NCBI GenBank assembly: GCA_020351875.1
Contig: CP070671.1
Span: forward strand, 3,198,834-3,262,833
Direction of reading: 5' to 3'
Length of the DNA stretch: 64,000 nucleotides
Source: Chromatiales bacterium
GTDB lineage: Bacteria; Pseudomonadota; Gammaproteobacteria; Steroidobacterales; GCA-2729495
Shown: positions 1 to 64,000 of the stretch, one piece after another
Layout of the letters: each line of letters begins with the position of its first letter
How positions within the stretch are numbered: the stretch's first letter is position 1
Notes under the pieces: model-generated
What the model was told of the DNA's origin: nothing
Databases searched by the model: none
Seen by the model: only the letters and a program-made list of their open reading frames with translations
Position numbers and translations under genes: made by a program

Positions 1-2124
1 CACAGCGAATGTCAGGTTCATTGACTGCCGAATTTCCTCGTATGGCATCGGGTGCACCGACTGGCCTTGCAGGAACGAGCCCCAGGCGACCATCTCCTCA
101 GGATGCCCCTTTGAGCCATATGAGGACTTGGTCACTTTCCGATTTTGATGCAACCACAGTTTTTGGAAGTTCTCGCAGCGTGCGATCAGGCCTGCACCAT
201 ACGCAGTAAACACTTCCTTCGGGTACGAAGGATCTCCCTGAGCGGTATAGATGAGTTGCCCGCACGAACCATCCGCAAACTCGACCTGCGCCGTTAGCGA
301 GTCCACAAACGGAAGCCGGCCCTCGGCTGGCCAGATTGGCTGCGCGAAAACACGCACCGGCTGGCTGGCGAACAGGAAACAGAAAAAGTCCAGGAAGTGA
401 CACGCCTCGCCCAGGATTCGTCCCCCGCTCTCCTCATAGTTGGCATACCAGCTCTCCGGATCCAATGGCCCGGCGTAGACGTGATAGGCAACTGTCTTGG
501 GACCGGGAATACCCTGAAGCGCCTCGCGCACTTTCACCGAGGCCGGCGCGAAACGACGATTGAAACCCACCATGACGCTGCCGTTGCTGCTGCCCAAGGC
601 TTCATCTATATCCTTCAGCTCTTCTCGATTCAGGCACAAGGGCTTTTCGACAAACACATGGCGATCGTTCCGGAGGCCCTCGACGACCATCGGCGCGTGG
701 AGATGATGCCGTGTGCCAATCAATAATCCCCGATTCCCCGATTCACCAGCCACTTGCTGGAAATCAGTTGTCGCGTTCGCGAAACCAAATTTCTCTTTGA
801 CGTGGCCCGCGCTAAGCGCTGTCTGTGTCACCACCGAGCCCAACGACACACGGTCCTTGAGGTGTGGCAGCAGCATAGTCTTGACGAAGTTTCCGGCACC
901 GGCCACATCAATCTGGTCGACCCTCTGATCAAGAGTCGCCGGCAGTTTAGGGACCGGGTGTTGTTCTGTTGGCGTCTCGTCTGGTTGTGCCTGCGCTGCG
1001 TGAACAGCCGGATCGTAGTGAAGCACTACACCGATATCGGCACAGCCCGGCTCCATCAATGCCTGATAGGCCGCAAGAGAGTCCGTGAAGGAGACATCAC
1101 GACTGATCAGAGGGCCTAGATCGAGATCACCATTGCGCATCAGTTGCAGACAGGATTCGAAATTACGCTGCTCGGTCCAACGCACGTACCCGATCGGATA
1201 ATCGCCGCCACCCCATTCATAGGCCGGATCGTAGCGCCCGGGCCCGTAGGACCGGGAATATCGAACCTCGATTTCTTTGTGGTAGAGCTCCTTCCACTCG
1301 AGATGGGCATCGGTGATGCCAACGATCACCATGACTCCGCGGTCCCGCAACGCATCCACAGACTGTTCCACCGGTGCGTTGCTGCCGGCGGTGCATACCA
1401 ACGCTGCGTCTACGCCAAAGCCCCCCGTCCAGGCGCGCACTTGTTCACTCAGTTTACCCACCCGCGGGTTCAGCACGAGCTCGGCGCCCATGGTCTTCGC
1501 CGTCTCCAGGCGACTATCGTCCAGGTCTACCGCCAGCACGCGGGCGCCCGCGCCGCGCAGAATCGCAGTTGCTAGCAGACCGACCAGCCCCTGGCCCACG
1601 ACGAGCACCCGATCGCCCAGACCAACCCCGGCCTGGCGCACGCCTTGCATTGCAATTGATGCCAGCGTCGTGAAAGCGGCATGCCGATTGTCTACCTCGT
1701 CCGGGACCTTGACTGCCAGCAGATCGGGCACTCCCAGCACCTCGGCGTGATGCGCACACTCGGCGCCGCCGACTGCCACCCGGTCACCCACACGGAACCG
1801 GGTATTGGCCCCATCGACTGCAATGACCTCCCCAGCGGCGCTGTAGCCCAGCGGCGTCGGTGTTTCCAGCCGGTTCCTGACCTTCTCGTACGCGGCTTTC
1901 CAGCTCAGTGTGCGGGCGGTGTCCAGCACCTTTTTGACCTGATCCGGCCTGGCCCGAGCTTTCTGCAGGAGATTCATCTTGGCCTGCTCGACCTTCATCT
2001 TTTCCGTGCCGGGACTGATCACGGAATGTGTTGTTCGCACGAGGATGCCGCCCGGCGGCACCTGGGGTGCCGGAACCTCCTGAATCTCGAGGCGTCCATC
2101 CTGGTATTGCGCTATCTGTTTCAT
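1..2124 (-). CDS. Two-domain oxidoreductase (zinc-type dehydrogenase + Gfo/Idh/MocA), 3' end cut by window
   Basis: The frame is open for exactly 708 codons from ATG at 2124 to the window edge, so the C-terminus is missing. The first half is a medium-chain alcohol dehydrogenase-like domain (TPLGYSAAGEV, later a VVGQGLVGLLA nucleotide-binding loop near residue 180). The second half is a Gfo/Idh/MocA sugar dehydrogenase-like domain (VFVEKPLCLN, GFNRRFAP, EACHFLDF). This fusion is common in polysaccharide loci, where it probably oxidises or epimerises a nucleotide sugar; the substrate cannot be read. It sits 67 bases downstream of the amidotransferase gene and is likely the next gene in the exopolysaccharide operon. 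Family lengths of about 710-730 suggest only a few residues are lost. Confidence 0.88.
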   Translation of the reverse strand, partial: MKQIAQYQDGRLEIQEVPAPQVPPGGILVRTTHSVISPGTEKMKVEQAKMNLLQKARARPDQVKKVLDTARTLSWKAAYEKVRNRLETPTPLGYSAAGEVIAVDGANTRFRVGDRVAVGGAECAHHAEVLGVPDLLAVKVPDEVDNRHAAFTTLASIAMQGVRQAGVGLGDRVLVVGQGLVGLLATAILRGAGARVLAVDLDDSRLETAKTMGAELVLNPRVGKLSEQVRAWTGGFGVDAALVCTAGSNAPVEQSVDALRDRGVMVIVGITDAHLEWKELYHKEIEVRYSRSYGPGRYDPAYEWGGGDYPIGYVRWTEQRNFESCLQLMRNGDLDLGPLISRDVSFTDSLAAYQALMEPGCADIGVVLHYDPAVHAAQAQPDETPTEQHPVPKLPATLDQRVDQIDVAGAGNFVKTMLLPHLKDRVSLGSVVTQTALSAGHVKEKFGFANATTDFQQVAGESGNRGLLIGTRHHLHAPMVVEGLRNDRHVFVEKPLCLNREELKDIDEALGSSNGSVMVGFNRRFAPASVKVREALQGIPGPKTVAYHVYAGPLDPESWYANYEESGGRILGEACHFLDFFCFLFASQPVRVFAQPIWPAEGRLPFVDSLTAQVEFADGSCGQLIYTAQGDPSYPKEVFTAYGAGLIARCENFQKLWLHQNRKVTKSSYGSKGHPEEMVAWGSFLQGQSVHPMPYEEIRQSMNLTFAV

Positions 2125-2191
2125 TGGCTTTATTGACTCAACGGGGCAGGCAGTTTGACATAAGAATTCAAAGTCTCTTGGTTGGCAGCCG

Positions 2192-4111
2192 CTAGCCTGA
2201 CGGTTCCAGGAACGACTCACACCAGAGCTCGAAACTGATCAAAAAGTAGATGAGGTAGGCGAAGTCGTCGCTGCCACTTGCGTTACGTCGCAGGACTTCC
2301 TGTACGCCCTTCGGGCTGAACACACCGCGTTTCCGCAGACGCTCCGCAGACAAAAGATCTGCAATCATGGGCTGCAAATCGCGTGCAACCCAGGTACGTA
2401 TCGGGGCGCCAAAGCCCGCCTTGCGGCGATGTACTACGTCCCTCGGCAACAACGGTTCCAGCGCTTTCTTCAGGATCCATTTCCGAGTGTTCCCCCGCAG
2501 CTTCAGTCTCGGCGGCATGTGGGCTGCGAAGTCTATGATTTCATTATCAATGTAAGGAACCCGAACCTCGACGCCATGGGCCATGCTCGTCTTGTCTGTA
2601 TAGGTCAGATTGAGTGACGGCAAGAAAGTCTTGAGGTCCAGGTCAAGCATGCGGTTGATGTAGTGCTGACCCGTCGACTGCTCGAGACATTCCCGATGTT
2701 TCCAGTGTTGCTCTCCGGTTCGCAGGAGCTCTGAAAATTCCGCTGTGAAGAGTGAGTTGAGCACATCATCGCCAGCATAGGTCAGGAAGCCGAGCATCGA
2801 CGATTCAAAACCGTCGGATACATTGCCAACAAATTTTCGTAGCCGCCGCGATGCGCCGGGGAACAGCGGCGCCCCGTGAGCCGGAAGTTTCTGTACCACT
2901 CCCTGCACAAGACTTCGCAGGACAGCCGGTATGCGTGCGTAGTCTCGCGCAAGCTTACCGCCGAGATGCCACGGATACCCGCAGAAGACCTCATCCGCAC
3001 CCTGGCCACTGAGCAAGACTTTGATGTCCTGCTGCCTCGCCTGTTCACAAATCAGATAGCTGGTAATGGCCGCCGGGTCGGCAATGGGCTCATCCAGATG
3101 ATAGACAACTTTCGGCAGCAGCTCGACGATCTTCGGATCCAGGATGATCTCGTGATGATCCGTGCCGAAGGTCTTGGCGACGAGCCTCGCATATCCCAGG
3201 TCATCTGGTTGACCTTCCCCCTTGGAATCCTGCTGACGGAACCCGATGGTGAAACTCTTAAAGCGCTCGTCGGTGAACTCTCTCGCCAATGCAAGCAACC
3301 CACTGGAGTCGAGTCCACCACTGAGAAACATGCCCACGGGGACGTCGCTGATCATTTGCCGGCGTGTCGCCGCCGTCAGTTCGCCGCGAAGTTGTTCGGC
3401 AGTTTGCTCTTCACCGAGAGATTCGTCAGGGTCAAACAGGATCGTGTGAAATCGGTGCTCAGCTGTCGCGCCGTCTTTCTGCACCTGCAGCCAGGTGCCA
3501 GGCGACAGTTTCCGGACGTCTGCCAGGAGCGTCATTGGCTCTGGGCAGTAGCGGTATGCCGCGCAGCTGAGTACTGCCAGCGGGTCAAGTTCCTTCGAGA
3601 TGTCGCCACCAACGAGCAACGATTTGATCTCGGATGCAAAGCTGATCGTCCGCCGCCCCAGATGGTAGTAGAGCGGTTTGACACCGAGCCGGTCGCGGCA
3701 CAGGTACAGCGTCTCCCGGTTGGCATCCCAAAGAGCGAAAGCGAATATGCCGTTCAGGCGCGCCACAAAGTCCATCCCCCACTCTTCGTAGGCATGGACC
3801 AGTATTTCGGTATCGGTATTGGACTTGAAACGGTGGCCGCTATCCAGGAGTTCAGCCCTTAAGGTCTGAAAATTGTAGATCTCGCCATTGTAAGTAACCC
3901 ATATGGCGCCATCTTCGTTGCACATCGGCTGTTGTCCAGCCTCACTGAGGTCGATAATGCTCAGTCGCTTGTGTGCCAGCGCAACCGGCGTATTTGCCGT
4001 ACCTACGGACGCCACTCCGCTGTCATCGGGACCGCGGTGCCCGATCAGCGCGGCCATGCTGGCGACGCGATCGAGATCGGCTGCGCCCCAGGTTCCGGCT
4101 ATGCCGCACAT
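2192..4111 (-). CDS. asnB: Asparagine synthase-type amidotransferase, exosortase/EPS-associated
   Basis: 639 residues. It begins MCGIAGTWG, placing the catalytic Cys2 of a class II glutamine amidotransferase directly after Met1; this fixes the start. The C-terminal half has the ATP-pyrophosphatase loop SGGLDSSG near residue 265. The family transfers glutamine ammonia to a carboxylate through a beta-aspartyl-AMP-type intermediate. In XrtA/PEP-CTERM exopolysaccharide loci a dedicated subgroup is thought to amidate a sugar acid or precursor instead of making free asparagine, and the neighbours here (tyrosine kinase, chain-length protein, export protein) favour that role. Plain AsnB remains possible. 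About 436 bases without a gene precede it. Confidence 0.88.
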   Translation of the reverse strand: MCGIAGTWGAADLDRVASMAALIGHRGPDDSGVASVGTANTPVALAHKRLSIIDLSEAGQQPMCNEDGAIWVTYNGEIYNFQTLRAELLDSGHRFKSNTDTEILVHAYEEWGMDFVARLNGIFAFALWDANRETLYLCRDRLGVKPLYYHLGRRTISFASEIKSLLVGGDISKELDPLAVLSCAAYRYCPEPMTLLADVRKLSPGTWLQVQKDGATAEHRFHTILFDPDESLGEEQTAEQLRGELTAATRRQMISDVPVGMFLSGGLDSSGLLALAREFTDERFKSFTIGFRQQDSKGEGQPDDLGYARLVAKTFGTDHHEIILDPKIVELLPKVVYHLDEPIADPAAITSYLICEQARQQDIKVLLSGQGADEVFCGYPWHLGGKLARDYARIPAVLRSLVQGVVQKLPAHGAPLFPGASRRLRKFVGNVSDGFESSMLGFLTYAGDDVLNSLFTAEFSELLRTGEQHWKHRECLEQSTGQHYINRMLDLDLKTFLPSLNLTYTDKTSMAHGVEVRVPYIDNEIIDFAAHMPPRLKLRGNTRKWILKKALEPLLPRDVVHRRKAGFGAPIRTWVARDLQPMIADLLSAERLRKRGVFSPKGVQEVLRRNASGSDDFAYLIYFLISFELWCESFLEPSG

Positions 4112-4547
4112 ATCGGCCGCACAAAGGCTCGGACTGCCATGCCCCGAAAGGTCCCGTCAATCACTCTACTTTCGATGCAAGAACGCATGGTGAGACTATC
4201 CCTGTCCTCTTGGCGTTGTTGCACCGCGCCTGCAACGCCGGGCAGACCAACATCCGATCGCTGGCCGGGGGGGCCAACGCAACGTGATCGAAGTGAGTCT
4301 GTTGTGCTCCGTATCCCAACGAATATTGTTTATCGACTCGGTCGCAGCGGCAGATGCAAAGACGGTTAGGTCTAACCTGGCCACCACCACCTCCAAGCGC
4401 CATTTCCTTGGCGACTTTCCTCTCCGAACGCGGTTGCTCGATATCAGTCGCAGACGGTGTACTGATGAGTTTTCGCGTTCTGCCGAATCCGTGAGTCTCC
4501 CCGCTGGATTAACCGCCATTCCAGAGGGCGGTGCGCCGAACTCGAGG
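4112..4547. other. Gene-free stretch between amidotransferase and tyrosine kinase genes
   Basis: 436 bases with no ORF that looks coding on either strand: short open frames are rich in Arg and lack a ribosome site. The gap is unusually long inside an otherwise compact minus-strand block, so the amidotransferase gene probably has its own promoter here or a gene has been lost. I could not pick out a convincing promoter, terminator or RNA. Confidence 0.4.
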
Positions 4548-5342
4548 TCAATAATATTTCGGCACGTCCCCGCGGGATTTGTTGAGGACCACTCCGAGAA
4601 GCTCGCGGCCCTTCAGTCTCTCGGCGGCCGTTCGCATGTCATGCCTCGTCGTTTGGCCTTCAGATACGACCAGCAGTGAACAATCAACCCGATCCGAAAA
4701 GGCAAGAAAGTCATCTGCCTCTAGTAATGGCGGCAGGTCGTAAATCACCGTCCCACCGATGCTGCCGAATACCTTTGCCAAATCTGCCATCTGGGGGCTC
4801 ATCAACAATTCTGAGGAATCGCCAATATGCTCCTCGTTCAAGAGACAGTAGAGCCCGTTATTGTCGATCTGTACAAGCGCTTCTGCGAGTCCCCGGTTAC
4901 CGCGCACGAAATCCATCAGATGCGCATGACCCGAGAGGCCCAGGTACTTGACGACCGAATGGTTGTGAAAATCGAGATCTACCAGGAAGACTTTTTGATC
5001 CGGCTGAGCAGCCAGACTAAGTGCCAGGTTAATCGAAGTGACAGATTTGCCCTCACCGGCTCGCATCGCCGTCACCGCAATGGAGGTCCAACCATTCGCC
5101 TTTGCCCGCTGCGCAGCTCGCGTCCTCAGCATCTTGTATGCAGATGCTACAGAGTCGTCGTCCCTCGTTGCCGCAAGCCTGTATTCAAAGGCGTGGCTCG
5201 GGTCTATTGTTACCCGCTTCACATCGCTCAGATCCAGTGATGACTTCGACTTAAGCAGGGATTGAGCGTGATCCCCCTTGCTCACCTCCTCAATTTTCTC
5301 GGCCAGACGCTGCTGGTTGACGGCTTTTTCGATCAGGCTCAT
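4548..5342 (-). CDS. BY-type tyrosine autokinase, exosortase/EPS-associated
   Basis: 264 residues. It is a P-loop kinase of the CapB/Wzc cytoplasmic-domain class: Walker A at about residue 93 (MRAGEGKSVTSIN) and Walker A' at about 120 (VFLVDLDFHNHS). The tail ends KYY, a short tyrosine cluster where such kinases autophosphorylate. It should act with the separate membrane chain-length protein encoded 32 bases upstream (5375-6904) to control polymerisation and export of the exopolysaccharide. This split kinase/Wzz layout is usual in XrtA loci. The N-terminal 60 residues are a helical linker that may dock on the Wzz partner. Confidence 0.9.
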   Translation of the reverse strand: MSLIEKAVNQQRLAEKIEEVSKGDHAQSLLKSKSSLDLSDVKRVTIDPSHAFEYRLAATRDDDSVASAYKMLRTRAAQRAKANGWTSIAVTAMRAGEGKSVTSINLALSLAAQPDQKVFLVDLDFHNHSVVKYLGLSGHAHLMDFVRGNRGLAEALVQIDNNGLYCLLNEEHIGDSSELLMSPQMADLAKVFGSIGGTVIYDLPPLLEADDFLAFSDRVDCSLLVVSEGQTTRHDMRTAAERLKGRELLGVVLNKSRGDVPKYY

Positions 5343-5374
5343 GGTTTGTTCTCTGAGTATTTGACTAGCCGCTG

Positions 5375-6904
5375 CTACTGGGCAACAACGAAGATAGTCG
5401 ATGCTGCAACTAGTAACAGGCTACATGTATAGGTACCGACAATGACGCGGTGCCTGAATATATCCCGCTGGTTCCTTATATAAGGAACGGCGGCGAGGGG
5501 TGGTACGTCGAAAGCCGCAGATACATCCGACGCATTGCGCACCGTATTGTCCAAGCCTTCCAGAAAGAATGCCGCGATTACGCCAAAGCCAAACACAACA
5601 ACAAACACCATTGCAACGATTAGTGATTTCCTGGGCTTGTAAGGCTCATTTGGAACTATTGCTGCGGTTAGCACGCGAACATTAGCGGCTTCAAGATCTA
5701 ACGTTTGCACGGTTTCCTTGATTCTGCTGTAGAAGATCTCGTAGAGCTCACGATTCGTGTCAACCTCTTGCTGGAGATCTGCGAGCTTCGATTCCTTCCG
5801 GCCAATGTCTTGATATTGTGCCTTGGCTGTGTCGAGCGCTTGTTCCAAAGCCACAACCTCGGAACGCGCCGCCTCGTAGTCCCGGCGAATCCTGTCAGCC
5901 ACGCTCGATTGCTGTCTGTTGAGATTTTCACGTGTTTTAGCCAATTGCTCTTGCGCCGCAATCATCTTCGGATGCTTGGGACCGTAACGGTTCCCCAACT
6001 CCGCGACGGTTTGCGCGGCCTCAGCCTCGTCTTCCTGGAAACGCTGCACGACACTGTCGTCCTGAACTGCGGGAACACTGCTCAGGTTATCCGGGGCGGC
6101 TCCACTGTCTGGAAAAACCTGTAAGTACGCGATCCTGGCAACAGAATACTTGCGTCTCGCGTCAACAAGGCGAGCCGTCAGATCATTGATTTCTCTGGCT
6201 GGCAATGACTTCACGCCATCGGCATCAATAAGCTGTTCCTGTTCGCGAAATTCCTGGAGCCTGGCCTCAGACTCCAACAATTGCTGCTTGAGCCCTTCCA
6301 GCCGCTCCGTCATCCAGCTAGCGGCGGACTGCGTGACGTCCTCGCGAGCGCTGAGAATGCTGCCAATGTAGGCTTGCGCATGCGCATTCGCTATGCTCGC
6401 CGCCATTTCAGGATCTTCTGAATCAAAGTGAACGTGCACCAGTTGTGTCTTGGGAACCGGATCAACCAGCAAGTTCCTGGCGTAATTCTCTACCGTGTCC
6501 TGCGTGGGATCCGTAGTTTTCTGGGATGTGTCTTCTCGGACTAATCCCATTAAGCCTTTGCTGTCATCCGCGCTGCCACGAAAGCTAGCGTTCCTGACCA
6601 GATCCAACTCATCGATCACCGCTTCTATTATCGATCGGGATCGGAGTATCTCGAACTGCGTCTCGTAATACTGCTCACTTCGTGTATCGACGCCGTAGAC
6701 TTCGTCGATAGACACGATGTTCTTCTGGTCGGATTCAATCAACAACGTAGTTGATGCCCTGTAGACTGGTGTGATGGTGGACAAAACTAGCGCTGCGATC
6801 AGACTCGCGACAACAGCAGCGCCGAGAATCGCCCACTGTCGCCGAGTCACAGCGCCCCACACCTGCCGAAGATCGATCTCGTTTTCGTTCTTTTTACTAT
6901 CCAT
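5375..6904 (-). CDS. Wzz/GumC-type chain-length determinant, exosortase/EPS-associated
   Basis: 509 residues. There is a membrane segment near residues 27-47 (AILGAAVVASLIAALVLST), followed by the Wzz motif TPVYRASTTLLIE. A long periplasmic coiled-coil region covers about residues 190-390 (many Glu, Gln, Arg, Leu heptads). A second membrane segment follows the Pro-rich turn EPYKPRKS near 420, and a further hydrophobic stretch closes the protein. Inner-membrane polysaccharide co-polymerases of this type set polymer length and form the export channel base together with the Wza-like protein (6981-7583) and the BY kinase (4548-5342). No kinase domain is fused. Confidence 0.9.
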   Translation of the reverse strand: MDSKKNENEIDLRQVWGAVTRRQWAILGAAVVASLIAALVLSTITPVYRASTTLLIESDQKNIVSIDEVYGVDTRSEQYYETQFEILRSRSIIEAVIDELDLVRNASFRGSADDSKGLMGLVREDTSQKTTDPTQDTVENYARNLLVDPVPKTQLVHVHFDSEDPEMAASIANAHAQAYIGSILSAREDVTQSAASWMTERLEGLKQQLLESEARLQEFREQEQLIDADGVKSLPAREINDLTARLVDARRKYSVARIAYLQVFPDSGAAPDNLSSVPAVQDDSVVQRFQEDEAEAAQTVAELGNRYGPKHPKMIAAQEQLAKTRENLNRQQSSVADRIRRDYEAARSEVVALEQALDTAKAQYQDIGRKESKLADLQQEVDTNRELYEIFYSRIKETVQTLDLEAANVRVLTAAIVPNEPYKPRKSLIVAMVFVVVFGFGVIAAFFLEGLDNTVRNASDVSAAFDVPPLAAVPYIRNQRDIFRHRVIVGTYTCSLLLVAASTIFVVAQ

Positions 6905-6980
6905 GCCTGCTTTGTCCGTTGTCCTTGATCGACGACCTTAATGTTTGCGTGTGTAGAGAAAATCCCGTTGACACGGCACG

Positions 6981-7583
6981 TTAGAACAAACCGGTCTCGG
7001 GAACGGTAATCACGTCGCCCGGGTACACTGCGTCCGCCAGATCCATCCGCATCGATTGCTCGGAGGCACCGGATGACCGCTTGACCTCGATCTTCTTTCT
7101 GGAAGCGAACTCCGTAAACCCGCCGGCTAAAGCGATGGCTCTTTCCAACGTCAGCCCTGGCTCATAGGGATAACCTCCAGGCTTCCTGACTTCGCCGTTC
7201 AGGTAAATCCGACGGTACTCCTTCATGGTAACCGTCACGTCAGGGTCGATCAGGTAGTCGCCCTCGAGACCGTCTGTGATGCGGTCTTCAAGTTCGTTGA
7301 CTGTTAATCCTTCCACCTGAAGGACGCCCAGCAACGGATAGTTCAATTTGCCCGAGTCACTCAATCGGACCTCCATGCTGAGGTCGTCTTCGCCGAATAC
7401 ATTGATGATGATCTGGTCACCCGGACCAAGCTGGTAAGAATCTGCGGTGACCTGCGCTTTGGCAGACACAGGCAGCGATAGTCCGCAGATGACCAACAGC
7501 GCCAAAACCCTCAGCAAAGCGGCCGAGCTAGCGCCAACGAGTCGTGCAGTCGATCTAAACTTCTGAGAAATCCGCTCGTACAT
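6981..7583 (-). CDS. Wza-like periplasmic polysaccharide export protein (Poly_export + SLBB)
   Basis: 200 residues. It has an N-terminal signal peptide with a likely AKA/Q cleavage near residue 44. No clear lipobox is present, although a Cys lies in the hydrophobic stretch, so this short form is probably soluble in the periplasm. The export domain begins YQLGPGDQIIINVFGEDD. A SLBB-type repeat follows (YLNGEVRKPGGYPYEPGL). It is shorter than E. coli Wza, as usual for the XrtA-associated family. Its gene is separated by 76 bases from the chain-length gene and preceded by a 221-base leader carrying a possible sigma-54 element. Confidence 0.88.
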   Translation of the reverse strand: MYERISQKFRSTARLVGASSAALLRVLALLVICGLSLPVSAKAQVTADSYQLGPGDQIIINVFGEDDLSMEVRLSDSGKLNYPLLGVLQVEGLTVNELEDRITDGLEGDYLIDPDVTVTMKEYRRIYLNGEVRKPGGYPYEPGLTLERAIALAGGFTEFASRKKIEVKRSSGASEQSMRMDLADAVYPGDVITVPETGLF

Positions 7584-7699
7584 TATCTTTTTCGTTCGCT
7601 CCGTTTATGTGGAATCGTGGATCATTGCGGGCCGATGCGCCCTTGTCAGCGAGTCGTATTCTCTTGTGCGGTTCTTAGGTGTTATCTAAGCTTTATAAC

Positions 7700-7714
7700 G
7701 CAAAATCAGGCCCC
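7700..7714 (-). promoter_or_regulatory. Possible sigma-54 (-24/-12) element upstream of export gene
   Basis: On the minus strand the sequence is GGGGCCTGATTTTGC. It matches TGGCACG-N4-TTGC at the GG, the C at position 6, and TTGC, about 7 of 11 conserved bases, with the right GG-to-GC spacing. It lies about 117 bases upstream of the start at 7583. Some XrtA exopolysaccharide loci are controlled by RpoN and the PrsK/PrsR pair, which is why I looked. The match is weak and may be chance. Confidence 0.2.
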
Positions 7715-7804
7715 AGGTTGCCGGGCTATGCATAATCCGAAAGACAGCGGAAACAGCCAACATAACGACCGACCGGTCTCGGCCTTCTCGTAGAGTTGGC
7801 TGCC

Positions 7805-9133
7805 CTAAACATACTTTCGCTCCTGTTCTTCAAAGTCTTCCGCCGCTTCAATGAGTTCGTCTTCCGCGCCTTCGAGGATATCCGCCAGGTCCGCCCGGGT
7901 TTCCCCGGGGTCGCTGGTCTCATCCAGCGTTTCGGCGTCGTCCTGACCTGGCCCTGTCGAGTCGCCACTTTCGGGCTTGCTCGAGAACGCAATGTCAATT
8001 TGCCCCAGCGTGAACACATCTCCGTCGCGCAGCAAACCGCGCGTCTGGCGTATTCCGTTAAGAATGATTCCGTTCTTGCTGTGCAGGTCTTCGATGATGT
8101 AGACGCCGCCTACATGGTCGATCAGCGCATGCCGGCGGCTGACGTTCTTGTCGATAACCACCAGGTCATTGGCATGGCTGCGCCCGATCAGGAATGGGAA
8201 TTGCGATACCTCGATCTGGTCAATCAAACGGCCACCGCGGTAAACGATCAGCGTCGGCGTCTGAGATGGTTGGTTCAGCTGCGGCACTGACTGGTTAACC
8301 TCGCGGTTGGGGCCGCCCTCTTCGAACCATTCCCAACCCAGCTCACGCACGGTCTCATCGATGATTTCCGTGGTGACGGTGGGTTTTTCTTCGACACAGC
8401 AGGCCATTAACGCGGTGTCGCAAAGCGTGTTGATCAGGCGCGGCGTGCCCGTGGCCAGTCGGTGTATCTCGCGAATTGCCTCCGGCTCGAAAATTGCGTC
8501 CATATCGCCGCCCACGATTTCGAGACGATGCCGGATGTAGGCATCGGTTTCTTCCTCGTTCAGGCACTCGAGGCGCTGGCGCAACCGCACACGCTGGCGC
8601 AGCTGCACGAGATTCGGCGAATCGACGACGTCGTCCAGCTCGGTGCTGCCGGTGAGCAGGATCGTGACGATGCGCCGGTCGTGGCTGTCGATGCAGGACA
8701 ACAGGCGCAGTTCCTCGAGGGCCTCGGCACTCAGTTTCTGCGCTTCGTCGACGATGATGACGACGTGACTGCGCTGCCGATGCTTCTCCAGGAAGACATC
8801 GCGCAGGGTATCCAGCAACAGTACCCTCTTGCGGGTATACATCGGCTTGCCAAACTCGGACAGGAGTGCCTGCAGGAGTTCGATGTTGTCCAGGGTCGTG
8901 TGCGTCAGCCGGGCGGTCTCGTACCCGCCCCCAAGCTCGTCGAGGACCGTATTCAGGACCGTCGTCTTGCCGATACCGATTTCGCCGGACAGGATCACGA
9001 AAGTGTCGTGATTGGTCAGCGCGAACTTCAGGTTCGCCACCGCTCGCGCGTGGGCGTCGGTCAGAAACAGGAACCGGGGATCCGGTGCCAGATCAAATGG
9101 GCGTTCGGTTAGTCCGAAATACTTCTCGTACAT
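7805..9133 (-). CDS. ExeA-like AAA ATPase fused to FHA domain, exosortase/EPS-associated
   Basis: 442 residues. The N-terminus MYEKYFGLTERPFDLAPDP is the hallmark of ExeA/XrtA-associated ATPases. Walker A is GEIGIGKTT near residue 51 and Walker B is VVIIVDEAQ near 127. Residues about 300-390 form an FHA domain (FLIGRSHANDLVV, then SRRHA, then LHSKNGIILNG), a phosphothreonine-binding fold. The acidic tail ends EEQERKYV. FHA fusion suggests the ATPase is recruited to or controlled by Ser/Thr-phosphorylated partners, yet no Ser/Thr kinase gene is in the window. It is the first gene of the visible minus-strand block. Confidence 0.9.
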   Translation of the reverse strand: MYEKYFGLTERPFDLAPDPRFLFLTDAHARAVANLKFALTNHDTFVILSGEIGIGKTTVLNTVLDELGGGYETARLTHTTLDNIELLQALLSEFGKPMYTRKRVLLLDTLRDVFLEKHRQRSHVVIIVDEAQKLSAEALEELRLLSCIDSHDRRIVTILLTGSTELDDVVDSPNLVQLRQRVRLRQRLECLNEEETDAYIRHRLEIVGGDMDAIFEPEAIREIHRLATGTPRLINTLCDTALMACCVEEKPTVTTEIIDETVRELGWEWFEEGGPNREVNQSVPQLNQPSQTPTLIVYRGGRLIDQIEVSQFPFLIGRSHANDLVVIDKNVSRRHALIDHVGGVYIIEDLHSKNGIILNGIRQTRGLLRDGDVFTLGQIDIAFSSKPESGDSTGPGQDDAETLDETSDPGETRADLADILEGAEDELIEAAEDFEEQERKYV

Positions 9134-9646
9134 GTTCTTTTCGTTATCGCCGAGAGTGCGGGCCGGTTAACAGCTGGCACGGTCACAATTGATCGGATAT
9201 CTACATCTGTAATTGTAATGATTTCAGGATAATATGTCCCGGACCTAAACCCATAATCATGTCACCGAGGAAACGGGCCGGCTGGCCGGCGCGCTGCTCC
9301 GGGACTTTGTCCGTGTAGGCCAACTCCGGCTCCGATTTTAATTCAGGACGGCCTCAACGTCGGTAACTGGTGCCCCAAAATGAGACGCAGCGCACACATT
9401 TGGCCCGGGACCCCAGGATCGGACCAGGGGGACCTCGCACGCAAGCACCAGACGCCAAGTCTGGCCTGCCCCGGGGGTGCCGAACCCTCCCGCGGCGGAT
9501 CGCCAGCCGTGGCGCTCCGGGCTCACTGCACTGAATGGGGCTGCCAGTCCCGTTCCGGGACAAGATTTTACATAATCTGGAGAGCGGCGGCAGACGACCC
9601 GCCCATAAACCGCCGGCCAATTAACCGCCAGGCGGACAATCCAACT
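9134..9646. other. Gene-free stretch upstream of the EPS block
   Basis: 513 bases without a convincing gene. 9190-9250 is AT-rich (with TGTAATTGTAATG and ATAATATG) and is the likely promoter zone for the minus-strand ATPase gene, but I could not fix -35 and -10 boxes. The rest is GC-rich, with short Arg/Pro-rich open frames on both strands that I regard as noise. There is no terminator hairpin with a U tract. Confidence 0.4.
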
Positions 9647-10447
9647 CTAGCCGGGCTTCCTGAGTTTCAGCACAAAACGGTCGGTCTTGCCGCGAATGTC
9701 CTTGCCGAACACCATCGCCGTCTGGTCGTCTTCCGGGTGACGCAACATGCCGCCCTCTTCTTCCATCTGGAAGGGCGTCTGCCTGACCAGCGCTTCGACC
9801 GCGGCCTCTTCAATCCGGTGCAGCTTCTTGTTGTCCTCGCCGGCTTTGCCGCTGTGGTCAATCAGGATGAGCACCCCGCCCGGCTTCAGCGCCGCATAGA
9901 TCTGGTTCAGCTGCGCCACACCAGCTTCCTCACCGAAGCGATCCACCGTGTCGTGAAAGTTCAGCGCGGTCAGCGCCACGTCCACGCTGTCGGCCGGCAC
10001 GGTGCCCTCCTCCAGCCCGGCGTCCTTGCGCTGCACATTTGGCAGGCGATCGCCTTCGAGCCGCTTCGTGAGCGCCTTGTCCGGGGCGCCGTTCATGGCC
10101 TCCAGGAGCCAGCGGGGGTTCTCGGCGTACGCCGTCCCGTCCGGTCCCACTGCCACGGCCAGCACTTCCGTATACCAGCCGCTGGCCGCCATCACGTCCA
10201 TCACGGTCATGCCCGGTGCCACACCGGCGAAGGCCAGCACCTCGGCGGGTTTGCGATCGGCATCCCGGGCGGTGTCGGCCTCAGACCGCCCGGCTTCCGC
10301 CAGGGCCGTGGCGAGCGCCGCCGCCTCCCAGGGCTGCGGCTCGGTCGCGGGGGCCGGTGTGGCCTCCTGGGTCGGTTCGGGGGCGCAGCCCGCCGCGTAC
10401 AGCAGCAGGGTGGCAATAGCCAGTGGACGTTTTGCGTTCCTGTACAT
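9647..10447 (-). CDS. Lipoprotein with methyltransferase-like fold (COG4798 type)
   Basis: 266 residues from ATG at 10447, which has GGAG eight bases upstream; a longer in-frame start at 10507 lacks a good site and would bury the signal. The signal peptide ends LLLYAAGC, a lipobox, so the mature protein is a lipid-anchored periplasmic or outer-membrane protein. A Pro/Glu linker precedes a class I methyltransferase fold (MTVMDVMAASGWYTEVLA, later LNFHDTVDRFG and LKPGGVLILIDH). Motif I has lost the usual DxGxGxG glycines, as in other exported members. Catalysis with SAM in the periplasm is doubtful, so a non-methyltransferase role is possible. Confidence 0.82.
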   Translation of the reverse strand: MYRNAKRPLAIATLLLYAAGCAPEPTQEATPAPATEPQPWEAAALATALAEAGRSEADTARDADRKPAEVLAFAGVAPGMTVMDVMAASGWYTEVLAVAVGPDGTAYAENPRWLLEAMNGAPDKALTKRLEGDRLPNVQRKDAGLEEGTVPADSVDVALTALNFHDTVDRFGEEAGVAQLNQIYAALKPGGVLILIDHSGKAGEDNKKLHRIEEAAVEALVRQTPFQMEEEGGMLRHPEDDQTAMVFGKDIRGKTDRFVLKLRKPG

Positions 10448-10988
10448 GACCGATCTCCGGTTCCCGTGGCCGTGATCGACTCTTATACACCAATCAGTCC
10501 CGGCCAAAAAAAAGCCCGGTCGCCAGGCGCCGGGCTCATATGCTGTACACGGGAGTTGCGTACAAATTCGCGGCCAAGTGCCTCGTCGCGGGTCAAGCCT
10601 GCGCGAGACAACGCAAGGTATTCACTTCTGAGTTCCCTTTAAGCCAGTCAGCATTGTCGCAGCACAGCAAGATAGCCTTGCTGGATCTTCCCACTGCGTT
10701 ACAGCTTTCTGTGGTTCTTAATGTCCGGCGATTCGAATTTGCGTCATCGGATTTGCCGGCCGACGAAAGCTAGCACATTAAGTCCTGCGAGTTAAAGCCT
10801 TTGAAGCGGATCGATGTTTACAAGATCTTGCGGGCCGAATTTGCATCGCGCTGACAACGAATGGTCCCAAGTGAATGAAGCAAAACCCGTTAGCAAGCCG
10901 CGTTATCTGTCGCGCGATCGCGGCCACCGGGCGAGCCGACGCCCCGGGAAGCCTTAAGCTAGTGAAAATCATCCGCGGAGACACCCCT
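10448..10988. other. Gene-free stretch with an orphan terminator
   Basis: 541 bases between the lipoprotein methyltransferase (minus) and the exported SDR (plus). Apart from the terminator at 10506-10536 I see only short, non-coding-like frames. The region is less GC-rich than its flanks (for example 10690-10800). Minus-strand transcription starting here would run into the terminator before reaching the methyltransferase gene, so it may hold a short RNA or a leader. Confidence 0.4.
10506..10536 (-). terminator. Rho-independent terminator reading leftwards
   Basis: Arms 10513-10519 (AGCCCGG on plus) and 10530-10536 (CCGGGCT) form a 7-bp GC stem. On the minus strand it is followed by eight T (10506-10513). 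This is a textbook intrinsic terminator for minus-strand transcripts. It lies 59 bases upstream of the methyltransferase start, inside its leader, and no upstream minus-strand gene exists for it to serve. A TATAAG box just downstream (minus) could restart transcription. Confidence 0.7.
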
Positions 10989-11780
10989 ATGCTTCACCAC
11001 CACATCCCTTTAGCTCGATGGATTCGCGTTGCGCTGTTACTGGTCGCGTTGCTGGCCTCGCCCGGCTGGGCCGCGGATGACCCGACGGTGCTGATCACCG
11101 GCGCCAATCGCGGCATCGGCCTGGAACTGGCGCGCCAGTATGCCGAACGCGACTGGTTCGTGATCGCCACGGCCCGGCGGCCGGATGCGGCGGACGACCT
11201 GAAAGCGATCCAGGCCGAACACCCGCGCCTGGAAATCGTGCAGCTGGACGTCACCGATCACGCGCGCATCGACGCGCTGGCAGCACAATGGCAAGACCGC
11301 CCGATCGACATCCTGATCAACAATGCCGGCATTTCCGGTGGCCACGAGAATGCGAAATTCGGGCAGATGAACTACGACACCTATTACCAGGTGCACGCGG
11401 TGAACGTGATCGGCCCCACGAAGATGGCGGAAGCCCTGCTGCCCAGCATCGCGCAGAGCGACCAGAAAAAGATCATCAACATCACCAGCGGCCAGGGGTC
11501 GATTGCGGACACGTGGGGCTGCTGCACGTTCTACCGGTCCAGCAAGGCATCGTTGAACATGGTCAGCCGTAACCTGTCGCTGGAACTGAAGCGCCAGGGC
11601 ATCACGGTGGGCCTGATCTCACCCGGCTTCGTGCGCACGAACTTCACCCCGGGGCTGGACCACCCGGCCATGATCAGCCCGGAGCAGAGCGCCAGCATGG
11701 TCATTGCGGTTATCGACGACTACGATCTGGAGAAGACCGGCACCTTCATGGCCCACGACGGCCGGGAACTGCCCTGGTAG
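10989..11780 (+). CDS. Exported short-chain dehydrogenase/reductase
   Basis: 263 residues from ATG 10989, with GGAG eight bases upstream. A Sec-type signal peptide covers residues 1 to about 26 (VALLLVALLASPGWA then ADDP). The SDR core follows: TGANRGIG cofactor loop near 33, LDVTD, NNAG, and a YRSSK catalytic Tyr/Lys pair, then ISPGFVRT. The classic family reduces or oxidises alcohols and ketones with NAD(P)(H), normally in the cytoplasm, so the signal peptide is odd. The stop is 13 bases before the Rieske oxygenase start, so both are probably co-transcribed and may act on one substrate. A paralogue with the same layout is at 18196-19065. Confidence 0.88.
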   Translation: MLHHHIPLARWIRVALLLVALLASPGWAADDPTVLITGANRGIGLELARQYAERDWFVIATARRPDAADDLKAIQAEHPRLEIVQLDVTDHARIDALAAQWQDRPIDILINNAGISGGHENAKFGQMNYDTYYQVHAVNVIGPTKMAEALLPSIAQSDQKKIINITSGQGSIADTWGCCTFYRSSKASLNMVSRNLSLELKRQGITVGLISPGFVRTNFTPGLDHPAMISPEQSASMVIAVIDDYDLEKTGTFMAHDGRELPW

Positions 11781-11793
11781 GGAGGCGAACGTC

Positions 11794-12903
11794 ATGTATA
11801 TCAACTTCTGGTACCCGGTGGCCCGCAGCGACGACGTCACGAATGACGCGCCGGTGCGCGCGCGCATCCTCGGGCTGGACTTCGTCGCCTTTCGCGACAC
11901 CGACGGCCAGGCCCACGTGCTGAGCGACACCTGCATCCACCGCGGCGGCGCGCTCGGGCACGGCAAGGTGCAGGGCGACTGCGTGGAGTGCCCCTACCAC
12001 GGCTGGCAGTTCAACGGCGCGGGGCACTGCACCGTGATCCCGTCGCTGGGTGACGACCAGCACCCGCCGGCCCGCGCGAAGGTGGACACCTATCCCGTGG
12101 AGGAACGCTACGGCATCCTGTTCGCGTTTCTCGGCGATCTGCCGGAAGACGAACGTCCCCCCATCTACGACATCACCGAGTTCGAGGAGCCGGACTGGCG
12201 CGCAAACGAGCTGGTGGTCTTCGACGTGGACTACTACTACGAACGGTCTGTGGAGAACGGCCTGGACCCGGCGCACAACGAGTTCGTGCACCCGAAGCAG
12301 GGCGCCCCGGGCATGCGCCAGGACTTTCGCAGCAAGCCCATCGACGTGCAGCCGATGACCGACTGGGGCAGCAAGTTCATCATTCCCTTCGTACACGAAA
12401 AAGCCGACCAGGGATTGATGTCGGACAAGATTCACCGCGACACGGAGTACCTGCGCGGCGGCTCCGGCCACCTCGGCCCGAACCAACTGATCACGTGGCT
12501 GCAATTCTCCAAGGACAATATCTTTCACCAGTACTTCTTCGAAGCACCCATCGACGAATTCCACACACGCATCTTTTTCGTGAACATGCGCCACTTCATG
12601 ATGGACCCGGCCATGGACAAGGGCATCATGGACGTGAACATGGAAATCGCCCAGGAAGACATCGATATCCTGGTAGACCTGAACCCGGTACGCACGCCCC
12701 ACTCCACCACGAAGGAGCTGCTGGTGCCGGCGGACGGACCCATCGTGGCCTATCGCAAGTTCCTGGAGGACTGGCAGGGTCGCGGCTGGCGTATCGACGT
12801 GCGCGAGCTGCGCGAGACCCGCACCGACGTGGCCTATGCGATTCCGTGCCCGGAACGGCGCACGACCGGCAACTGGATCCTGGACACGGTGCCGCTGATG
12901 TAG
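11794..12903 (+). CDS. Rieske non-heme iron oxygenase (paralogue 1)
   Basis: 369 residues; the start ATG 11794 follows GGAGG. The Rieske [2Fe-2S] ligands are Cys47, His49, Cys66 and His69 (CIH and CPYH). The mononuclear iron site is NGLDPAHNEFVH, with His161, His166 and bridging Asp158. The length and MYINFWYPV opening match the vanillate demethylase/oxygenase-alpha type that hydroxylates or O-/N-demethylates ring substrates. No dedicated reductase or ferredoxin is adjacent, so electrons must come from elsewhere. It follows the exported SDR directly. It shares the opening and the C-terminal NWxLDxVPL with paralogues at 25751 and 27002. Confidence 0.92.
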   Translation: MYINFWYPVARSDDVTNDAPVRARILGLDFVAFRDTDGQAHVLSDTCIHRGGALGHGKVQGDCVECPYHGWQFNGAGHCTVIPSLGDDQHPPARAKVDTYPVEERYGILFAFLGDLPEDERPPIYDITEFEEPDWRANELVVFDVDYYYERSVENGLDPAHNEFVHPKQGAPGMRQDFRSKPIDVQPMTDWGSKFIIPFVHEKADQGLMSDKIHRDTEYLRGGSGHLGPNQLITWLQFSKDNIFHQYFFEAPIDEFHTRIFFVNMRHFMMDPAMDKGIMDVNMEIAQEDIDILVDLNPVRTPHSTTKELLVPADGPIVAYRKFLEDWQGRGWRIDVRELRETRTDVAYAIPCPERRTTGNWILDTVPLM

Positions 12904-12973
12904 CCTGCCGGCGGTCAGGCCGCCAGGCCCGCCAACAGGCCACCCTTGCCAGGCCGCACTCTACCGGTGCGGG

Positions 12974-13693
12974 TTAACGTCTGCCGTCGTACCACAGGGC
13001 CAGGGCGTCGCGACTGCGCAGCGAGCGCCACGGGTGCGACACGAGCCGGCCGACTTGCGCGACGATCTCGCGCCCGGAATAGAGCTGCAACTTGCGCGCC
13101 GAGGTCTGTAATGGATAGCGATGCAGAATCCGGAAGCCCTCGCCCCGCGCGCGGCCCCAGCGCTTCAGCCGCCGGCTGAGGTCGATCTCCTCGGCTGCGT
13201 ACAAGCGCTCATCGAAACCGCCCACATCACGAAAGGCCGCCGTTCGACAAAGCAGGAAGGAACCCGCGGCCCAGTGACACAGCCGCGACACGCCGTTCCA
13301 CGTGCGCATCATGGCCAGGGCCCACCAGGGCAGGCCGGCCATTTGCATGGTGCAGCCGCAGCCCACGTGCCGACCACCCGCGATGATTCGCCGCAACTGC
13401 CCGGCGAGGCCCGGGTTCAGCCGGCTGTCGGCGTCCAGGAACAGCAGCCAGTCGCCTGTTGCGACCCCAGCGCCCGCGTTCCGGGCCCGCGCGATCTGGT
13501 TCCGGCCCTCGTACACCACGCGCGCGCCGGCCGCCTGTGCGACCGCGGCGGTGCGATCGGTGGAATTGTTGTCCACCACGATAACTTCGACATCGACACG
13601 AGGATGATTGGCGAGGGTCTCGCGCACGCTGGCGACACACACCGGCAGCAGGCGCTCTTCGTTCCAGGCAGGAATGACCACGGATAGCTTCAC
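12974..13693 (-). CDS. Family 2 glycosyltransferase
   Basis: 239 residues, GTG start overlapping the stop of the upstream adenylating enzyme by four bases. GT-A fold signatures: LSVVIPAWNEE at the start, VIVVDNNSTD near residue 38, and the DxD-like LFLDADS near 87. Later GGFDERLYAAEEIDL is the acceptor-side motif of this family. No membrane helix is obvious beyond a short hydrophobic stretch. It probably transfers a sugar from a nucleotide or polyprenyl donor. Coupling to the PaaK-like gene suggests a shared pathway, perhaps building a modified lipid or small glycoconjugate; the product is unknown. Confidence 0.85.
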   Translation of the reverse strand: MKLSVVIPAWNEERLLPVCVASVRETLANHPRVDVEVIVVDNNSTDRTAAVAQAAGARVVYEGRNQIARARNAGAGVATGDWLLFLDADSRLNPGLAGQLRRIIAGGRHVGCGCTMQMAGLPWWALAMMRTWNGVSRLCHWAAGSFLLCRTAAFRDVGGFDERLYAAEEIDLSRRLKRWGRARGEGFRILHRYPLQTSARKLQLYSGREIVAQVGRLVSHPWRSLRSRDALALWYDGRR

Positions 13694-14904
13694 GCTGAAG
13701 GATTCGTCCTACCCGCTAATTCGGAGCTGACTCGCTTGAACTTGCTGCTGAACCCGTCAGTGGCCGGCACCTGCCAAAGGCCCTGGACCAGTTCGCACCG
13801 GCGACCCGGCACCGTGGCCTGCACCGCTGCAAGCAAGGCCGGCGCCGCCTCTGATGGCGCGTCGGCATCGAAGTACAGGGTCAGCACGCCGTCACTCCGC
13901 TGGTGCAGGCGCCAGGCCCGCAAACCGGGCACCTGCTCGAACTGAAAGGCCAGCGGCGACACGCGCTGGCCGTTGCCGTCGACCAGCCAGTCGTCCCGGC
14001 GCGCCTGCGCGATGGTCAGCGTTGGCAACCCTATCGGGCAGTCAGAGATACCCGCATCGAAGCGCACGCGATCGCCAAGCCGGTAGCGCAGCAACGGCTG
14101 TGAACTCACGAACAGCGGCGTCGCGACCAGCCCGTCCGCAGCATCTTCCAGCACGATCTCGTCTGCATTGGCGTGGTATCTGCCGCAGTCGGGGCACTGC
14201 CACGCGATGGCACCGGTTTCGGTCGAGCCATACCGGTCCAGGACCCGGGCCCGAAAAGCCGCTTCGATGGTCCGCCGCCACTCCGGCAGCAGGCTTTCTC
14301 CGCCGGGCGCGACGATGCGCACGCCGATGTCCTTCAACGGTGCGTCGACCGTTTCCACGAAGCGCACGATACCGCTCGCAATGCCGCGCACGAGTTGTGG
14401 CCGCAGCGTGATGAGCAGCTGCCAGATCTCGCGCGGGTCTCCGGCCACGCCGCAGAACCAGGTGCGATAAGTCGTGCCGCCATAGCTGAACCACTTCGGC
14501 GCATCTGCGGGACCGGCACACCACGCGCCGTCGACGAACACCACCTGGTTGACCTCGGCGGGCAGGCCGTAAAACAGTTGCGGGCGGTATAACAGCGCGC
14601 GTCGGAACTCGCGTTCGCGCGCCGTATTGCGGATGGTCACCTGGAACCCACTGGTGCCGGACGTGCGCGAAGCCTTCAGGTCAGGCGCATCGCCTACCGG
14701 CACGTCGGCGACGTCGGCTTTCTCGAGCACGGGCACCCCGGGCCAGTCGGCGTCACCGATGCGGGCGCGGTAGTAGTCGCTGTGCTGGCGAAACGCGTCG
14801 AGGATTGCGGGCAGATCATGCGCGCGCGGCCCCGCAAGGGCCCTGTCGCGCAATTGCGCGGCCCAGTCTTCCGGTGCCGCGTGAATCGCAGAGCCGGGAA
14901 TCAA
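13690..14904 (-). CDS. PaaK/CapK-like adenylate-forming enzyme
   Basis: 404 residues from a TTG start that overlaps the preceding stop by four bases. It resembles phenylacetate-CoA ligase/coenzyme F390 synthetase-type proteins: SRTSGTSGFQVTIRNT is the P-loop-like motif near residue 85, and DRYGSTETGAIAWQCPDCG carries the YGxTE motif with a Cys pair typical of this group. These enzymes activate a carboxylate as acyl-AMP. CapK-like members occur in polysaccharide loci, in line with the glycosyltransferase that follows. The substrate cannot be inferred. Confidence 0.82.
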   Translation of the reverse strand: MIPGSAIHAAPEDWAAQLRDRALAGPRAHDLPAILDAFRQHSDYYRARIGDADWPGVPVLEKADVADVPVGDAPDLKASRTSGTSGFQVTIRNTAREREFRRALLYRPQLFYGLPAEVNQVVFVDGAWCAGPADAPKWFSYGGTTYRTWFCGVAGDPREIWQLLITLRPQLVRGIASGIVRFVETVDAPLKDIGVRIVAPGGESLLPEWRRTIEAAFRARVLDRYGSTETGAIAWQCPDCGRYHANADEIVLEDAADGLVATPLFVSSQPLLRYRLGDRVRFDAGISDCPIGLPTLTIAQARRDDWLVDGNGQRVSPLAFQFEQVPGLRAWRLHQRSDGVLTLYFDADAPSEAAPALLAAVQATVPGRRCELVQGLWQVPATDGFSSKFKRVSSELAGRTNPSA

Positions 14905-15173
14905 AAACGGTTCAGGGGGCGCTTCGCGCGCGCTTTGGCCAGCCGATCGACATCCGCCTGGGTGCGTCGCTTGCGGGTGTCTGCCAGCGGCACACCGGCT
15001 TTCACCGCGGTCTTTACTGCGGCGTGGCGCTTGCGCGCGTAGTCAACGTCGAGGCTGCGCGCGCGAATCGCGCGGTCGACACGCTCGAGCTCAGCTTCTG
15101 CCGACAGGTCGCCGTCCGCGAGCCGCTCTTCCAGTTCGCGCTGCCGTTCGCGCAGCTGCTCCAGTGTGGCCAA
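14901..15173 (-). CDS. Small charged coiled-coil protein
   Basis: 90 residues from a TTG start with GGTTGAG upstream, so the start is uncertain. The sequence is almost entirely helical and charged: Leu heptads in the first half (LEQLRERQRELEERL), then a basic second half ending KRPLNRF. There are no Cys, membrane segment or known motif. It overlaps the adenylating enzyme gene by four bases (TTGA) and starts three bases after the GST stop, which supports a real gene in one operon. I do not recognise a family. Confidence 0.6.
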   Translation of the reverse strand: MATLEQLRERQRELEERLADGDLSAEAELERVDRAIRARSLDVDYARKRHAAVKTAVKAGVPLADTRKRRTQADVDRLAKARAKRPLNRF

Positions 15174-15176
15174 CGC

Positions 15177-15776
15177 TCAACCCGCAGCCTGCGCCGGCGC
15201 AGGCGGCATTTTCACCTGGGTCTCGACGAAGCCCTTCAGCCCTTCCACGCGGTCGCGCCAGGCCAGCACGTGCGGGCACGCCGAGTAGTCGAGCTTGCGG
15301 CCCAGCTTGGTAATCAGGTAAGCGGCGATAGCGAAATCCACGACGCTCAACTCACCCAGGATGTAGTCGCGGCCATCGGCAAGCTGGCCTTCGAGAATCT
15401 TCAGCAGCGGCGTGAGCGAGTCGAGGTCTTTCTCGTCCGACTGCTTCAGCGCGCCCATGGCCGGCATCAAGTGGCAGCTTTGCCAGTGCAGCCAGCGGTC
15501 GGCATCGGCCCTGCCCTTGGGATCCATCGGCAGCGCGTGGGTTTGCGGAAACACGGTGGCGAGGTAGGTCAGTATCGCGTTCGACTCCCACAGCTTCAGC
15601 TCGTCATCCACCAGCGCTGGCACCTTGGCCATCGGGTTGATCACCAGAAACTCCGGGCTCTGGGTTTCCCGGTCCTTGAAGCTCACGTGGTGGATATCCA
15701 CCGGCAGGTCGAAGTGCTTCACGAAAGCCTCGGCCTTCCGGTTGTTCGGTGTAATGGTGAAGGTGTAGAGCAGCAT
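15177..15776 (-). CDS. Glutathione S-transferase family protein
   Basis: 199 residues from ATG 15776, which follows AGGAG at good spacing; a longer in-frame start at 15833 has none. The N-terminal thioredoxin-like domain has the cis-Pro turn KVPALVDD and the glutathione-binding LWESNAILTYLA. The C-terminal helical domain contains SVVDFAIAAYL. Substrates of this class vary widely (conjugation, disulfide reduction, isomerisation). It lies first in a five-gene minus-strand run ending at the glycosyltransferase, though co-function is not evident. Confidence 0.88.
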   Translation of the reverse strand: MLLYTFTITPNNRKAEAFVKHFDLPVDIHHVSFKDRETQSPEFLVINPMAKVPALVDDELKLWESNAILTYLATVFPQTHALPMDPKGRADADRWLHWQSCHLMPAMGALKQSDEKDLDSLTPLLKILEGQLADGRDYILGELSVVDFAIAAYLITKLGRKLDYSACPHVLAWRDRVEGLKGFVETQVKMPPAPAQAAG

Positions 15777-15866
15777 CACGATTCTCCTGCCAGCCGTGAA
15801 CGCGACGGCTCGCTGCGTCGCATGGCGGGGCACGGTTAGTGTAACCCGCCCTGCCGCGAGGCTGGA

Positions 15867-16598
15867 TCACCCGTCCCAGTCGAAGGCCCACTGCTCCCGC
15901 GCCAGCGGGCGCTGCCAGACGGTGCGGTTCGGCGGTACGATCAGCAGCGACCAGGTCTGCTGACGGTCGCGGAACGGCCGGCGCACGCCGCGAAAGACTC
16001 GCGGGTGCAAGCATGCGATGCAGTGGCCGGCGGGCCGGCGGGCCGACTCGTAGCGCAGGCAGTCCAGATCTGCCGCGCGGGCCTGTTCGGCCAGGGCCTG
16101 GGTCGCGGAGTAGTCATTCTTGTGAATCCACATGTCCCTGTCAGTTGCCAGGGGCGGCAGCGTGAGGTCAATGGCGCGCTCGGTGGCCGCGTGACACTGA
16201 AACAGGGTCAGGGTCACCACGGCGGAACGCTCGCGCAGACCCGCGCTGTCGCGCCAGAAGCGCCACCGCCAGTAACCCGCTTCGGCGCAAGCGGTGCGGC
16301 GGTCTTCCGCCGCGTAGAACACGCCGGGCTCAAAGGGGCGGCGAAAGCGTGAGCCATGCGGCGGTGGCGGATAGCGAAATGGCGTGGCCAGCAGCCAGTG
16401 CAAACGCCGGGCGTCACCGGGTTGCGGTGGCTTCACGGTCTCCAGGATGTCTTCCAGCACGGCCTGGTCGGAAAGCCGGCCACGCGCCAGGCGCATGGTT
16501 GCCACCTGGTGCTGGGCTTCTACTGCGCGCCACGCACTGCCGCGCCACGGCCGCGCTTCAGACGCGAGCGCGGTGGGCGTCCAGGTAGTCGCAGGCAT
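15867..16598 (-). CDS. RES-domain toxin
   Basis: 243 residues. The RES fold is recognised from the conserved Arg near residue 80 (GSRFRRPFEPGVFYAAED), the Glu/Ser region that follows (TACAEAGYWRW), and a late Ser (TWSLLIV). RES toxins of type II systems degrade NAD+ or ADP-ribosylate targets and stop growth until the partner antitoxin sequesters them. The gene overlaps the antitoxin gene (16558-16938) by 41 bases and is transcribed after it, the normal order for Xre-RES pairs. An N-terminal extension of about 45 residues precedes the core; an internal start cannot be excluded. Confidence 0.85.
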   Translation of the reverse strand: MPATTWTPTALASEARPWRGSAWRAVEAQHQVATMRLARGRLSDQAVLEDILETVKPPQPGDARRLHWLLATPFRYPPPPHGSRFRRPFEPGVFYAAEDRRTACAEAGYWRWRFWRDSAGLRERSAVVTLTLFQCHAATERAIDLTLPPLATDRDMWIHKNDYSATQALAEQARAADLDCLRYESARRPAGHCIACLHPRVFRGVRRPFRDRQQTWSLLIVPPNRTVWQRPLAREQWAFDWDG

Positions 16599-16938
16599 GC
16601 ACCAACCCGTCGATACGCTGAATCACGGCGAGCGGCGGGTCGTCATTGAACGCGGCATTGGCCGATGTGAGCCAGTCGCGGGCCAGCGCATCGTCCCCGC
16701 CCACCAGTGCGGACAGCGACCGGTACAAGCGCACCAGGTGCGCACTGAGCTCCCAGGCCTTGGTCTCGGCCACCAGCTGGTACTTGCCGTTCAGCAACCG
16801 CGACGCGGTGGGCTGACTCGTACCGATAATGGCTTTCAGCTGCGTGGACTTCAGTCCCAGCCGCCGCGCGGCTTCTGCCACCGCCTGGGTCAGCACCCGG
16901 GCGCGGTCATCTTCGGGCTGGGAAACAGGCTGCGGCAT
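16558..16938 (-). CDS. Xre/MbcA/ParS-type antitoxin
   Basis: 126 residues. The N-terminal helix-turn-helix covers about residues 18-55 (AARRLGLKSTQLKAIIG then SQPTASRLLNG). The C-terminal half is the helical toxin-binding domain (MbcA/ParS/DUF2384 type; ARDWLTSANAAFNDDPP is typical). It should bind its own promoter and neutralise the RES toxin. A well-spaced promoter and a set of ATTATTC boxes lie directly upstream, consistent with autoregulation. Confidence 0.88.
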   Translation of the reverse strand: MPQPVSQPEDDRARVLTQAVAEAARRLGLKSTQLKAIIGTSQPTASRLLNGKYQLVAETKAWELSAHLVRLYRSLSALVGGDDALARDWLTSANAAFNDDPPLAVIQRIDGLVHACDYLDAHRARV

Positions 16939-16961
16939 GGCTTCATCCAGGCTCGATGCTG

Positions 16962-17009
16962 ATTATTCTAGTGAATAATTTTAATATTTCAAGGCATTCA
17001 GAATTATTC
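16962..17009. promoter_or_regulatory. Operator candidate: three ATTATTC boxes
   Basis: ATTATTC occurs at 16962-16968, inverted as GAATAAT at 16973-16979, and again at 17003-17009. The first two form a perfect 7-bp inverted repeat with a 4-base spacer. The second and third form an 8-bp inverted pair (GAATAATT with AATTATTC). The boxes overlap the -10 region and lie just beyond the -35 of the antitoxin promoter, as expected for autorepression by the Xre antitoxin. Confidence 0.65.
16965..16992 (-). promoter_or_regulatory. Sigma-70 promoter of the toxin-antitoxin pair
   Basis: On the minus strand TTGAAA (16992-16987) and TAGAAT (16970-16965) are separated by 16 bases. Each differs from consensus at one base. 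The predicted start of transcription is about 20 bases before the antitoxin ATG at 16938. A further short palindrome, TGTATTAAATACA at 17057-17069, lies upstream. Confidence 0.6.
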
Positions 17010-17133
17010 CTGCCAACGCGCCCGGGGCGGGATCGCCGATGCGAGCGATCCATTTTTGTATTAAATACAGCAGCTTGAATTCGCGCGCCGCGACTGAGGC
17101 ACGGTCATAGCCTGGCCGCGACGGTTCAGGCGA

Positions 17134-17598
17134 TCAGGTCTGGTACCAGGGCAGGCCGGCGACCTTCCAGCCGGTCACGCTGTTGCGATGGCGATTCTCG
17201 TCCAGGTCGCCCTCGAAGCCGTCCGCGATGTTGTAGCAACGTGTGTAGCCGACCTCGGTGCACTGCATGGCCGCCATCTTCGACCGCCCGCCCGACTGGC
17301 ACATGAAATAGACCGGTGCGTCTTTCGCCACGCCCCGCTCCTGCAGCGCGGCCTGCAGCTCCGGGACAAAGTTCTTGTTCACGCCGCCCATCTTCACCCA
17401 CTGCAGGAACACCGGTTCCTTGTCCAGGCTCGTGAGATCCGGTTTGCCAATCAGGTTCCACTCGACTTCGGTGCGGACGTCCACTAGCACCGCGGCCACG
17501 TCAGCAGCAAGCGCCGCCCACGCGTCAGCAGCAGAGACGTCACCGGCGTATTCGCCGTCCGGCATTTTCCACGCGCCTGGCTTCGTTGCTTCCGCCAT
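17134..17598 (-). CDS. Rhodanese-like sulfurtransferase
   Basis: 154 residues, single rhodanese domain. The active-site loop is MCQSGGRS with the catalytic Cys near residue 100. An upstream VLVDVRTEVEW segment matches the CDC25/rhodanese first motif. The end (ENRHRNSVTGWKVAGLPW) is typical of a subgroup found in alphaproteobacteria and gammaproteobacteria. It would carry sulfane sulfur to a thiol acceptor in the cytoplasm; no signal peptide is seen. Seven bases separate it from the DUF3795 gene upstream, so the two are probably co-transcribed. Confidence 0.9.
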   Translation of the reverse strand: MAEATKPGAWKMPDGEYAGDVSAADAWAALAADVAAVLVDVRTEVEWNLIGKPDLTSLDKEPVFLQWVKMGGVNKNFVPELQAALQERGVAKDAPVYFMCQSGGRSKMAAMQCTEVGYTRCYNIADGFEGDLDENRHRNSVTGWKVAGLPWYQT

Positions 17599-17605
17599 CG
17601 TCGAC

Positions 17606-18016
17606 TCAGCCCAGGCCCCGCTCGCGGCGAATCGCCTCGAGGTTGATCTTCGCGCTGGCCACCCCGTCCACGGCCTTGCCGACGTTGATCATCGCCGCGT
17701 GTACCTTGTCGAGTTTCTCGCACGCGTAGTCGGGGCAGTAAGCGCAGTTTTCGTAGCCGCGGTCGATGGCACAGGTCCGCACCTGGCACCACGCGCAATA
17801 ACCGCTCTTGGGCCGTTCATCGCGGCAGCCGTGGCAATTCACGCTGGCCGGCTCCACCTCGATCTTGAACTGCGCAAAGACCTTCTCGGCATAGACCTGC
17901 CGCAGGTCGTCATCGTCAAAGGCGGTGGCGCGATACACGTCGCAGCCCGAACAGTCGAGACCGCAGTAGGCGATGTGGGGGTCCAACTCGGGCCGATCTC
18001 CAGTCGGATTACTCAT
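17606..18016 (-). CDS. DUF3795 cysteine-rich protein
   Basis: 136 residues from ATG 18016, which follows GAGGAGG. It has many paired cysteines: AYCGLDCSGCDVYRA near the start, CHGCRD, GYCAWCQVRTCA, and ENCAYCPDYACEKL. This spacing is the DUF3795 signature, a family suggested to bind zinc or an iron-sulfur cluster, of unknown role. A longer in-frame start at 18103 has no comparable ribosome site. The gene precedes a rhodanese, which could point to sulfur or metal handling, but that is inference. Confidence 0.82.
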   Translation of the reverse strand: MSNPTGDRPELDPHIAYCGLDCSGCDVYRATAFDDDDLRQVYAEKVFAQFKIEVEPASVNCHGCRDERPKSGYCAWCQVRTCAIDRGYENCAYCPDYACEKLDKVHAAMINVGKAVDGVASAKINLEAIRRERGLG

Positions 18017-18195
18017 GATGTTCCCTCCTCCTGGCGTCCATTTTAGCGCTCCAATGGCCGACTGTCGGTCTGCCCGCCAGCCTGCCCGGCCCGCGGTGGG
18101 CACGCGGGGCCCGCCTCTGCTAGCTTAGCGGCCCTTTCCCGGCCACCGCACCCGGGTCCGTCGAGGCGACCAATGAGACCAACTGGAGCTTGAAA

Positions 18196-19065
18196 ATGAC
18201 CCGCACGAGATCTCTTCACCCGCTGCCCATCCTCGCACTGGTGTTTGCGCTGATTGGCCTGGTCGGCGAGGCGCTGGCCGGCGGCCACGGCCGCGCACCG
18301 CGGCCGGAAGACCTGCTGGTGGATCCGGCCAAGCGGACCGACATTTCCGGCACGGTGCTGATCACCGGCGCGAATCGGGGCATTGGCCTGGAACTCGCGC
18401 GCAATTACGCGGCGCGCGGCTGGGCAGTGATCGCCACGGCGCGCAAACCCGACAAAGCGGATGAGCTGAATGCCATCGCGAAGGCCAATCGCAAAGTCAG
18501 CGTCGAGCGCCTGGACGTGCTGGAGCAGGGGCAGGTCGATGCCCTTGCGGAGAAATACAAGGGCCAGCCCATCGACGTGTTGCTGAACAACGCGGCAATC
18601 CTCGGCGCGAAGGAACCCCAGACGCTCGGCAACTACGACATGGACCTGTTCCTGCGCGTGATGAACACGAACGTGGCGGGACCGCTGCGAATGACCCAGG
18701 CCTTCCTGGAAAACGTCGCCGCCAGTGACCAGAAAAAGATCGTTGCGATTACCAGCGTACAGGGCTCCATTACCCTGATCCGCAGTGACACGATCCAGTT
18801 CTACAACTCCAGCAAGTCAGCGCTGAACATGAACATGCGGGCGGTATCAGCAGCGGTGAAGGACCGCGGTATTACCGTCGCACTAATCTCACCGGGTGCG
18901 GTGGACACCGACATGATGCGCACCGCGCTGGCCGGCACGAATTTCCCGATGCGGCTGCTGACGCCGGCCGACAGCGCGGAAGCCGTGATCAACGTGATCG
19001 ATCAGTACGGTATGGAACTGAGCGGCACCTTCATGTCGCACAGGGGCTCGAAGATTCCCTGGTAG
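18196..19065 (+). CDS. Exported short-chain dehydrogenase/reductase (second copy)
   Basis: 289 residues from ATG 18196, with GGAG seven bases upstream. A signal peptide spans about residues 1-24 (ILALVFALIGLVGEALA). A 30-residue linker leads to the SDR core: TGANRGIG, LDVLEQ, NNAAIL, then YNSSKSALNM with the catalytic Tyr/Lys, and SPGAVDTDM. The proline that usually follows NNAG-type turns is altered to NNAA. Sequence and layout parallel 10989-11780, including DQKKI and the C-terminal SGTFM...IPW, so they are paralogues. The gene is not linked to a Rieske gene; a decayed lipoprotein gene follows it. Confidence 0.88.
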   Translation: MTRTRSLHPLPILALVFALIGLVGEALAGGHGRAPRPEDLLVDPAKRTDISGTVLITGANRGIGLELARNYAARGWAVIATARKPDKADELNAIAKANRKVSVERLDVLEQGQVDALAEKYKGQPIDVLLNNAAILGAKEPQTLGNYDMDLFLRVMNTNVAGPLRMTQAFLENVAASDQKKIVAITSVQGSITLIRSDTIQFYNSSKSALNMNMRAVSAAVKDRGITVALISPGAVDTDMMRTALAGTNFPMRLLTPADSAEAVINVIDQYGMELSGTFMSHRGSKIPW

Positions 19066-19067
19066 GC

Positions 19068-19880
19068 GCTGCTGCCGGGCTGCTGTCAGCCTGCGGTGGC
19101 GGCGGTGATGGCCGGCGACTCGCCGCCCGCGCTCAATGCGTCAGGCGTATCGCTGACACTGGTGCGGAAAATCGATCCGCCCGTCGTCGAGGGTGAAGTC
19201 GTGCAGGCAACGGCCATCTGGCTCCGGAGCGCGAGCCAGGCCGTGGTCAGCTACAACATGGTGGGCGCACCGCGGCTGGGCGCCATCGACTACATCACCA
19301 GCATCAACCAGAAGAACCCGAAGCTGAGCTCGTCCATTGCATTCAGTGACTCGGACATCAGCGCGGTGTCTACGGACGGTGACTGGGTCTACGCCGCTGA
19401 GGCGACGAACGACCCCGCCTATCCCTTCCCGTCGGTGCTCGAACGCTCCCAGGTCCAGGGCAACAACCTCGTATTGCAGGACAACGCACGACTGGCACTG
19501 ACCAGTTTTGCCGCCACGAGCACGATGACGACGAACAACGCGGTCTATGCGACCTCGGGAACACCGGCGAAGTATTCGCGTTTGCATCGAACGACCTGAC
19601 TGCGCTGGGACTGGATCCGTCGGTGGTCGTCTCGAACGCGGTGACCGTCGACCGGGACCTGATGTTCATTTCCAACCGCGAGGCGGGCGTTTACGTGGCC
19701 CAGGCGGACGCCGACTTCGGCAGCACCGCTTGCAACGCACCGCAACAGATCACGATGCTCGGCCACCTGCAGTTCGACAACCTGCAATCGGCGAACCACG
19801 TCGCTTACAAGGGCGACTGCCTGTTCGTCGCGGCCGGTCTCGGCGGCGTGAAGATCGTGGAAGTGGAGAACCTGAACTAG
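19068..19880 (+). pseudogene. Decayed lipoprotein with LVIVD-type beta-propeller repeats
   Basis: Three pieces in two frames read as one protein. A lipobox-like LLSACGGGGDG lies in frame at 19080-19112, but no start codon precedes it before the SDR stop. The frame then shifts near 19112 to DSPPALNASGVSL, which runs to a stop at 19599. Near 19560 a one-base change shifts back to the first frame (GEVFAFASND then FISNREAGVYVA). The end carries CLFVAAGLGGVKIVEVE, an LVIVD repeat. The downstream fragment would start at 19623. Either the gene is dead or the assembly has two single-base errors plus a missing start. Confidence 0.6.
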
Positions 19881-19910
19881 AAAGACGGACGGGGCCTTGT
19901 CGGACCGGCA

Positions 19911-20333
19911 TCATTCGTCCCGCAGCGGTGGGAGCTCTTCGCCTTCGATCACGAATTCCAGCGCCAGACCGTTGTTGCAGTAGCGCAGGCCGGTCGGCTG
20001 TGGGCCGTCGTTGAACACGTGCCCGTGGTGGCCGCCGCAACGCCCGCAGTGGTACTCGGTGCGCGGCAGGATCAGCTTGAAGTCGCGCTTGGTGGCGATG
20101 TTGTCGTCATCGATGGGCTGAAAAAAGCTCGGCCAGCCGGTGCCACTGTCGAACTTGCCGGTACTCGCGAACAGCGGCAGCTTGCACGCGGCGCAGATAA
20201 ACGTGCCGGCGCGCTTCTCGTCGTTCAAGGGGCTGGTCCACGCGCGTTCGGTGTCTTCCTCGAACAGGATCGCATACCGCGCAGGTTCCAGCTCTGCCTG
20301 CCAGTCGGTCTTGTTTTTCTTCAGCTTGTCCAT
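19911..20333 (-). CDS. msrB: Peptide-methionine (R)-S-oxide reductase
   Basis: 140 residues from ATG 20333, preceded by GGTGAGGATGACTGG and ten bases after the upstream stop; an alternative ATG at 20363 would overlap that gene by 20 bases. Zinc-site pairs CAAC and CGRC are present, along with GKFDSGTGWPSF, GGHHGHVF and RYCNNG, which holds the catalytic Cys. It reduces the R form of methionine sulfoxide in proteins with thioredoxin. No export signal is present. Confidence 0.92.
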   Translation of the reverse strand: MDKLKKNKTDWQAELEPARYAILFEEDTERAWTSPLNDEKRAGTFICAACKLPLFASTGKFDSGTGWPSFFQPIDDDNIATKRDFKLILPRTEYHCGRCGGHHGHVFNDGPQPTGLRYCNNGLALEFVIEGEELPPLRDE

Positions 20334-20343
20334 CCAGTCATCC

Positions 20344-21075
20344 TCACCCAGCGTATGCGTCATCCACCGCCGCCCGCGCGGCCGCTCTTGCCCCCTGCAT
20401 CAGTGGTGCGCCGTGGGCACTGACAATCGCGTCGAAGTCCAGGGCCAGCAGGCGCTCGAAGTCCGGTTGCAGCGAGCCGCCCTTCCGCGTCTGGAATTTT
20501 TTCCACAGCGGCCCGACCAGCAGGCGTTTGGAAAAGCCGAGACGCGGCATCAGCAAGCGTGCCGCCAGCGAGTGGCGCTCCCAGTTCGGGTAGTACTGCA
20601 GGCTGTCACAGGTCACCAGTATCCCCTTACCGCGCCGGATCAGCAAAGCGCACTCCGGGCGTTTGACCTCGCGGAACGCAAACAGTTGCGCGTCGGCAAA
20701 CGGCAGCGCACCGCCCTCCTGCAGCGCGTGATCCACGGGCGGCTCCGGATAATGGCGCGAATCGGCCTGGCACCAGAACGCCGCATCGAAACGCTGCTTC
20801 AAATACGCATCGTCACAGCCGTGCAAACAACCGAGCCGCACCAGGTGGCGCACGCGACCCAGCTCTGCCAGCGCCGCTTCACCCGTGTCGTCCAGGCGGA
20901 TCGGGTTCAGCAACGTGAGTTCATCGCCGCTGCGCACCACCACCATGTTGCGGCTGATACCCATGTACCAGTTCATGCGCATGGTGCCCGGCACCCACCA
21001 CACGTCGTTGCCCAGCGACTCGAGATGGCCGTGGGACTGGGCGGGAAGAAATTGTGTTGCGTCGGTGGTGGCCAT
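20344..21075 (-). CDS. Metallo-beta-lactamase-like protein lacking the metal motif
   Basis: 243 residues. The overall plan resembles MBL-fold hydrolases of the DUF4336-like type: an N-terminal NVWWVPG sheet, MVVVRSGDELTLLNPIRL, then VRHLVRLGCLHGCDD where HxHxDH would normally stand, and ILVTCDSLQYY and AIVSAHGAPL further on. Only a single His remains at the usual metal site, so hydrolase activity is doubtful. It lies ten bases upstream of msrB on the same strand and is divergent from a membrane protein gene. Function unknown. Confidence 0.68.
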   Translation of the reverse strand: MATTDATQFLPAQSHGHLESLGNDVWWVPGTMRMNWYMGISRNMVVVRSGDELTLLNPIRLDDTGEAALAELGRVRHLVRLGCLHGCDDAYLKQRFDAAFWCQADSRHYPEPPVDHALQEGGALPFADAQLFAFREVKRPECALLIRRGKGILVTCDSLQYYPNWERHSLAARLLMPRLGFSKRLLVGPLWKKFQTRKGGSLQPDFERLLALDFDAIVSAHGAPLMQGARAAARAAVDDAYAG

Positions 21076-21134
21076 CAGGAAGGGCTCCGCTGGTGCAGGT
21101 TAATCTTAAGCCAGGCCCCCGCGGAGCCACGCCG

Positions 21135-21719
21135 ATGTTCCTGACCCGACTGTCCAGCGGCCTCGACCGGATATCCAGCGGCTGGACGCTGCTGGCCGCC
21201 GTCGCGCTATACGGCTTTTTCCTGTCCACCGTGATGCCCGGGCAGGCCCGCGACAGCCGGGCCTACGCGGGCGACTGGGGTGGCCCCGACCAGCATTTCT
21301 TCTACACACCCGGCGAACTCTACGAGCACATTCCCGCCTGGCCGGCCGCCGGGCGCAGCGACTACATCCGGTTCCGGCTGGGCTGGGACATTGGCTGGGC
21401 GTTCATCTACACCGCGTTCCTGGTCATCGCGACGAGCCTGAGCCTGCGCCGCGCGTACCCGGCCGCGCACCCACGACGACTGCTGAACCTGCCGGCGCTG
21501 ATACCGGGTCTGCTCGACCTGGCTGAGAATGCCGTCGGTATCGTGCTGGTGGCCAATGCGGACACGCGGCTGGATGCACTGGCCTGGTTCGCGACGAGCC
21601 TGACCAGCGCGAAGTGGACCACGCTGGCGATGGCGCACCTGGTGCTGCTATACGCGGCCGGCGCCGCGTTGCTCGCAACGATCAGGTCACGCCGAGCTGA
21701 CGCCGCCGATCAGCGGTAG
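21135..21719 (+). CDS. Four-helix membrane protein, unknown function
   Basis: 194 residues from ATG 21135, with GGAG ten bases upstream. Four hydrophobic segments are visible: about residues 17-36 (LLAAVALYGFFLSTVMP), 85-102 (IGWAFIYTAFLVIATSL), 116-135 (ALIPGLLDLAENAVGIV) and 160-182 (MAHLVLLYAAGAALLAT). A periplasmic loop of about 50 residues follows the first helix. No enzyme motif is recognised. The end overlaps the convergent methyltransferase gene by ten bases. Confidence 0.7.
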   Translation: MFLTRLSSGLDRISSGWTLLAAVALYGFFLSTVMPGQARDSRAYAGDWGGPDQHFFYTPGELYEHIPAWPAAGRSDYIRFRLGWDIGWAFIYTAFLVIATSLSLRRAYPAAHPRRLLNLPALIPGLLDLAENAVGIVLVANADTRLDALAWFATSLTSAKWTTLAMAHLVLLYAAGAALLATIRSRRADAADQR

Positions 21720-22660
21720 CGCAGCCGCTTGCAGAAGCTGACCTCGCACTCGCCGCACTTCGGCACGGCGGCGCACAGGTTCGAGTGCGCTTCGCTCGCG
21801 AACTGGTGCAGCAGGCTCACGGCATCGTCCCCGGCATTCACGGCCCAGTCGGCAAGGATCCGTTCGGCATCAGCCGGGTCGGGTACCACGTGCGTGATAC
21901 CGAGCCGGCCCGGACCCACCAGCCTGGCCAGCAGCTCGGCCGGCAACTCCGGCGTGGCACCCGGCTCCGGCTCGTAGTCGTGGCGCTCGAAGGTGCGACG
22001 CACCTGGGCGATCAGTTCGGCCGGCTGCCAGCAGGCCTGGTTGCGGCGAAACCAGTAGTAGGCCTGGGCCATGCCGCCGCCGACCATGTCGGGCAGATCC
22101 TCGAACAGCTCCTGCCCGTAATAACGTTCCTGGAACTCCGGTGCGAAGAAGTCCTTGATCTCTTCGCGACTGCGCCGGGTGGGACCGACCTCGCCGTTGG
22201 CCTGCCCCGGATACAGCGGGTGCCAGTGCAACAACACGAAGTCGCCGTCCGGCGCGACGGCCTCGAGCAGCCGTTCGCGATAGGCCGGGTAGCGCACCGG
22301 GTCCATGTTGTGCAGCAGGCCATGGTCCAATACCAGGTCGAAAGCCTGCGGCACCTCCCAGGTCGTGATGTCCGCTTCGACAGGCGTCACCCTGACGCCG
22401 GCGGCCTCGGCACGGGCCTGCGTGAACTCCAGTGCTTTTGGCACGAAGTCCAGCGCCGTAACGTCCCAGCCCCGCTGTGCCAGGTAGACAGAATCGGTGC
22501 CCGCCCCGCAGCCGATGTCCAGCGCCTTGCCGCTGGTGCCGCGCTGCTTGCAGAGTTCGGCGAGAAACAGTGTGGGTTCATCGTGCGCCCAGGGCAGCTG
22601 GCTCCAGTCCTTTGCCCACTGATAGGTCTGTATAAAGGTTTCTTTTTCGTGCGTGCTCAT
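21710..22660 (-). CDS. Class I SAM-dependent methyltransferase with Cys-rich tail
   Basis: 316 residues. Motif I is KALDIGCGAGTDSVYLA near residue 45, with TALD at the end of the second strand and VEADI at motif II. The first 220 residues cover the methyltransferase fold and a lid. The last 30 include CAAVPKCGECEVSFCKR, four cysteines that could bind a metal. It is cytoplasmic. The substrate is unknown; similarity to thiopurine or tellurite-type methyltransferases (TehB-like fold) is only general. It is divergently transcribed from the CPBP protease gene with 51 bases between starts. Confidence 0.83.
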   Translation of the reverse strand: MSTHEKETFIQTYQWAKDWSQLPWAHDEPTLFLAELCKQRGTSGKALDIGCGAGTDSVYLAQRGWDVTALDFVPKALEFTQARAEAAGVRVTPVEADITTWEVPQAFDLVLDHGLLHNMDPVRYPAYRERLLEAVAPDGDFVLLHWHPLYPGQANGEVGPTRRSREEIKDFFAPEFQERYYGQELFEDLPDMVGGGMAQAYYWFRRNQACWQPAELIAQVRRTFERHDYEPEPGATPELPAELLARLVGPGRLGITHVVPDPADAERILADWAVNAGDDAVSLLHQFASEAHSNLCAAVPKCGECEVSFCKRLRYR

Positions 22661-22711
22661 GGATTGCGACGATAACAGAGGTTGGACGCAGGGGCGGGAC
22701 TACAGGTGACC

Positions 22712-23467
22712 ATGGGAACGGGCAAGCTGCTCGCGAATGTCGTGGCCGCGCTCGTACTGTTCGCGGCAATCATCGGACTGTGCCAGGGACTCGCGGCGGC
22801 CAACGCGCGCTGGTCGCCGACGCTGCCGTGGTTCCCGCTGCCCGCTCTGGCATTGCTGGCCGCCGGGGTGTGGTTCGCGCACAGCCGCTGGGACCTGCGC
22901 CTGACGCATCCACCCGGCGTACCCTGGCGGAAGGCCTACGCCTTTGCCTTGCTGGGCACCGTCGCCGCGGTCGGCGTCAGCGTGCTCGAAGCTTCGTTCA
23001 ACGGCCTGACGCGCAGCGCGCCCGCGTGGCCCGGTGTCGATACCGCCGCATTCAACCTCGCGTTTCTGATCACGCTGCCGTTCGTTGCCGCGGTGATGGC
23101 GGAGGTCGCATTCCGCGGCATTATTCAAACCTTGCTGGAAAAGACCTGGCCCATCTGGCTCGTGCTGCTCTTCGTGGCTGTGATCAACGGCCTGATGCAT
23201 TTCTACGACCCCGACCAGATGCAGCAATGGCTGCGATTCCTGAGCCTGAATGGCGTATGGGGCTACATCACGTGGCGCAGCCAGTCGCTGCTGCCGGCGC
23301 TGACGGCCCACGTCGCGATGAACGTGGTCGAGCCGGTGGGCGAACTGCTGCTCGGACCCACGGACATGGCAAGCCTGCCCCCGGTCGCGCTGCTGCTGAC
23401 CGGCCTGATGATCTTCGTGACCGCGACCGCGGCGCTGCTCGCGCTGCGCGGCTGGCCGCAGGGCTGA
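22712..23467 (+). CDS. CPBP family intramembrane metalloprotease homologue
   Basis: 251 residues from ATG 22712. About seven hydrophobic segments are seen. Motif 1 is MAEVAFRG near residue 132: the family's EExxxR has its first Glu replaced by Ala, though Glu and Arg remain. Motif 2 is INGLMHF and motif 3 is LTAHVAMN. CPBP (Abi/Rce1-like) proteins cleave within the membrane or mature bacteriocin-like peptides. With the changed first Glu, activity is uncertain. The gene stands 36 bases upstream of a PLP decarboxylase and may be co-transcribed. Confidence 0.82.
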   Translation: MGTGKLLANVVAALVLFAAIIGLCQGLAAANARWSPTLPWFPLPALALLAAGVWFAHSRWDLRLTHPPGVPWRKAYAFALLGTVAAVGVSVLEASFNGLTRSAPAWPGVDTAAFNLAFLITLPFVAAVMAEVAFRGIIQTLLEKTWPIWLVLLFVAVINGLMHFYDPDQMQQWLRFLSLNGVWGYITWRSQSLLPALTAHVAMNVVEPVGELLLGPTDMASLPPVALLLTGLMIFVTATAALLALRGWPQG

Positions 23468-23503
23468 CCGCCAACGCACCGCCCGCGCCGGTATCATTCA
23501 CCG

Positions 23504-24985
23504 ATGGCCGATCTCGACAGTGAGGAATTCCGGGCCGCCGCCCACACGCTGGTGGACCAGATCGCGGATTTCTACGCCTCCCTGCCGACCCGGCGGGTGA
23601 CCCCGGGCGAGAAACCGTCCGAGCTGCGCGCCCTGCTACCCGCAAACGGTTTGCCGGAATCCGGACAGCCGGTAGACGAATTGCTCGCCGAGGTGGGCCC
23701 GCTGCTGTTCGACCACAGCGTCCACAACGGCCATCCGCGTTTCATGGCCTACATCACCTCGTCCGGCTCACCGCTGGGGGCGCTGGCGGACCTGCTCGCG
23801 GCCGCGGTGAATCCGAACCTCGGCCGCTGGGACTGCGGCCCGATGGCCACCGAGATCGAAGGCCAGGTCATTCGCTGGCTGGCGGAGCTGATTGGCTACC
23901 CGCCCGACTGCGGCGGCCTGATGACCAGCGGGGGGAACATGGCGAATTTCCTCGCCTTCGTCGCGGCGCGGAAAGCCATGGCCACCTGGGACGTGCGCGA
24001 GCAGGGCCTGGCCGGCGGTACACAGGCGCTGACGGCCTACGTGTCGGCGGAAGCCCACACCTGGGTCGACAAGGCCGCCGATGTGGCCGGACTCGGCGCA
24101 CAGGCCATTCGCTGGGTCGCGACCGATGACAAACAACGCCTGTGCCCGGATGAGCTCACCCGCCTGATCGCGGCCGATAAAGCGGCCGGCTGTCTGCCGT
24201 TCATGGTGGTTGGCACGGCCGGCACGACAGGGACGGGCGCGATCGACCCGTTGCCCGAACTGGCCAACATCGCTGCCGCGGAAGGCCTGTGGTTTCATGT
24301 CGACGGCGCCTACGGCGCGCCGGCGGCAGCCTTGCCGGAAGCGCCTGTCGAACTGCAGTCGCTCGAGCGCGCCGATTCGGTGGCCATCGATCCACACAAG
24401 TGGCTCTACGCGCCGCTGGAGGCGGGCTGCACGCTGGTGCGCGACGCGGATGCGCTGCCGGCTGCCTTCAGTTTCCTGCCGTCCTACTACAAGCTGGACG
24501 AGCGCGTCGACGGCGAAGCACCCGGGGTCAACTACTACAACCTCGGGATGCAAAACTCCCGCGGCTTTCGTGCGCTGAAAGTCTGGCTCGGGCTGCGGGC
24601 TGCGGGCCGCCAGGGGGTAGTGGCGGCGGTGCGCAAAGACATCGCGCTGAGCCGCCGCCTGTACGAACAGGCCGAAAAGCACCCGGAACTCGAGGCCGGC
24701 ACCCAGAGCCTCAGCATCGCGACTTTTCGCTACCGGCCGGCGTCATTGACCGCGGGCCCGGATCCGGACGGCTACCTCGATCGGCTGAACCGCCGGCTGC
24801 TCGTCGATCTGCAGCGAGACGGCAGGATCTTCGTCTCCAACGCGGTCGTCGACGGCGATTACTGGTTGCGGGCCTGTGTCGTGAATTTCCGCACGACCGC
24901 TGACGACATCGATGCGATCCCCGACATCGTCGCACGCATGGGCCGGCACCTGGACGGTGAGTTGCGACCGGCCTCGATGCGCTAG
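23504..24985 (+). CDS. PLP-dependent group II amino acid decarboxylase
   Basis: 493 residues. It has the Glu/aromatic amino acid decarboxylase fold: NGHPRFMAYITSSG near residue 75, GLMTSGGNMANF near 143 (phosphate binding), WFHVDGAYGAPA with the PLP Asp near 266, and AIDPHKWLYAP with the Schiff-base Lys near 300. The family decarboxylates aromatic or acidic amino acids, or acts as aldehyde-forming synthases. The exact substrate cannot be read from sequence alone. The length (480-500) is normal, so it looks intact. Confidence 0.88.
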   Translation: MADLDSEEFRAAAHTLVDQIADFYASLPTRRVTPGEKPSELRALLPANGLPESGQPVDELLAEVGPLLFDHSVHNGHPRFMAYITSSGSPLGALADLLAAAVNPNLGRWDCGPMATEIEGQVIRWLAELIGYPPDCGGLMTSGGNMANFLAFVAARKAMATWDVREQGLAGGTQALTAYVSAEAHTWVDKAADVAGLGAQAIRWVATDDKQRLCPDELTRLIAADKAAGCLPFMVVGTAGTTGTGAIDPLPELANIAAAEGLWFHVDGAYGAPAAALPEAPVELQSLERADSVAIDPHKWLYAPLEAGCTLVRDADALPAAFSFLPSYYKLDERVDGEAPGVNYYNLGMQNSRGFRALKVWLGLRAAGRQGVVAAVRKDIALSRRLYEQAEKHPELEAGTQSLSIATFRYRPASLTAGPDPDGYLDRLNRRLLVDLQRDGRIFVSNAVVDGDYWLRACVVNFRTTADDIDAIPDIVARMGRHLDGELRPASMR

Positions 24986-24994
24986 CGGCCCGGC

Positions 24995-25660
24995 ATGATC
25001 CAGCCGCCCGAGTTGCAGAACGATTTCACCCGCAGCGCGGCAATCGGCGCGCTGGTGATCTGCGTGGCATTTGTCGTGCACAACGTGAACGGCGCCTATG
25101 TCGAACCGCAGGTGCTCGGCTTCGAAGACCCTGCGCGGGACTATGCGCGAGTCGAAATGTTGCGCAGAGCCATTGGCAGCTGGCCGTGGCGAGCCAGCGG
25201 GCTCGGCCACTTTCTGAGCGGCTTCGCGTGCGTGCCGCTGGCGCTGTGGGCCTTGCACGCCTTTCGCCGCAGCACGCCGGTCGCGGGCGCGTTTGCCCTG
25301 GTGGCCGGGCTGTTCGCCGGCGCCGGCTTCCTGCTCGGGGGCATTACGGACCTGCTGGGCAGCCATTCGGCGAGCCTGTTCGCCGGCGCGAACCCCGCCT
25401 ATGCCGACGAGATCTACCTGGCGGACAGCCTGGTGCGCGTGGTGCTGAACGGCTTTGCGATCGTGTCCTTCGGGTGGTTTGCCGCGCAGGTCAGCTGGGC
25501 AGCCTCGCGAACCGGGGCCATGTCCCGGTGGCAGGTGGGCTGCGGCTACCTGGCCGCAGCCACCGCACTGCTGTTCGCCGTGGTGTACGTGCCCCTGTAC
25601 CTGCCGGTGTACCTGGTCTGGAGCGGCTGGCTCGCGTGGCGCCTGCGACGCGCCACCTAG
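24995..25660 (+). CDS. Membrane protein, unknown function
   Basis: 221 residues, nine bases after the decarboxylase stop. Five or six hydrophobic segments: near residues 13-30 (AAIGALVICVAFVVH), 68-85, 92-120 (AFALVAGLFAGAGFLLGG), 150-168 and 180-212. No catalytic or transport motif is recognised. Position suggests co-transcription with the decarboxylase; a DUF4386-like fold is possible but unproven. Confidence 0.65.
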   Translation: MIQPPELQNDFTRSAAIGALVICVAFVVHNVNGAYVEPQVLGFEDPARDYARVEMLRRAIGSWPWRASGLGHFLSGFACVPLALWALHAFRRSTPVAGAFALVAGLFAGAGFLLGGITDLLGSHSASLFAGANPAYADEIYLADSLVRVVLNGFAIVSFGWFAAQVSWAASRTGAMSRWQVGCGYLAAATALLFAVVYVPLYLPVYLVWSGWLAWRLRRAT

Positions 25661-25750
25661 TGGCGCTTTCGGTTTTCCGCAGTGCCGCGGTGCCGCGGCA
25701 GTGCGGGATCATGCTCGCCGGCGAATCAGAACAACCCGGGGGAGCAGCCG

Positions 25751-26863
25751 ATGTATATCAATTTCTGGTACCCGATCGCGGCCGCCGACGACGTGCGCGA
25801 AGACAAGCCGTTGCGCATGGAAGTCATGGGCCTGCGCTACGTGGCGTTCCGCGACGACAAGGGCACCGCTCGCGTACTTCGAGACGTGTGCGTGCATCGA
25901 GGGGGCTCCCTCGGCAAAGGCTGGGTGCGCGACGGCCAGGTCGTGTGCCCGTACCACGGCTGGCAATTCGGCGGCGACGGCAAGTGCACGAAGATCCCGA
26001 CGCTGCCCGCAGACAAGCCACCGGCCCGGGCCAAGGTCGACAGCTACCCGACGACGGAACGCTACGGCATCGTGTTTGCGTTTCTCGGCGACCTGCCGGA
26101 AGCGGAACGCCCGCCCAAGCCGGAGATACCCGAGTGGGACCAGGCAGGCTGGCGTGCCAACTCGCTGACCGTGTTCGAAGTCGGCGCGTTTTATGAGCGG
26201 TCGATGGAAAACGGTCTGGACCCGTCCCACAATGAGTTCGTGCATCCGGCTCAGGGCTCGCCGAATATGAACCAGGACCTGCGCCGCAAGCCGCTGGACG
26301 TGCAGGACGTCCCGTGGGGCAGCAAGTTCCTGGTGCGTTTCGAGAACGAAGAGAAAGGCACCGAGGCCCTCGGCGAAAAATCCACGCTGGTGCCGGAGGT
26401 GGAAGCCGGCTCCGGGCACATCGGCCCGAACTCGATGATCACGTGGATCAATTTCTCCGAGACCAATCGTTTCTCGCAGTACTTCTTCGAGGCGCCGGTA
26501 AACGAGAGCCGCACGCGAATCTTCTTCGTGAACATGCGGGCCTTCCTGCTGGAACCCGAAAACGACGAGCGCATCGCGAAGGTCAACCTGATCGTCGCGA
26601 AGGAAGACATCGAGATTCTCGAGGAGCTGGACCCGATCCGCACGCCCGACAGCACCACGAAAGAAGTGTTGGTGCCGTCCGACGGCGCGGTGCTGCGCTA
26701 CCGCGAGTGGCTGAAGAAGTGGGACGACAACGGCTGGCGTATCGACCTGAAGGAGATGCGCGACAAGCAGGGCGACGTGGCCTACGCAATCCCCTGCCCC
26801 GAGCGGCGTACTTCGGGGAATTGGGTATTAGACCCAGTGCCGTTGTTGCCCCCACAAGGCTGA
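25751..26863 (+). CDS. Rieske non-heme iron oxygenase (paralogue 2)
   Basis: 370 residues from ATG 25751, following GGGGGAG. The Rieske ligands lie in CVHRGG and CPYHGWQF. The iron site is NGLDPSHNEFVH near residue 157. It shares the MYINFWYP opening, FLGDLPE, the TPDSTTKEVLVPSDG segment and the NWVLDPVPLL end with the other two copies. A 60-base unit containing the last eight codons' coding sequence is partly duplicated downstream. No reductase is adjacent; probable substrate class is aromatic or steroid-like rings, by family. Confidence 0.92.
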   Translation: MYINFWYPIAAADDVREDKPLRMEVMGLRYVAFRDDKGTARVLRDVCVHRGGSLGKGWVRDGQVVCPYHGWQFGGDGKCTKIPTLPADKPPARAKVDSYPTTERYGIVFAFLGDLPEAERPPKPEIPEWDQAGWRANSLTVFEVGAFYERSMENGLDPSHNEFVHPAQGSPNMNQDLRRKPLDVQDVPWGSKFLVRFENEEKGTEALGEKSTLVPEVEAGSGHIGPNSMITWINFSETNRFSQYFFEAPVNESRTRIFFVNMRAFLLEPENDERIAKVNLIVAKEDIEILEELDPIRTPDSTTKEVLVPSDGAVLRYREWLKKWDDNGWRIDLKEMRDKQGDVAYAIPCPERRTSGNWVLDPVPLLPPQG

Positions 26864-26932
26864 CGCGGATCCACGAGGCCAACGGGGCACATAATTCGAA
26901 CGTTGTTGCCCCCACAAGGCTGACGCGGATCC
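26841..26932. repeat. Tandem 60-base-period partial duplication
   Basis: The 32 bases at 26841-26872, which include the stop of the second Rieske gene, recur exactly at 26901-26932 (they open CGTTGTTGCCCCCACAAGGC). Beyond them, ACGGGGC also recurs 60 bases later, while the rest has diverged. This looks like a short slipped duplication of the 3' end of the gene into the spacer before the third Rieske gene. Confidence 0.85.
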
Positions 26933-27001
26933 GTCGTGGTGACGGGGCGAAATCCCCCGCAATTTCCAGCCACGACGTAAACTGTTCGCCGGAGACCCGC
27001 C

Positions 27002-28102
27002 GTGTACATCAACTTCTGGTACCCGGTCTGCAAGACCGGCGAACTGACGCCCGACGCGCCACGGCGCGTGGAATTGCTGGGCCTTAACTTCGTGGCCTTT
27101 CGCGACGACGGCGGCGCGGCGCACGTGCTGAGCGATACCTGCGTGCACCGCGGCGGCGCGCTGGGGCTGGGCCAGCTGGTGGACGGTCGCGTGCAGTGCC
27201 CGTATCACGGCTGGCAGTTCGGCGGCGACGGCCGCTGCGTGCACATCCCGTCGCTGCCCGACACCACGCCCCCGGCCCGCGCGAAGGTGGACAGTTACCC
27301 GGTCGAGGAACGCTACGGCGTGGTGTTCGCCTTTCTCGGCGATCTGCCGGCCGATGAACGGCCGCCCGTGTGCCCGGTACCGGAATACGGGCAGGACGGT
27401 TGGCGGGCCAGCGAGATTGTGGTGCTGGACATCGACTGCTACTACGAGCGCTCCATGGAGAACGGGCTCGACCCGGCCCACAACGAGTTCGTGCATCCCC
27501 GGCAGGGCTTTCCGCCGATGCTGGAGGACACCTTCGAGATGCAGGATGACCCGTGGGGCGCACGCTTCTGGGCCGATTTCGGCGACCCGGTCCTGGAGCT
27601 GACCGAGTTTGCGAAAGACCGCAACCGCACCGGCGAACTCCGCGCCGGTTCATGGTTCCACGGCCCGAACGGGCTCGTCACGTCGATCTTCGTCAACAGG
27701 GACAGCAACCTGGTGCAGTACTTCTTCGAAGCACCGGTCAACGATTCGCACACGCGCATCTACTTTTTGAATATGCGCAACTGGCTGCTGGAACCCGACA
27801 AGGACGAGCGGATCATGCAGACGAACCTGCGCATCGTGAAAGAAGACATCGGGATCCTGGAAGCCCTTTGGCCGGTGCGTACGCCCCCCACCCTCACACG
27901 AGAAATTATGACCCCGTCAGACCAGGTGGTGGTGCGCTTCCGCGAACAGCTGGCGCAGTGGCAGTCGCGCGGCTGGCAGATCGACCGGCACGCGATGCAC
28001 GACAAGCACGGCGATGTGGCCTACGCGATTCCGTGTCCTGACCGCCGCGCTTCAGGCAACTGGGTCTTAGACCCAGTGCCATTATTGGCCCCTGAGAATT
28101 AA
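27002..28102 (+). CDS. Rieske non-heme iron oxygenase (paralogue 3)
   Basis: 366 residues from a GTG start with GGAG seven bases upstream. Rieske ligands: CVHRGG and CPYHGWQF. Iron site: NGLDPAHNEFVH near residue 157. It lacks the TKE of the conserved C-terminal segment seen in the other copies (here TLTREIMTPSDQ). The tandem arrangement with paralogue 2, 138 bases apart, suggests local gene duplication followed by divergence. It ends in a convergent region before the Kef-type antiporter. Confidence 0.92.
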   Translation: MYINFWYPVCKTGELTPDAPRRVELLGLNFVAFRDDGGAAHVLSDTCVHRGGALGLGQLVDGRVQCPYHGWQFGGDGRCVHIPSLPDTTPPARAKVDSYPVEERYGVVFAFLGDLPADERPPVCPVPEYGQDGWRASEIVVLDIDCYYERSMENGLDPAHNEFVHPRQGFPPMLEDTFEMQDDPWGARFWADFGDPVLELTEFAKDRNRTGELRAGSWFHGPNGLVTSIFVNRDSNLVQYFFEAPVNDSHTRIYFLNMRNWLLEPDKDERIMQTNLRIVKEDIGILEALWPVRTPPTLTREIMTPSDQVVVRFREQLAQWQSRGWQIDRHAMHDKHGDVAYAIPCPDRRASGNWVLDPVPLLAPEN

Positions 28103-28181
28103 CCCGGAGCCACCAGCACCCAGGTTCCCGAACCAGTACCGCTAGTCAGGCCCAACGAATAACACCGCAATGCAGCCCGAT

Positions 28182-28205
28182 GTCCGCTTTCGACCCAAAG
28201 CGGAC
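28182..28205. repeat. Hairpin in a convergent spacer
   Basis: GTCCGCTTT at 28182-28190 and AAAGCGGAC at 28197-28205 form a perfect 9-bp stem with a 6-base loop (CGACCC). It lies between the convergent Rieske and antiporter genes. There is no U tract on either strand, so it is either a weak two-way terminator or a dispersed repeat unit. From memory similar hairpins occur often in gammaproteobacterial spacers; this is unverified. Confidence 0.4.
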
Positions 28206-28242
28206 CACAGAGTCCGCGAGTCTGTAACCGGGGATTCATTCT

Positions 28243-29949
28243 TCACGACCGCGGTGCGTTTGGCGGCTCTTGCGCGGACGTGACATCAAAATTGCCGTAA
28301 TAGTCCTCGCGAAAGCGACGCAGCAATGCCTCGGTTTGGTCCGCACCGACGAGTTCATGGACAAGTGCTTCACGCGCCAGGTCCAAGCTTGCCTCCAGGT
28401 TCTCCGATATAGCCAGTCTGGCGCCCAGTTGTCGCAGCGCCTGGCATTGGCTCGCATTGTGTCCTCGGGCCAGAATTGTGACGTCGGGATGTGCTCTGTG
28501 CAGCGCTGCTACGATGTCCTCAGTCGCCTCGAAGTCATTGACGGTAACAATGACGAGGCTCGCATCAGCCACGCCTAACGAGCGGAGCACGTCGGGCTTT
28601 CGACCATCGCCGTAGAACACCGGATGTCCGTTGGCGCGTTCCCGCAGAACCAGCGATGAATCTTGATCGATCGCGACGTACGGCACGCTTGCCGACGTCA
28701 AGATTTCGCCGATGCGCCGTCCGCCGCGGCCAAAACCGGCTAGAACCACAGGGGCCTTGGCCGGTTCTTCATGGTGCTCAGCCGCCGGTCGTATGGCCGC
28801 CGATGCTTGGCGCTGTGCCAGGTTTGCGAGCAGCGGCGTCACGAGCATGCTCAGCACCACGACAAGCAGCAGCTGCTGGAACAGGCCAGTGTCGAGCAGC
28901 TCAGCTTGAAAAGCATAGCCAAAGAGAACGAGGCCGAACTCCCCACTTTGGGCGAGCAACATGGCCACGGCGGCCCCGGTCCTCACACCGAGGCCAAACG
29001 CCAGAGCCAACACCCATAAGACACTAAACTTGACGACGATTAGAGCGCAAAGCAGGCCAAGCGTCAGGATTGGTTCTGCGACAAACTGGCTGATCTCAAG
29101 AGACATGCCCATGGACATGAAAAACAAACCCAGCAGCAGGCCCCGAAAAGGCTCTATTTCAGCGATGACTTCATGACGAAAAGGTGAGTCGGCGATTAGC
29201 AAGCCCGCAATAAACGCGCCCATCGCCATTGAGAGACCCAGGCGCTCGGTCAACACTGCGCTGCCCAGTACGAGCAGGACCGTCACCGCCGTAAATATCT
29301 CCTTGCTGCGGGTGTGCGCCACGCGATGCAGTATCGGCTGCAACAGGTACCGGCCACCGACGACGACGGCCAGCAGAATAACGAAGGCCTCGACCAGAGC
29401 AATCGTGATATCCGTACCGATGGAGAATTGCTGCATTGCGAGCAGCGGCACCAGGGCCAGCAGCGGCACAACGGCAAGGTCTTGGAGTAGCAACACGGCC
29501 AGCGATGTACGGCCATACTCAGAGTGCAATGACCGCCGCTCGGCAAGGAGCTGCAGGACGAAAGCCGTTGAGGATAAAGCCAGCGCGGGACCAATCACAG
29601 CGGCGGCGGGAAACGCAACATCCAGCAACAGGTAAACGGCAGCAGTGATCAGGACTCCCGTTAACAACACTTGCAAGGTGCCGAGCCCGAATACCTGGCG
29701 CCGCATCAGCCAAAGTCTCGACGGCTTGAGTTCGATGCCGACGACGAACAGGAGGAACACAACACCCAATTCCGACAGCCGGCTAATCTCGGTAACATTA
29801 TCGATCAGCGCCAACCCCGCTGGCCCGACCACAACACCGGCCACGAGAAAGCCCGGAACCGCGCCAAACCCGACGACTCGGAACAGGGGCACCGCGACCA
29901 CTGCCGCGGCTAGCAGGATTACGATGTCGAGAATATAGTTGGCTGCCAT
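28243..29949 (-). CDS. Kef-type monovalent cation:proton antiporter (CPA2) with TrkA-N domain
   Basis: 568 residues. About 12-13 membrane segments occupy residues 1-380; the motif VVFLLFVVGIELKPS near 65 and the S/T-rich helix ALSSTAFVLQLL near 125 are typical of CPA2. The cytoplasmic domain starts VVLAGFGRGGRRIGEIL near 400, a Rossmann (RCK/TrkA-N) nucleotide-binding motif. These proteins exchange K+ or Na+ for H+ and may be gated by glutathione adducts or nucleotides. The gene and its divergent neighbour (30109) are visibly less GC-rich than the rest. The start ATG 29949 has a weak ribosome site. Confidence 0.9.
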   Translation of the reverse strand: MAANYILDIVILLAAAVVAVPLFRVVGFGAVPGFLVAGVVVGPAGLALIDNVTEISRLSELGVVFLLFVVGIELKPSRLWLMRRQVFGLGTLQVLLTGVLITAAVYLLLDVAFPAAAVIGPALALSSTAFVLQLLAERRSLHSEYGRTSLAVLLLQDLAVVPLLALVPLLAMQQFSIGTDITIALVEAFVILLAVVVGGRYLLQPILHRVAHTRSKEIFTAVTVLLVLGSAVLTERLGLSMAMGAFIAGLLIADSPFRHEVIAEIEPFRGLLLGLFFMSMGMSLEISQFVAEPILTLGLLCALIVVKFSVLWVLALAFGLGVRTGAAVAMLLAQSGEFGLVLFGYAFQAELLDTGLFQQLLLVVVLSMLVTPLLANLAQRQASAAIRPAAEHHEEPAKAPVVLAGFGRGGRRIGEILTSASVPYVAIDQDSSLVLRERANGHPVFYGDGRKPDVLRSLGVADASLVIVTVNDFEATEDIVAALHRAHPDVTILARGHNASQCQALRQLGARLAISENLEASLDLAREALVHELVGADQTEALLRRFREDYYGNFDVTSAQEPPNAPRS

Positions 29950-30108
29950 TTCGGAAAGCTTGGAGTCCAGTCAGGACAGAATATAGCCTTTAGAACTCCC
30001 GTCGTCCTCGGTTTGGCATCGCTCCTCAGCAGTTTGGAAGTACACTGGAACCTCACGGCGTCGCCCATATGTTGGTCTGCGGGCAAATAGACAACGCAGG
30101 AGATTGGG

Positions 30109-30822
30109 ATGCGGAATGAACGACTGATGCTCCCGTTTGCCGGAACGCTGCTTCTGGTAGTCGTTTTTGCGATCTCTGGTATCGCTACTAATGCCTTTGC
30201 TCAGGAAGACAGCGTAAATCCTGGCATAAATGATCGCTTCATGGACGCAAATGCCGGCGACTGGGTCAGCCGATTTGAAAGAGATAATCGCGAAATCTAC
30301 ACGCGACGGGATGAAATCGTTTCCGTACTCGGTCTTCAACCTGGCATGGATGTCGCCGATATCGGCGCTGGTACCGGCTTTTTCACGCTGCTGTTCGCCG
30401 AAAAGGTGGGGCCAGATGGTGTTGTTTATGCGCTCGACATTTCCGAGAGTTTTGTTGCCCACATCAGGGATAGAGCAAATGAGGCGGGGCTAACCAACGT
30501 CAGGGGTCTCGTCAATCCCGCAGATTCCACCGGGCTGGCCCCAGACAGCGTCGATGCTGTCTTTCTCGCGCACACCTATCACCACTTCGAGTACCCGTTC
30601 AAGATGCTGGAGTCGATCCACCGTGCCTTGCGACCCGATGGCATTGTCGTGCTGGTTGAATTCGAACGAGTCGAAGGCGTCTCGCCGAAATTCGTCTTGA
30701 ACATGGTTCGTGCCGGCAAGGGAACCTTTACCGATGAATTTCGCGATGCCGGATTCGAATTGATTGAAGAAGTGCCGTTTTCAGAAAAGGACTACATCCG
30801 AAAATTCGGGCTGCGGCGGTAG
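30109..30822 (+). CDS. Exported class I methyltransferase-like protein
   Basis: 237 residues from ATG 30109, following GGAG. A signal peptide runs to about residue 33 (AISGIATNAFA then QED). The methyltransferase fold is canonical: MDVADIGAGTGFFTLLFA (motif I), VYALDIS (motif II acid), then VFLAHTYHHFEYP and LRPDGIVVLVEF. Unlike the lipoprotein homologue at 9647, all motif I glycines are kept. Similar exported proteins exist in many gammaproteobacteria; their substrate is unknown, and SAM supply outside the cytoplasm is a puzzle. Confidence 0.85.
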   Translation: MRNERLMLPFAGTLLLVVVFAISGIATNAFAQEDSVNPGINDRFMDANAGDWVSRFERDNREIYTRRDEIVSVLGLQPGMDVADIGAGTGFFTLLFAEKVGPDGVVYALDISESFVAHIRDRANEAGLTNVRGLVNPADSTGLAPDSVDAVFLAHTYHHFEYPFKMLESIHRALRPDGIVVLVEFERVEGVSPKFVLNMVRAGKGTFTDEFRDAGFELIEEVPFSEKDYIRKFGLRR

Positions 30823-30920
30823 CAGCGATAGCGTCCCCGCAACGTCGATGTTGGCCAATTCCGCTTTTAGCCACCCGCTGACGTTGACCCGCGGCCCGGC
30901 AAAACTCAACGCAGCGGTCC

Positions 30921-32408
30921 TCAGCGAGGCTGCAGCCAGGTGGGCAGGAAGGAGTAAGGATCGCGGTCGAAGTTTGCGTCGAAGCTGACACCGTTTTTCT
31001 CCAGTTGCGCCTGCAGGCTCTGGTCTTTCCACGCGTCGAAAGCATCCGTACAGCCACCAATGAACTCGCCGCCGATGAAGATCTGCGGAATCGTATCCCA
31101 GCCGGTGCGCTCCTTTAGCACGGCGCGCACCTGGCCACCGCGCCCGTCTTTCTGGAACTCGACGGAATCCAGTTCCACCGCCCGGTAGGGGATGCCGGCC
31201 GCCGCAAACATCTTCCGCACCGACCAGCAGAACTCGCACCACTCCAGGGCGAACATCACCACGGGATCCTGGGTACTGCCGAGCGCCTCCGTGACGAAGG
31301 CTTCGGCTTCCGGTGTCGGCGCGACGGCGGCCGGTTGCTCCCGCGGACTCGGCGGCGGCGGCGCCACGTCAAAGCGGGCACCGGGCGTGGAACGGGAAAT
31401 GGCCCACTCATCTTCGCTCATGTCGGCGGACACTTCGTCGAACAAGGTCGTGCTGAGATAGCGTTCGCCGGTGTCGGGCAGCATGCACAGGATGCTTGCC
31501 CCCTCGCCGGCCCCCGCCGCGACTTTCATCGCGCCCGCGAAGGTCGCGCCGCCGGATATCCCGGTAAATATGCCTTCGCGCCGGGCCAGCGCGCGGGCGC
31601 AGTCCAGCGCATCGGCGCCGGCCACCGGCACGATGTCGTCGATCCATTCAGCGGCGACCGCGTCTTCGGTCAACCGCGGAATGAAATCCGGTGCCCAGCC
31701 CTGCATCAGGTGGGGACGAAAGTTCGGGTGGCTGGCGGCTGGCTGTCCGGCCTCGTCCCTGGCCTGGGCAATCCCGCTGCCCAGCATCTGTGAGTTGTCC
31801 GGCTCGCACACGACGATGCGCGTCTGCGGGCTTTCCCGTTTCAGGACTCTCGCGACACCTTTCAGCGTGCCGCCGGTGCCAAAACCCGTGACCCAGTAGT
31901 CCAGACCGGTGTCGGCGAAGTCTTCGAGGATCTCCGGCGCCGTGGTGCGGGAATGCATGTCCGCATTCGCCTCGTTTTCGAACTGGCGGGCGAGGAACCA
32001 GCCGTGCGTTTCTGCGAGTTCCCGTGCCTTGGCCAGCATCCCGCTGCCTTTCTGAGCAGCCGGCGTCAGCACCACGCGGGCGCCGAGGAAGCGCATCATC
32101 TTGCGCCGTTCCACGCTGAAGTTCTCGGCCATCGTGACCACCAGCGGGTAACCCTTGCGCGCGCAGACCATGGCCAGGCCAATGCCCGTGTTGCCGCTGG
32201 TGGCCTCGACCACCGTCTGCCCCGGTTTCAGTTCGCCGCTCTGCTCGGCCGCCTCGATCACCCCGAGCGCGAGGCGATCCTTGACGGAACCCATCGGGTT
32301 GAAGGCCTCGGCCTTCACGTAAAGGTCCACGTGGTCGGGCGCGAGCGCGTGAATACGGATCACCGGCGTGCGCCCGATGGTCTCTAGAACGTCGTTGTAG
32401 GTTGTCAT
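30921..32408 (-). CDS. Cysteine synthase-glutaredoxin fusion
   Basis: 495 residues. Residues 1 to about 335 are a CysK/CysM-type O-acetylserine sulfhydrylase: NPMGSVKDR with PLP-binding Lys43, ATSGNTGIG substrate loop, GTGGT phosphate loop. A Pro-rich linker (VAPPPPSPREQP) follows. Residues about 385-480 are glutaredoxin-like, with WCEFC near 398 and the cis-Pro WDTIPQIFIGGEF. Fusion suggests thiol transfer or redox control coupled to cysteine synthesis; electrons might come from glutathione. The gene converges on the methyltransferase gene with 98 bases between. Confidence 0.87.
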   Translation of the reverse strand: MTTYNDVLETIGRTPVIRIHALAPDHVDLYVKAEAFNPMGSVKDRLALGVIEAAEQSGELKPGQTVVEATSGNTGIGLAMVCARKGYPLVVTMAENFSVERRKMMRFLGARVVLTPAAQKGSGMLAKARELAETHGWFLARQFENEANADMHSRTTAPEILEDFADTGLDYWVTGFGTGGTLKGVARVLKRESPQTRIVVCEPDNSQMLGSGIAQARDEAGQPAASHPNFRPHLMQGWAPDFIPRLTEDAVAAEWIDDIVPVAGADALDCARALARREGIFTGISGGATFAGAMKVAAGAGEGASILCMLPDTGERYLSTTLFDEVSADMSEDEWAISRSTPGARFDVAPPPPSPREQPAAVAPTPEAEAFVTEALGSTQDPVVMFALEWCEFCWSVRKMFAAAGIPYRAVELDSVEFQKDGRGGQVRAVLKERTGWDTIPQIFIGGEFIGGCTDAFDAWKDQSLQAQLEKNGVSFDANFDRDPYSFLPTWLQPR

Positions 32409-32485
32409 GGCCTGCCCCCGGGGCGCGAGTCCGTGTCAGCTGTCGGACCCCATGATACGCCTGGCCGGTACCCACATGCGGAGCT

Positions 32486-34258
32486 TCAGAGCGGCCAGAA
32501 AGTCAGGATGGCCGGCACCGATACGACGATGATCAGGATCTCCAGCGGCAGCCCCATGCGCCAGTAGTCGCCGAAGCGGTAACCGCCAGGCCCCAGGATC
32601 AGCGTGTTGTTCTTGTGGCCGATCGGGGTCAGGAACGCGCAGGACGCGGCGACGGCCACACCCATCAGGAACGGGTCCGGGTTCACCTTAAGGAGGTTCG
32701 CGATTTCCACCGCGATGGGCGCGGCAATGACCGCGGTCGCGGTGTTGTTCATCACGTCCGATAAGGTCATCGTCACAACGATCAGCAGGGTCAGCACGAC
32801 CACCGGCGAATAACCGCTCGCGATGTCCACCAGCCCGGTCGCTATCAACGCGGTCCCGCCCGTTGCTTCCAGCGCACCACCGATCGGGATCATGCTGCCC
32901 AAAAGCACGATCACCGGCCATTCGATGGACTCGTAGACCTCGCGCAACGGCACGATGTTGGTCAGCGCCATCAGCGCGACGACACAGCCAAGGGCCACCG
33001 GCAAATACACCAGGCCGGATGCAGCCAGCAGGATTGCGCCGGCGAAGATACCGACCGCTAGCCAGACCTTGTGGCGCTGGATCACGCGCTGCCCGCGGTC
33101 GCGCAGCGGCAGGCAGCGCAGCCGGGTGATTGCATCGGTCAGACGCTCTTCGCTGCCGAGCAGCAGCAGTACGTCGCCGGGCCGCAGTTCCAGTTCGCGC
33201 ACCCGCTCGCGAAAACGCTGGCCTTCCCGCGATACACCCACCAGCGCGACACCATAGCGGTACAACATTCGCACGGACCGCGCCGCGCGGCCGGCCAGGC
33301 GTGACGATTCGGGCACCACCGCTTCCACCAGTGCGAGGTCTTCCGCCTCCAGGGCGCTGCTGCCGGCGCTGACGTATTCCAGGCCGATGGCGCCGATGAG
33401 TTCCTCGATTTCTTCCGGCCGGGCTTCGAGCACCAGCACGTCACCGGCCCGGATCTCGACCCGCCGCGCAAGCCCCGGCATGCGCTGGCCGCGCCGGATC
33501 AGGCCGACGATTTCCACGTCCGCGTCCGCCGCCGCGGCATCCAGTTCCGCCACGCGCTTGCCGATGATGCTCGAGTCCTTCGGGACCCGCACTTCGGCAA
33601 TGTAATCGGCGAGATCGAACAGCGCCTTGCCGCCATCCGGCACCCGGCGCGGCGCCGGTAACAGGCGCCAGCCGATCAGCGTCACGAACAGGATACCGGC
33701 CACCGCGCACGCGAGGCCGACCGGCGTGAAGTCGAACATCCGGAACGGCGAACCGAGAGCCTCCGAACGGTATTCCGCGATTACGATGTTCGGCGGCGTG
33801 CCGATCAGCGTAATCATGCCGCCGAGTATCGACGCAAAAGAAATCGGCATCAGGCTCAGCGACGGGCTGCGCCCGGACTTTTCCGCCGCCTGCAGCTCCA
33901 GCGGCATCAGCATAGCCAGCGCAGCGACGTTGTTCATCACGGCGGACAGGGCCGCGGCCAGCGCCCCCATGATGCCGATGTGTGCGCCCAGGCTGCGGCC
34001 GCGGTCCACCACGAAGCGCGCCAGCAGTTCGATCGCGCCGGAGTTGGACAGGCCGCGGCTCACGATCAGTACCAGCGCGATGATCACGGTGGCCGGGTGG
34101 CCAAAGCCGGAGAAAGCCCGGTCCACGGGTACGATGCCGGTCAGCAGGGCGGCCAGCAGCGCGATGAAGGCCACCAGGTCGTAGCGCCAGCGCCCCCAGA
34201 CCAGGAACACGAATACCAGGCCGAGCAGCGTGAACAGGATCAGCTGGTCGGTCGTCAT
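32486..34258 (-). CDS. SLC13/DASS-type permease with TrkA-C domains
   Basis: 590 residues. Two sets of membrane helices flank two central cytoplasmic TrkA-C (RCK_C) domains at about residues 205-380 (RVELDAAAADADVE then PGDVLLLLGSEE). Signature loops SAVMNNVAALAMLMP and GTPPNIVIAEY in the first half are mirrored by SDVMNNTATAVIAAP in the second, as in the SLC13/ArsB fold. Such permeases move dicarboxylates, sulfate or other anions, usually with Na+. The substrate is open. It is divergent from the small gene at 34318. Confidence 0.9.
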   Translation of the reverse strand: MTTDQLILFTLLGLVFVFLVWGRWRYDLVAFIALLAALLTGIVPVDRAFSGFGHPATVIIALVLIVSRGLSNSGAIELLARFVVDRGRSLGAHIGIMGALAAALSAVMNNVAALAMLMPLELQAAEKSGRSPSLSLMPISFASILGGMITLIGTPPNIVIAEYRSEALGSPFRMFDFTPVGLACAVAGILFVTLIGWRLLPAPRRVPDGGKALFDLADYIAEVRVPKDSSIIGKRVAELDAAAADADVEIVGLIRRGQRMPGLARRVEIRAGDVLVLEARPEEIEELIGAIGLEYVSAGSSALEAEDLALVEAVVPESSRLAGRAARSVRMLYRYGVALVGVSREGQRFRERVRELELRPGDVLLLLGSEERLTDAITRLRCLPLRDRGQRVIQRHKVWLAVGIFAGAILLAASGLVYLPVALGCVVALMALTNIVPLREVYESIEWPVIVLLGSMIPIGGALEATGGTALIATGLVDIASGYSPVVVLTLLIVVTMTLSDVMNNTATAVIAAPIAVEIANLLKVNPDPFLMGVAVAASCAFLTPIGHKNNTLILGPGGYRFGDYWRMGLPLEILIIVVSVPAILTFWPL

Positions 34259-34317
34259 GCGCTTGCAGATTCAGTGCCCATCGAAGCGATGATGCCACGG
34301 CGCGTAGAATCTGCGTG

Positions 34318-34464
34318 ATGGGCAAGAGAAAGACACCGCCACCGCCGGAAATCCTCCGCAAGTCCGGTCCACAGAAGGATCGCAGCAAGTACGACCGCAA
34401 ACGGGCCAAGGAGCAGGACCGGCGACGCGATTCGACGGAAGAACCGCCGTCGCCGAAGGACTGA
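34318..34464 (+). CDS. Small basic protein, 48 residues
   Basis: ATG 34318 to TGA 34464. It begins MGKRKTPPPPEILRKSG and continues with Lys/Arg/Asp-rich helix (QKDRSKYDRKRAKEQDRRR), ending PPSPKD. Proline-rich start plus basic helix recalls small conserved gammaproteobacterial proteins of unknown role. A ribosome site is not obvious. It lies between the permease (minus) and the cupin (plus). I judge it real from composition and memory of similar short proteins, but cannot check conservation. Confidence 0.55.
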   Translation: MGKRKTPPPPEILRKSGPQKDRSKYDRKRAKEQDRRRDSTEEPPSPKD

Positions 34465-34543
34465 CCCCGCGTAGCGCCGGGCGCAACGCGGCTGCTAAGG
34501 TCCCCCGACTCAACGCAGGCACCGCCACACGGAAAGCAGATCC

Positions 34544-35026
34544 ATGAGTGACGCACCCCCCATCGTCAATCTTGACGACATACCACTGGACGACTTCGGC
34601 CATGGCGAGAAGTTCGCCGCGAGGCTCGGTCGGATAGGCCGCACGCTGGGCATGCAGAAAATGGGCTGCGGGCTGGTCGTGCTGGCGCCAGGGAAACGGG
34701 CCTGGCCCTTTCACGGTCACTATGCGCAGGAAGAGGCCTTCATCATCCTGGCAGGCCGGGGAATGATCCGCTACGCCGACGGCGAATTCCCGGTCAGGAC
34801 CGGCGACGTGATTTTCACCCCACCCGGCCCGGACCGGGCGCACCAGATCGTGAACGACTCCGACGCGGAGCTTAAATACCTCGCACTGAGCACCAACGAC
34901 AGCCCGGAAATCTGCTACTACCCCGATTCACAGAAGACCGGCGCGTTTCACGTGACCGAGAAAGGTTTTGCCGGCTTCATGTCCCGCGACGGCGAGCTGG
35001 CCGACTACTGGGACGGGGAAGATTAG
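34544..35026 (+). CDS. Cupin-domain protein
   Basis: 160 residues. The cupin barrel shows motif 1 WPFHGHYAQEEAFIILAG near residue 54 (His, His, Glu) and motif 2 PGPDRAHQIVN (His) near 100, so metal binding is likely. The C-terminal extension (CYYPDSQKTGAF onward) is found in cupins that act as small-molecule sensors or isomerases. No signal peptide. The end overlaps the MFS transporter frame, so the two are likely co-expressed, perhaps sensing and moving one compound. Confidence 0.85.
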   Translation: MSDAPPIVNLDDIPLDDFGHGEKFAARLGRIGRTLGMQKMGCGLVVLAPGKRAWPFHGHYAQEEAFIILAGRGMIRYADGEFPVRTGDVIFTPPGPDRAHQIVNDSDAELKYLALSTNDSPEICYYPDSQKTGAFHVTEKGFAGFMSRDGELADYWDGED

Positions 35027-36347
35027 CGCCCCGCGTTACCCCGCGGCGGGCTACGCGTGGTACACGGTGATCCTGCTCACCGTGGCCTACGTGTTCAACT
35101 TCGTGGACCGCTACATCCTCGGGCTGCTGGTAGAGCCCATCAAGGCGGACCTCGGGTTGTCCGACACCCAGATGGGCCTGCTGATCGGGCCCGCCTTCGC
35201 GGTGCTCTATGCCGCGGCGGGCCTCCCGCTGGGCTGGCTGGCCGACCGCACGCGGCGCACGCTGATTCTCGGTTGCGGTGTGGCGCTCTGGTCGCTGGCC
35301 ACCGCGGCGTCGTCGCTGGCCCGCAACTTCAGCCAGCTGTTCCTGGCGCGCGTCGGCGTGGGCGTCGGCGAGGCCACGCTGGCCCCGTGTGCGCTGTCGA
35401 TGATTTCCGACAGTTTTCCTCCCGAACGGCGCGGACGCCCGATCGCGTTCTATACCGCCGCGCAGTCACTCGGCGCGGGCCTCGCCGCACTGGGCGGCGC
35501 CGCCGTGCTGGGCTGGGCCAACTCCGTCGACCAGCTGCAGGTGCCGGTGCTGGGCGAGGTCAAACCCTGGCAATTCACATTCATCGTGGTCGGCCTGCCC
35601 GGCCTCTTCGTGGCGCTGCTGTTGCTCCTGTCGCGCGAGCCTGCGCGGCAGGAACGTGCCGCGACACAAACGGGCGCCAGCATTGGCGAAACCCTGGATT
35701 ACCTGTGGCGGCGCCGAGCTGCCTACCTGAGTTTCGTCGCTTTTCCGCTGGTGATGACCACCGTCGCTTACAGCCAGACGTTTTTCGCTGCCCTGTACAT
35801 GCGGACCTGGAACTGGCCGATCGAACGTTTCGCGCTGTGGAGCGGCCTCGCGCTGGTGATCATCGGGCCCATTACCGTGAACGTGGCCGGCTGGCTGTCG
35901 GACCGGCTCTACAAGAATGGCCGGCCCGACGGCCCGGTCCAGGTAATGCTTGCGGGCAGCCTGCTGCTGATCGTGATGGGCGCGGTATCACCGCTGATGC
36001 CCACGGGTGAACTGGCCTTCAGCGTCTGGTTGTTCAACCTGGTCGGCATGTCCACGGTGTCTGCGGCCGCCCCGATTGCGTTGCTGAACATCGTGCCCGC
36101 CACGATGCGTGGCCAGGGTGCGGCCCTGTTCTACATGATCACGAGCCTGGGCGGCCTGCTGATCGGTCCGACGGCCGTCGGGCTGCTGTCTGACTACGTG
36201 TTTGGAGAATCGGGCATTCAATACGCCACCGCACTGGTGCCCGCCCTGTTTGGCATACCCGTGCTGCTGTTCACCGGCTACGCGCGACGGCGCTATCTCG
36301 CGGAGTGCAACGCCGCTGCGGGGGAAGCTCAGGCAGATCGCGGCTAA
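34968..36347 (+). CDS. MFS transporter (spinster-like)
   Basis: 459 residues if TTG 34968 is used, overlapping the cupin gene by 59 bases; no ATG or GTG stands before the first helix. An ATT at 35022 next to the cupin stop, behind ACGGGGAAG, would trim 18 residues and may be the true start. Twelve membrane segments are present. VDRYILGLLVEPIKADLGLSD in the first loop and LADRTRRTLIL match the MFS motif A of the Spns-like group, with AFYTAAQSLGAG later. Aromatic acids, lipids or sugars are family substrates. The stop lies inside a perfect inverted repeat (36336-36396). Confidence 0.83.
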   Translation: MPASCPATASWPTTGTGKISAPRYPAAGYAWYTVILLTVAYVFNFVDRYILGLLVEPIKADLGLSDTQMGLLIGPAFAVLYAAAGLPLGWLADRTRRTLILGCGVALWSLATAASSLARNFSQLFLARVGVGVGEATLAPCALSMISDSFPPERRGRPIAFYTAAQSLGAGLAALGGAAVLGWANSVDQLQVPVLGEVKPWQFTFIVVGLPGLFVALLLLLSREPARQERAATQTGASIGETLDYLWRRRAAYLSFVAFPLVMTTVAYSQTFFAALYMRTWNWPIERFALWSGLALVIIGPITVNVAGWLSDRLYKNGRPDGPVQVMLAGSLLLIVMGAVSPLMPTGELAFSVWLFNLVGMSTVSAAAPIALLNIVPATMRGQGAALFYMITSLGGLLIGPTAVGLLSDYVFGESGIQYATALVPALFGIPVLLFTGYARRRYLAECNAAAGEAQADRG

Positions 36348-36396
36348 AGCCGCTCCCACCGGGTGGTGGCACGTGGGAGCGGCTTTAGCCGCGATC
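36336..36396. repeat. REP-like 24-bp perfect inverted repeat
   Basis: Left arm 36336-36359 and right arm 36373-36396 are exact reverse complements (right arm opens GTGGGAGCGGCTTTAGCC), with a 13-base loop. The core is of the kind reported as REP/BIME units in Pseudomonas and Xanthomonadales. The last codons and the TAA of the MFS gene (36345-36347) lie within the left arm. It could also serve as an mRNA-stabilising hairpin. Confidence 0.85.
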
Positions 36397-36409
36397 CGTT
36401 AATCCGGTT

Positions 36410-36793
36410 TTAGCCTTCGCGGCGCTCAATGATCAGCACCTGGTAGCGCCCGTCCGGGCCGATGAACCAGGACGCCATCGTGCTGGTCAGGCTCACGATC
36501 AGCGCACCGAACAGCGCGGAAAAAAAGCCGCTGACGTGAAAGCCGCCGAGCAGCCAGGCGACAAAACCGAACATCCCGGCGTGAATCACCAGCAGGAACA
36601 ATCCCAGGGTCAGGATCGTGATCGGGAAGGTCAGAATCACCAGTAGTGGCCGGATCAGTGCGTTCACCAGGCCCAGCAGCAATGCCGCGACGAGCACCGT
36701 GCCTGCACCTTCGACCTCCACGCCCGGAATCAGCTTTGATGCGAGACCAATGCCGAGCGCGATGATCAGGGTGCGGACGACAAGACCAGCCAT
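36410..36793 (-). CDS. Phage-holin-family (PF04020-type) membrane protein
   Basis: 127 residues from ATG 36793. Four hydrophobic segments: residues 3-20 (LVVRTLIIALGIGLAS), 30-52 (GTVLVAALLLGLVNALI), 55-78 (LLVILTFPITILTLGLFL), 86-110. The NALIRPLLVILTFPIT core is diagnostic for this conserved family, which is named for holins yet is found as a housekeeping membrane protein in many bacteria. No lysis genes are nearby. It is divergent from the UbiD gene, with an inverted repeat between. Confidence 0.85.
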   Translation of the reverse strand: MAGLVVRTLIIALGIGLASKLIPGVEVEGAGTVLVAALLLGLVNALIRPLLVILTFPITILTLGLFLLVIHAGMFGFVAWLLGGFHVSGFFSALFGALIVSLTSTMASWFIGPDGRYQVLIIERREG

Positions 36794-36808
36794 CGCCCGA
36801 TTCTGGAG

Positions 36809-36872
36809 AAAAACGGCGCCAGATACCAACCCCGTCCATCGACCTCAGGGGTTGGTATCTGGCGCCGTTTTT
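36809..36872. repeat. Perfect 25-bp inverted repeat between divergent genes
   Basis: Arms 36809-36833 and 36848-36872 are exact reverse complements with a 14-base loop. The core is GGTATCTGGCGCC in the right arm; the outer ends are five A and five T, so both strands look like strong intrinsic terminators. It sits in the 174-base spacer between two divergently transcribed genes (36793 minus, 36968 plus), where no terminator would be expected. Confidence 0.9.
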
Positions 36873-36967
36873 CCCACCCACCGGACAGGGCCAAATCCCG
36901 TTTTCCCTTGCCCGCTGCGCCGAGCGAGAATATTCGCGGCAACCTGGCCCCCATCCGAGGCAACACC

Positions 36968-38626
36968 ATGTCAGAAAAAGACCCACTCGACGACATCCTG
37001 AACTCCTTCTCCCGACGGGACCTGCTGGCCGCCACCTCGGGCCTGGCGGCGCTGGGTGTGACGGGCACCGCATCGGCCATCGGCCACCGCGGGGCCGGGA
37101 AAGCGCGCAAGAAATTCATGAAGGGCCCAAAGGCACCCTTCGACTCCATCCGCGACTACATGGAAATGATGGAGAACAACGGCCTGGTGATGCGGGTACC
37201 GCGCATTGACCAGGACAGGTACCACGCCACCGCGCTGTTCTATCGCATGACCGATATGTTCGGGAAGTACGCCTCGCCCGCCGTGATCTTCGAGCAAATC
37301 AAGGTGAATGGTGAGTGGATGAAGGGCCCGGTCATCGCGAACGTGCAGGCGCACTGGTTCTGCGAGGCCCTGATCTGGGGCCTGGAGCCCGATTGGAACA
37401 GTTATCACGACACCTACTGGAAAGCGAAGGCCTACCTGACCGAGATGTGCCAGGCCAACGGAGGCCGCTATCCGGAGATCCCACCGGTCGAGGTCAAGCG
37501 CAGTGAGGCACCCTGCAAGGAAGTGGTGCTGAAGGGTGACGAAATCGACATCACGCAGTTCCCGTTCATCCAGACCAACCCGGCCGACGGCGGGCGCTAC
37601 GTCAATACCGGTTCGCACTTCCTGGTCGACAGCGAGATGGGCCCGAACTTCGGCACCTACCGTTGTCAGATCAAGGGGCCGCGGGAGCTGGGTGTAAACC
37701 CGGAACCGAACCAGACCAACTACAAGATGCTGATGGCGGCGAAGGAGCGCGGCGAGGAATACGCGAAGCTGTCCATCGTAGTCGGCCAGGACCCGGTGAT
37801 CTGGATGATCAGCGGCACCCGGGTGGCACTGCGCTTCGGGCCGAACCCGAAGCCGGTGGACGAAGTGGCCATCGCCGGCGGCATGCGCGGGAAACCCGTC
37901 GAAGTCGTCAAGTCCGAAGACAGCGACGTGATGGTGCCGGCCCACGCCGAGATGATCATCGAAGGGCTCGTGCCCCTGCAGGAGCCGATGAAACCCGAAG
38001 GCCCATTCGGTGAGATGTACAGTTACCTCGGCCAGTACAAGGAGGAGAACTTCTGGATGACGATCACAACGGTCACGCACCGGAAGAACCCCTGGTTCAT
38101 GAATGCCTTCACCGGCATGCAGAAGGGCATGGTGACCGCACCGCAGGAAGCGCAGTACGACCTGTTCCTGCGCCGGCGGATCCCGAACCTGGTGGCCTAT
38201 CACACGCCGCAGTACGCCATGGGCTGCATCTTCATGAGCATCGACAAGACGGAGGCCGGCCAGGGCCTGGAAGCCGGCAAGAAGGTGGTCTCGGGATTCG
38301 GCATCGCGAAGGTCGTAATCGTGGTGGACAAGGACATCAACATCCTGAACCACACGGAAGTGCTGGCGGCCGTCGGGGCGCGCTGGCAGCCGAAAAACGC
38401 GCACTACATCGTCGACGAGGGACCCGGCCTATTCACCGACCCGAGCCAGCCGAGCTACGGGCGCACCAGCAAGATCGTGATCGATGCGACGCGCCAGTTC
38501 CCCGAAGAGGGCGGCAAGGCGGTCTTCCCGCGGACGAACCGCTCGCTGCTGGAGGAAGGCGCGCCGGACGCCTTCGCCGAGGTCAACGCGGAGTACATGG
38601 ACCTGCTGCGGGGCTGGATGAGCTAG
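36968..38626 (+). CDS. UbiD-family decarboxylase with Tat signal
   Basis: 552 residues from ATG 36968, with CGAGG eight bases upstream. The N-terminus has a twin-arginine signal, SFSRRDLLAATSGLAALG, with a likely TASA cleavage near residue 37. The UbiD core follows: PFIQTNPADGGRYVNTG, the conserved EGPFGEMYSYLGQY (catalytic Glu region), and VVIVVDKDINI. UbiD enzymes use prenylated FMN to (de)carboxylate aromatic or alpha,beta-unsaturated acids; the cofactor is made by UbiX, which is not in the window. Export of an intact prFMN enzyme by Tat would be unusual. Confidence 0.88.
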   Translation: MSEKDPLDDILNSFSRRDLLAATSGLAALGVTGTASAIGHRGAGKARKKFMKGPKAPFDSIRDYMEMMENNGLVMRVPRIDQDRYHATALFYRMTDMFGKYASPAVIFEQIKVNGEWMKGPVIANVQAHWFCEALIWGLEPDWNSYHDTYWKAKAYLTEMCQANGGRYPEIPPVEVKRSEAPCKEVVLKGDEIDITQFPFIQTNPADGGRYVNTGSHFLVDSEMGPNFGTYRCQIKGPRELGVNPEPNQTNYKMLMAAKERGEEYAKLSIVVGQDPVIWMISGTRVALRFGPNPKPVDEVAIAGGMRGKPVEVVKSEDSDVMVPAHAEMIIEGLVPLQEPMKPEGPFGEMYSYLGQYKEENFWMTITTVTHRKNPWFMNAFTGMQKGMVTAPQEAQYDLFLRRRIPNLVAYHTPQYAMGCIFMSIDKTEAGQGLEAGKKVVSGFGIAKVVIVVDKDINILNHTEVLAAVGARWQPKNAHYIVDEGPGLFTDPSQPSYGRTSKIVIDATRQFPEEGGKAVFPRTNRSLLEEGAPDAFAEVNAEYMDLLRGWMS

Positions 38627-38873
38627 GCGCAGCGGCGCCCGTCGAAGTCATACCGCTTGCTGTGGTCGACGGCTTGGCCCGGGCGACCCGCGCAGGACGA
38701 CGGACATTCGGCGCCGAAAGCGGCCGATTGCGTGGTCTACCCCTTTGACCTGACGCTGGTTGCCAGGAATTCCGGGCCCGTTTCGCAGTTTTGCGGAATA
38801 CTTCCGCGCGGCATCTACGTATTCCCGGCTATAAAGGGCTGCGGCAGACTTGTAAGTGCTTGAATCTCAAACA

Positions 38874-39854
38874 ATGGCGAGCAGGAAAATGAGCCAGGAC
38901 ACCCTCAAGACGGTCAGCATCGCGCCCGCGGAGCCGGCCGCACAGCCAGCCACGGAGGCAGACAGTGCCCTTGCTGCACCGCCGAAGAAAAAGCGGCGCC
39001 GGCGCAAACCCATGCTGCTCGGCGAGCTCCGGCACAGCCCGGAAGAAATTCGCGAGCTGTTCCGCAAGGGGGTCTACCCCTACAAGACCAAGATCCGCCG
39101 TTCCCCCTACGAGCTGCACAAGCAGGAACTGCAGGCGGAACTGCTGAAGGTCCAGAACTGGGTCAAGCTGACTGGCCAGCGCATCGTGGTGTTGTGCGAA
39201 GGCCGCGATGCGGCCGGCAAGGGCGGCACGATCAAGCGTTTCATGGAACATCTGAACCCGCGTGCGGCACGCGTGGTGGCCCTGGAGAAACCGTCGGAAG
39301 TGGAAGCGGGCCAGTGGTATTTCCAGCGCTATGTCCAGCACATGCCCACGGCGGGCGAAATGGTGTTCTTCGACCGCTCCTGGTACAACCGGGCCGGCGT
39401 GGAACGCGTGATGGGTTTTTGTTCGTCCATGGAATACCTGGAGTTCATGCGCCAGGTGCCGGAACTGGAGCGCATGCTGGTGCGTGCCGGCATTCGCTTC
39501 TACAAGTACTGGTTCTCCGTGACCCAGGACGAACAGCACCGCCGCTTCGCATCGCGCGAGCACGACCCGCTGAAGCAGTGGAAGCTGAGCCCCATCGACC
39601 GCGTGTCCCAGACCAAGTGGGACGAGTACACGAAAGCCAAGGAGGCGATGTTCTTCTACACGGACACCGCCGATGCGCCATGGACGATCATCAAGTCCGA
39701 CGACAAGAAGCGCGCGCGGCTGAACTGCATGCAGCATTTCCTGGCCAGCCTGGACTATCCGGACAAGGACACGCATGTCGTGCACGGCCCCGATCCCCTG
39801 ATCGTCGGCACCCCACACCAGGTCATCGAGAAAGACACGCACCTCTGGTCCTGA
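38874..39854 (+). CDS. ppk2: Polyphosphate kinase 2
   Basis: 326 residues from ATG 38874; an alternative ATG 38889 has AGGA closer upstream, so the start is uncertain. An N-terminal Ala/Lys-rich tail of about 60 residues is followed by the PPK2 core: GRDAAGKGGTIKRF (Walker A) near 113, and MVFFDRSWYNRAGVER (Walker B and lid) near 165. It transfers phosphate between polyphosphate and nucleoside di- or triphosphates. A GC hairpin stands 22 bases after the stop. Confidence 0.92.
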   Translation: MASRKMSQDTLKTVSIAPAEPAAQPATEADSALAAPPKKKRRRRKPMLLGELRHSPEEIRELFRKGVYPYKTKIRRSPYELHKQELQAELLKVQNWVKLTGQRIVVLCEGRDAAGKGGTIKRFMEHLNPRAARVVALEKPSEVEAGQWYFQRYVQHMPTAGEMVFFDRSWYNRAGVERVMGFCSSMEYLEFMRQVPELERMLVRAGIRFYKYWFSVTQDEQHRRFASREHDPLKQWKLSPIDRVSQTKWDEYTKAKEAMFFYTDTADAPWTIIKSDDKKRARLNCMQHFLASLDYPDKDTHVVHGPDPLIVGTPHQVIEKDTHLWS

Positions 39855-39876
39855 TCGGCCTGCGGATATCCGTCGC

Positions 39877-39898
39877 GCCGCCGGTAGGTTCCGGCGGC
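39877..39898. terminator. GC hairpin downstream of ppk2, weak terminator candidate
   Basis: GCCGCCGG (39877-39884) and CCGGCGGC (39891-39898) pair perfectly across a 6-base loop. No U tract follows, so it may only pause polymerase or protect the 3' end. It lies in the 91-base gap before a Tat-signal DUF1838 gene. Confidence 0.35.
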
Positions 39899-39945
39899 CA
39901 CGACAGGAACAATCGGCTCATCGCCAACGTCCGGAGGCTGAGCCG

Positions 39946-40944
39946 ATGTCCGACCATGAAAAACCTTCCCGCGAGCCCTGTTTGTCCCGCCGGCAGTTGC
40001 TGAGCGCCGGCACCAGCCTGGCCGCCGCGGGCGCCGCCGGTGGCGCCTTTGCCGGCGCGCACCAGGGTCGCGCGCCCGGCCCGCTGCAGATGACCCGCAC
40101 GTCGGTGCTGGACATCCCGCGCGACCCCGCGTTCGACCTGGACGACCCGGAAACGAACTTCATGGCGATGCTGAAGCTACGGGCCGATCTCGCGGAGCAA
40201 GACTGCTTCTTCGCCTTTCCCGGCGAGGCGTGGGCGATGGTCGACCAGGAGAGCAACCGACGGCTGTTCAAGACCTTCGGTATCGGCGCGTCGCGCATCG
40301 AGGAAGTGGACGAGGGCTGGCGTATCTACAGCCGCGAAGTGCTGTACTACCTGGACCCGGATACCGGGAAAATCCTCGAGACCTGGAAGAACCCGTGGCT
40401 CGACGGCCGCGAGGTCGAGGTCTTCCACATCGCGAACGACCCGGTGAATGGCGTGTTCACGCGCCAGGGCCACCCGGTGCTGTCACCGCCCTACCCCTAC
40501 GTGGCCTACGGCGACGATGTGGTCTTCCAGTGGAATTTCTACATCTTCAAGCCAGCGGCCATGTCCCGGTCGGAGTACCCAATTTATTCCTCGGGCGACA
40601 AGGACCAGCATGCCGAGCTGTGGGGCATTACCGGCCGGCGCAGCGAGCTGCAGAACCCGGACATGACCTCCGCCAGTTGCGTGATGTCCTGGTCGCGGGT
40701 GGCCGACTGGCTGCCATGGATGCAGATGGGTGCGAATCCCGGCACCATGGTGTTTCACAGCCACAGCATGAAGCTGCTGGGCGGCGTCACTGATCTGCCC
40801 CGCTATTTCCTGGACTACACCGAGAAGAACTTCCCGAAATACCTGGAAGCACCGAAAGAGTGGCTGGGGCCGGTGATGACGAGCTCGGCCGGGGAGTTCA
40901 AGAAAGTCATCGACAGCCGCCGGCAGGCTGCGGGGTCAGACTAG
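39946..40944 (+). CDS. DUF1838 protein with Tat signal
   Basis: 332 residues. A twin-arginine signal, PCLSRRQLLSAGTSLAAAG, with likely cleavage AFA/GAH near residue 37. The DUF1838 body follows: YYLDPDTGKILETWKNPW near 145, EVFHIANDPVNG near 170, and SWSRVADWLPWMQMG near 245. The fold and activity of this family are not established, though the Trp/His-rich core suggests a ligand-binding barrel. A second member is at 53819-54685. Its end overlaps the convergent NERD-like gene by nine bases. Confidence 0.83.
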   Translation: MSDHEKPSREPCLSRRQLLSAGTSLAAAGAAGGAFAGAHQGRAPGPLQMTRTSVLDIPRDPAFDLDDPETNFMAMLKLRADLAEQDCFFAFPGEAWAMVDQESNRRLFKTFGIGASRIEEVDEGWRIYSREVLYYLDPDTGKILETWKNPWLDGREVEVFHIANDPVNGVFTRQGHPVLSPPYPYVAYGDDVVFQWNFYIFKPAAMSRSEYPIYSSGDKDQHAELWGITGRRSELQNPDMTSASCVMSWSRVADWLPWMQMGANPGTMVFHSHSMKLLGGVTDLPRYFLDYTEKNFPKYLEAPKEWLGPVMTSSAGEFKKVIDSRRQAAGSD

Positions 40945-41865
40945 CACCGGCGGCGGGATCGCTTCCCCCAGGGTCTCGCGCACCGCGCGCCGCGCGGCCC
41001 GGTCGGGCCGGCTGGCGCGCTTGGCCAGCCAGTCGTCGATGCGCCGGCGATCGTCAGCCATCAGGAAACCTGTGCCGTTTCGCCAACCGATGAAGCTCCC
41101 GCAGGTGTCGAGGTTCACCAGCAGGCAGTTCTGGTCTTCACCGGACTCGGTACGGCAGCCCGGCACAATCAGCACGGTCTGCACCGGGACCGCGTGCCCG
41201 GTGGCCTCCTGCAAATCGCGAGCCAGCACGCGGGCGCCGGCCAGTGTCGGCACGATGTTCACTTTCTGCTTGTCCGGACCGAAGGTCAGACGCCCGTCGC
41301 GCAACGTGGCCGTCTGGGCGCCCGCCGGTGGCAACAGGATGCGCAACGCATAGATACCATTCTCCCCCGTCACGACCGTGTCGATGCAGAAATCTCCGGC
41401 CGGCACCCCATGGTGCAGGCGGTAACCGCGCGCCTGGGCCTCATGCAGGCGTGCGTGCACGTCCTGCTGCAGGTCCAGCAGGCGCAGCAGGCGGGCCCGG
41501 TAACGCAGCAGCTGCACGAGTCGCACCACGCCGTAGCCGTGCAGGATCACCAGCCCGGCAACCAGCACCGCCCACAGGCGCACCGGCAAATCGGCCCACC
41601 AGCCTCGTTCACCGAATACCGACAGCAACAGTGCGCCGGTGACGAACAGCAACATCGCGGTGGTGTGGCGGCGCAGCCGGCCGTCCGCATCGACCACCAC
41701 GCTGCGCACAGCCGCGCCGGGCTGCGACGGGCGCGCGCGAAGGCGCCGCCGCCGGTACAGCGAAAAGCCCCAGGCCGCGACGGTGGCGGCACCGAGATAG
41801 GCAAGCGCGGTGGCGGTTGCAACGGCCGCGTAAACCGCGAAGGCTGGGAGATAGTAGAGGTCCAC
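40936..41865 (-). CDS. Membrane protein with NERD-like domain
   Basis: 309 residues from a GTG start without a clear ribosome site. Three or four hydrophobic segments lie in the first 120 residues (PAFAVYAAVATATALAYLG; TTAMLLFVTGALLLSVFG; LWAVLVAGLVILHGYG). The rest resembles a nuclease-related domain: GDFCIDTVVTGENGIYALRI followed by VQTVLIVPGC. The usual acidic/Lys catalytic residues (IExK) are replaced (LRIL), so nuclease activity is unlikely. Function unknown. Confidence 0.65.
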   Translation of the reverse strand: MDLYYLPAFAVYAAVATATALAYLGAATVAAWGFSLYRRRRLRARPSQPGAAVRSVVVDADGRLRRHTTAMLLFVTGALLLSVFGERGWWADLPVRLWAVLVAGLVILHGYGVVRLVQLLRYRARLLRLLDLQQDVHARLHEAQARGYRLHHGVPAGDFCIDTVVTGENGIYALRILLPPAGAQTATLRDGRLTFGPDKQKVNIVPTLAGARVLARDLQEATGHAVPVQTVLIVPGCRTESGEDQNCLLVNLDTCGSFIGWRNGTGFLMADDRRRIDDWLAKRASRPDRAARRAVRETLGEAIPPPVLV

Positions 41866-41928
41866 GCACGGAGCCTACGCGCAAACGTACCAAGCGCCCG
41901 TGACTGGATTCACGCGGCGCTGCGGCGA

Positions 41929-42963
41929 TCAGGCGTTATGGAAGATCGGCAACACTTTTTCGGCGAATAGCCGCACCTGTTCCACCATGGCTGCCTGTCG
42001 TGCGCCATGGGGATGGGCCACCGGCGAGCCGCCGAGCAGGTACACGTGATCGAGGCCAAGGTCGACCAGGGTCTGCAGGCGTTCGCGGCATTTGTCCGGC
42101 GGGCCGCAAATGGAAAACCAGTCGACAAAGTCGTCCGTGACCGCGCCGAGGTGGGTGCCTTCTTCCTGGGCATGGTGCGCCATGTCGTAGCGGGTCTGCA
42201 TCATCTCGGCCAGCGGTCGCAGCTGCGGCGGCAGGTGATCCAGCGGCGCGTTCCGCATGCCGGCAAAGTGCGCCACCATGCCGGAGATCATGCGGCCCAG
42301 TTCAATGGCCCGGGCCTCATCCGCATCGCACACCAGGTTCACGTAGGCGCCAATGCTCAGCCCGTCGCGCGGCCGACCGGTCTCGGCGAGCCGGTCCAGC
42401 GCCACCTGCAGGGCCCATTCCAGCCGCTCCGGCGCGCTGCCGACGGCGAAACTGATGCGGTCACCGGTATCCACCGCCATGCGAATGGTTTTCGGGCCGG
42501 TGCAGGCGATATCCACCGGCACCGGGTCGACGTCGACCGAATCGAACCAGCGCATCGCAGACGGCGTGCCGTCCCGGTCGACTGTCTCGCCGCGGGTATA
42601 GGCCTGCAGGCGTTTCACGAAGGTCTGCAACTGCGCCGTGGTCGCGTTGCGCCGGCCGATGTGCTCGGCCGATGAGTCGCCGCGGCCGATGCCGCAGATC
42701 ACGCGACCATCCGACTCGGCCTGCAGAGTTGCCAGTGCGCCGGCGGTCACGGCGACGTCGCGCGTCAGCGGGTTCGTGACCCCGGTGCCCAACTTCAGCC
42801 GGCGGGTCGTTTGCGCGGCCAACGACAGCTGGCCGAACGGATCCGGGCTCAGGTTCTGGGTGTCCGGGCACAACAACACGTCGAAGCCCATGTCCTCGAT
42901 GTCCCCGGCAAGGCGGGCGGTATAGCCCGGCGAGGCCTCCATCACGATGCCGATTTCTGTCAT
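41929..42963 (-). CDS. LLM class flavin-dependent oxidoreductase
   Basis: 344 residues. Bacterial luciferase-like TIM barrel: EIGIVMEASPGYTARLA at the start, LGTGVTNPLTRDVAVTA near 57, CGIGRGDSS near 90 (phosphate site), and VHYLLGG-like HVYLLGG near the end. Members use FMN or F420 as hydride carrier; the second F420-type residues cannot be told from FMN-type here by eye. The gene is divergent from an exported NTF2-like protein with 93 bases between. Substrate unknown. Confidence 0.87.
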   Translation of the reverse strand: MTEIGIVMEASPGYTARLAGDIEDMGFDVLLCPDTQNLSPDPFGQLSLAAQTTRRLKLGTGVTNPLTRDVAVTAGALATLQAESDGRVICGIGRGDSSAEHIGRRNATTAQLQTFVKRLQAYTRGETVDRDGTPSAMRWFDSVDVDPVPVDIACTGPKTIRMAVDTGDRISFAVGSAPERLEWALQVALDRLAETGRPRDGLSIGAYVNLVCDADEARAIELGRMISGMVAHFAGMRNAPLDHLPPQLRPLAEMMQTRYDMAHHAQEEGTHLGAVTDDFVDWFSICGPPDKCRERLQTLVDLGLDHVYLLGGSPVAHPHGARQAAMVEQVRLFAEKVLPIFHNA

Positions 42964-43056
42964 GGTGCGTCCATTGGGTGGCGGGAAGCGGGATCGTAGC
43001 GGAGCCCGCGCCCGCGCCGCGCATAATCGGAATCCTTACCCGGCTGGAGAACAACC

Positions 43057-43641
43057 ATGCACAAGCTGGTCACGGGCACGCTGGCCTGTCTGTATGCGTC
43101 CGCCGCGCTGTCCGGCGCCCACGATAATTTCTCGCAGGTCCCGGAACACTTCGACCCGGAACTGGCAGCCGAGATCCAGGCTTTCCTCGACGAATACGCC
43201 GAGGTCTACAACCGGCAGGACTATGACACCCTGCTGTCGATGTGGGACCGCGATTTCGGCGGCGCAATCTACATGGCTGAAGAGGTGGACCCGCCAATGC
43301 ACGGCTGGGACCGCATCGACAAGTACTTCAATCCGATTCCGGGCGTAGAAATACTCGACGGCATCTACAACGAGTATTCCGACGTGCGCGCGAGCTACCT
43401 GGCCGATGACCTCGCGGTGGCGACCTATCACCTGCGCTTCGACATCAAGGTGAAGCGCCAGAAAGCCATGTCCAGCTGGGACCGGGTGATGGCGGTGCTG
43501 CGCCAGAAGGATGGCGAGTGGAAGCTGGTGGCCTATGCGGAAGCGCCGATGGCGCCGGCCACCATGGTGCGGCGTATGCTCGAAGACCAGGTGCCGGAGG
43601 AATTCGAGGCCTACCTGGAGACACGGAAGGCGGCGGAGTGA
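43057..43641 (+). CDS. Exported NTF2/SnoaL-like protein
   Basis: 194 residues from ATG 43057, with GGAG at good spacing. A short signal peptide (TGTLACLYASAALSGA) precedes an NTF2-like alpha+beta cone: FLDEYAEVYNRQDYDTLLSMW near 45, GWDRIDKYF near 88, and SWDRVMAVLRQKDGEWKLV near 133. The fold binds small hydrophobic ligands or isomerises them. No catalytic Asp/Arg set can be assigned. It is divergent from the LLM oxidoreductase. Confidence 0.8.
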   Translation: MHKLVTGTLACLYASAALSGAHDNFSQVPEHFDPELAAEIQAFLDEYAEVYNRQDYDTLLSMWDRDFGGAIYMAEEVDPPMHGWDRIDKYFNPIPGVEILDGIYNEYSDVRASYLADDLAVATYHLRFDIKVKRQKAMSSWDRVMAVLRQKDGEWKLVAYAEAPMAPATMVRRMLEDQVPEEFEAYLETRKAAE

Positions 43642-43823
43642 CCCGGACCGACACAGGCCGTCGAGATCGCCCGGCGCACCGCCAGGTGGGAGCAGGCATC
43701 CGTAATTTCCCTTACGCGACGGCCGTCTTGCTTGCGGACAAAAACTGCACCGGCTACCGTGCCAGCAGCCTTAATGCCAGGCGTTGCGGCTCTGTTAGCG
43801 GTGTTTGACCGGGGCGAACCCAC

Positions 43824-44486
43824 GTGAATTCCAGCCTGATACCGGCGCGTTTCCTACCTAAGGTCGCACTTGCCAGACTGCGCGTGACCTGCCTGGCAAT
43901 GCTGCTCGCCTTTGGCTGCGCGGGGCTCGCTGGTGCACAGGAGCCGGTTGCACCGGCCGCGGAAACGACGGTCGGCTTTGCGGGCTACCCCGACGCCCCG
44001 GCACTCAGCGTCGTGCCGCGCCAGGACGAAATGCGTTTCTTTCCGTGCGAGCAATGCCACAAGTTCCTGGAAACGGAATCGCAGGTACGCGAACTTTCTT
44101 CCCCCCACACCAACGAGCTGGATCATGGCGAGGGCCGGCTCTGGTGTCTGAATTGCCACGAGGGCGAGGATCGCGATTACCTGGTCACGCTACTCGGCGA
44201 ACGCATCGAATATAACGATTCGCATCTCGTCTGCGGCGGATGCCATGCGAACCGTCATCGTGACTGGTATTTTGGTGCCCACGGCAAGCGGGCGGATAAC
44301 TGGCAGGGGGAACGACGCGTATACAACTGTGCGCACTGCCACGACCCCCACGAACCGGCGCTGGAGCCGCGTGCGCCCGAGCCGATGCCGCCCGTGCGCA
44401 AGGGCCTGGCGCGCCCGGAAGGCGGTGCACATGCGCCCGGGTTCCCCTGGGAGACGCAAACCGACAGCACCGAGGAACAGCCATGA
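43824..44486 (+). CDS. Tetraheme periplasmic cytochrome c (CbcS-like)
   Basis: 220 residues from a GTG start. A signal peptide ends about residue 38 (CAGLAGA then QEP). Four heme motifs: CEQCH at 75, CLNCH at 108, CGGCH at 137 and CAHCH at 169; the Pro-rich tail has none. The stop overlaps the ferredoxin gene start by four bases, so the two are coupled. The order tetraheme cytochrome, ferredoxin, NrfD matches the CbcS-CbcT-CbcU menaquinol oxidoreductase described in Geobacter. It probably relays electrons between the membrane complex and other periplasmic cytochromes. Confidence 0.88.
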   Translation: MNSSLIPARFLPKVALARLRVTCLAMLLAFGCAGLAGAQEPVAPAAETTVGFAGYPDAPALSVVPRQDEMRFFPCEQCHKFLETESQVRELSSPHTNELDHGEGRLWCLNCHEGEDRDYLVTLLGERIEYNDSHLVCGGCHANRHRDWYFGAHGKRADNWQGERRVYNCAHCHDPHEPALEPRAPEPMPPVRKGLARPEGGAHAPGFPWETQTDSTEEQP

Positions 44487-45418
44487 GTGCCGGGAAGAAA
44501 GCGACAGGTGGCAATGACGTGAAGAGCCGCTCGGCACGACGGGCGTTCCTGAAGGGAATCGCGATGGCCGGCGCAGCGGCCGCCGCAACGCCCGCTTGGG
44601 GTGGCCGGACTTTCCAGGATGCGATGGGTGACTTTTTCCAGAAACATTACCTGCGCATGTCGCCGGACGAGGTCCAGGCGGCGATCGAACGGATCCAGCG
44701 GCGAGCCCAGGACCGTTTCGGAGTCGACATCAACGTGAAGAACACGCCGGCACAAGCGGGCGTGGTGTTCGGCTACGCGATCAACATCTCCAAGTGCAAG
44801 GGCTACCGGGACTGCGTGTCGGCCTGCGTAAAGGAAAACAACCTGGGCCGGGATTCCCAGGTGCAGTACATCCGGGTCCTGGAGATGGACCAGGGCACGA
44901 TGAACCTGGAAAACGGCGACCATTATTACGCCCCCGAAACCGTGCCCCAGGAAGGCAAGTTCTACCTGCCGGTGCAGTGCATGCAGTGCGACGACCCGCC
45001 TTGCGTTAAGGCCTGCCCGGTAAACGCCACGTGGATGGAGCCGGACGGCATCGTCGTGGTCGACTATGACTGGTGTATCGGCTGCCGCTACTGCATGACC
45101 GCCTGCCCATACTGGGCCAGGCATTTCAACTGGTCCGAGCCCGAGATTCCCGCCGAAGAAATCAATCTGGACACCCACTATCTCGGCAACCGACCGCGGC
45201 CGAAGGGCGTCGTGGAAAAATGCCATTTCTGCGTGCAGCGAACCCGCGAAGGTCGCCAGCCGGCCTGCATGGAAGCGTGTCCGACCGGGGCCCGGGTATT
45301 TGGCAACCTGCTCGATCCCGACAGCGAGATTCGCTATGTCCTTGAGAACAAGACCGTGTTCCGCCTGAAGGAAGACCTCGGGACCGAGCCGAAGTTCTGG
45401 TACTACACGGACGGCTGA
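44483..45418 (+). CDS. Four-cluster [4Fe-4S] ferredoxin with Tat signal (CbcT/DmsB-like)
   Basis: 311 residues. The twin-arginine signal ARRAFLKGIAMAGAAAAAT places the mature protein in the periplasm, as with HybA/NrfC. Four cysteine sets are visible: CKGYRDCVSAC near 112, CMQCDDPPCVKACP near 170, CIGCRYCMTACP near 205, and CHFC...CMEACP near 250. It should carry electrons between the NrfD-type membrane subunit and the tetraheme cytochrome. The gene starts inside the cytochrome stop (ATGA) and ends four bases before the NrfD gene. Confidence 0.9.
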   Translation: MSAGKKATGGNDVKSRSARRAFLKGIAMAGAAAAATPAWGGRTFQDAMGDFFQKHYLRMSPDEVQAAIERIQRRAQDRFGVDINVKNTPAQAGVVFGYAINISKCKGYRDCVSACVKENNLGRDSQVQYIRVLEMDQGTMNLENGDHYYAPETVPQEGKFYLPVQCMQCDDPPCVKACPVNATWMEPDGIVVVDYDWCIGCRYCMTACPYWARHFNWSEPEIPAEEINLDTHYLGNRPRPKGVVEKCHFCVQRTREGRQPACMEACPTGARVFGNLLDPDSEIRYVLENKTVFRLKEDLGTEPKFWYYTDG

Positions 45419-45422
45419 GGCG

Positions 45423-46661
45423 ATGGGCGCACTGATCGCTTTCGTGTTCGACGGGCTGCGAGCGATGTGCCGCGGACCCAGGCTGTACTGGTGGTGGCTC
45501 GGGTTGCTGCTGTTCCTGATCGCGCTCGGCGCCTGGAGCTACCTCACCCAGCTGCAGGAAGGACTCGTCGTGACGGGCATGAGCGACCAGGTGTCCTGGG
45601 GCCTGTATATCGCGAATTTCGCCTTCCTGGTCGGCATCGCTGCCGCGGCGGTACTGCTCGTGATCCCGGCGTACATTTTCCATCGCGAAGACGTGAAGGA
45701 CGTCGTGCTGGTGGGCGAAGGCATGGCCGTTGCTGCGGTCGTGATGGCGATCACCTTCGTCGTCATCGACCTCGGCCGCCCGGAACGCCTCTGGCACATG
45801 ATTCCCTACCTCGGCGAGTTCAACTGGCCGATGTCGCTGCTGGCCTGGGATGTGATTGTGCTCAGCGGCTACCTGCTGCTGAATCTCGCGATTCCTTTCT
45901 ACGTGCTGTTCCATCGCTACCGCGGACGCGAACCGCATTTCGGCCTGTATTTCACGATGGTGGTCATCGCGATGTTCTGGGCGATATCGATCCACACGGT
46001 GACCGCGTTCCTGTTCTCGGCGAATGCTTCGCGCCCGTTCTGGCACACGGCGCTGCTGGGACCGCGATTTATCGCGTCGGCCTTCGCCTCTGGTCCGGCG
46101 CTGATCATCATCATCCTGCAAATCGTCCGCGCGGTGACGAGCTACCCGGTCAAGCAGACGGTAATCGACCTGCTGGCACTGATCATGGCAGTCGCGCTGC
46201 AGATCAACCTGTTTTTCGTCGGCGTCGAACTGTTCACCGACTTCTACAACGAGGGTGCGCATGCGGCGTCGATCCACTACCTGTTCCTCGGTCTCGGGGA
46301 GTCGCATTCACTGCGACCGTGGATCTGGACCGCGCTGGGCATGAACATCATCGCGGTGATCATCCTGTCGGTGCACCCGCTGCGCAAACAGATACGGCTT
46401 CTGAACCTGGCCTGCGTGCTGGCCTTCATCGGCATCTGGATCGAGAAGGGGATGGGGCTGGTCATCCCCGGCTTCGTGCCGACACCGCTGGGAGAAGTCT
46501 TTGAATATCAGCCGACCCTGATCGAAATTACCGTGTCGATTGCGATCTGGGCCTTTGGTGCCCTGGTATTCACGCTGCTCGCGAAGGCCGTGATCGCGAT
46601 CGAGATGGGCCACCTGCGCCACAGTTCAGGCACAGCCGTGCCCGGAGAGATGATCAGCTAG
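45423..46661 (+). CDS. NrfD/PsrC-type quinol-interacting membrane protein (CbcU-like)
   Basis: 412 residues with about ten membrane segments (WWLGLLLFLIALGAWSYL, AAVLLVIPAYIF, and so on). Family signs include VVIDLGRPERLWHMIPY near residue 117 and NWPMSLLAWDVIVLSGY near 140. Such subunits take electrons from menaquinol or ubiquinol and may pump or translocate protons. Here no molybdopterin subunit is present, so the module is more like Cbc4, Hmc or Qrc-type redox complexes than polysulfide or DMSO reductase. The last four bases overlap the convergent cytochrome gene. Confidence 0.9.
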   Translation: MGALIAFVFDGLRAMCRGPRLYWWWLGLLLFLIALGAWSYLTQLQEGLVVTGMSDQVSWGLYIANFAFLVGIAAAAVLLVIPAYIFHREDVKDVVLVGEGMAVAAVVMAITFVVIDLGRPERLWHMIPYLGEFNWPMSLLAWDVIVLSGYLLLNLAIPFYVLFHRYRGREPHFGLYFTMVVIAMFWAISIHTVTAFLFSANASRPFWHTALLGPRFIASAFASGPALIIIILQIVRAVTSYPVKQTVIDLLALIMAVALQINLFFVGVELFTDFYNEGAHAASIHYLFLGLGESHSLRPWIWTALGMNIIAVIILSVHPLRKQIRLLNLACVLAFIGIWIEKGMGLVIPGFVPTPLGEVFEYQPTLIEITVSIAIWAFGALVFTLLAKAVIAIEMGHLRHSSGTAVPGEMIS

Positions 46662-47476
46662 TCGCCCGCAGCCGCGGCGTCCCGCTCGGCCTGCAGTTGC
46701 TCCCAGGCCTTGTCGAAATAAGCGCGGAGTTCAGTCAGCAGCTGGACGGATTCGTCACTCGACCTGGGCAGGTCGAAGCGGTGAATGCCGTCGACGCTGC
46801 GGTCGTACGCTGACTGAAAGCCGTCGAGAGTGCGCTTGCTGTCGCCGGGCCAACCCAGTGTCTCGTAATGTAGACGACTCCAGCCCAGGTAGGCCTTGGC
46901 CATGCCGAGTCGATGCAAGATTTCCCGGGCGCTGGCCACAGCGCCCGGCTTCGCCTGCTCCGTGCCTTCCGCATGGCAGACTTCGCAAGCACCGGCGACG
47001 ATATCGCGCGAGTACGGCCGGCGGCTCATGGAACTGTGACACGTCGTGCAGGTGGGCGCGTTTTCCGTACCCATTAGTGCTTCGAAGTGCCGGCTGTTGA
47101 CGAACTGTTCCGCGTTCGCGCGGTGACAGGCCCCGCAGGTGTCCGGCTGGCGCCGGTAGAACAGCGGGCTGGCGGCACTCGTCGGCGTGATCACCCCGGC
47201 GTGGGCCTCGCGGGCATCGCTGGCATCGGGTTGCCCACCGTGGCATTGGCTGCAGGTGACGCCCGCCACCTTGTGCGGCGAACCCAGCCAGTCCTGGTAA
47301 TACTCATTGATGTGCGGCGCCTGCACAAAAAACTGCGGATTCCCGTGGCAGTCCTCGCAACCGTCGGCGCGGGTGACGGTGGACCATGTCAATGCTGCGC
47401 CTGACAGCAGAACGGCGCTGATCGCAAGACCTGTGCCGCGCCCTCTCAACACGCTGCGGGGGGCTCTGAACTTCAT
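46658..47476 (-). CDS. Pentaheme periplasmic cytochrome c
   Basis: 272 residues from ATG 47476, whose first base is the last base of the upstream stop (TGATG), so translation is coupled. A signal peptide ends about residue 36. Five heme motifs: CEDCH at 40, CSQCH near 71, CGACH near 113, CTTCH near 142 and CEVCH near 163. The rest of the protein (residues 175-272) is helical with no heme. It probably receives electrons from the larger cytochrome encoded just upstream. Confidence 0.88.
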   Translation of the reverse strand: MKFRAPRSVLRGRGTGLAISAVLLSGAALTWSTVTRADGCEDCHGNPQFFVQAPHINEYYQDWLGSPHKVAGVTCSQCHGGQPDASDAREAHAGVITPTSAASPLFYRRQPDTCGACHRANAEQFVNSRHFEALMGTENAPTCTTCHSSMSRRPYSRDIVAGACEVCHAEGTEQAKPGAVASAREILHRLGMAKAYLGWSRLHYETLGWPGDSKRTLDGFQSAYDRSVDGIHRFDLPRSSDESVQLLTELRAYFDKAWEQLQAERDAAAAGD

Positions 47477-48849
47477 CACTCGGCCGCGGCCTGGCGCCCG
47501 GCTCGCAGGGCGTCCCAGCCCAGATATTGCCAATCGCCATCGTGGCAACCGGAATTGGCGCAGAAGGTCTTGTCGTCCTTACCGAACTGGATCACCTCAC
47601 CGTGACAGAAGGCGCAGCTCTGGTTCACCTGGGTCATGTGGTTGGCCATGAAATCCGGCGCCGCATGGTTGCCCGGCTTGCGGCGGTCCACCAGGTCCAG
47701 GTAGCTGTCCGGAATCTGATCGTTGCGGGTCACCAGCGGAATGGCGTGACAGTTCGTACAGTTCACGGGTACCGGCTCGCCTGCTTCGTTCTGCAGCTCG
47801 CCGTTGTGGCAGCGGAAACACCCGGGCGAGTACTTGTGGCCATTGTGGTCCGGGAAAGACCGCCAAGATACGTCCTCCGCACCGAGGAACTGTGTGCTCT
47901 TGACCAGTTCAACCGCAAAGTCTTCCCGGCGCTGCTGGGCGTCTACTGCTTCCTGCCAGGCTTCGGGCTGCGTCTTCTCCAGGTCGGCAAAATCGGCCTG
48001 GTAGTCTGCCCAGGCCTCATGCACCGCCGCGCGTATTTCCTCTTCAGTATCGAAGGGTGTGGTCACGAGTTTCATCACCCGGGCCTTTACGTACGGCAGG
48101 TCCGGGTTCAGATCACCACGCGCTATCGCTTCGTCGACCAACAACTCGGGATCGCGGAAATAGTGACCGGCGCGATTGTGACAATCGATGCAATCCATCA
48201 CCTCCTTGGCAGCTTCGTCCCTGTCCGCTTCGCTCAGAGGCGAGCCGACATGCTCGTAGACAACTTTGGAGCCATCCCGTCGCGTCGCCTCTACCCATTT
48301 GACATCGAGCCGTTGTGGATCCGTCGCGACGAAGCGCACCGCGCCACTCGCGTGCCAGTTGACGTCCCTGGGCGGCTCCCGGCCGAAGTTCCGGCCCACG
48401 GTACGCACGGCCAGCGTCAGCTTGCTTTCCGTGTTGTTCTCATCCGGCGCGAAACGCCGGTTGACGCGCACCGTGTTGGCCCGATGGGTCGTTAAGGTAT
48501 GACAGCCTTCGCAGGCAACGCTGGCAGCCGGCATGGAAGGCGAGATCACCGGGCGTTCGTAACCGACCAGCATGTCCCACGCATGCGTGATGTGACCGGA
48601 TTTCTTGACCACCGCCGGAAAGAAGGACATCCGGCCGATGTGACACTCCACGCAACTGACCTGCGCGTGAAAGGACTGCTGATGGGAGAACGAATTCTCC
48701 GGATGGACAGCATGACACGCATCGGCACAGAACGCGTCGCTGTTCGTGTACTCCCAGGTAGCGATCCCGGCTGACGCGAGCAGCAAGAGCACCGGGACGG
48801 CCACCACCAAGCCAATCAGAACGTTCCGTAAGGTCAGATGTAATGTCAC
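47476..48849 (-). CDS. Membrane-anchored multiheme cytochrome c (NapC/NirT-like N-terminus)
   Basis: 457 residues from a GTG start. A single membrane anchor (VLIGLVVAVPVLLLLASAG) is followed by a NapC/NirT-like heme domain. Six canonical motifs: CVECH near 66, CEGCH near 113, CIDCH near 217, CFRCH near 351, CTNCH near 371 and CAFCH near 418. Two atypical ones, CADACH at 41 (CX3CH) and CANSGCH near 434 (CX4CH), could raise the count to eight. It likely takes electrons from quinol and passes them to the pentaheme protein. Confidence 0.88.
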   Translation of the reverse strand: MTLHLTLRNVLIGLVVAVPVLLLLASAGIATWEYTNSDAFCADACHAVHPENSFSHQQSFHAQVSCVECHIGRMSFFPAVVKKSGHITHAWDMLVGYERPVISPSMPAASVACEGCHTLTTHRANTVRVNRRFAPDENNTESKLTLAVRTVGRNFGREPPRDVNWHASGAVRFVATDPQRLDVKWVEATRRDGSKVVYEHVGSPLSEADRDEAAKEVMDCIDCHNRAGHYFRDPELLVDEAIARGDLNPDLPYVKARVMKLVTTPFDTEEEIRAAVHEAWADYQADFADLEKTQPEAWQEAVDAQQRREDFAVELVKSTQFLGAEDVSWRSFPDHNGHKYSPGCFRCHNGELQNEAGEPVPVNCTNCHAIPLVTRNDQIPDSYLDLVDRRKPGNHAAPDFMANHMTQVNQSCAFCHGEVIQFGKDDKTFCANSGCHDGDWQYLGWDALRAGRQAAAE

Positions 48850-48966
48850 GGGTTAACCGGGCTACAGGCAGACAAACAGATTGTGAAAGACTATAGCCAA
48901 ACGCCGTGGCACGCGCTAGCAATCGCCATGTTGGTCATCGACGGCGAGAGACCGGCGCGCAAACCT

Positions 48967-49464
48967 TTAGCCTTGCGGAGATTCGTCGGCCGCGGCACCG
49001 TCCGGCGACTCGATCTCGGGCTCCACCGGCTCGACTTCGGGCTCCACCGGTTCCGGCTCCAGTTCCGGTTCGGCCAGTAACAACTCGATCTGTTCTTCGG
49101 TGATGGGCACGAACTTGCCGAGCCCGCACGCCACTGTGGGCGACAACGTACCGCCGAGATTGCGCAGGCCCCGAATCACATCCAGGTGGCACAGCTGCGA
49201 CAGGGAAGTGGCGTAACTGAAGGCGTCGGTGCGCTTCAGCCCGTTGCACCGGCGCGGCAGGTAGTTCACGTACACGTCCGGTCCCAGCATGTAGAACAGG
49301 ATCGTCTGATCGTCCACGACCCGGGTGCGATCGATACGTGCCAGGCTCACGCACTCCCGCGTACCGGGCACTTCCAGGGTCTCGGCCTCATCAGCCTCGT
49401 CACCGTGCTCTTCGGCAACGGCCACGGCACTCAGCAACAGCAGCACTGTGAAAATGCTTCGCAT
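48967..49464 (-). CDS. DUF6491 exported protein with Glu/Pro tail
   Basis: 165 residues. Signal peptide at 1-17 (FTVLLLLSAVAVA). The core has RECVSLARIDRTRVVDDQTI, VNYLPRRCNGLKR and SQLCHLDVI, a pattern with three or four conserved Cys typical of DUF6491. Residues 130-155 are an imperfect EPEPVEP/EVEPVEP repeat, an acidic low-complexity tail. Family function unknown. Confidence 0.78.
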   Translation of the reverse strand: MRSIFTVLLLLSAVAVAEEHGDEADEAETLEVPGTRECVSLARIDRTRVVDDQTILFYMLGPDVYVNYLPRRCNGLKRTDAFSYATSLSQLCHLDVIRGLRNLGGTLSPTVACGLGKFVPITEEQIELLLAEPELEPEPVEPEVEPVEPEIESPDGAAADESPQG

Positions 49465-49559
49465 AACAAGTTTGACCCGCCCGCCGCCGAAATACTCCCC
49501 GCTGGCTGCGACATTTCGCTTCGGCTACCGTATCAGCTTTCACCGGGGAGCCCGCAACC

Positions 49560-50129
49560 ATGACCTTGACGCCGTCCAACATGCCCGAGCTGGGCCTGCC
49601 GGCACCGGATTTCGCGCTGCCGGACGTGGACGGGCGAACCGTGGGCCTCGAGGATTTTGCGGGACAGCCGGCACTGCTGGTGGCCTTCTGGTGCAACCAC
49701 TGCCCGTACGTGAAGCACGTCCGCGAGGCCTTTGTGGCTTTCGCGCGCGAGTACCAGGACCGGCAACTCGCGGTGGTCGCGATCAACGCCAACGACGCAG
49801 CGACCCATCCGGCCGATGCACCGGCGCGAATGCGGGAGGTGGCCACGCAGTTCGAATACGCGTTTCCTTATCTGTACGACGAGAGCCAGGCGGTCGCGAA
49901 AGCCTACCGGGCGGCCTGCACACCGGATTTCTTCCTGTACGACGCGGACCGGCGGCTGGTCTACCGCGGCCAGTTCGACGATAGTCGCCCTGGCAACGAC
50001 CTGCCCATCACCGGCGCCGACCTGCGCGCCGCAACAGATGCCGTGCTCAGCGGTGAGCCCGTGCCGACAGAACAAAGGCCGAGCATTGGCTGCAACATCA
50101 AGTGGAAGGCCGGCAATGCGCCAGACTAG
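49560..50129 (+). CDS. Thioredoxin-fold/peroxiredoxin-like protein
   Basis: 189 residues. AhpC-TSA/Redoxin type: GLPAPDFALPDVDGRTVGL near 13, then LLVAFWCNHCPYVKHV with the CxxC near 45. The KAYRAACTPDFFLYD cis-Pro turn follows near 115. The subgroup has an unusual CNHC pair. It would reduce disulfides or peroxides in the cytoplasm, as no signal peptide is seen. Its last 14 bases overlap the start of the lipoprotein gene at 50116. Confidence 0.85.
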   Translation: MTLTPSNMPELGLPAPDFALPDVDGRTVGLEDFAGQPALLVAFWCNHCPYVKHVREAFVAFAREYQDRQLAVVAINANDAATHPADAPARMREVATQFEYAFPYLYDESQAVAKAYRAACTPDFFLYDADRRLVYRGQFDDSRPGNDLPITGADLRAATDAVLSGEPVPTEQRPSIGCNIKWKAGNAPD

Positions 50130-50835
50130 CTCGGTAACAGTGACGTTGGCATTGGCGCTGACTGCGTGCAGCGGCGCCGAAGAGTTCGCACTGCGTGAGA
50201 CGCCGTCGGTCGATGACTACTGCGAGGCGGCCCAGCGACTGGTCACGCGCACCGCGCATCCCGTGCGGGTGAAGGTTCACGAGGACTTCGACGCGTTCGT
50301 GAAATCCAAGGCGGTGATCGACGGCCCGACGATCCAGCAGTACGTGTGGCGCGATGCCAAGGGCATGGCCATCGGGATTTCCTGCAAGCTGAAGAGCGCA
50401 GATCACCTGAACCTGGTGTTCGGTGACGGCACCGCCGGGCCGGACGGCGCCTGCCAGGACATGAACCGGGCGGTGTTCGAAAAACTCACGCGCGGCAACC
50501 TGCGCCCGGCCTACACCACCGTGATCTTCGACCCGCTGGAAACCGTGAGCAATGAAGAAGAGCCGGGCATGACCGGGCCGGACTGGCTCGCGCCCTACCA
50601 GCCAACGTGGACCGATGATGATGGCGCGCTGCACATCAAGGCCAAGGGTTTCCAGGTGGATTTCACCGACGAGCGTTTTGCCGCGGCGCCGGCGCGTTTT
50701 CGCGGCATTCACTACTGCCACTTCGTCGCACCCGGCTATCTCGGCGAGCTGCTGGCCGGCCGCGCGCAACCGGGCATCAGCATTGGTCGGGTGGTGGATA
50801 CGAACCAGCCGCCGGCCGCGGACTCAGGCAGTTAG
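50116..50835 (+). CDS. Lipoprotein of unknown function
   Basis: 239 residues from ATG 50116, overlapping the preceding stop by 14 bases. The signal ends VTLALALTAC, a lipobox. The mature part is about 220 residues with three further Cys (DYCEAA, ISCKL, GACQD) and no clear repeat. I do not recognise a family. Its last 12 bases overlap the convergent DsbA-like gene. Confidence 0.68.
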   Translation: MRQTSSVTVTLALALTACSGAEEFALRETPSVDDYCEAAQRLVTRTAHPVRVKVHEDFDAFVKSKAVIDGPTIQQYVWRDAKGMAIGISCKLKSADHLNLVFGDGTAGPDGACQDMNRAVFEKLTRGNLRPAYTTVIFDPLETVSNEEEPGMTGPDWLAPYQPTWTDDDGALHIKAKGFQVDFTDERFAAAPARFRGIHYCHFVAPGYLGELLAGRAQPGISIGRVVDTNQPPAADSGS

Positions 50836-51459
50836 GCGGCTGATCAAGTCGGCCAAGGCGTCGGCCGGCTGCGCGCCGGACACGGCGTAGCGGTCGTTGA
50901 ATACGAAGAACGGCACGCCACTGACGCCGCGCGCCGCCGCCTGCTGAATCTGCGCACGCACACGGTTCCCCCGCTCGGCGTCAGCCAGCGCCGCCCCCAC
51001 GGTCTCGGCGTCGATCCCGGCATCGGCGCCCAGGCGGATCAGCAGGTTCGGATCGCCCAGGTCGGCACAGTCCACGTGATGCGCGTGGAACAGCGCCTCG
51101 GCCAGCGCCGACGTGTCGCCGCCCGGCGTGTCGGTCGCGAGGTCCATCAGGACATGGGCACCCAGCGTATTGGGGGATCGGGCACCGTCCAGCCACTGAA
51201 ACTCGAGGCCCTCCTGGCGAGCCGTCTCAGCCATGCTGTCGCGAATCGTCGCCGCCCGCTCGTCGCCGAAAATCGCTGCGTAGTGTTCGGCCCGGTCGCG
51301 GCCCTCGCGGGGCATGTCGGGCGAGAGTTGAAACGGCGACCAGCGAATTTCGGCCGCCACGTCTGGGTGGCGGGCCAGCGCCGCCTCGAGCCGCCGCTTG
51401 CCGATGTAGCACCACGGGCACACCGGGTCGGACACGATTTCGATCTGCAGCGCCGTCAC
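50824..51459 (-). CDS. FrnE-like DsbA-family oxidoreductase
   Basis: 211 residues from a GTG start. IEIVSDPVCPWCYIGKR places the CPWC active site near residue 13. The helical insertion and final VPFFVFNDRYAVSGAQP match the FrnE/2-hydroxychromene-2-carboxylate isomerase branch. These proteins lack a signal and act in the cytoplasm as disulfide isomerases or polyketide-type enzymes. It lies three bases downstream of the TraB gene, so the two are probably co-transcribed. Confidence 0.88.
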   Translation of the reverse strand: MTALQIEIVSDPVCPWCYIGKRRLEAALARHPDVAAEIRWSPFQLSPDMPREGRDRAEHYAAIFGDERAATIRDSMAETARQEGLEFQWLDGARSPNTLGAHVLMDLATDTPGGDTSALAEALFHAHHVDCADLGDPNLLIRLGADAGIDAETVGAALADAERGNRVRAQIQQAAARGVSGVPFFVFNDRYAVSGAQPADALADLISRLTA

Positions 51460-51462
51460 GGC

Positions 51463-52641
51463 TCAACCCCCGAACAGGCTCAGGATCCAGCCCACGCCAA
51501 TGAAGGTGCCCAGCGAACTGCCGAGGTTCGCCAGGATCACCACCAGCAAGACGCGGGTGACGCGGTTGCGCCAGATGCCGGGCACGGTAGACACGTCGTC
51601 GCCGACGCGCTCCAGGTCCAGCACCCGGGGCTTGCGCAGCCAGGCTTCGACCAGCCCGCAAACCCAGCCGGCCGCGATGGTGGGATTCAGTGAAGTCAGC
51701 GGCGCGGCGACAAAAGCCGTGACTATCGTGACGGGGTGCGCCAGCGCGATGGCGGTACCGGCCGCCGCGGCGATGCCGTTGGCGAGCACCCACGCGATGA
51801 TCATCTGCTCGCCGGTTTCCCGACCGGAAAAGGCGAACCCGGCAGCCACCAGCGCGAACAGCAGCAACGGCACGCCCCAGCCGATGATGCGGAAAATGGG
51901 CTTTGGCGGCGGCAGTTCCTCCAGTGCCACGAGGTCGATGTCGTCGCTGAAAATGCGCTTGATGCCAGGCACGTGGCCGGCGCCGACCACTGCCACGACA
52001 CGCTGGCCCGGCGCCTTGCGAATTTTTGCCGCCAGGTACTGGTCGCGTTCGTCGATCAGCGCGGTCTTCACACCGGGCAGCGCGCCGGAGAACTCTTCCA
52101 GCATGACCGTCAGCTCGTCGTTGCCCTTGAGTTTTTCTACCTCTTCTGCGGTGACGGTTTCCCTGTTGAACAAGGACACCAACAGCGACCAGACCATGCG
52201 TACCATCGAGCCGAAACCGGCGCCGGCCCAGGCGCGCTTCAGCGTGGTGCGAATTTCACGATCGACCAGCACGATCTCGGCTCCCGTGGCCGTTGCCGCG
52301 CGCATCGCCCGGTGCATTTCCTCGCCAGGGCGGATCTTGAATTCACGCGCCAGCTTGCGCTGAAAGGCCGCGAGAGCCAGTTGCGCCATCAGCACGTAGG
52401 CGCGACCGTCGCGGATCACCGAATACAGGTCCGTTTCTTTCCATCGCTCCGGGTTGGTCAGGGTCTCGTACCGCGAATTGCACAGTTCCAGGCACACGGT
52501 GTCCGGGCGCTTGTCGCGAATCACCCGGTCGACCAGCAGGGCACTCGCCGGGCTCACGTGCGCGGTGCCGACGAGATAGATGGACCGCCCGTCGATCTCC
52601 AGCCGGTCGACGTTGTCCTCGATGGGGGTAACGGCATGCAT
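51463..52641 (-). CDS. TraB/PrgY-family membrane protein
   Basis: 392 residues from ATG 52641. The N-terminal half has the TIKI/TraB core: YLVGTAHVSPASALLVD near 20 and VCLELCNSRYE near 47, then VVAVVGAGHVPGIKRIF near 218. Four hydrophobic segments follow (about residues 245-390). Eukaryotic and bacterial relatives are membrane proteases or pheromone-processing factors; the two conserved GxxH/Glu motifs are kept. A longer open frame upstream to 52812 lacks a good start. Confidence 0.83.
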   Translation of the reverse strand: MHAVTPIEDNVDRLEIDGRSIYLVGTAHVSPASALLVDRVIRDKRPDTVCLELCNSRYETLTNPERWKETDLYSVIRDGRAYVLMAQLALAAFQRKLAREFKIRPGEEMHRAMRAATATGAEIVLVDREIRTTLKRAWAGAGFGSMVRMVWSLLVSLFNRETVTAEEVEKLKGNDELTVMLEEFSGALPGVKTALIDERDQYLAAKIRKAPGQRVVAVVGAGHVPGIKRIFSDDIDLVALEELPPPKPIFRIIGWGVPLLLFALVAAGFAFSGRETGEQMIIAWVLANGIAAAAGTAIALAHPVTIVTAFVAAPLTSLNPTIAAGWVCGLVEAWLRKPRVLDLERVGDDVSTVPGIWRNRVTRVLLVVILANLGSSLGTFIGVGWILSLFGG

Positions 52642-52742
52642 GGGGTGCGCATTCTGCCTGAGGTGGAGACACTCCGCATTTTCCACGATAGCCCGGTACC
52701 CGGCGGCGTGGCTCAATCCCCCGTCACAAAGGAGAAACCACC

Positions 52743-53231
52743 GTGCTGCACGAAGTTTCCGGCGACATCCTGCTGACGGGCGCCCAGGCCATCGCCCACG
52801 GCGTCGGGCCACACGACAACTTTGCCCAGGGCCTGGCGCTGTCCCTGCGGGAACGCTGGCCGGCCATGTACAAGGACTTCAAGCACTATTGTCACGTGCA
52901 CAACCCCCCGGCGGGCGGACTGTGGGCTTGGATGGGCGCCGACGGCACGCGCGTGGTGAACCTGTTCACCCAGGACCCGCCGAAGTCGAAAGGCGGACAC
53001 CCGGGCCGGGCTTCCCTGAAAAACCTCGGGCATTGCCTGAAGGCACTGCGCGCGTGGGCGGAGAAGGAAAGCCTGGAAAGCCTCGCGCTGCCCAGGCTCG
53101 CCACCGGCGTGGGCGGCCTGGACTGGGACCTGGTGCGACCGGAACTCGAGGCCCACCTGGGCACCCTGGGGATCCCGGTGATCATCTACACCACGTACCA
53201 GGCGGGCCAGGCGGCGAAGGAACCCCTCTAG
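52743..53231 (+). CDS. Macro-domain (ADP-ribose-binding) protein
   Basis: 162 residues from a GTG start following AAGGAG. It opens LHEVSGDILLTGAQAIAHGV (the macro-domain GDI/NAN-like loop) and has LALPRLATGVGGLDW, the substrate loop seen in ADP-ribosyl hydrolases. It probably removes ADP-ribose from proteins or nucleic acids, or cleaves ADP-ribose 1''-phosphate. A RES toxin that can act on NAD+ is elsewhere in the window, but there is no linkage. Confidence 0.85.
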   Translation: MLHEVSGDILLTGAQAIAHGVGPHDNFAQGLALSLRERWPAMYKDFKHYCHVHNPPAGGLWAWMGADGTRVVNLFTQDPPKSKGGHPGRASLKNLGHCLKALRAWAEKESLESLALPRLATGVGGLDWDLVRPELEAHLGTLGIPVIIYTTYQAGQAAKEPL

Positions 53232-53249
53232 CCGTTCACGGCTGGCTGT

Positions 53250-53720
53250 CTACAACAGGTCGGCGATGTCCTGCAGCAGGCCCTTGTCGTCGGGCGGGGT
53301 AGCCGGCGGGTAGCGTTTCACCACGTCGCCCTCCCGGTTCACCAGAAACTTCTCGAAATTCCACTCGATATCCCCGGGAAAGTTTTCCGTCAGCCACGCG
53401 TAGAGCGGGTGCCGGTCATCGCCGTTCACGTCGAGCTTTGCGGTCATCGGAAACTCGACGCCGAACCGGGTCTCGCAGAACTGGACGATTTCATCTTCGC
53501 TGCCGGGCTCCTGGGCCCCGAACTGGTTGCAGGGCAGGCCCAGGACCGCGAATCCCTGGTCTTTCAGGTCCGCGTAGAGTTGCTGCAGCCCACTGTACTG
53601 GGGGGTCAGCCCGCACTGGCTGGCCACGTTGACCAGTAACACCACCTGCCCTGCCAGGCCGGGGATCGGATCTTCACCACCGTCAATGCCGGCGATGCTG
53701 TAATCCTGCAACTTGCTCAT
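53250..53720 (-). CDS. Glutathione peroxidase
   Basis: 156 residues from ATG 53720, with GGAGG ten bases upstream. The peroxidatic Cys is in VNVASQCGLTPQYSGL near residue 37; GLPCNQFGAQEPG holds the Gln and WNFEKFLVNREG the Trp and Asn of the usual tetrad. It reduces hydroperoxides with thioredoxin or glutathione. Slightly shorter than typical 160-residue members, but complete. Confidence 0.92.
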   Translation of the reverse strand: MSKLQDYSIAGIDGGEDPIPGLAGQVVLLVNVASQCGLTPQYSGLQQLYADLKDQGFAVLGLPCNQFGAQEPGSEDEIVQFCETRFGVEFPMTAKLDVNGDDRHPLYAWLTENFPGDIEWNFEKFLVNREGDVVKRYPPATPPDDKGLLQDIADLL

Positions 53721-53818
53721 GCCCGAATGCCTCCATTGCCACCGTGCCCATGGGCCGCGCCACATGGTATGAGTGGCACATCTTACAATGGGCAACACGA
53801 CCCGACGGGAGACCAGGA

Positions 53819-54685
53819 ATGACCCAGAGAATCTTTGCCGCGGTGCTCGGCAGCCTGCTGCTGTCCGGCGTCGCGCCCGCGGCCGACCAGAGCTTCACGG
53901 GCCGCCAAGCCTGGGAGATCGGCCGCAAGACCACCTGCGGCACGCTGCAGGCCGGCGTGACCCGCTACGGCGTGTGGCAGGGCAAAGCCTACAGCCGCGT
54001 ACCCGGGGAGAAAGACCGCCACCTGTTCAACCTGATCGGCGTGAACACCCGCCAGTGTGCCAGCGTGGACGACGAGGCTCGTGGTGACGGCTATCGCAGC
54101 GTGTCGCGCGAAGTCATGTTGTACCTCGACCCGCAGACCAACGAGCTGCTGGACCAGTGGGAGAACCCGTGGACCGGGGAGCGCGTCACCGTGGTACACG
54201 TCGCGAACGACCCGGTGAACATGCGCGCACCACGTTTCGAGGCCGACGCGCGAGACATCACGCTGCGCAGCTACGGCGACCTGATGGTCTCGGCCAGCGA
54301 AGTGCCGTTGTTCTACGACAACCCGCTGGGCGGCGACTTCCAGCAGTACGTGGGCGGCACCTATCACGCGATGGAGATTTTCGACACTTTCTACCCAGCC
54401 GACGAGCTGCTGGACGCGACGCGCCGCCTGGAACGCTCGTGGATCGCTTGGGTGCGCGTGGCCCAGTGGTTGCCGTGGATGGAAATGGGCAGCCACCCGG
54501 GCCTGATGGTGTTCAACGCCACGGGCAGCAGCACTTTCGACCGGGATTCGATCCCGGAACCCCTGCGGTCGATTCTCGAGGCTCGCTACGCCAAGTATTT
54601 CGAACCGCCGCCGCTCGATGACGACCGGCCGAATGAAACCAGCTGGACCGTGTTCAAGAAAACCATCGAAGCCACCGGGAACTGA
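53819..54685 (+). CDS. DUF1838 protein with Sec signal
   Basis: 288 residues from ATG 53819, with GGGAG eight bases upstream. Signal peptide to about residue 22 (GSLLLSGVAPAA then DQS). DUF1838 signatures: VMLYLDPQTNELLDQWENPW near 95, VVHVANDPVN near 124, and RVAQWLPWMEMGSHP near 218. It parallels the Tat-signal copy at 39946. The next gene starts one base after its stop, so the DUF1838 and CpcT-like genes form an operon. Confidence 0.82.
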   Translation: MTQRIFAAVLGSLLLSGVAPAADQSFTGRQAWEIGRKTTCGTLQAGVTRYGVWQGKAYSRVPGEKDRHLFNLIGVNTRQCASVDDEARGDGYRSVSREVMLYLDPQTNELLDQWENPWTGERVTVVHVANDPVNMRAPRFEADARDITLRSYGDLMVSASEVPLFYDNPLGGDFQQYVGGTYHAMEIFDTFYPADELLDATRRLERSWIAWVRVAQWLPWMEMGSHPGLMVFNATGSSTFDRDSIPEPLRSILEARYAKYFEPPPLDDDRPNETSWTVFKKTIEATGN

Positions 54686-54686
54686 C

Positions 54687-55529
54687 ATGCGTGCCATAAC
54701 CCTGTTGATGCTGCTGATCCCGGGTCTGGTCCTGGGACAGGGCCAGGACGGCACCCCTGCCGAACGCAACCTGCAGGTCATCGCCGAGCTGTTGCCCGGA
54801 CTCTATGACAACGCGAACCAGGCCTACTTCGACCAGCGGCTGAAACTGCCGGAGGACCGGCGTCACGGGCGCGCGAGCCTGCGCGTGGCGCCGGATCCGG
54901 GCGGCGACCCGAACACCTTCGTCTACCGCTGGCGTAAAGGCGATGAGGAACAAACCTGGACCACGCGACTCGCCGCCTCGGCCGACCCGGAACTGGTGGC
55001 CATGGCAATCCGCTTCGACGACGCGGCACGCGACGACTGCATCGTGAACTGGCACCGGGACGCCGGTCAGTTCACCGGCACGGGCGAGTGCGGGCTCGAA
55101 ATGCAGCTGGATCCCAGCGGTCTGTGGGTGAGCTGGGACGGGAAACGACCGAACCGCCTGCTGCGTGCCCGCGAGTTCAGCTGCTACGTGGACATCCCCG
55201 GCGTGGCCGGCGGCCGCGACGAAGCCTTCGACCGCTACGTCATCGATACGCTGCACGACCAGGGCGGCCTGCAGTGGATCACGACCAAGGACGAACGGGA
55301 AATCGGCATTACCCTTCGTCACGTGCGCTGGCCGATGAACAACGAGCGTGGCGCGTTCACTCGCAACTCGCTGGTGATGTATGTCCTGGAGCGCGAAGAG
55401 AGCGGCGTGCGCACGCACACCTACGGCTGGACCGAACCGCGCGCCGAGCGCATCGGACTGAACCTGCAGTGGTTGCTGGTGAACTGCTACCGGGTGTCGA
55501 ATCGCGACGTGCGACCCTACTTCGACTAG
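54687..55529 (+). CDS. CpcT/CpeT-like exported protein
   Basis: 280 residues. Signal peptide 1-18 (LLMLLIPGLVLGQ). VIAELLPGLYDNANQAYFD near 32 resembles the CpeT/CpcT opening of phycobiliprotein chromophore lyases, and LRAREFSCYVDIPGV lies near 170. There is no phycobilisome in this organism, so the role is likely a tetrapyrrole or lipid chaperone; the family call rests on this motif and length alone. It follows the DUF1838 gene with one base between. Confidence 0.6.
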   Translation: MRAITLLMLLIPGLVLGQGQDGTPAERNLQVIAELLPGLYDNANQAYFDQRLKLPEDRRHGRASLRVAPDPGGDPNTFVYRWRKGDEEQTWTTRLAASADPELVAMAIRFDDAARDDCIVNWHRDAGQFTGTGECGLEMQLDPSGLWVSWDGKRPNRLLRAREFSCYVDIPGVAGGRDEAFDRYVIDTLHDQGGLQWITTKDEREIGITLRHVRWPMNNERGAFTRNSLVMYVLEREESGVRTHTYGWTEPRAERIGLNLQWLLVNCYRVSNRDVRPYFD

Positions 55530-55544
55530 ACCGCGCGCCGGCCG

Positions 55545-56207
55545 ATGGAAGTCACCGCCAAGCTGCTCCCGTTCACCTGGCTGTTCGCCGGCTGGGGCCT
55601 GCTGTTTGGCGTGCTGGCCGCTGCCACGGTGACAGCGCCGTGGCGCCGCTTGCAGGACTCCGAAATGCAGCACGCGCTGTTCGGCGGCATCGTCGCACTG
55701 GCCGTGCTGTGGTGGATCCGGGCCGGCATCCTGCCGGGCCTCGGGTTTCACTTCTTTGGCGTCACCGCGCTGACCCTGATGTTCGGCTGGCAGTTCGCCT
55801 GTCTCGCCGCGGTGCCCGTGCTGCTGGCCGGGGTTTTCACCGGGCACGGTGATCTCGGGGGCCTGGGACTGAACGCGTTGCTGCTGTTCGTGCTGCCGGC
55901 CGCCCTGACCTGGGCGGTTCACGGGCTCGCATCGCGCCACCTGCCGCACAATTTCTTCGTGTACGTGTTCATCAACTGTTACCTGGCCGCGGTGCTGGCC
56001 ATGGCGGGCGCGACGCTCGGCATGAGCAGTGTGCTGCTCACGACGGGCATCGTGGAGGCGGGTTATCTGTGGCGCGACTACCTGCCTTTCCTGCCGATGA
56101 TGTTGCTGTCCGAGGGCTTCATCAACGGCGCGGCCATCGCGGTGCTCGTGGCCACCCGGCCCGGCTGGGTCTGGACCTTCGACGACCGCCGTTACCTGCA
56201 AAACTGA
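55545..56207 (+). CDS. CbiM-like energy-coupling factor permease
   Basis: 220 residues, 15 bases after the CpcT-like gene. Six or seven hydrophobic segments; HALFGGIVALAVLWWIRAGI near 45 and VFINCYLAAVLAMAGATLGMS near 145 are the conserved CbiM-like helices. Family members are S-components for cobalt or nickel uptake. No ECF ATPase or CbiN/CbiQ is adjacent, so the protein may act alone or with distant partners. Confidence 0.72.
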   Translation: MEVTAKLLPFTWLFAGWGLLFGVLAAATVTAPWRRLQDSEMQHALFGGIVALAVLWWIRAGILPGLGFHFFGVTALTLMFGWQFACLAAVPVLLAGVFTGHGDLGGLGLNALLLFVLPAALTWAVHGLASRHLPHNFFVYVFINCYLAAVLAMAGATLGMSSVLLTTGIVEAGYLWRDYLPFLPMMLLSEGFINGAAIAVLVATRPGWVWTFDDRRYLQN

Positions 56208-56454
56208 ACGCCCGCAACAGCAAAGTCGGCCAGCGGCTGCGGCGAGCCCATCGGCGACTCCGGAGGCCGAGCAGACAGGTTCGCGACGGCCGCGACCATC
56301 GGCGGGCGGCGGCGGGCCTCACCAGTGCCCGTTCTGCCACGAGGCGCACGGCAAGCAGGTCACCGCCAACAGTCTTTGCACTGAGTGTGGCAGCCCGCTG
56401 CTGCGCCTGAAGAACCCGCGTTCCAACGCCGACTGGTTACGCGCGCTGGAGCGC

Positions 56455-56730
56455 ATGCCCCGCGAGATGCCGATTCGGTACTGGCAGCACTGGCCGCAGG
56501 AACAACCCGGGCAGGGCACGGTCACCAACGTGTCGCTGAGCGGTCTCGGCTTCGTGACCGACGAAGGCCTCGCCCGCGATCAGTTCCTGAAACTGGAAAG
56601 CGAATTGCTGCAGGCGGTTGCCCGTGTCGTGCACTGCCGCCCAGGCAACGGGCGCAGGCAGGTGGGAGTGGAATTCTTCACGTTGCGACTGGCGCGCACG
56701 CGCGGCGCATTCGTCTCCGACCACGCCTGA
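56455..56730 (+). CDS. PilZ-domain protein, likely truncated start
   Basis: 91 residues from ATG 56455. PilZ signs: VTNVSLSGLGFVTDEGLARD near residue 22 and VHCRPGNGRRQVGVEF near 60; the Arg-rich RxxxR part is MPREMPIRYW. Cyclic di-GMP binding is plausible. The same frame is open upstream to 56101 and reads as coding from about 56206: a Pro/Ala linker, then CPFCHEAHG...CTEC, a zinc-ribbon pair, then this domain. That part has no ATG, GTG or TTG. Either the true start is unusual or a base is missing near 56200. Confidence 0.7.
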   Translation: MPREMPIRYWQHWPQEQPGQGTVTNVSLSGLGFVTDEGLARDQFLKLESELLQAVARVVHCRPGNGRRQVGVEFFTLRLARTRGAFVSDHA

Positions 56731-56733
56731 GCG

Positions 56734-57792
56734 TCAGCCCGGCGGGCCGATGTCCCACGCGATACCGTCGTCGTGGACCACGGTCCACTCGGGCATCCGC
56801 AACGCGGCGAGACGGCACTGGAATTCCGGTCCGCCGGCTATCCGCTCCACGTAGCGCCCGCCGACCGAGAAGTCCACGCAATACACGTTGCGCCGCCGAC
56901 CCATCCACTGGTGGGGTTCGACACCGGCGAACACATCCGGGCCGTACTGGTCCATCAACGTCTTGCCGGTCTCGCTGTAGCGCCGCCAGTAGTGGCCGAT
57001 GACCACCGGGGTGGCAGCCTCGTACTCATCCCACCAGGTTTCACGTTCGACCATTCGCCATCGCCCGCCGGCCCACAGAGGCGTCGGTGCCGGCCGCTCC
57101 GCGCCCGATGTCAGCACTGCCACCGGGTTGGCCATCTGGTTCTGGGAATCGACCGTCGCCATTGCGTCGAGCCGCACGGGTTCCCAGTCGCGTGACTTCA
57201 ACAGGCGACCGAACTGTCGCCACTCGTCCATGAACTGTGCCCACAGCCCGGAGGCTTGCCACTGCTCGCGCAGCTGTCCCTGGAAATGATTAAAGAGCGC
57301 CAGCGCCCCGCTGCCGTCGCCGTCCGCGGCGCGAATCCGGGCGACGGCATCCGGGTGCCAGCAGGCGTGCACCACGCGCAGGTCAGCGCGCTCCAGGATC
57401 AGTGGCAGGGTCTGCAGAAAGGCCGTAAAGCGCGGTTTATCAGCTGGCGATATCGGCCGGGCCGGGTACTCCAGCGGTTTGTCCGGCGCCACCCACCAGC
57501 CATTGCCGTGTTTCTCGACGTCGCGCAGCAGGTTCAGTTCGTGGTTGCCCAGCACGCACTGGGCCCGGCCGGCCGCCACCAGGCGCGATACTCGCTCGAG
57601 CACGGCCGGACTGTCGGGGCCCCGGTCCACCAGGTCGCCCAGGAAGACCAGCTGGCGACCGTCGGGATGCTGGCCGTCGCCCGCATAGCCCAGTTCCGCC
57701 AGCAGCGCGTCCAGCGCATCGATCTCGCCATGCACGTCGCCAACGATGTCCAGCGGACCGGCGGCCAGGGGCGCAATCAGGGGTGAGCTCAT
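56734..57792 (-). CDS. Calcineurin-like metallophosphoesterase
   Basis: 352 residues from ATG 57792. Metal motifs: DIVGDVHGEIDALDALL near 18, VFLGDLVDRGPDSPAVLE near 50, VLGNHELNLL near 82, and VVHACWH near 140. Ser/Thr-phosphatase or Ap4A hydrolase-like (PrpE/ApaH type). A longer frame to 57903 overlaps the TetR palindrome region. Its ribosome site is weak. It is divergent from the tetR gene. Confidence 0.85.
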   Translation of the reverse strand: MSSPLIAPLAAGPLDIVGDVHGEIDALDALLAELGYAGDGQHPDGRQLVFLGDLVDRGPDSPAVLERVSRLVAAGRAQCVLGNHELNLLRDVEKHGNGWWVAPDKPLEYPARPISPADKPRFTAFLQTLPLILERADLRVVHACWHPDAVARIRAADGDGSGALALFNHFQGQLREQWQASGLWAQFMDEWRQFGRLLKSRDWEPVRLDAMATVDSQNQMANPVAVLTSGAERPAPTPLWAGGRWRMVERETWWDEYEAATPVVIGHYWRRYSETGKTLMDQYGPDVFAGVEPHQWMGRRRNVYCVDFSVGGRYVERIAGGPEFQCRLAALRMPEWTVVHDDGIAWDIGPPG

Positions 57793-57874
57793 CTCGAGTA
57801 TCGACGGTGGGTGGCTGATCGGGCCGCATGGTGCCTGCTCATGCCGGCCTGTGTCACAGAAACAGGCCCGGATA

Positions 57875-57904
57875 TTGCCCTCGGGCCACCTGGGAGCATA
57901 CACT
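57875..57904 (+). promoter_or_regulatory. Candidate promoter of the tetR-RND operon
   Basis: TTGCCC (57875-57880), 18-base spacer, TACACT (57899-57904), about 4 of 6 matches each. The palindrome starts at the -10 box, so a bound repressor would block transcription. The call rests on spacing and position only. Confidence 0.3.
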
Positions 57905-57922
57905 GACTGACCGGTCAGTCAG
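57903..57922. promoter_or_regulatory. 20-base perfect palindrome, TetR operator
   Basis: CTGACTGACCGGTCAGTCAG is a perfect palindrome, centred 21 bases before the tetR ATG. The repeated TGAC half-site is typical of TetR operators (for example the ACCGGTC core). It should bind the regulator encoded directly downstream and set expression of the adaptor and RND pump. Confidence 0.8.
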
Positions 57923-57933
57923 CAGTTCGTCAA

Positions 57934-58581
57934 ATGCCCCAAACCAGCACAGCCCGTCGGATTCGCCGCGAGGTCTGCCCGCAGCAGCTCACGGCCGCGG
58001 CCCTCGAGCTGTTCCTCGCCCGCGGCTACGCCTCGACGCGGATGGAAGACGTGGCCCGCGCCGCGGGCGTCAGCAAGGGCGCCATCTACCTGTACTTCCC
58101 GAACAAGGAGGCGCTGTTTCACGCGGTGATCCGCGAAGGCGTCGTGGCGCGGGTGGAAGAAGCCGAAGCGACCGTGGCGGCGCATCGCGGCAGTGCGCGC
58201 GACCTGCTCGACAGGCTGATGCACGGCGTGCTGCTGGACTTCTGGGGCAGCCCGTCCAGCGGTATCCCGAAGCTCATGATTGCCGAAGCGCGCGCATTTC
58301 CGGAACTGGCCCGGGACTACTTCGAGTCGGTGAGTCTGCGGGCTCGCGAACTGATGGAGCGCATCCTGCAACGGGGCGTGGACGAAGGAGAATTCAGAGC
58401 CATGGACGTGCATAACACGGCCAGGGCCATCATGGCCGCGCTGGAACACCAGCCGGTTCTGTATCACTCGCTGGGCGAGCACGACCCGCAACCGATGGAA
58501 CCGCGACCGTTTGTCGACGCAATGATGGAGTTGGTGACACAGGGCGTCGCGCGCACGCAGGCGACGGACGCCGGAGACTGA
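57934..58581 (+). CDS. TetR-family regulator of an RND pump
   Basis: 215 residues. The N-terminal HTH: AALELFLARGYASTRMEDVA then RAAGVSKGAIYLYFPNKEAL near residues 22-58. The C-terminal half is helical, a ligand pocket of the TetR_C type. It stands five bases upstream of the adaptor gene and behind its own palindrome, hence autorepressing and pump-controlling by position. Confidence 0.9.
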   Translation: MPQTSTARRIRREVCPQQLTAAALELFLARGYASTRMEDVARAAGVSKGAIYLYFPNKEALFHAVIREGVVARVEEAEATVAAHRGSARDLLDRLMHGVLLDFWGSPSSGIPKLMIAEARAFPELARDYFESVSLRARELMERILQRGVDEGEFRAMDVHNTARAIMAALEHQPVLYHSLGEHDPQPMEPRPFVDAMMELVTQGVARTQATDAGD

Positions 58582-58585
58582 AACG

Positions 58586-59698
58586 ATGGCCAAGCGTATG
58601 GTGGCAATGCTGCTCGTCGTCGGCCTGTTCTTCGGCGGCGTGTTCGGGTGGAAGGCGTTTGTCGGCGGCAAGATTCGCCAGGCCATTGCCGAGAAAGGTC
58701 CGCCGGTCGCGACGGTGTCGACAACCCTGGTCAGCACCGGCGACTGGGCGCCGACGCTGCGATCTGTGGCAACCCTGCGCTCTGCGCAATCCGTCGACGT
58801 CACCGCGCAGGTCGAAGGCCAGGTAACGAAGCTCTACTTCGACAGCGGCGATGAGGTCCAGCGCGGCACGCCGTTGCTGCAGCAGTACGTGGCGGACGAC
58901 CAGGCAACGCTGAAAGCACTGCAGGCAGACCTGCGGCTGGCGGAAATCGAGCTGGCCCGCATCGAAAAGCTGGTGCTCGAGAAACTGGTCCCGCAAAGTG
59001 ACCTGGACGCCGCCACCAGCCGCCTCGACCGCGTGCGCGCGGAAGTGGAAAGCCTGGAGGTCGCGATTGGCAAGAAATCGATCCGCGCGCCCTTTGCCGG
59101 CCGGCTGGGGATTCGCCAGGTGAACCTCGGGCAGTTCATTGAACCGGGCGACTCGATCGTGCGACTGGAATCCCTGGACCGGCTGTACGCCGACTTCAAA
59201 TTGCCCCAGCAGGCGCTGCCCCGGGTGGATGTCGGCCAGGCGGTGCAGATTTCGGTGGATGCCTGGCCTGGTAAAAACTTTGCCGGCGTGATCAGCGCCA
59301 TCGAACCAGCTGTGGACGCGGCGACCCGCAACGTGTCCCTGCGGGCGGAGATCGTGAACTCGGACGGGCGGCTGCGCCCGGGCATGTTTGCCGACATCCG
59401 GGTGGCGATGCCGGAGCGGCGCAACGTGTTGCTCGTGCCCCAGACCGCCATCAGCTTCAGCCCCTTCGGTAATTCAGTGTACATCGTGGAAGGCGCCGAC
59501 CCGGACGCCGTCGTGCGCAACGTTTACGTGAATGTCGGCCAGACCCGGGGCGACCTCGTGGAAGTGCTCGACGGCCTGGACGCCGGGCAACAGATCGTGA
59601 CATCCGGACAGATGAAGCTGCGCGATGGCGCGCCGGTACTCGTGGACAACAGCGTCGCGGTCAGCGCCAGCACGGCACCGAATCCGCCGGAGTCCTGA
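58586..59698 (+). CDS. RND efflux periplasmic adaptor
   Basis: 370 residues from ATG 58586, with GGAG upstream. One N-terminal membrane anchor (LLVVGLFFGGVFGW). Lipoyl-like half near residue 70 (VDVTAQVEGQVTKLYFDSGD), hairpin region (LRLAEIELARIEKLVLEKLV), and the second lipoyl half KSIRAPFAGRLGIRQVNLG near 165. The adaptor links the inner-membrane pump (59707) to an outer-membrane channel; no channel gene is adjacent. Confidence 0.92.
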   Translation: MAKRMVAMLLVVGLFFGGVFGWKAFVGGKIRQAIAEKGPPVATVSTTLVSTGDWAPTLRSVATLRSAQSVDVTAQVEGQVTKLYFDSGDEVQRGTPLLQQYVADDQATLKALQADLRLAEIELARIEKLVLEKLVPQSDLDAATSRLDRVRAEVESLEVAIGKKSIRAPFAGRLGIRQVNLGQFIEPGDSIVRLESLDRLYADFKLPQQALPRVDVGQAVQISVDAWPGKNFAGVISAIEPAVDAATRNVSLRAEIVNSDGRLRPGMFADIRVAMPERRNVLLVPQTAISFSPFGNSVYIVEGADPDAVVRNVYVNVGQTRGDLVEVLDGLDAGQQIVTSGQMKLRDGAPVLVDNSVAVSASTAPNPPES

Positions 59699-59706
59699 GG
59701 CCCGGC

Positions 59707-62700
59707 GTGCGCTTCACCGATATCTTCATCCAGCGACCGGTGCTGGCCTCTGTGGTCAGCCTGCTGATCCTGCTGGCCGGACTGCGTTCGCTGCAGGTAC
59801 TGACCGTGAGCCAGTACCCGGAAAGCAAGAGCGCGATTGTCAGCGTGACCACGGTCTATACGGGGGCCGATTCGGACCTCGTCCAGGGCTTCATCACGAC
59901 GCCGCTGGAGCGCGAAATTGCCGCCGCCGACGGCATCGACTACCTGGCATCGAGCAGCCTGCAGGGCATCAGCGTGATTACCGCTCACCTGCAGCTGGAC
60001 TACGACCCGTGGGATGCGCTGACCCAGATCACGTCGAAAGTGAACCGGGTCAGGGACGACCTGCCGGCGGGCAGCGAGGACCCCACCATCGACATTGCGA
60101 TCGGTGAAACCACCGCCGACATGTACCTGAGTTTCGACAGCGTCACGCTGCCGCAAAACCAGATTACCGACTACCTCGTGCGCGTGGTGCTGCCCCGGGT
60201 GGAGGCGGTCGAAGGCGTACAGGAAGCCGAGATCATCGGCGGCCGGTTCTTCGCCATGCGCGTGTGGCTGGACCCGGTGCGGATGACGGCATTGAACGTG
60301 ACGCCGGGTGATGTGCGCCGGGCCCTGCAGACGAACAACTACCAGGCGGCCGTGGGCCGGACCAAGGGCCAGGGAATGACCGTCAACCTGAAGGCGGCGA
60401 CGGACCTGAACGACGTGGAGCAGTTCCGCGACCTGGTCATCCGCGAAGACACCGGCGCGATCGTTCGCCTGCGCGACGTGGCAGACGTGGTGCTGGGCGC
60501 GGAAGACTACGACGTGTCGACATCTTTCAACGGCGACGTGTCGGTGTCGGTCGGCATCTACACGCTGCCGGATGCGAACGCGCTGACGGTAATCCGGGAG
60601 ATACGCGAGCTGTTCCCGGACATCGTTGCCGACCTGCCACCAGGCGTGCTGGGGCACATTCCTTACGACCGCACGCTGTATATCGAGGATGCCATTCGCG
60701 AAGTGGTGAAGACGCTCATCGAGGCGGCATTGATCGTGTCGCTCGTGATCTTCCTGTTCCTCGGCAACGCGCGCTCGGTGTTTATACCCATCGTCACGAT
60801 CCCGGTGTCGCTGATTGGCGCCGCCGCCCTGATGCTGGTCCTCGGCTACTCCATCAACCTGCTGACGCTGCTGGCGCTGGTGATCGCGATCGGCCTGGTG
60901 GTGGACGATGCAATCATCGTCGTGGAAAACATCCAGCGCCACATCGAAAACGGCATGCAGCCCATGGCTGCGGCCCTGCGCGGCGCCCGGGAACTGTTCA
61001 CGCCCGTGATCGCGATGACGATTACCCTGGTCGCGGTGTACGCGCCAATCGGGTTTTCAACCGGCCTCACCGGCAGCCTGTTCAGCGAATTCGCCTTCAC
61101 GCTGGCGGGCGCAGTGCTGATTTCGGGTATCGTGGCCCTGACCCTGTCACCGTCGATGTGCGCGCGGTTACTGCACGACAAGGCCGGCAGCAGCTGGCTC
61201 GAGCAACGCCTGAACCGTCTGTTCGACGCGCTGCGCGTACGCTATATCCGGCGGCTGAAAAGCACACTCGACTATGTGCCGGTGACGCTGGTGTTTTCGG
61301 CCGCCGTGCTCGGCAGCATCTACTTCATGTTCGTGACCGCCCCCCAGGAACTGGCACCGATGGAGGACCAGGGCATCCTGCTGATCTCGGCCACCGCCAC
61401 CGCCAACACCTCCACTGACCAGCTGGCCCACTACACCAGGGCCATGGACGAAGACCTGCGAACATTTCCAGAGGTGAGTGGCACCTTCCTGTTCAACGGC
61501 AGTCCCGGGCGGGGACCCGCCGCCAACAACCTCGCGCTGGCCGGCATGGTGCTGAAACCGTGGAGCGAGCGCGAGCGCACGCTGCAGGAGCTGCTGCCGC
61601 TGACCCAGGAGCGCGTCAACACGGTTGCCGGACTGCAGTCGGCCGCGTTTGCCCTGCCCGCCCTGCCCGGCGCGGGTGGCGGCCTGCCAGTGCAGGTGGT
61701 CATCGGTAGCGCGGACCCCCCCGATGCTGTTTACCGGGTCGCACAGGAGCTGCTCGGCCGGGCGTGGCAGAGCGGCATGTTCGCGTTCGTCGACGTGGAC
61801 ATGAAGTACGACCGCGCGCAGGGTGAAATCACGATAGACCGCAACAAGGCGGCTGCGCTGGGCATCGACATGGAACAGCTCGGCGCGGATCTCGCCACCA
61901 TGCTCGGTGGCAACTACGTGAACCGTTTCAGCCTCGAGGGCCGCAGTTACAAGGTGATCCCGCAGGTGCAACGCCGCTACCGGCTGAACCCGCAACAGCT
62001 CAGCGAGTTCCGCGTTGCCACGCGCAACGGCGAGCTCGTGCCACTGGAAGCCATCGTGTCGGTCTCGGAAAGCGTGCAACCGCAGCGGTTGCAGCGCTTC
62101 CAGCAGAGGAACTCCGCGAAGTTGTCGGCGGTGCCTGTGCCCGGCGTCTCCCTGGGCGACGCGCTGGCCTTCCTGGAAGGGCAAGCCGCGGAAATATTCC
62201 CGCGCGGCTACAAGCTGGACTATGCAGGCGCATCGCGCCAGTACGTGCAGGAGCGCGGCACGCTGATCGTGACCTTTTTCTTTGCGCTGCTCGTGATCTA
62301 CCTGGTGCTGGCCGCGCAGTTCGAATCTTTCCGCGACCCGTTGATCATGCTCGTGAGCGTCCCGATGTCCATCGCCGGGGCGCTGTTGTTCCTGACGCTG
62401 GGCTTTGCGACCGTCAACATCTATACCCAGGTCGGGCTGATTACGCTGATCGGCCTGATCAGCAAACACGGTATCCTGATCGTGCAGTTTGCGAATCAAT
62501 TGCAGGCTGAAGAAGGACTGGAAAAACGGGCCGCTGTGGAAAAAGCAGCGGGCATCAGGCTGCGGCCCATCCTGATGACCACCGCAGCGATGTCCCTGGG
62601 TGTCGTGCCGTTACTGCTGGCAGCGGGGGCCGGCGCTGAGGCGCGCTTCGACATCGGCCTGGTGATCTTCACCGGCATGATCATCGGCACCCTGTTCACG

Positions 62701-62811
62701 GTGTTCGTGGTGCCGGCCATGTACCTCGTGCTGGCGCGGGACCACTCGGCGCCAGCCGTCGTCACAGGCGCGGGCCCTACGCGACTGCCGGCAGACTCGC
62801 CAACTGGCTAG
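59707..62811 (+). CDS. RND efflux pump, HAE1-type permease
   Basis: 1034 residues from a GTG start eight bases after the adaptor gene. Typical opening FTDIFIQRPVLASVVSLLI, twelve membrane segments and two large periplasmic loops. Motif D (GLVVDDAIIVVENIQRH) near residue 400 holds the proton-relay Asp pair. It exports drugs, bile-salt-like or hydrophobic compounds with H+ exchange. Control by the TetR palindrome upstream is likely. The last 35 bases overlap the small minus-strand gene. Confidence 0.94.
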   Translation: MRFTDIFIQRPVLASVVSLLILLAGLRSLQVLTVSQYPESKSAIVSVTTVYTGADSDLVQGFITTPLEREIAAADGIDYLASSSLQGISVITAHLQLDYDPWDALTQITSKVNRVRDDLPAGSEDPTIDIAIGETTADMYLSFDSVTLPQNQITDYLVRVVLPRVEAVEGVQEAEIIGGRFFAMRVWLDPVRMTALNVTPGDVRRALQTNNYQAAVGRTKGQGMTVNLKAATDLNDVEQFRDLVIREDTGAIVRLRDVADVVLGAEDYDVSTSFNGDVSVSVGIYTLPDANALTVIREIRELFPDIVADLPPGVLGHIPYDRTLYIEDAIREVVKTLIEAALIVSLVIFLFLGNARSVFIPIVTIPVSLIGAAALMLVLGYSINLLTLLALVIAIGLVVDDAIIVVENIQRHIENGMQPMAAALRGARELFTPVIAMTITLVAVYAPIGFSTGLTGSLFSEFAFTLAGAVLISGIVALTLSPSMCARLLHDKAGSSWLEQRLNRLFDALRVRYIRRLKSTLDYVPVTLVFSAAVLGSIYFMFVTAPQELAPMEDQGILLISATATANTSTDQLAHYTRAMDEDLRTFPEVSGTFLFNGSPGRGPAANNLALAGMVLKPWSERERTLQELLPLTQERVNTVAGLQSAAFALPALPGAGGGLPVQVVIGSADPPDAVYRVAQELLGRAWQSGMFAFVDVDMKYDRAQGEITIDRNKAAALGIDMEQLGADLATMLGGNYVNRFSLEGRSYKVIPQVQRRYRLNPQQLSEFRVATRNGELVPLEAIVSVSESVQPQRLQRFQQRNSAKLSAVPVPGVSLGDALAFLEGQAAEIFPRGYKLDYAGASRQYVQERGTLIVTFFFALLVIYLVLAAQFESFRDPLIMLVSVPMSIAGALLFLTLGFATVNIYTQVGLITLIGLISKHGILIVQFANQLQAEEGLEKRAAVEKAAGIRLRPILMTTAAMSLGVVPLLLAAGAGAEARFDIGLVIFTGMIIGTLFTVFVVPAMYLVLARDHSAPAVVTGAGPTRLPADSPTG

Positions 62812-62971
62812 AGAAACGCTCCGTGCGCTGATCGTCGCCCGACACCATGAAGCGGTGCCGGCTCAGGATCCGGTTCACGACGGCGATGGTTTCAACATCG
62901 TTGCGTGAATAGTCACTGACCGTTTCCACCAGTGCCAGCAGTGTGGTCGTAGATTCCGTTGAACCGTTCAT
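62777..62971 (-). CDS. Small protein, 64 residues
   Basis: ATG 62971 is preceded by AGGAGG six bases upstream, one of the best ribosome sites in the window. The sequence is polar with a central Leu/Val helix (LLALVETVSDYSRND, then VVNRILSRHRFMVSG). A longer frame reaches 63214, but its first 80 residues overlap the SOUL gene's start region and are not needed. I do not recognise a family. The end overlaps the RND gene by 35 bases. Confidence 0.6.
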   Translation of the reverse strand: MNGSTESTTTLLALVETVSDYSRNDVETIAVVNRILSRHRFMVSGDDQRTERFSSQLASLPAVA

Positions 62972-63143
62972 ACCTTCCTCCTGTTCCCGGCCAAGCCCGA
63001 TGCCGGCAAGTGATAAAGGTTTCGCATGATCCGGGCCTCCGGATGCAGCGATCCCGCTGCGACGCATCGAGCCATCGCGAATCCCTGCGGCCGGAACGGT
63101 CGAATATCTAGCTAATCCGCAAACAGAGTGCGCGAGGAATCTG

Positions 63144-63812
63144 ATGTTTAGAGCAATTGCGAGTCTGCTGCTGATCGCAGCATTGACCTTTATCGGAGGG
63201 CAGGTTATGGCCATCGAAAAACCAAATTACACCGTCATCGGCACCGTCGGCGACATCGAGTACCGACAGTACGCCCCGTACATCGTTGCCGAGACGCGCA
63301 TTCCCGGCGACTGGTCTGCCAACAGTGCCGGCAACGAGGGCTTTCGGCGCCTGGTGCAGTACATCAGTGGCAATAACGACGCGCGCGGCAAGATCGCGAT
63401 GACCGCCCCCGTGGCCCAGAGCCGTGGTGAGAAAATCGCGATGACGGCGCCGGTCAGCCAGGCGTCGACCGGTGCTGACTGGGCGGTCAGCTTCGTGATG
63501 CCGTCGGGCTACACGCTGGACACCCTGCCGGCGCCCCGGGACCCGCGCATCGAGCTGAAACTGATCCCGGCGCGCACGGTAGCCGTGCTGCGCTATTCCG
63601 GCGGCTGGAGCCAGCGGCGCTACCTGAAAGAAGAACAGCGCCTGCTGAGCGAGCTGGAAGCCACGGGTGTCCAGCCGCAGACGGCACCGGAGTTCGCGCG
63701 CTACAACGCGCCGTTCATGCCGAGCTTTTTCCGGCGCAACGAAATTATTGTAGACGTGGATAAAGTGCCGGAGGCATTGTCAGCGAACGAGCGGGTCGCC
63801 TTCGCGCGCTAG
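63144..63812 (+). CDS. SOUL heme-binding protein, exported
   Basis: 222 residues from ATG 63144, with GAGGA upstream. Signal peptide near 1-23 (ASLLLIAALTFIGGQVMA). SOUL/HBP body: YTVIGTVGDIEYRQYAPYIV near 30, MTAPV twice near 88 and 99, and LRYSGGWSQRRY near 151, with RNEIIVDVD at the end. The family binds heme or porphyrin; periplasmic location is inferred from the signal. Confidence 0.88.
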   Translation: MFRAIASLLLIAALTFIGGQVMAIEKPNYTVIGTVGDIEYRQYAPYIVAETRIPGDWSANSAGNEGFRRLVQYISGNNDARGKIAMTAPVAQSRGEKIAMTAPVSQASTGADWAVSFVMPSGYTLDTLPAPRDPRIELKLIPARTVAVLRYSGGWSQRRYLKEEQRLLSELEATGVQPQTAPEFARYNAPFMPSFFRRNEIIVDVDKVPEALSANERVAFAR

Positions 63813-64000
63813 ACGTCGAAATCCAGGCGGTCGGGCCGCGGCTTGGCTGTCACTCCCTCGGCGTGTCTGGGGAACTCGCTGGCATCGATGGTTTCCAGGT
63901 AACCGTGCCAGGTGGCGTAGCCCAGCAGCGGGATCACCACCACGAAGCCGATGAACGCGGTGGCCGCGCCGACCGCGAGCAGCCCGACGATGCACAGCAC
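63809..64000 (-). CDS. DUF2189-type membrane protein, C-terminal part
   Basis: 64 codons are visible; the 5' end lies beyond the window. The last helix GFVVVIPLLGYATWHGYLE is followed by IDASEFPRHAEGV, the usual C-terminus of DUF2189 membrane proteins. The end overlaps the convergent SOUL gene by four bases. Function unknown. Confidence 0.72.
   Translation of the reverse strand: MLCIVGLLAVGAATAFIGFVVVIPLLGYATWHGYLETIDASEFPRHAEGVTAKPRPDRLDFDV

Follow-up and report, generated by a model that had tools for sequence, protein, structure and literature searches.

What role might five adjacent redox genes play when no molybdopterin or other catalytic subunit lies among them? The genes occupy an island within the 64,000 nucleotides of DNA analysed here (the window). 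All five redox genes named in a sequence-only reading of this DNA were found at the positions and on the strands it gave. The plus strand carries cytA (43824..44486), coding for a tetraheme c-type cytochrome in a CbcS-like position, Fd (44483..45418), coding for a multi-cluster iron-sulfur protein resembling CbcT and DsrO, and NrfD (45423..46661), coding for a ten-helix NrfD/DsrP-type membrane subunit in a CbcU-like position. The minus strand carries cytB (46658..47479), coding for a pentaheme c-type cytochrome, and cytC (47476..48849), coding for a membrane-anchored cytochrome of at most eight hemes with an ImcH-like architecture. The end of cytA overlaps the start of Fd by 4 bp, and the ATG start of cytB at 47479 gives a 4-bp overlap with the cytC stop. 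The tail-to-tail meeting of the two groups is exact, with the stops of NrfD and cytB sharing 4 bp. The order cytA-Fd-NrfD is kept in 51 of 57 sequences (the window plus 56 loci found through NrfD), which marks the layout as conserved and not a matter of chance.

Comparison with congeners identifies the island as a clean insertion. The inserted segment spans 43642..48966, from a SnoaL-like gene to a DUF6491-like gene, and its flanks are present without the island in the four congeners examined. Three of these have a SnoaL-like match followed after about 130-140 bp by a DUF6491-like match. The fourth (G277) has no SnoaL-like match, and there a luciferase-like gene adjoins the DUF6491-like gene. 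When the five island proteins were used as tblastn queries, no match was found in any of the four congener stretches. The four neighbouring genes in the window that were scanned with Pfam are SnoaL-like, luciferase-like, DUF6491-like (a weak match of 19.2 bits, under the cut-off) and AhpC/TSA. A plasmid search with cytC gave no match, and the five-gene set did not appear among the titles and abstract openings listed by searches of the open PMC library or in passages of the papers cited here.

The cytA protein matches Cytochrome_C7 at 25.1 bits (cut-off 24.8) and carries four CXXCH motifs, as do 48 of the 51 cytA regions scanned, window included. Fd begins with RRAFL, which we take to be a twin-arginine motif, and matches Fer4_11 (72.8 bits) and NCBIfam DsrO, the latter slightly below its cut-off (196.3 against 200 bits). 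The description of this protein as a four-cluster ferredoxin is correct in that it is multi-cluster, with 4Fe-4S dicluster domains, but its 15 cysteines over the whole protein are too few for four full sites, suggesting that it probably holds three four-cysteine clusters and one three-cysteine cluster. The NrfD protein has 10 hydrophobic segments and matches PF03916 (166.9 bits) and NCBIfam DsrP (402.2 bits, cut-off 350), whereas it reaches just 24.8 bits with the NCBIfam model for nitrite-reductase NrfD. Its solved relatives, 6f0k_C and 6btm_C, are subunit C chains of alternative complex III. The trio has other uses, because a subclade of 13 rows (Rubrivivax, Halieaceae, Burkholderiales and others) has no cytB, cytC or MtrCAB within the fetched stretches.

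The cytB protein has five CXXCH motifs and 30 invariant columns in an alignment of 15 sequences. The best PDB match to its predicted structure (pLDDT 79.9) is a multiheme nitrite reductase, 2ot4, at a non-significant E value of 0.28. The 457-amino-acid cytC protein has one N-terminal hydrophobic helix, a CX3CH motif, six CXXCH motifs and a CX4CH motif. The CX3CH motif is kept in all 24 aligned sequences (window included), together with five or six CXXCH motifs, and the CX4CH motif is found in five of these, namely the window and its four closest relatives. Hydropathy indicates three N-terminal segments in 19 of the 24 sequences and one in that same group of five. Eight hemes in cytC, and thus the proposed total of up to 17 for the island, are plausible, although this count is unproven. 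The PF03264 match of cytC (26.1 bits, cut-off 24.1) covers only positions 11-96 of the 174 in the profile. The protein also matches NCBIfam NrfH at 37.6 bits, below the cut-off of 134.2, and solved NrfH (2j7a_C) at 6.7e-6, and its predicted structure (pLDDT 65.4) gave no meaningful fold match. A catalytic multiheme reductase was rejected because the CXXCK catalytic-heme motif is absent from all five island proteins.

A genome-wide search for porin-cytochrome genes, as the sequence-only reading had advised, revealed a complete MtrCAB set (G000:C1:943938-949202). The NCBIfam scores are 531.7 bits for MtrC (cut-off 209.3), 299.4 for MtrA (192.2) and 465.9 for MtrB (240.05). This conduit is therefore a likely outlet for the island. 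On the contig, 2.3 Mb separate the two loci, or about 1.2 Mb should the contig be circular, and so any link between them is not by operon. A heme-motif scan of the genome gave 317 places, and the matches listed are the first 100, on the plus strand up to 2.10 Mb.

The nearest congener (G274, same genus) has a matching mtrCAB locus with 62-75% identity, in which two genes flank a NapC/CymA-type gene that scores 202.2 bits with PF03264. In the host, the counterparts of these two flanking genes are separated by a gap of 149 bp. A second congener (G276) also carries a NapC/CymA-type gene by mtrCAB (191 bits), and the PF03264 match spans positions 12-173 in both congener proteins. In the host genome, cytC is the sole PF03264 match and cytB is the sole match to a CbcL-like query. 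CymA and the NapC/NirT tetrahemes are described as having four or five hemes and 187-364 amino acids (PMC6295460), and cytC, given its length, its heme count of up to eight and its partial PF03264 match, falls outside that description. CymA, which likely does the same job as the island, has no counterpart in the host other than the initial, NapC/NirT-like portion of cytC. It seems that this bacterium gained the island while losing its CymA-type protein.

We favour a model, with a probability of roughly 0.58, in which the island was gained by horizontal transfer and encodes an inner-membrane unit that passes electrons from quinol to the periplasm and serves as the entrance to MtrCAB in place of CymA. 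Judging from its family, NrfD would oxidise quinol in the membrane, and the pattern of CbcSTU and DsrJOP suggests that electrons would then pass to Fd and on to the tetraheme cytA. The ImcH architecture of cytC indicates that it is probably a second quinol-oxidising entry. The pentaheme cytB could carry electrons from cytA or cytC to MtrA, and MtrCAB, as is known for its family, would deliver them to an outside acceptor. The five genes probably form a station in the cell membrane that feeds respiratory electrons into the periplasm. The quinol-to-periplasm exit chain proposed earlier is the best-supported reading, and MtrCAB is its likely outlet, but we infer both the outward direction of flow and physical contact between the partners.

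Gene neighbourhoods in relatives bear on this model. The convergent cytA-Fd-NrfD/cytB block adjoins cytC-family and CbcL-like genes in four genomes (G524, G359, G453 and G502), and the same regions hold MtrC-, MtrA- or MtrB-like genes (L062, L067/L116, L089-L090, L091-L092). A CbcL-like gene adjoins cytC homologues in 17 of 20 stretches examined (from 61 places found). MtrB is present in 48 of 59 cytC-bearing genomes and in seven of nine genomes with a close NrfD, against 104 of 396 overall, where all counts include the host genome and neither they nor the p-values are corrected for shared descent. The nine are what remains of 13 NrfD matches after removal of G292, G294, G282 and G289 (45-46% identity), one of which has MtrB. 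G412 gave no match for MtrB and its trio lacks cytB; in G356 the block and MtrB are present, with no match for cytC. The window-type cytC forms a clade apart from the cytC of mtrCAB-bearing relatives. Its closest relatives within the order (L051 and L052) have no heme neighbours, and one of their genomes (G380) has no MtrB match. MtrCAB may also work with other inputs, because in one genome (G282, family f1) MtrCAB lacks an adjoining NapC and the only NrfD is DsrP-like. A pentaheme gene beside mtrCAB in that genome, considered as a possible NetB, had no NCBIfam match at 1e-10, and Pfam revealed no iron-sulfur or NrfD proteins among the five genes that follow. In Shewanella, the bc1 complex partly substitutes for CymA (PMC4954811).

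Electrons might instead run inward, such that the island acts as a cytochrome:quinone reductase that draws on Fe(II), minerals or further donors and moves their electrons via MtrCAB into the quinone pool. We consider this unlikely for a genome that encodes an OmcA/MtrC-family surface cytochrome, which is more typical of reducers. NrfD-type complexes do run both ways, given that DMSO reductase oxidises quinol and Qrc reduces quinone (PMC8076601). However, according to a published survey, ImcH-type proteins are implicated so far only in quinol oxidation (PMC6295460). It is likewise improbable that the island is a periplasmic redox hub with no connection to MtrCAB that feeds a soluble reductase, a terminal oxidase or a distant molybdoenzyme in a split CISM complex. 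The genome contains eight PF00384 molybdopterin matches, two of which (L176 and L177) are type II DMSO-reductase-like proteins with twin-arginine starts that are 59% identical to each other and score 880.7 and 831.8 bits, below the cut-off of 984.75. One of this pair has an adjoining iron-sulfur protein gene and lies about 8.3 kb from mtrCAB, and in some lineages the trio occurs without EET genes. Against such a hub, the block is found together with CbcL-like and mtr genes in relatives, and the missing CXXCK motif also argues against it. As the sequence-only reading stated, the window is free of molybdopterin genes: none of the eight matches falls inside it. An adjacent molybdopterin catalytic subunit, as expected in a CISM complex, had been named as evidence against an exit chain, and none of the eight adjoins the island. 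None comes near NapA either (at most 127 bits versus 904-931), and a split molybdoenzyme is not favoured.

By profile, the island shares a DsrO/DsrP-like pair with DsrMKJOP, since NrfD exceeds the DsrP cut-off and Fd comes close to that for DsrO, which raises the idea that the trio is a divergent DsrJOP from this sulfur-metabolism complex. We regard this as very improbable. The four CXXCH motifs of cytA differ from the three CXXCH and one CX3CH found in DsrP-like operons of the same family (L015-L018), and published DsrJ is triheme (PMC8076601). Neither DsrM nor DsrK is among the four neighbouring genes scanned, and two DsrP-like rows branch on a long stem (2.06) outside the separate NrfD clade of the window. 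Membership in DsrMKJOP is therefore not favoured.

The favoured model of an entrance to MtrCAB has parallels among known systems. The island trio and CbcSTU of Geobacter are alike in composition, and the genes of each are encoded together, with CbcU taken as NrfD-type. The likeness claimed earlier thus holds by composition, with CbcSTU (Cbc4) comprising a four-heme c-type cytochrome, a periplasmic 4Fe-4S ferredoxin and an integral membrane protein, although the papers that describe it label CbcU a b-type cytochrome (PMC10989804, PMC11434368). The island differs in that its trio stands together with an ImcH-like and a pentaheme cytochrome, and the genome also encodes MtrCAB. In ImcH itself, the N-terminal membrane segment is immediately followed by an atypical CX3CH, and there are five to nine CXXCH motifs and usually three N-terminal transmembrane segments, or one in two published exceptions (PMC6295460). 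The cytC family is similar, with one or more N-terminal helices, a membrane-proximal CX3CH, five or six CXXCH motifs and a NapC/NirT-like start, whereas cytC of the window has one helix rather than three and an additional C-terminal CX4CH. Furthermore, several cytC relatives adjoin mtr genes, whereas a survey from 2018 reports no mtrAB beside imcH (PMC6295460).

NrfD-type stand-ins for CymA are already known, namely SirCD in Shewanella and NetBCD in Aeromonas, the latter acting as quinol dehydrogenase at the inner membrane in MtrCAB pathways (PMC11434368, PMC4954811, PMC8805035, PMC9012536). Unlike these, the island has a membrane subunit that resembles DsrP rather than nitrite-reductase NrfD or TtrC, and it includes an ImcH-like partner as well as a tetraheme subunit. 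Neither cytA nor cytB had an NCBIfam match to NetB (NF049875) at E 0.1.

More tentatively, and with considerable doubt on our part, the five proteins could constitute one inner-membrane machine with both NrfD-type and ImcH/NapC-type quinol-oxidising sites and about 17 hemes. If so, the cell could choose between two membrane energetics for feeding MtrCAB, and the island would be a portable Geobacter-style entrance on a Shewanella-style exit. Inner-membrane entrances to conduits are reported to be non-homologous and readily exchanged (PMC9012536, PMC8805035), and the question of what supplies each outer-membrane conduit from the inner membrane recurs often. In this genus, one member has apparently kept its conduit, lost CymA and gained a Cbc4/ImcH-like set, and therefore the swap is testable between close relatives. 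Loci in Acidobacteriota, Myxococcota and Elusimicrobiota have cytB on the same strand as the trio, whereas the layout here and in relatives is convergent, suggesting that strand need not bound a functional unit. The bacterial order in which ImcH-like and CbcL-like genes reside beside mtr genes also contains genomes of Woeseiaceae, a group abundant in marine sediment (PMC12175321).

The sequence-only reading placed three plus-strand genes and two minus-strand genes tail to tail in the island, and its positions for all five are borne out by the gene coordinates and heme motifs. On the plus strand lies a trio composed of cytA (43824-44486; four CXXCH motifs), Fd (44483-45418), which codes for an iron-sulfur protein with 15 cysteines, and NrfD (45423-46661), whose product has ten hydrophobic segments. 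The minus strand carries cytB (46658-47479; five CXXCH) and cytC (47476-48849; six CXXCH, one CX3CH and one CX4CH). The genes are densely packed, with 4-bp overlaps at cytA/Fd and at cytC/cytB, and the tail-to-tail overlap of NrfD and cytB is also 4 bp. Among eight relatives with the convergent layout, six share this last overlap, at 4 to 17 bp, whereas loci L118 and L125 do not have it.

With 15 cysteines in total, Fd probably holds one of its four clusters by only three cysteines. The non-cysteine position is occupied by Cys in L062, L153, L015 and L016 and by Tyr or Val in other relatives. NrfD scores 402.2 against the NCBIfam DsrP model (cut-off 350), and Fd scores 196.3 against DsrO, slightly under the cut-off of 200. 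The trio resembles CbcSTU in subunit composition, CbcSTU being described as a membrane protein together with a 4Fe-4S ferredoxin and a cytochrome of four hemes (PMC10989804, PMC11434368). The start of cytC is NapC/NirT-like (PF03264, 26.1 versus a cut-off of 24.1) and also resembles the solved NrfH quinol dehydrogenase 2j7a (6.7e-6). An alignment of 24 family members reveals an invariant CX3CH directly after the membrane segment and five or six CXXCH motifs. Three N-terminal hydrophobic segments are present in 19 of these sequences; a single segment and an additional CX4CH characterize the window protein and the four sequences closest to it. The architecture matches that described for the ImcH family (PMC6295460).

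The island is an insertion relative to the four congeners examined (G274-G277). All four retain the left flank with its luciferase-like gene and the right flank with the DUF6491-like gene and further genes, and none of the five island proteins has a match in the corresponding stretches. The distance from the SnoaL-like to the DUF6491-like gene is ~130-140 bp in G274, G275 and G276, and a SnoaL-like match was not found in the G277 stretch. At the thresholds applied, NrfD and cytC have no match anywhere in the congeners' whole genomes, and a search of 396 genomes of the order gave no cytC match in other members of the same family (f1). Four f1 genomes have an NrfD match, which is a DsrP-like version (45-46% identity) in another operon whose cytochrome carries three CXXCH and one CX3CH. 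The GC content of the island is 62.5% versus 65.0 and 66.2% in the flanks, a contrast that says little alone.

The island's own genome (95.6% complete, on a single 3.49-Mb contig) encodes MtrC, MtrA and MtrB consecutively at 943.9-949.2 kb, each well above its NCBIfam cut-off. The island is separated from this locus by 2.3 Mb of contig; were the contig circular, the shorter way round would be about 1.2 Mb. The mtrCAB locus of G274 has the same neighbours, at 62-75% identity, and carries a tetraheme NapC/CymA-type gene (PF03264, 202.2 bits) between two of those neighbours. The equivalent site in the own genome is a 149-bp gap, and its 14-kb mtrCAB stretch contains no credible NapC (best tblastn E 0.003, within MtrA). 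Because a NapC-type gene (59% identity to that of G274) adjoins mtrCAB in another congener, G276, as well, loss in the own genome is the simpler reading, though three genomes do not prove this polarity. CymA is not universal in f1, since no NapC was found next to mtrCAB, or next to mtrCAB fragments, in three further genomes (G282, and G463 and G438 on short contigs).

Genome-wide, the sole PF03264 match is cytC, and the sole match to a CbcL-like query is cytB. Thus, among the families searched (a set without bc1 and alternative complex III), the island is the only candidate for passing electrons from the quinone pool to MtrCAB. Published work reports that bc1 can partly substitute for CymA in Shewanella (PMC4954811), as can SirCD, with its NrfD/PsrC-type subunit (PMC4954811, PMC11434368), that NetBCD works in MtrCAB pathways, and that the inner-membrane partners of MtrCAB vary between genera (PMC8805035, PMC9012536). 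Because of SirCD, NetBCD and these variable partners, a swapped MtrCAB entrance is already known as a general idea. We did not find the island's combination of parts in the open PMC papers searched, mostly as titles and the starts of abstracts.

Within the genus, mtrCAB was found in three genomes, each time in the company of a HemN-like gene of the radical-SAM coproporphyrinogen-oxidase family (L019:6494-7798, L097:15282-16595, L099:10119-11498), which possibly serves heme supply. The G274 copy scores 463.1 versus 355 for NF006385, and the other two were identified by BLAST (71% and 54%). The own genome encodes eight molybdopterin-family proteins, two of which have twin-arginine starts and resemble type II DMSO reductases. 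One of these (L183:11957-15681; G000:C1:931957-935681) lies ~8.3 kb from mtrCAB, adjoins an iron-sulfur protein gene, and has 59% identity to a paralogue at ~1.96 Mb. Elsewhere on the contig are an 8-heme cytochrome with TPR repeats beside a MotA/TolQ/ExbB-TonB C-terminal domain protein (L020:5795-9284; G000:C1:973794-977283) and a 9-heme cytochrome with a CarboxypepD_reg domain (L021:5161-7617; G000:C1:37160-39616).

Across the order, own genome counted, cytC homologues occur in 59 of 396 genomes, MtrB in 104 and the close NrfD clade (at least 63% identity) in nine. Of the 59 cytC genomes, 48 have MtrB (Fisher p 2e-22), as do seven of the nine close-NrfD genomes (p 0.0016), both values ignoring shared descent. 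Among 20 annotated stretches, out of 61 cytC places, a CbcL-like fusion of a 10-19-heme part with a membrane domain adjoins or nears cytC in 17, and an MtrC-, MtrA- or MtrB-like gene occurs in seven. The three without a CbcL-like gene are L051 and L052, both with window-type cytC, and L053, where the contig breaks off close to the gene. Beyond the 20, L013 and L014 have CbcL-like neighbours too. The convergent block of cytA-Fd-NrfD and cytB recurs beside cytC and CbcL-like genes in G524, G359, G453 and G502, with mtr-like genes nearby in each (for G359, from L116). In G356 the block is accompanied by MtrB and MtrC, with no match for cytC; in G365 the parts are spread over two contigs. The trio of G412 comes without cytB, in a genome with no MtrB match, and the G643 locus is cut off.

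ImcH-like and CbcL-like genes lie near MtrC-, MtrA- or MtrB-like genes in L055, L058, L062, L063, L066, L069, L070 and L014; a 2018 survey had come across no mtrAB beside imcH (PMC6295460). Another multiheme, iron-sulfur and membrane-protein set occurs near the CbcL-like/cytC pair of other order genomes (L061:11850-14565, L065:3449-6052, L069:15579-18077), and therefore the order may exchange more than one such module. The Fd of this set has 34-35% identity, and NrfD is recognized by Pfam in L061 only. In G134, a 9-heme cytochrome b-type fusion and a cytC homologue are followed by an ORF of at least 2381 amino acids, inside which the stretch ends (L013:12757-19899).

An NrfD scan that was not limited to the order yielded 56 loci, partly overlapping the order genomes already named; counts of 57 include the window. 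The cytA-Fd-NrfD order is kept in 51 of 57, and the exceptions are four loci at contig ends (L118, L122, L139, L159), a partial NrfD (L160) and a distant match (L168). In 15 of 57, a complete cytB stands no more than about 1.5 kb from the trio or from as much of it as is visible. It is convergent in nine, downstream on the trio's strand in four (L138, L144, L148, L169) and upstream on that strand in two (L157, L158). Besides the window, the nine convergent cases comprise eight gammaproteobacterial loci, of which six belong to order genomes mentioned above. In L147, cytB is 7 kb away. The cytC gene is within the stretch in 12 of 57, and L148 carries the trio, cytB, cytC and CbcL-like genes all on one strand. 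This change of strand with kept company is the best evidence that the convergent groups would form one functional unit.

The window NrfD clusters with a Woeseiaceae-type clade, with support of 90/73, which is not strong, and is distant from two DsrP-like f1 rows. The window cytC belongs to a four-row clade with L166, L051 and L052 (98/98), separate from the cytC of mtrCAB-bearing relatives. Because of these placements, the trio and cytC may have separate histories. L166 shows the window's pairing, with window-type cytC and a diheme cytochrome followed by cytA-Fd-NrfD.

In Rubrivivax gelatinosus DSM 1709 (L142:8491-21178), reaction-centre genes (two Photo_RC proteins, 19784-21178) follow ~8.6 kb downstream of the trio. 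Neither cytB nor cytC was found in this stretch, and phototrophs may therefore put the trio to a different use. The NrfD genes of Verrucomicrobiota (L161:10001-11599, L162:10001-11611, L163:10001-11611, L164:2273-3949) seem to carry an in-frame insertion, with a single open frame of ~1.6 kb for about 380-407 matched residues.
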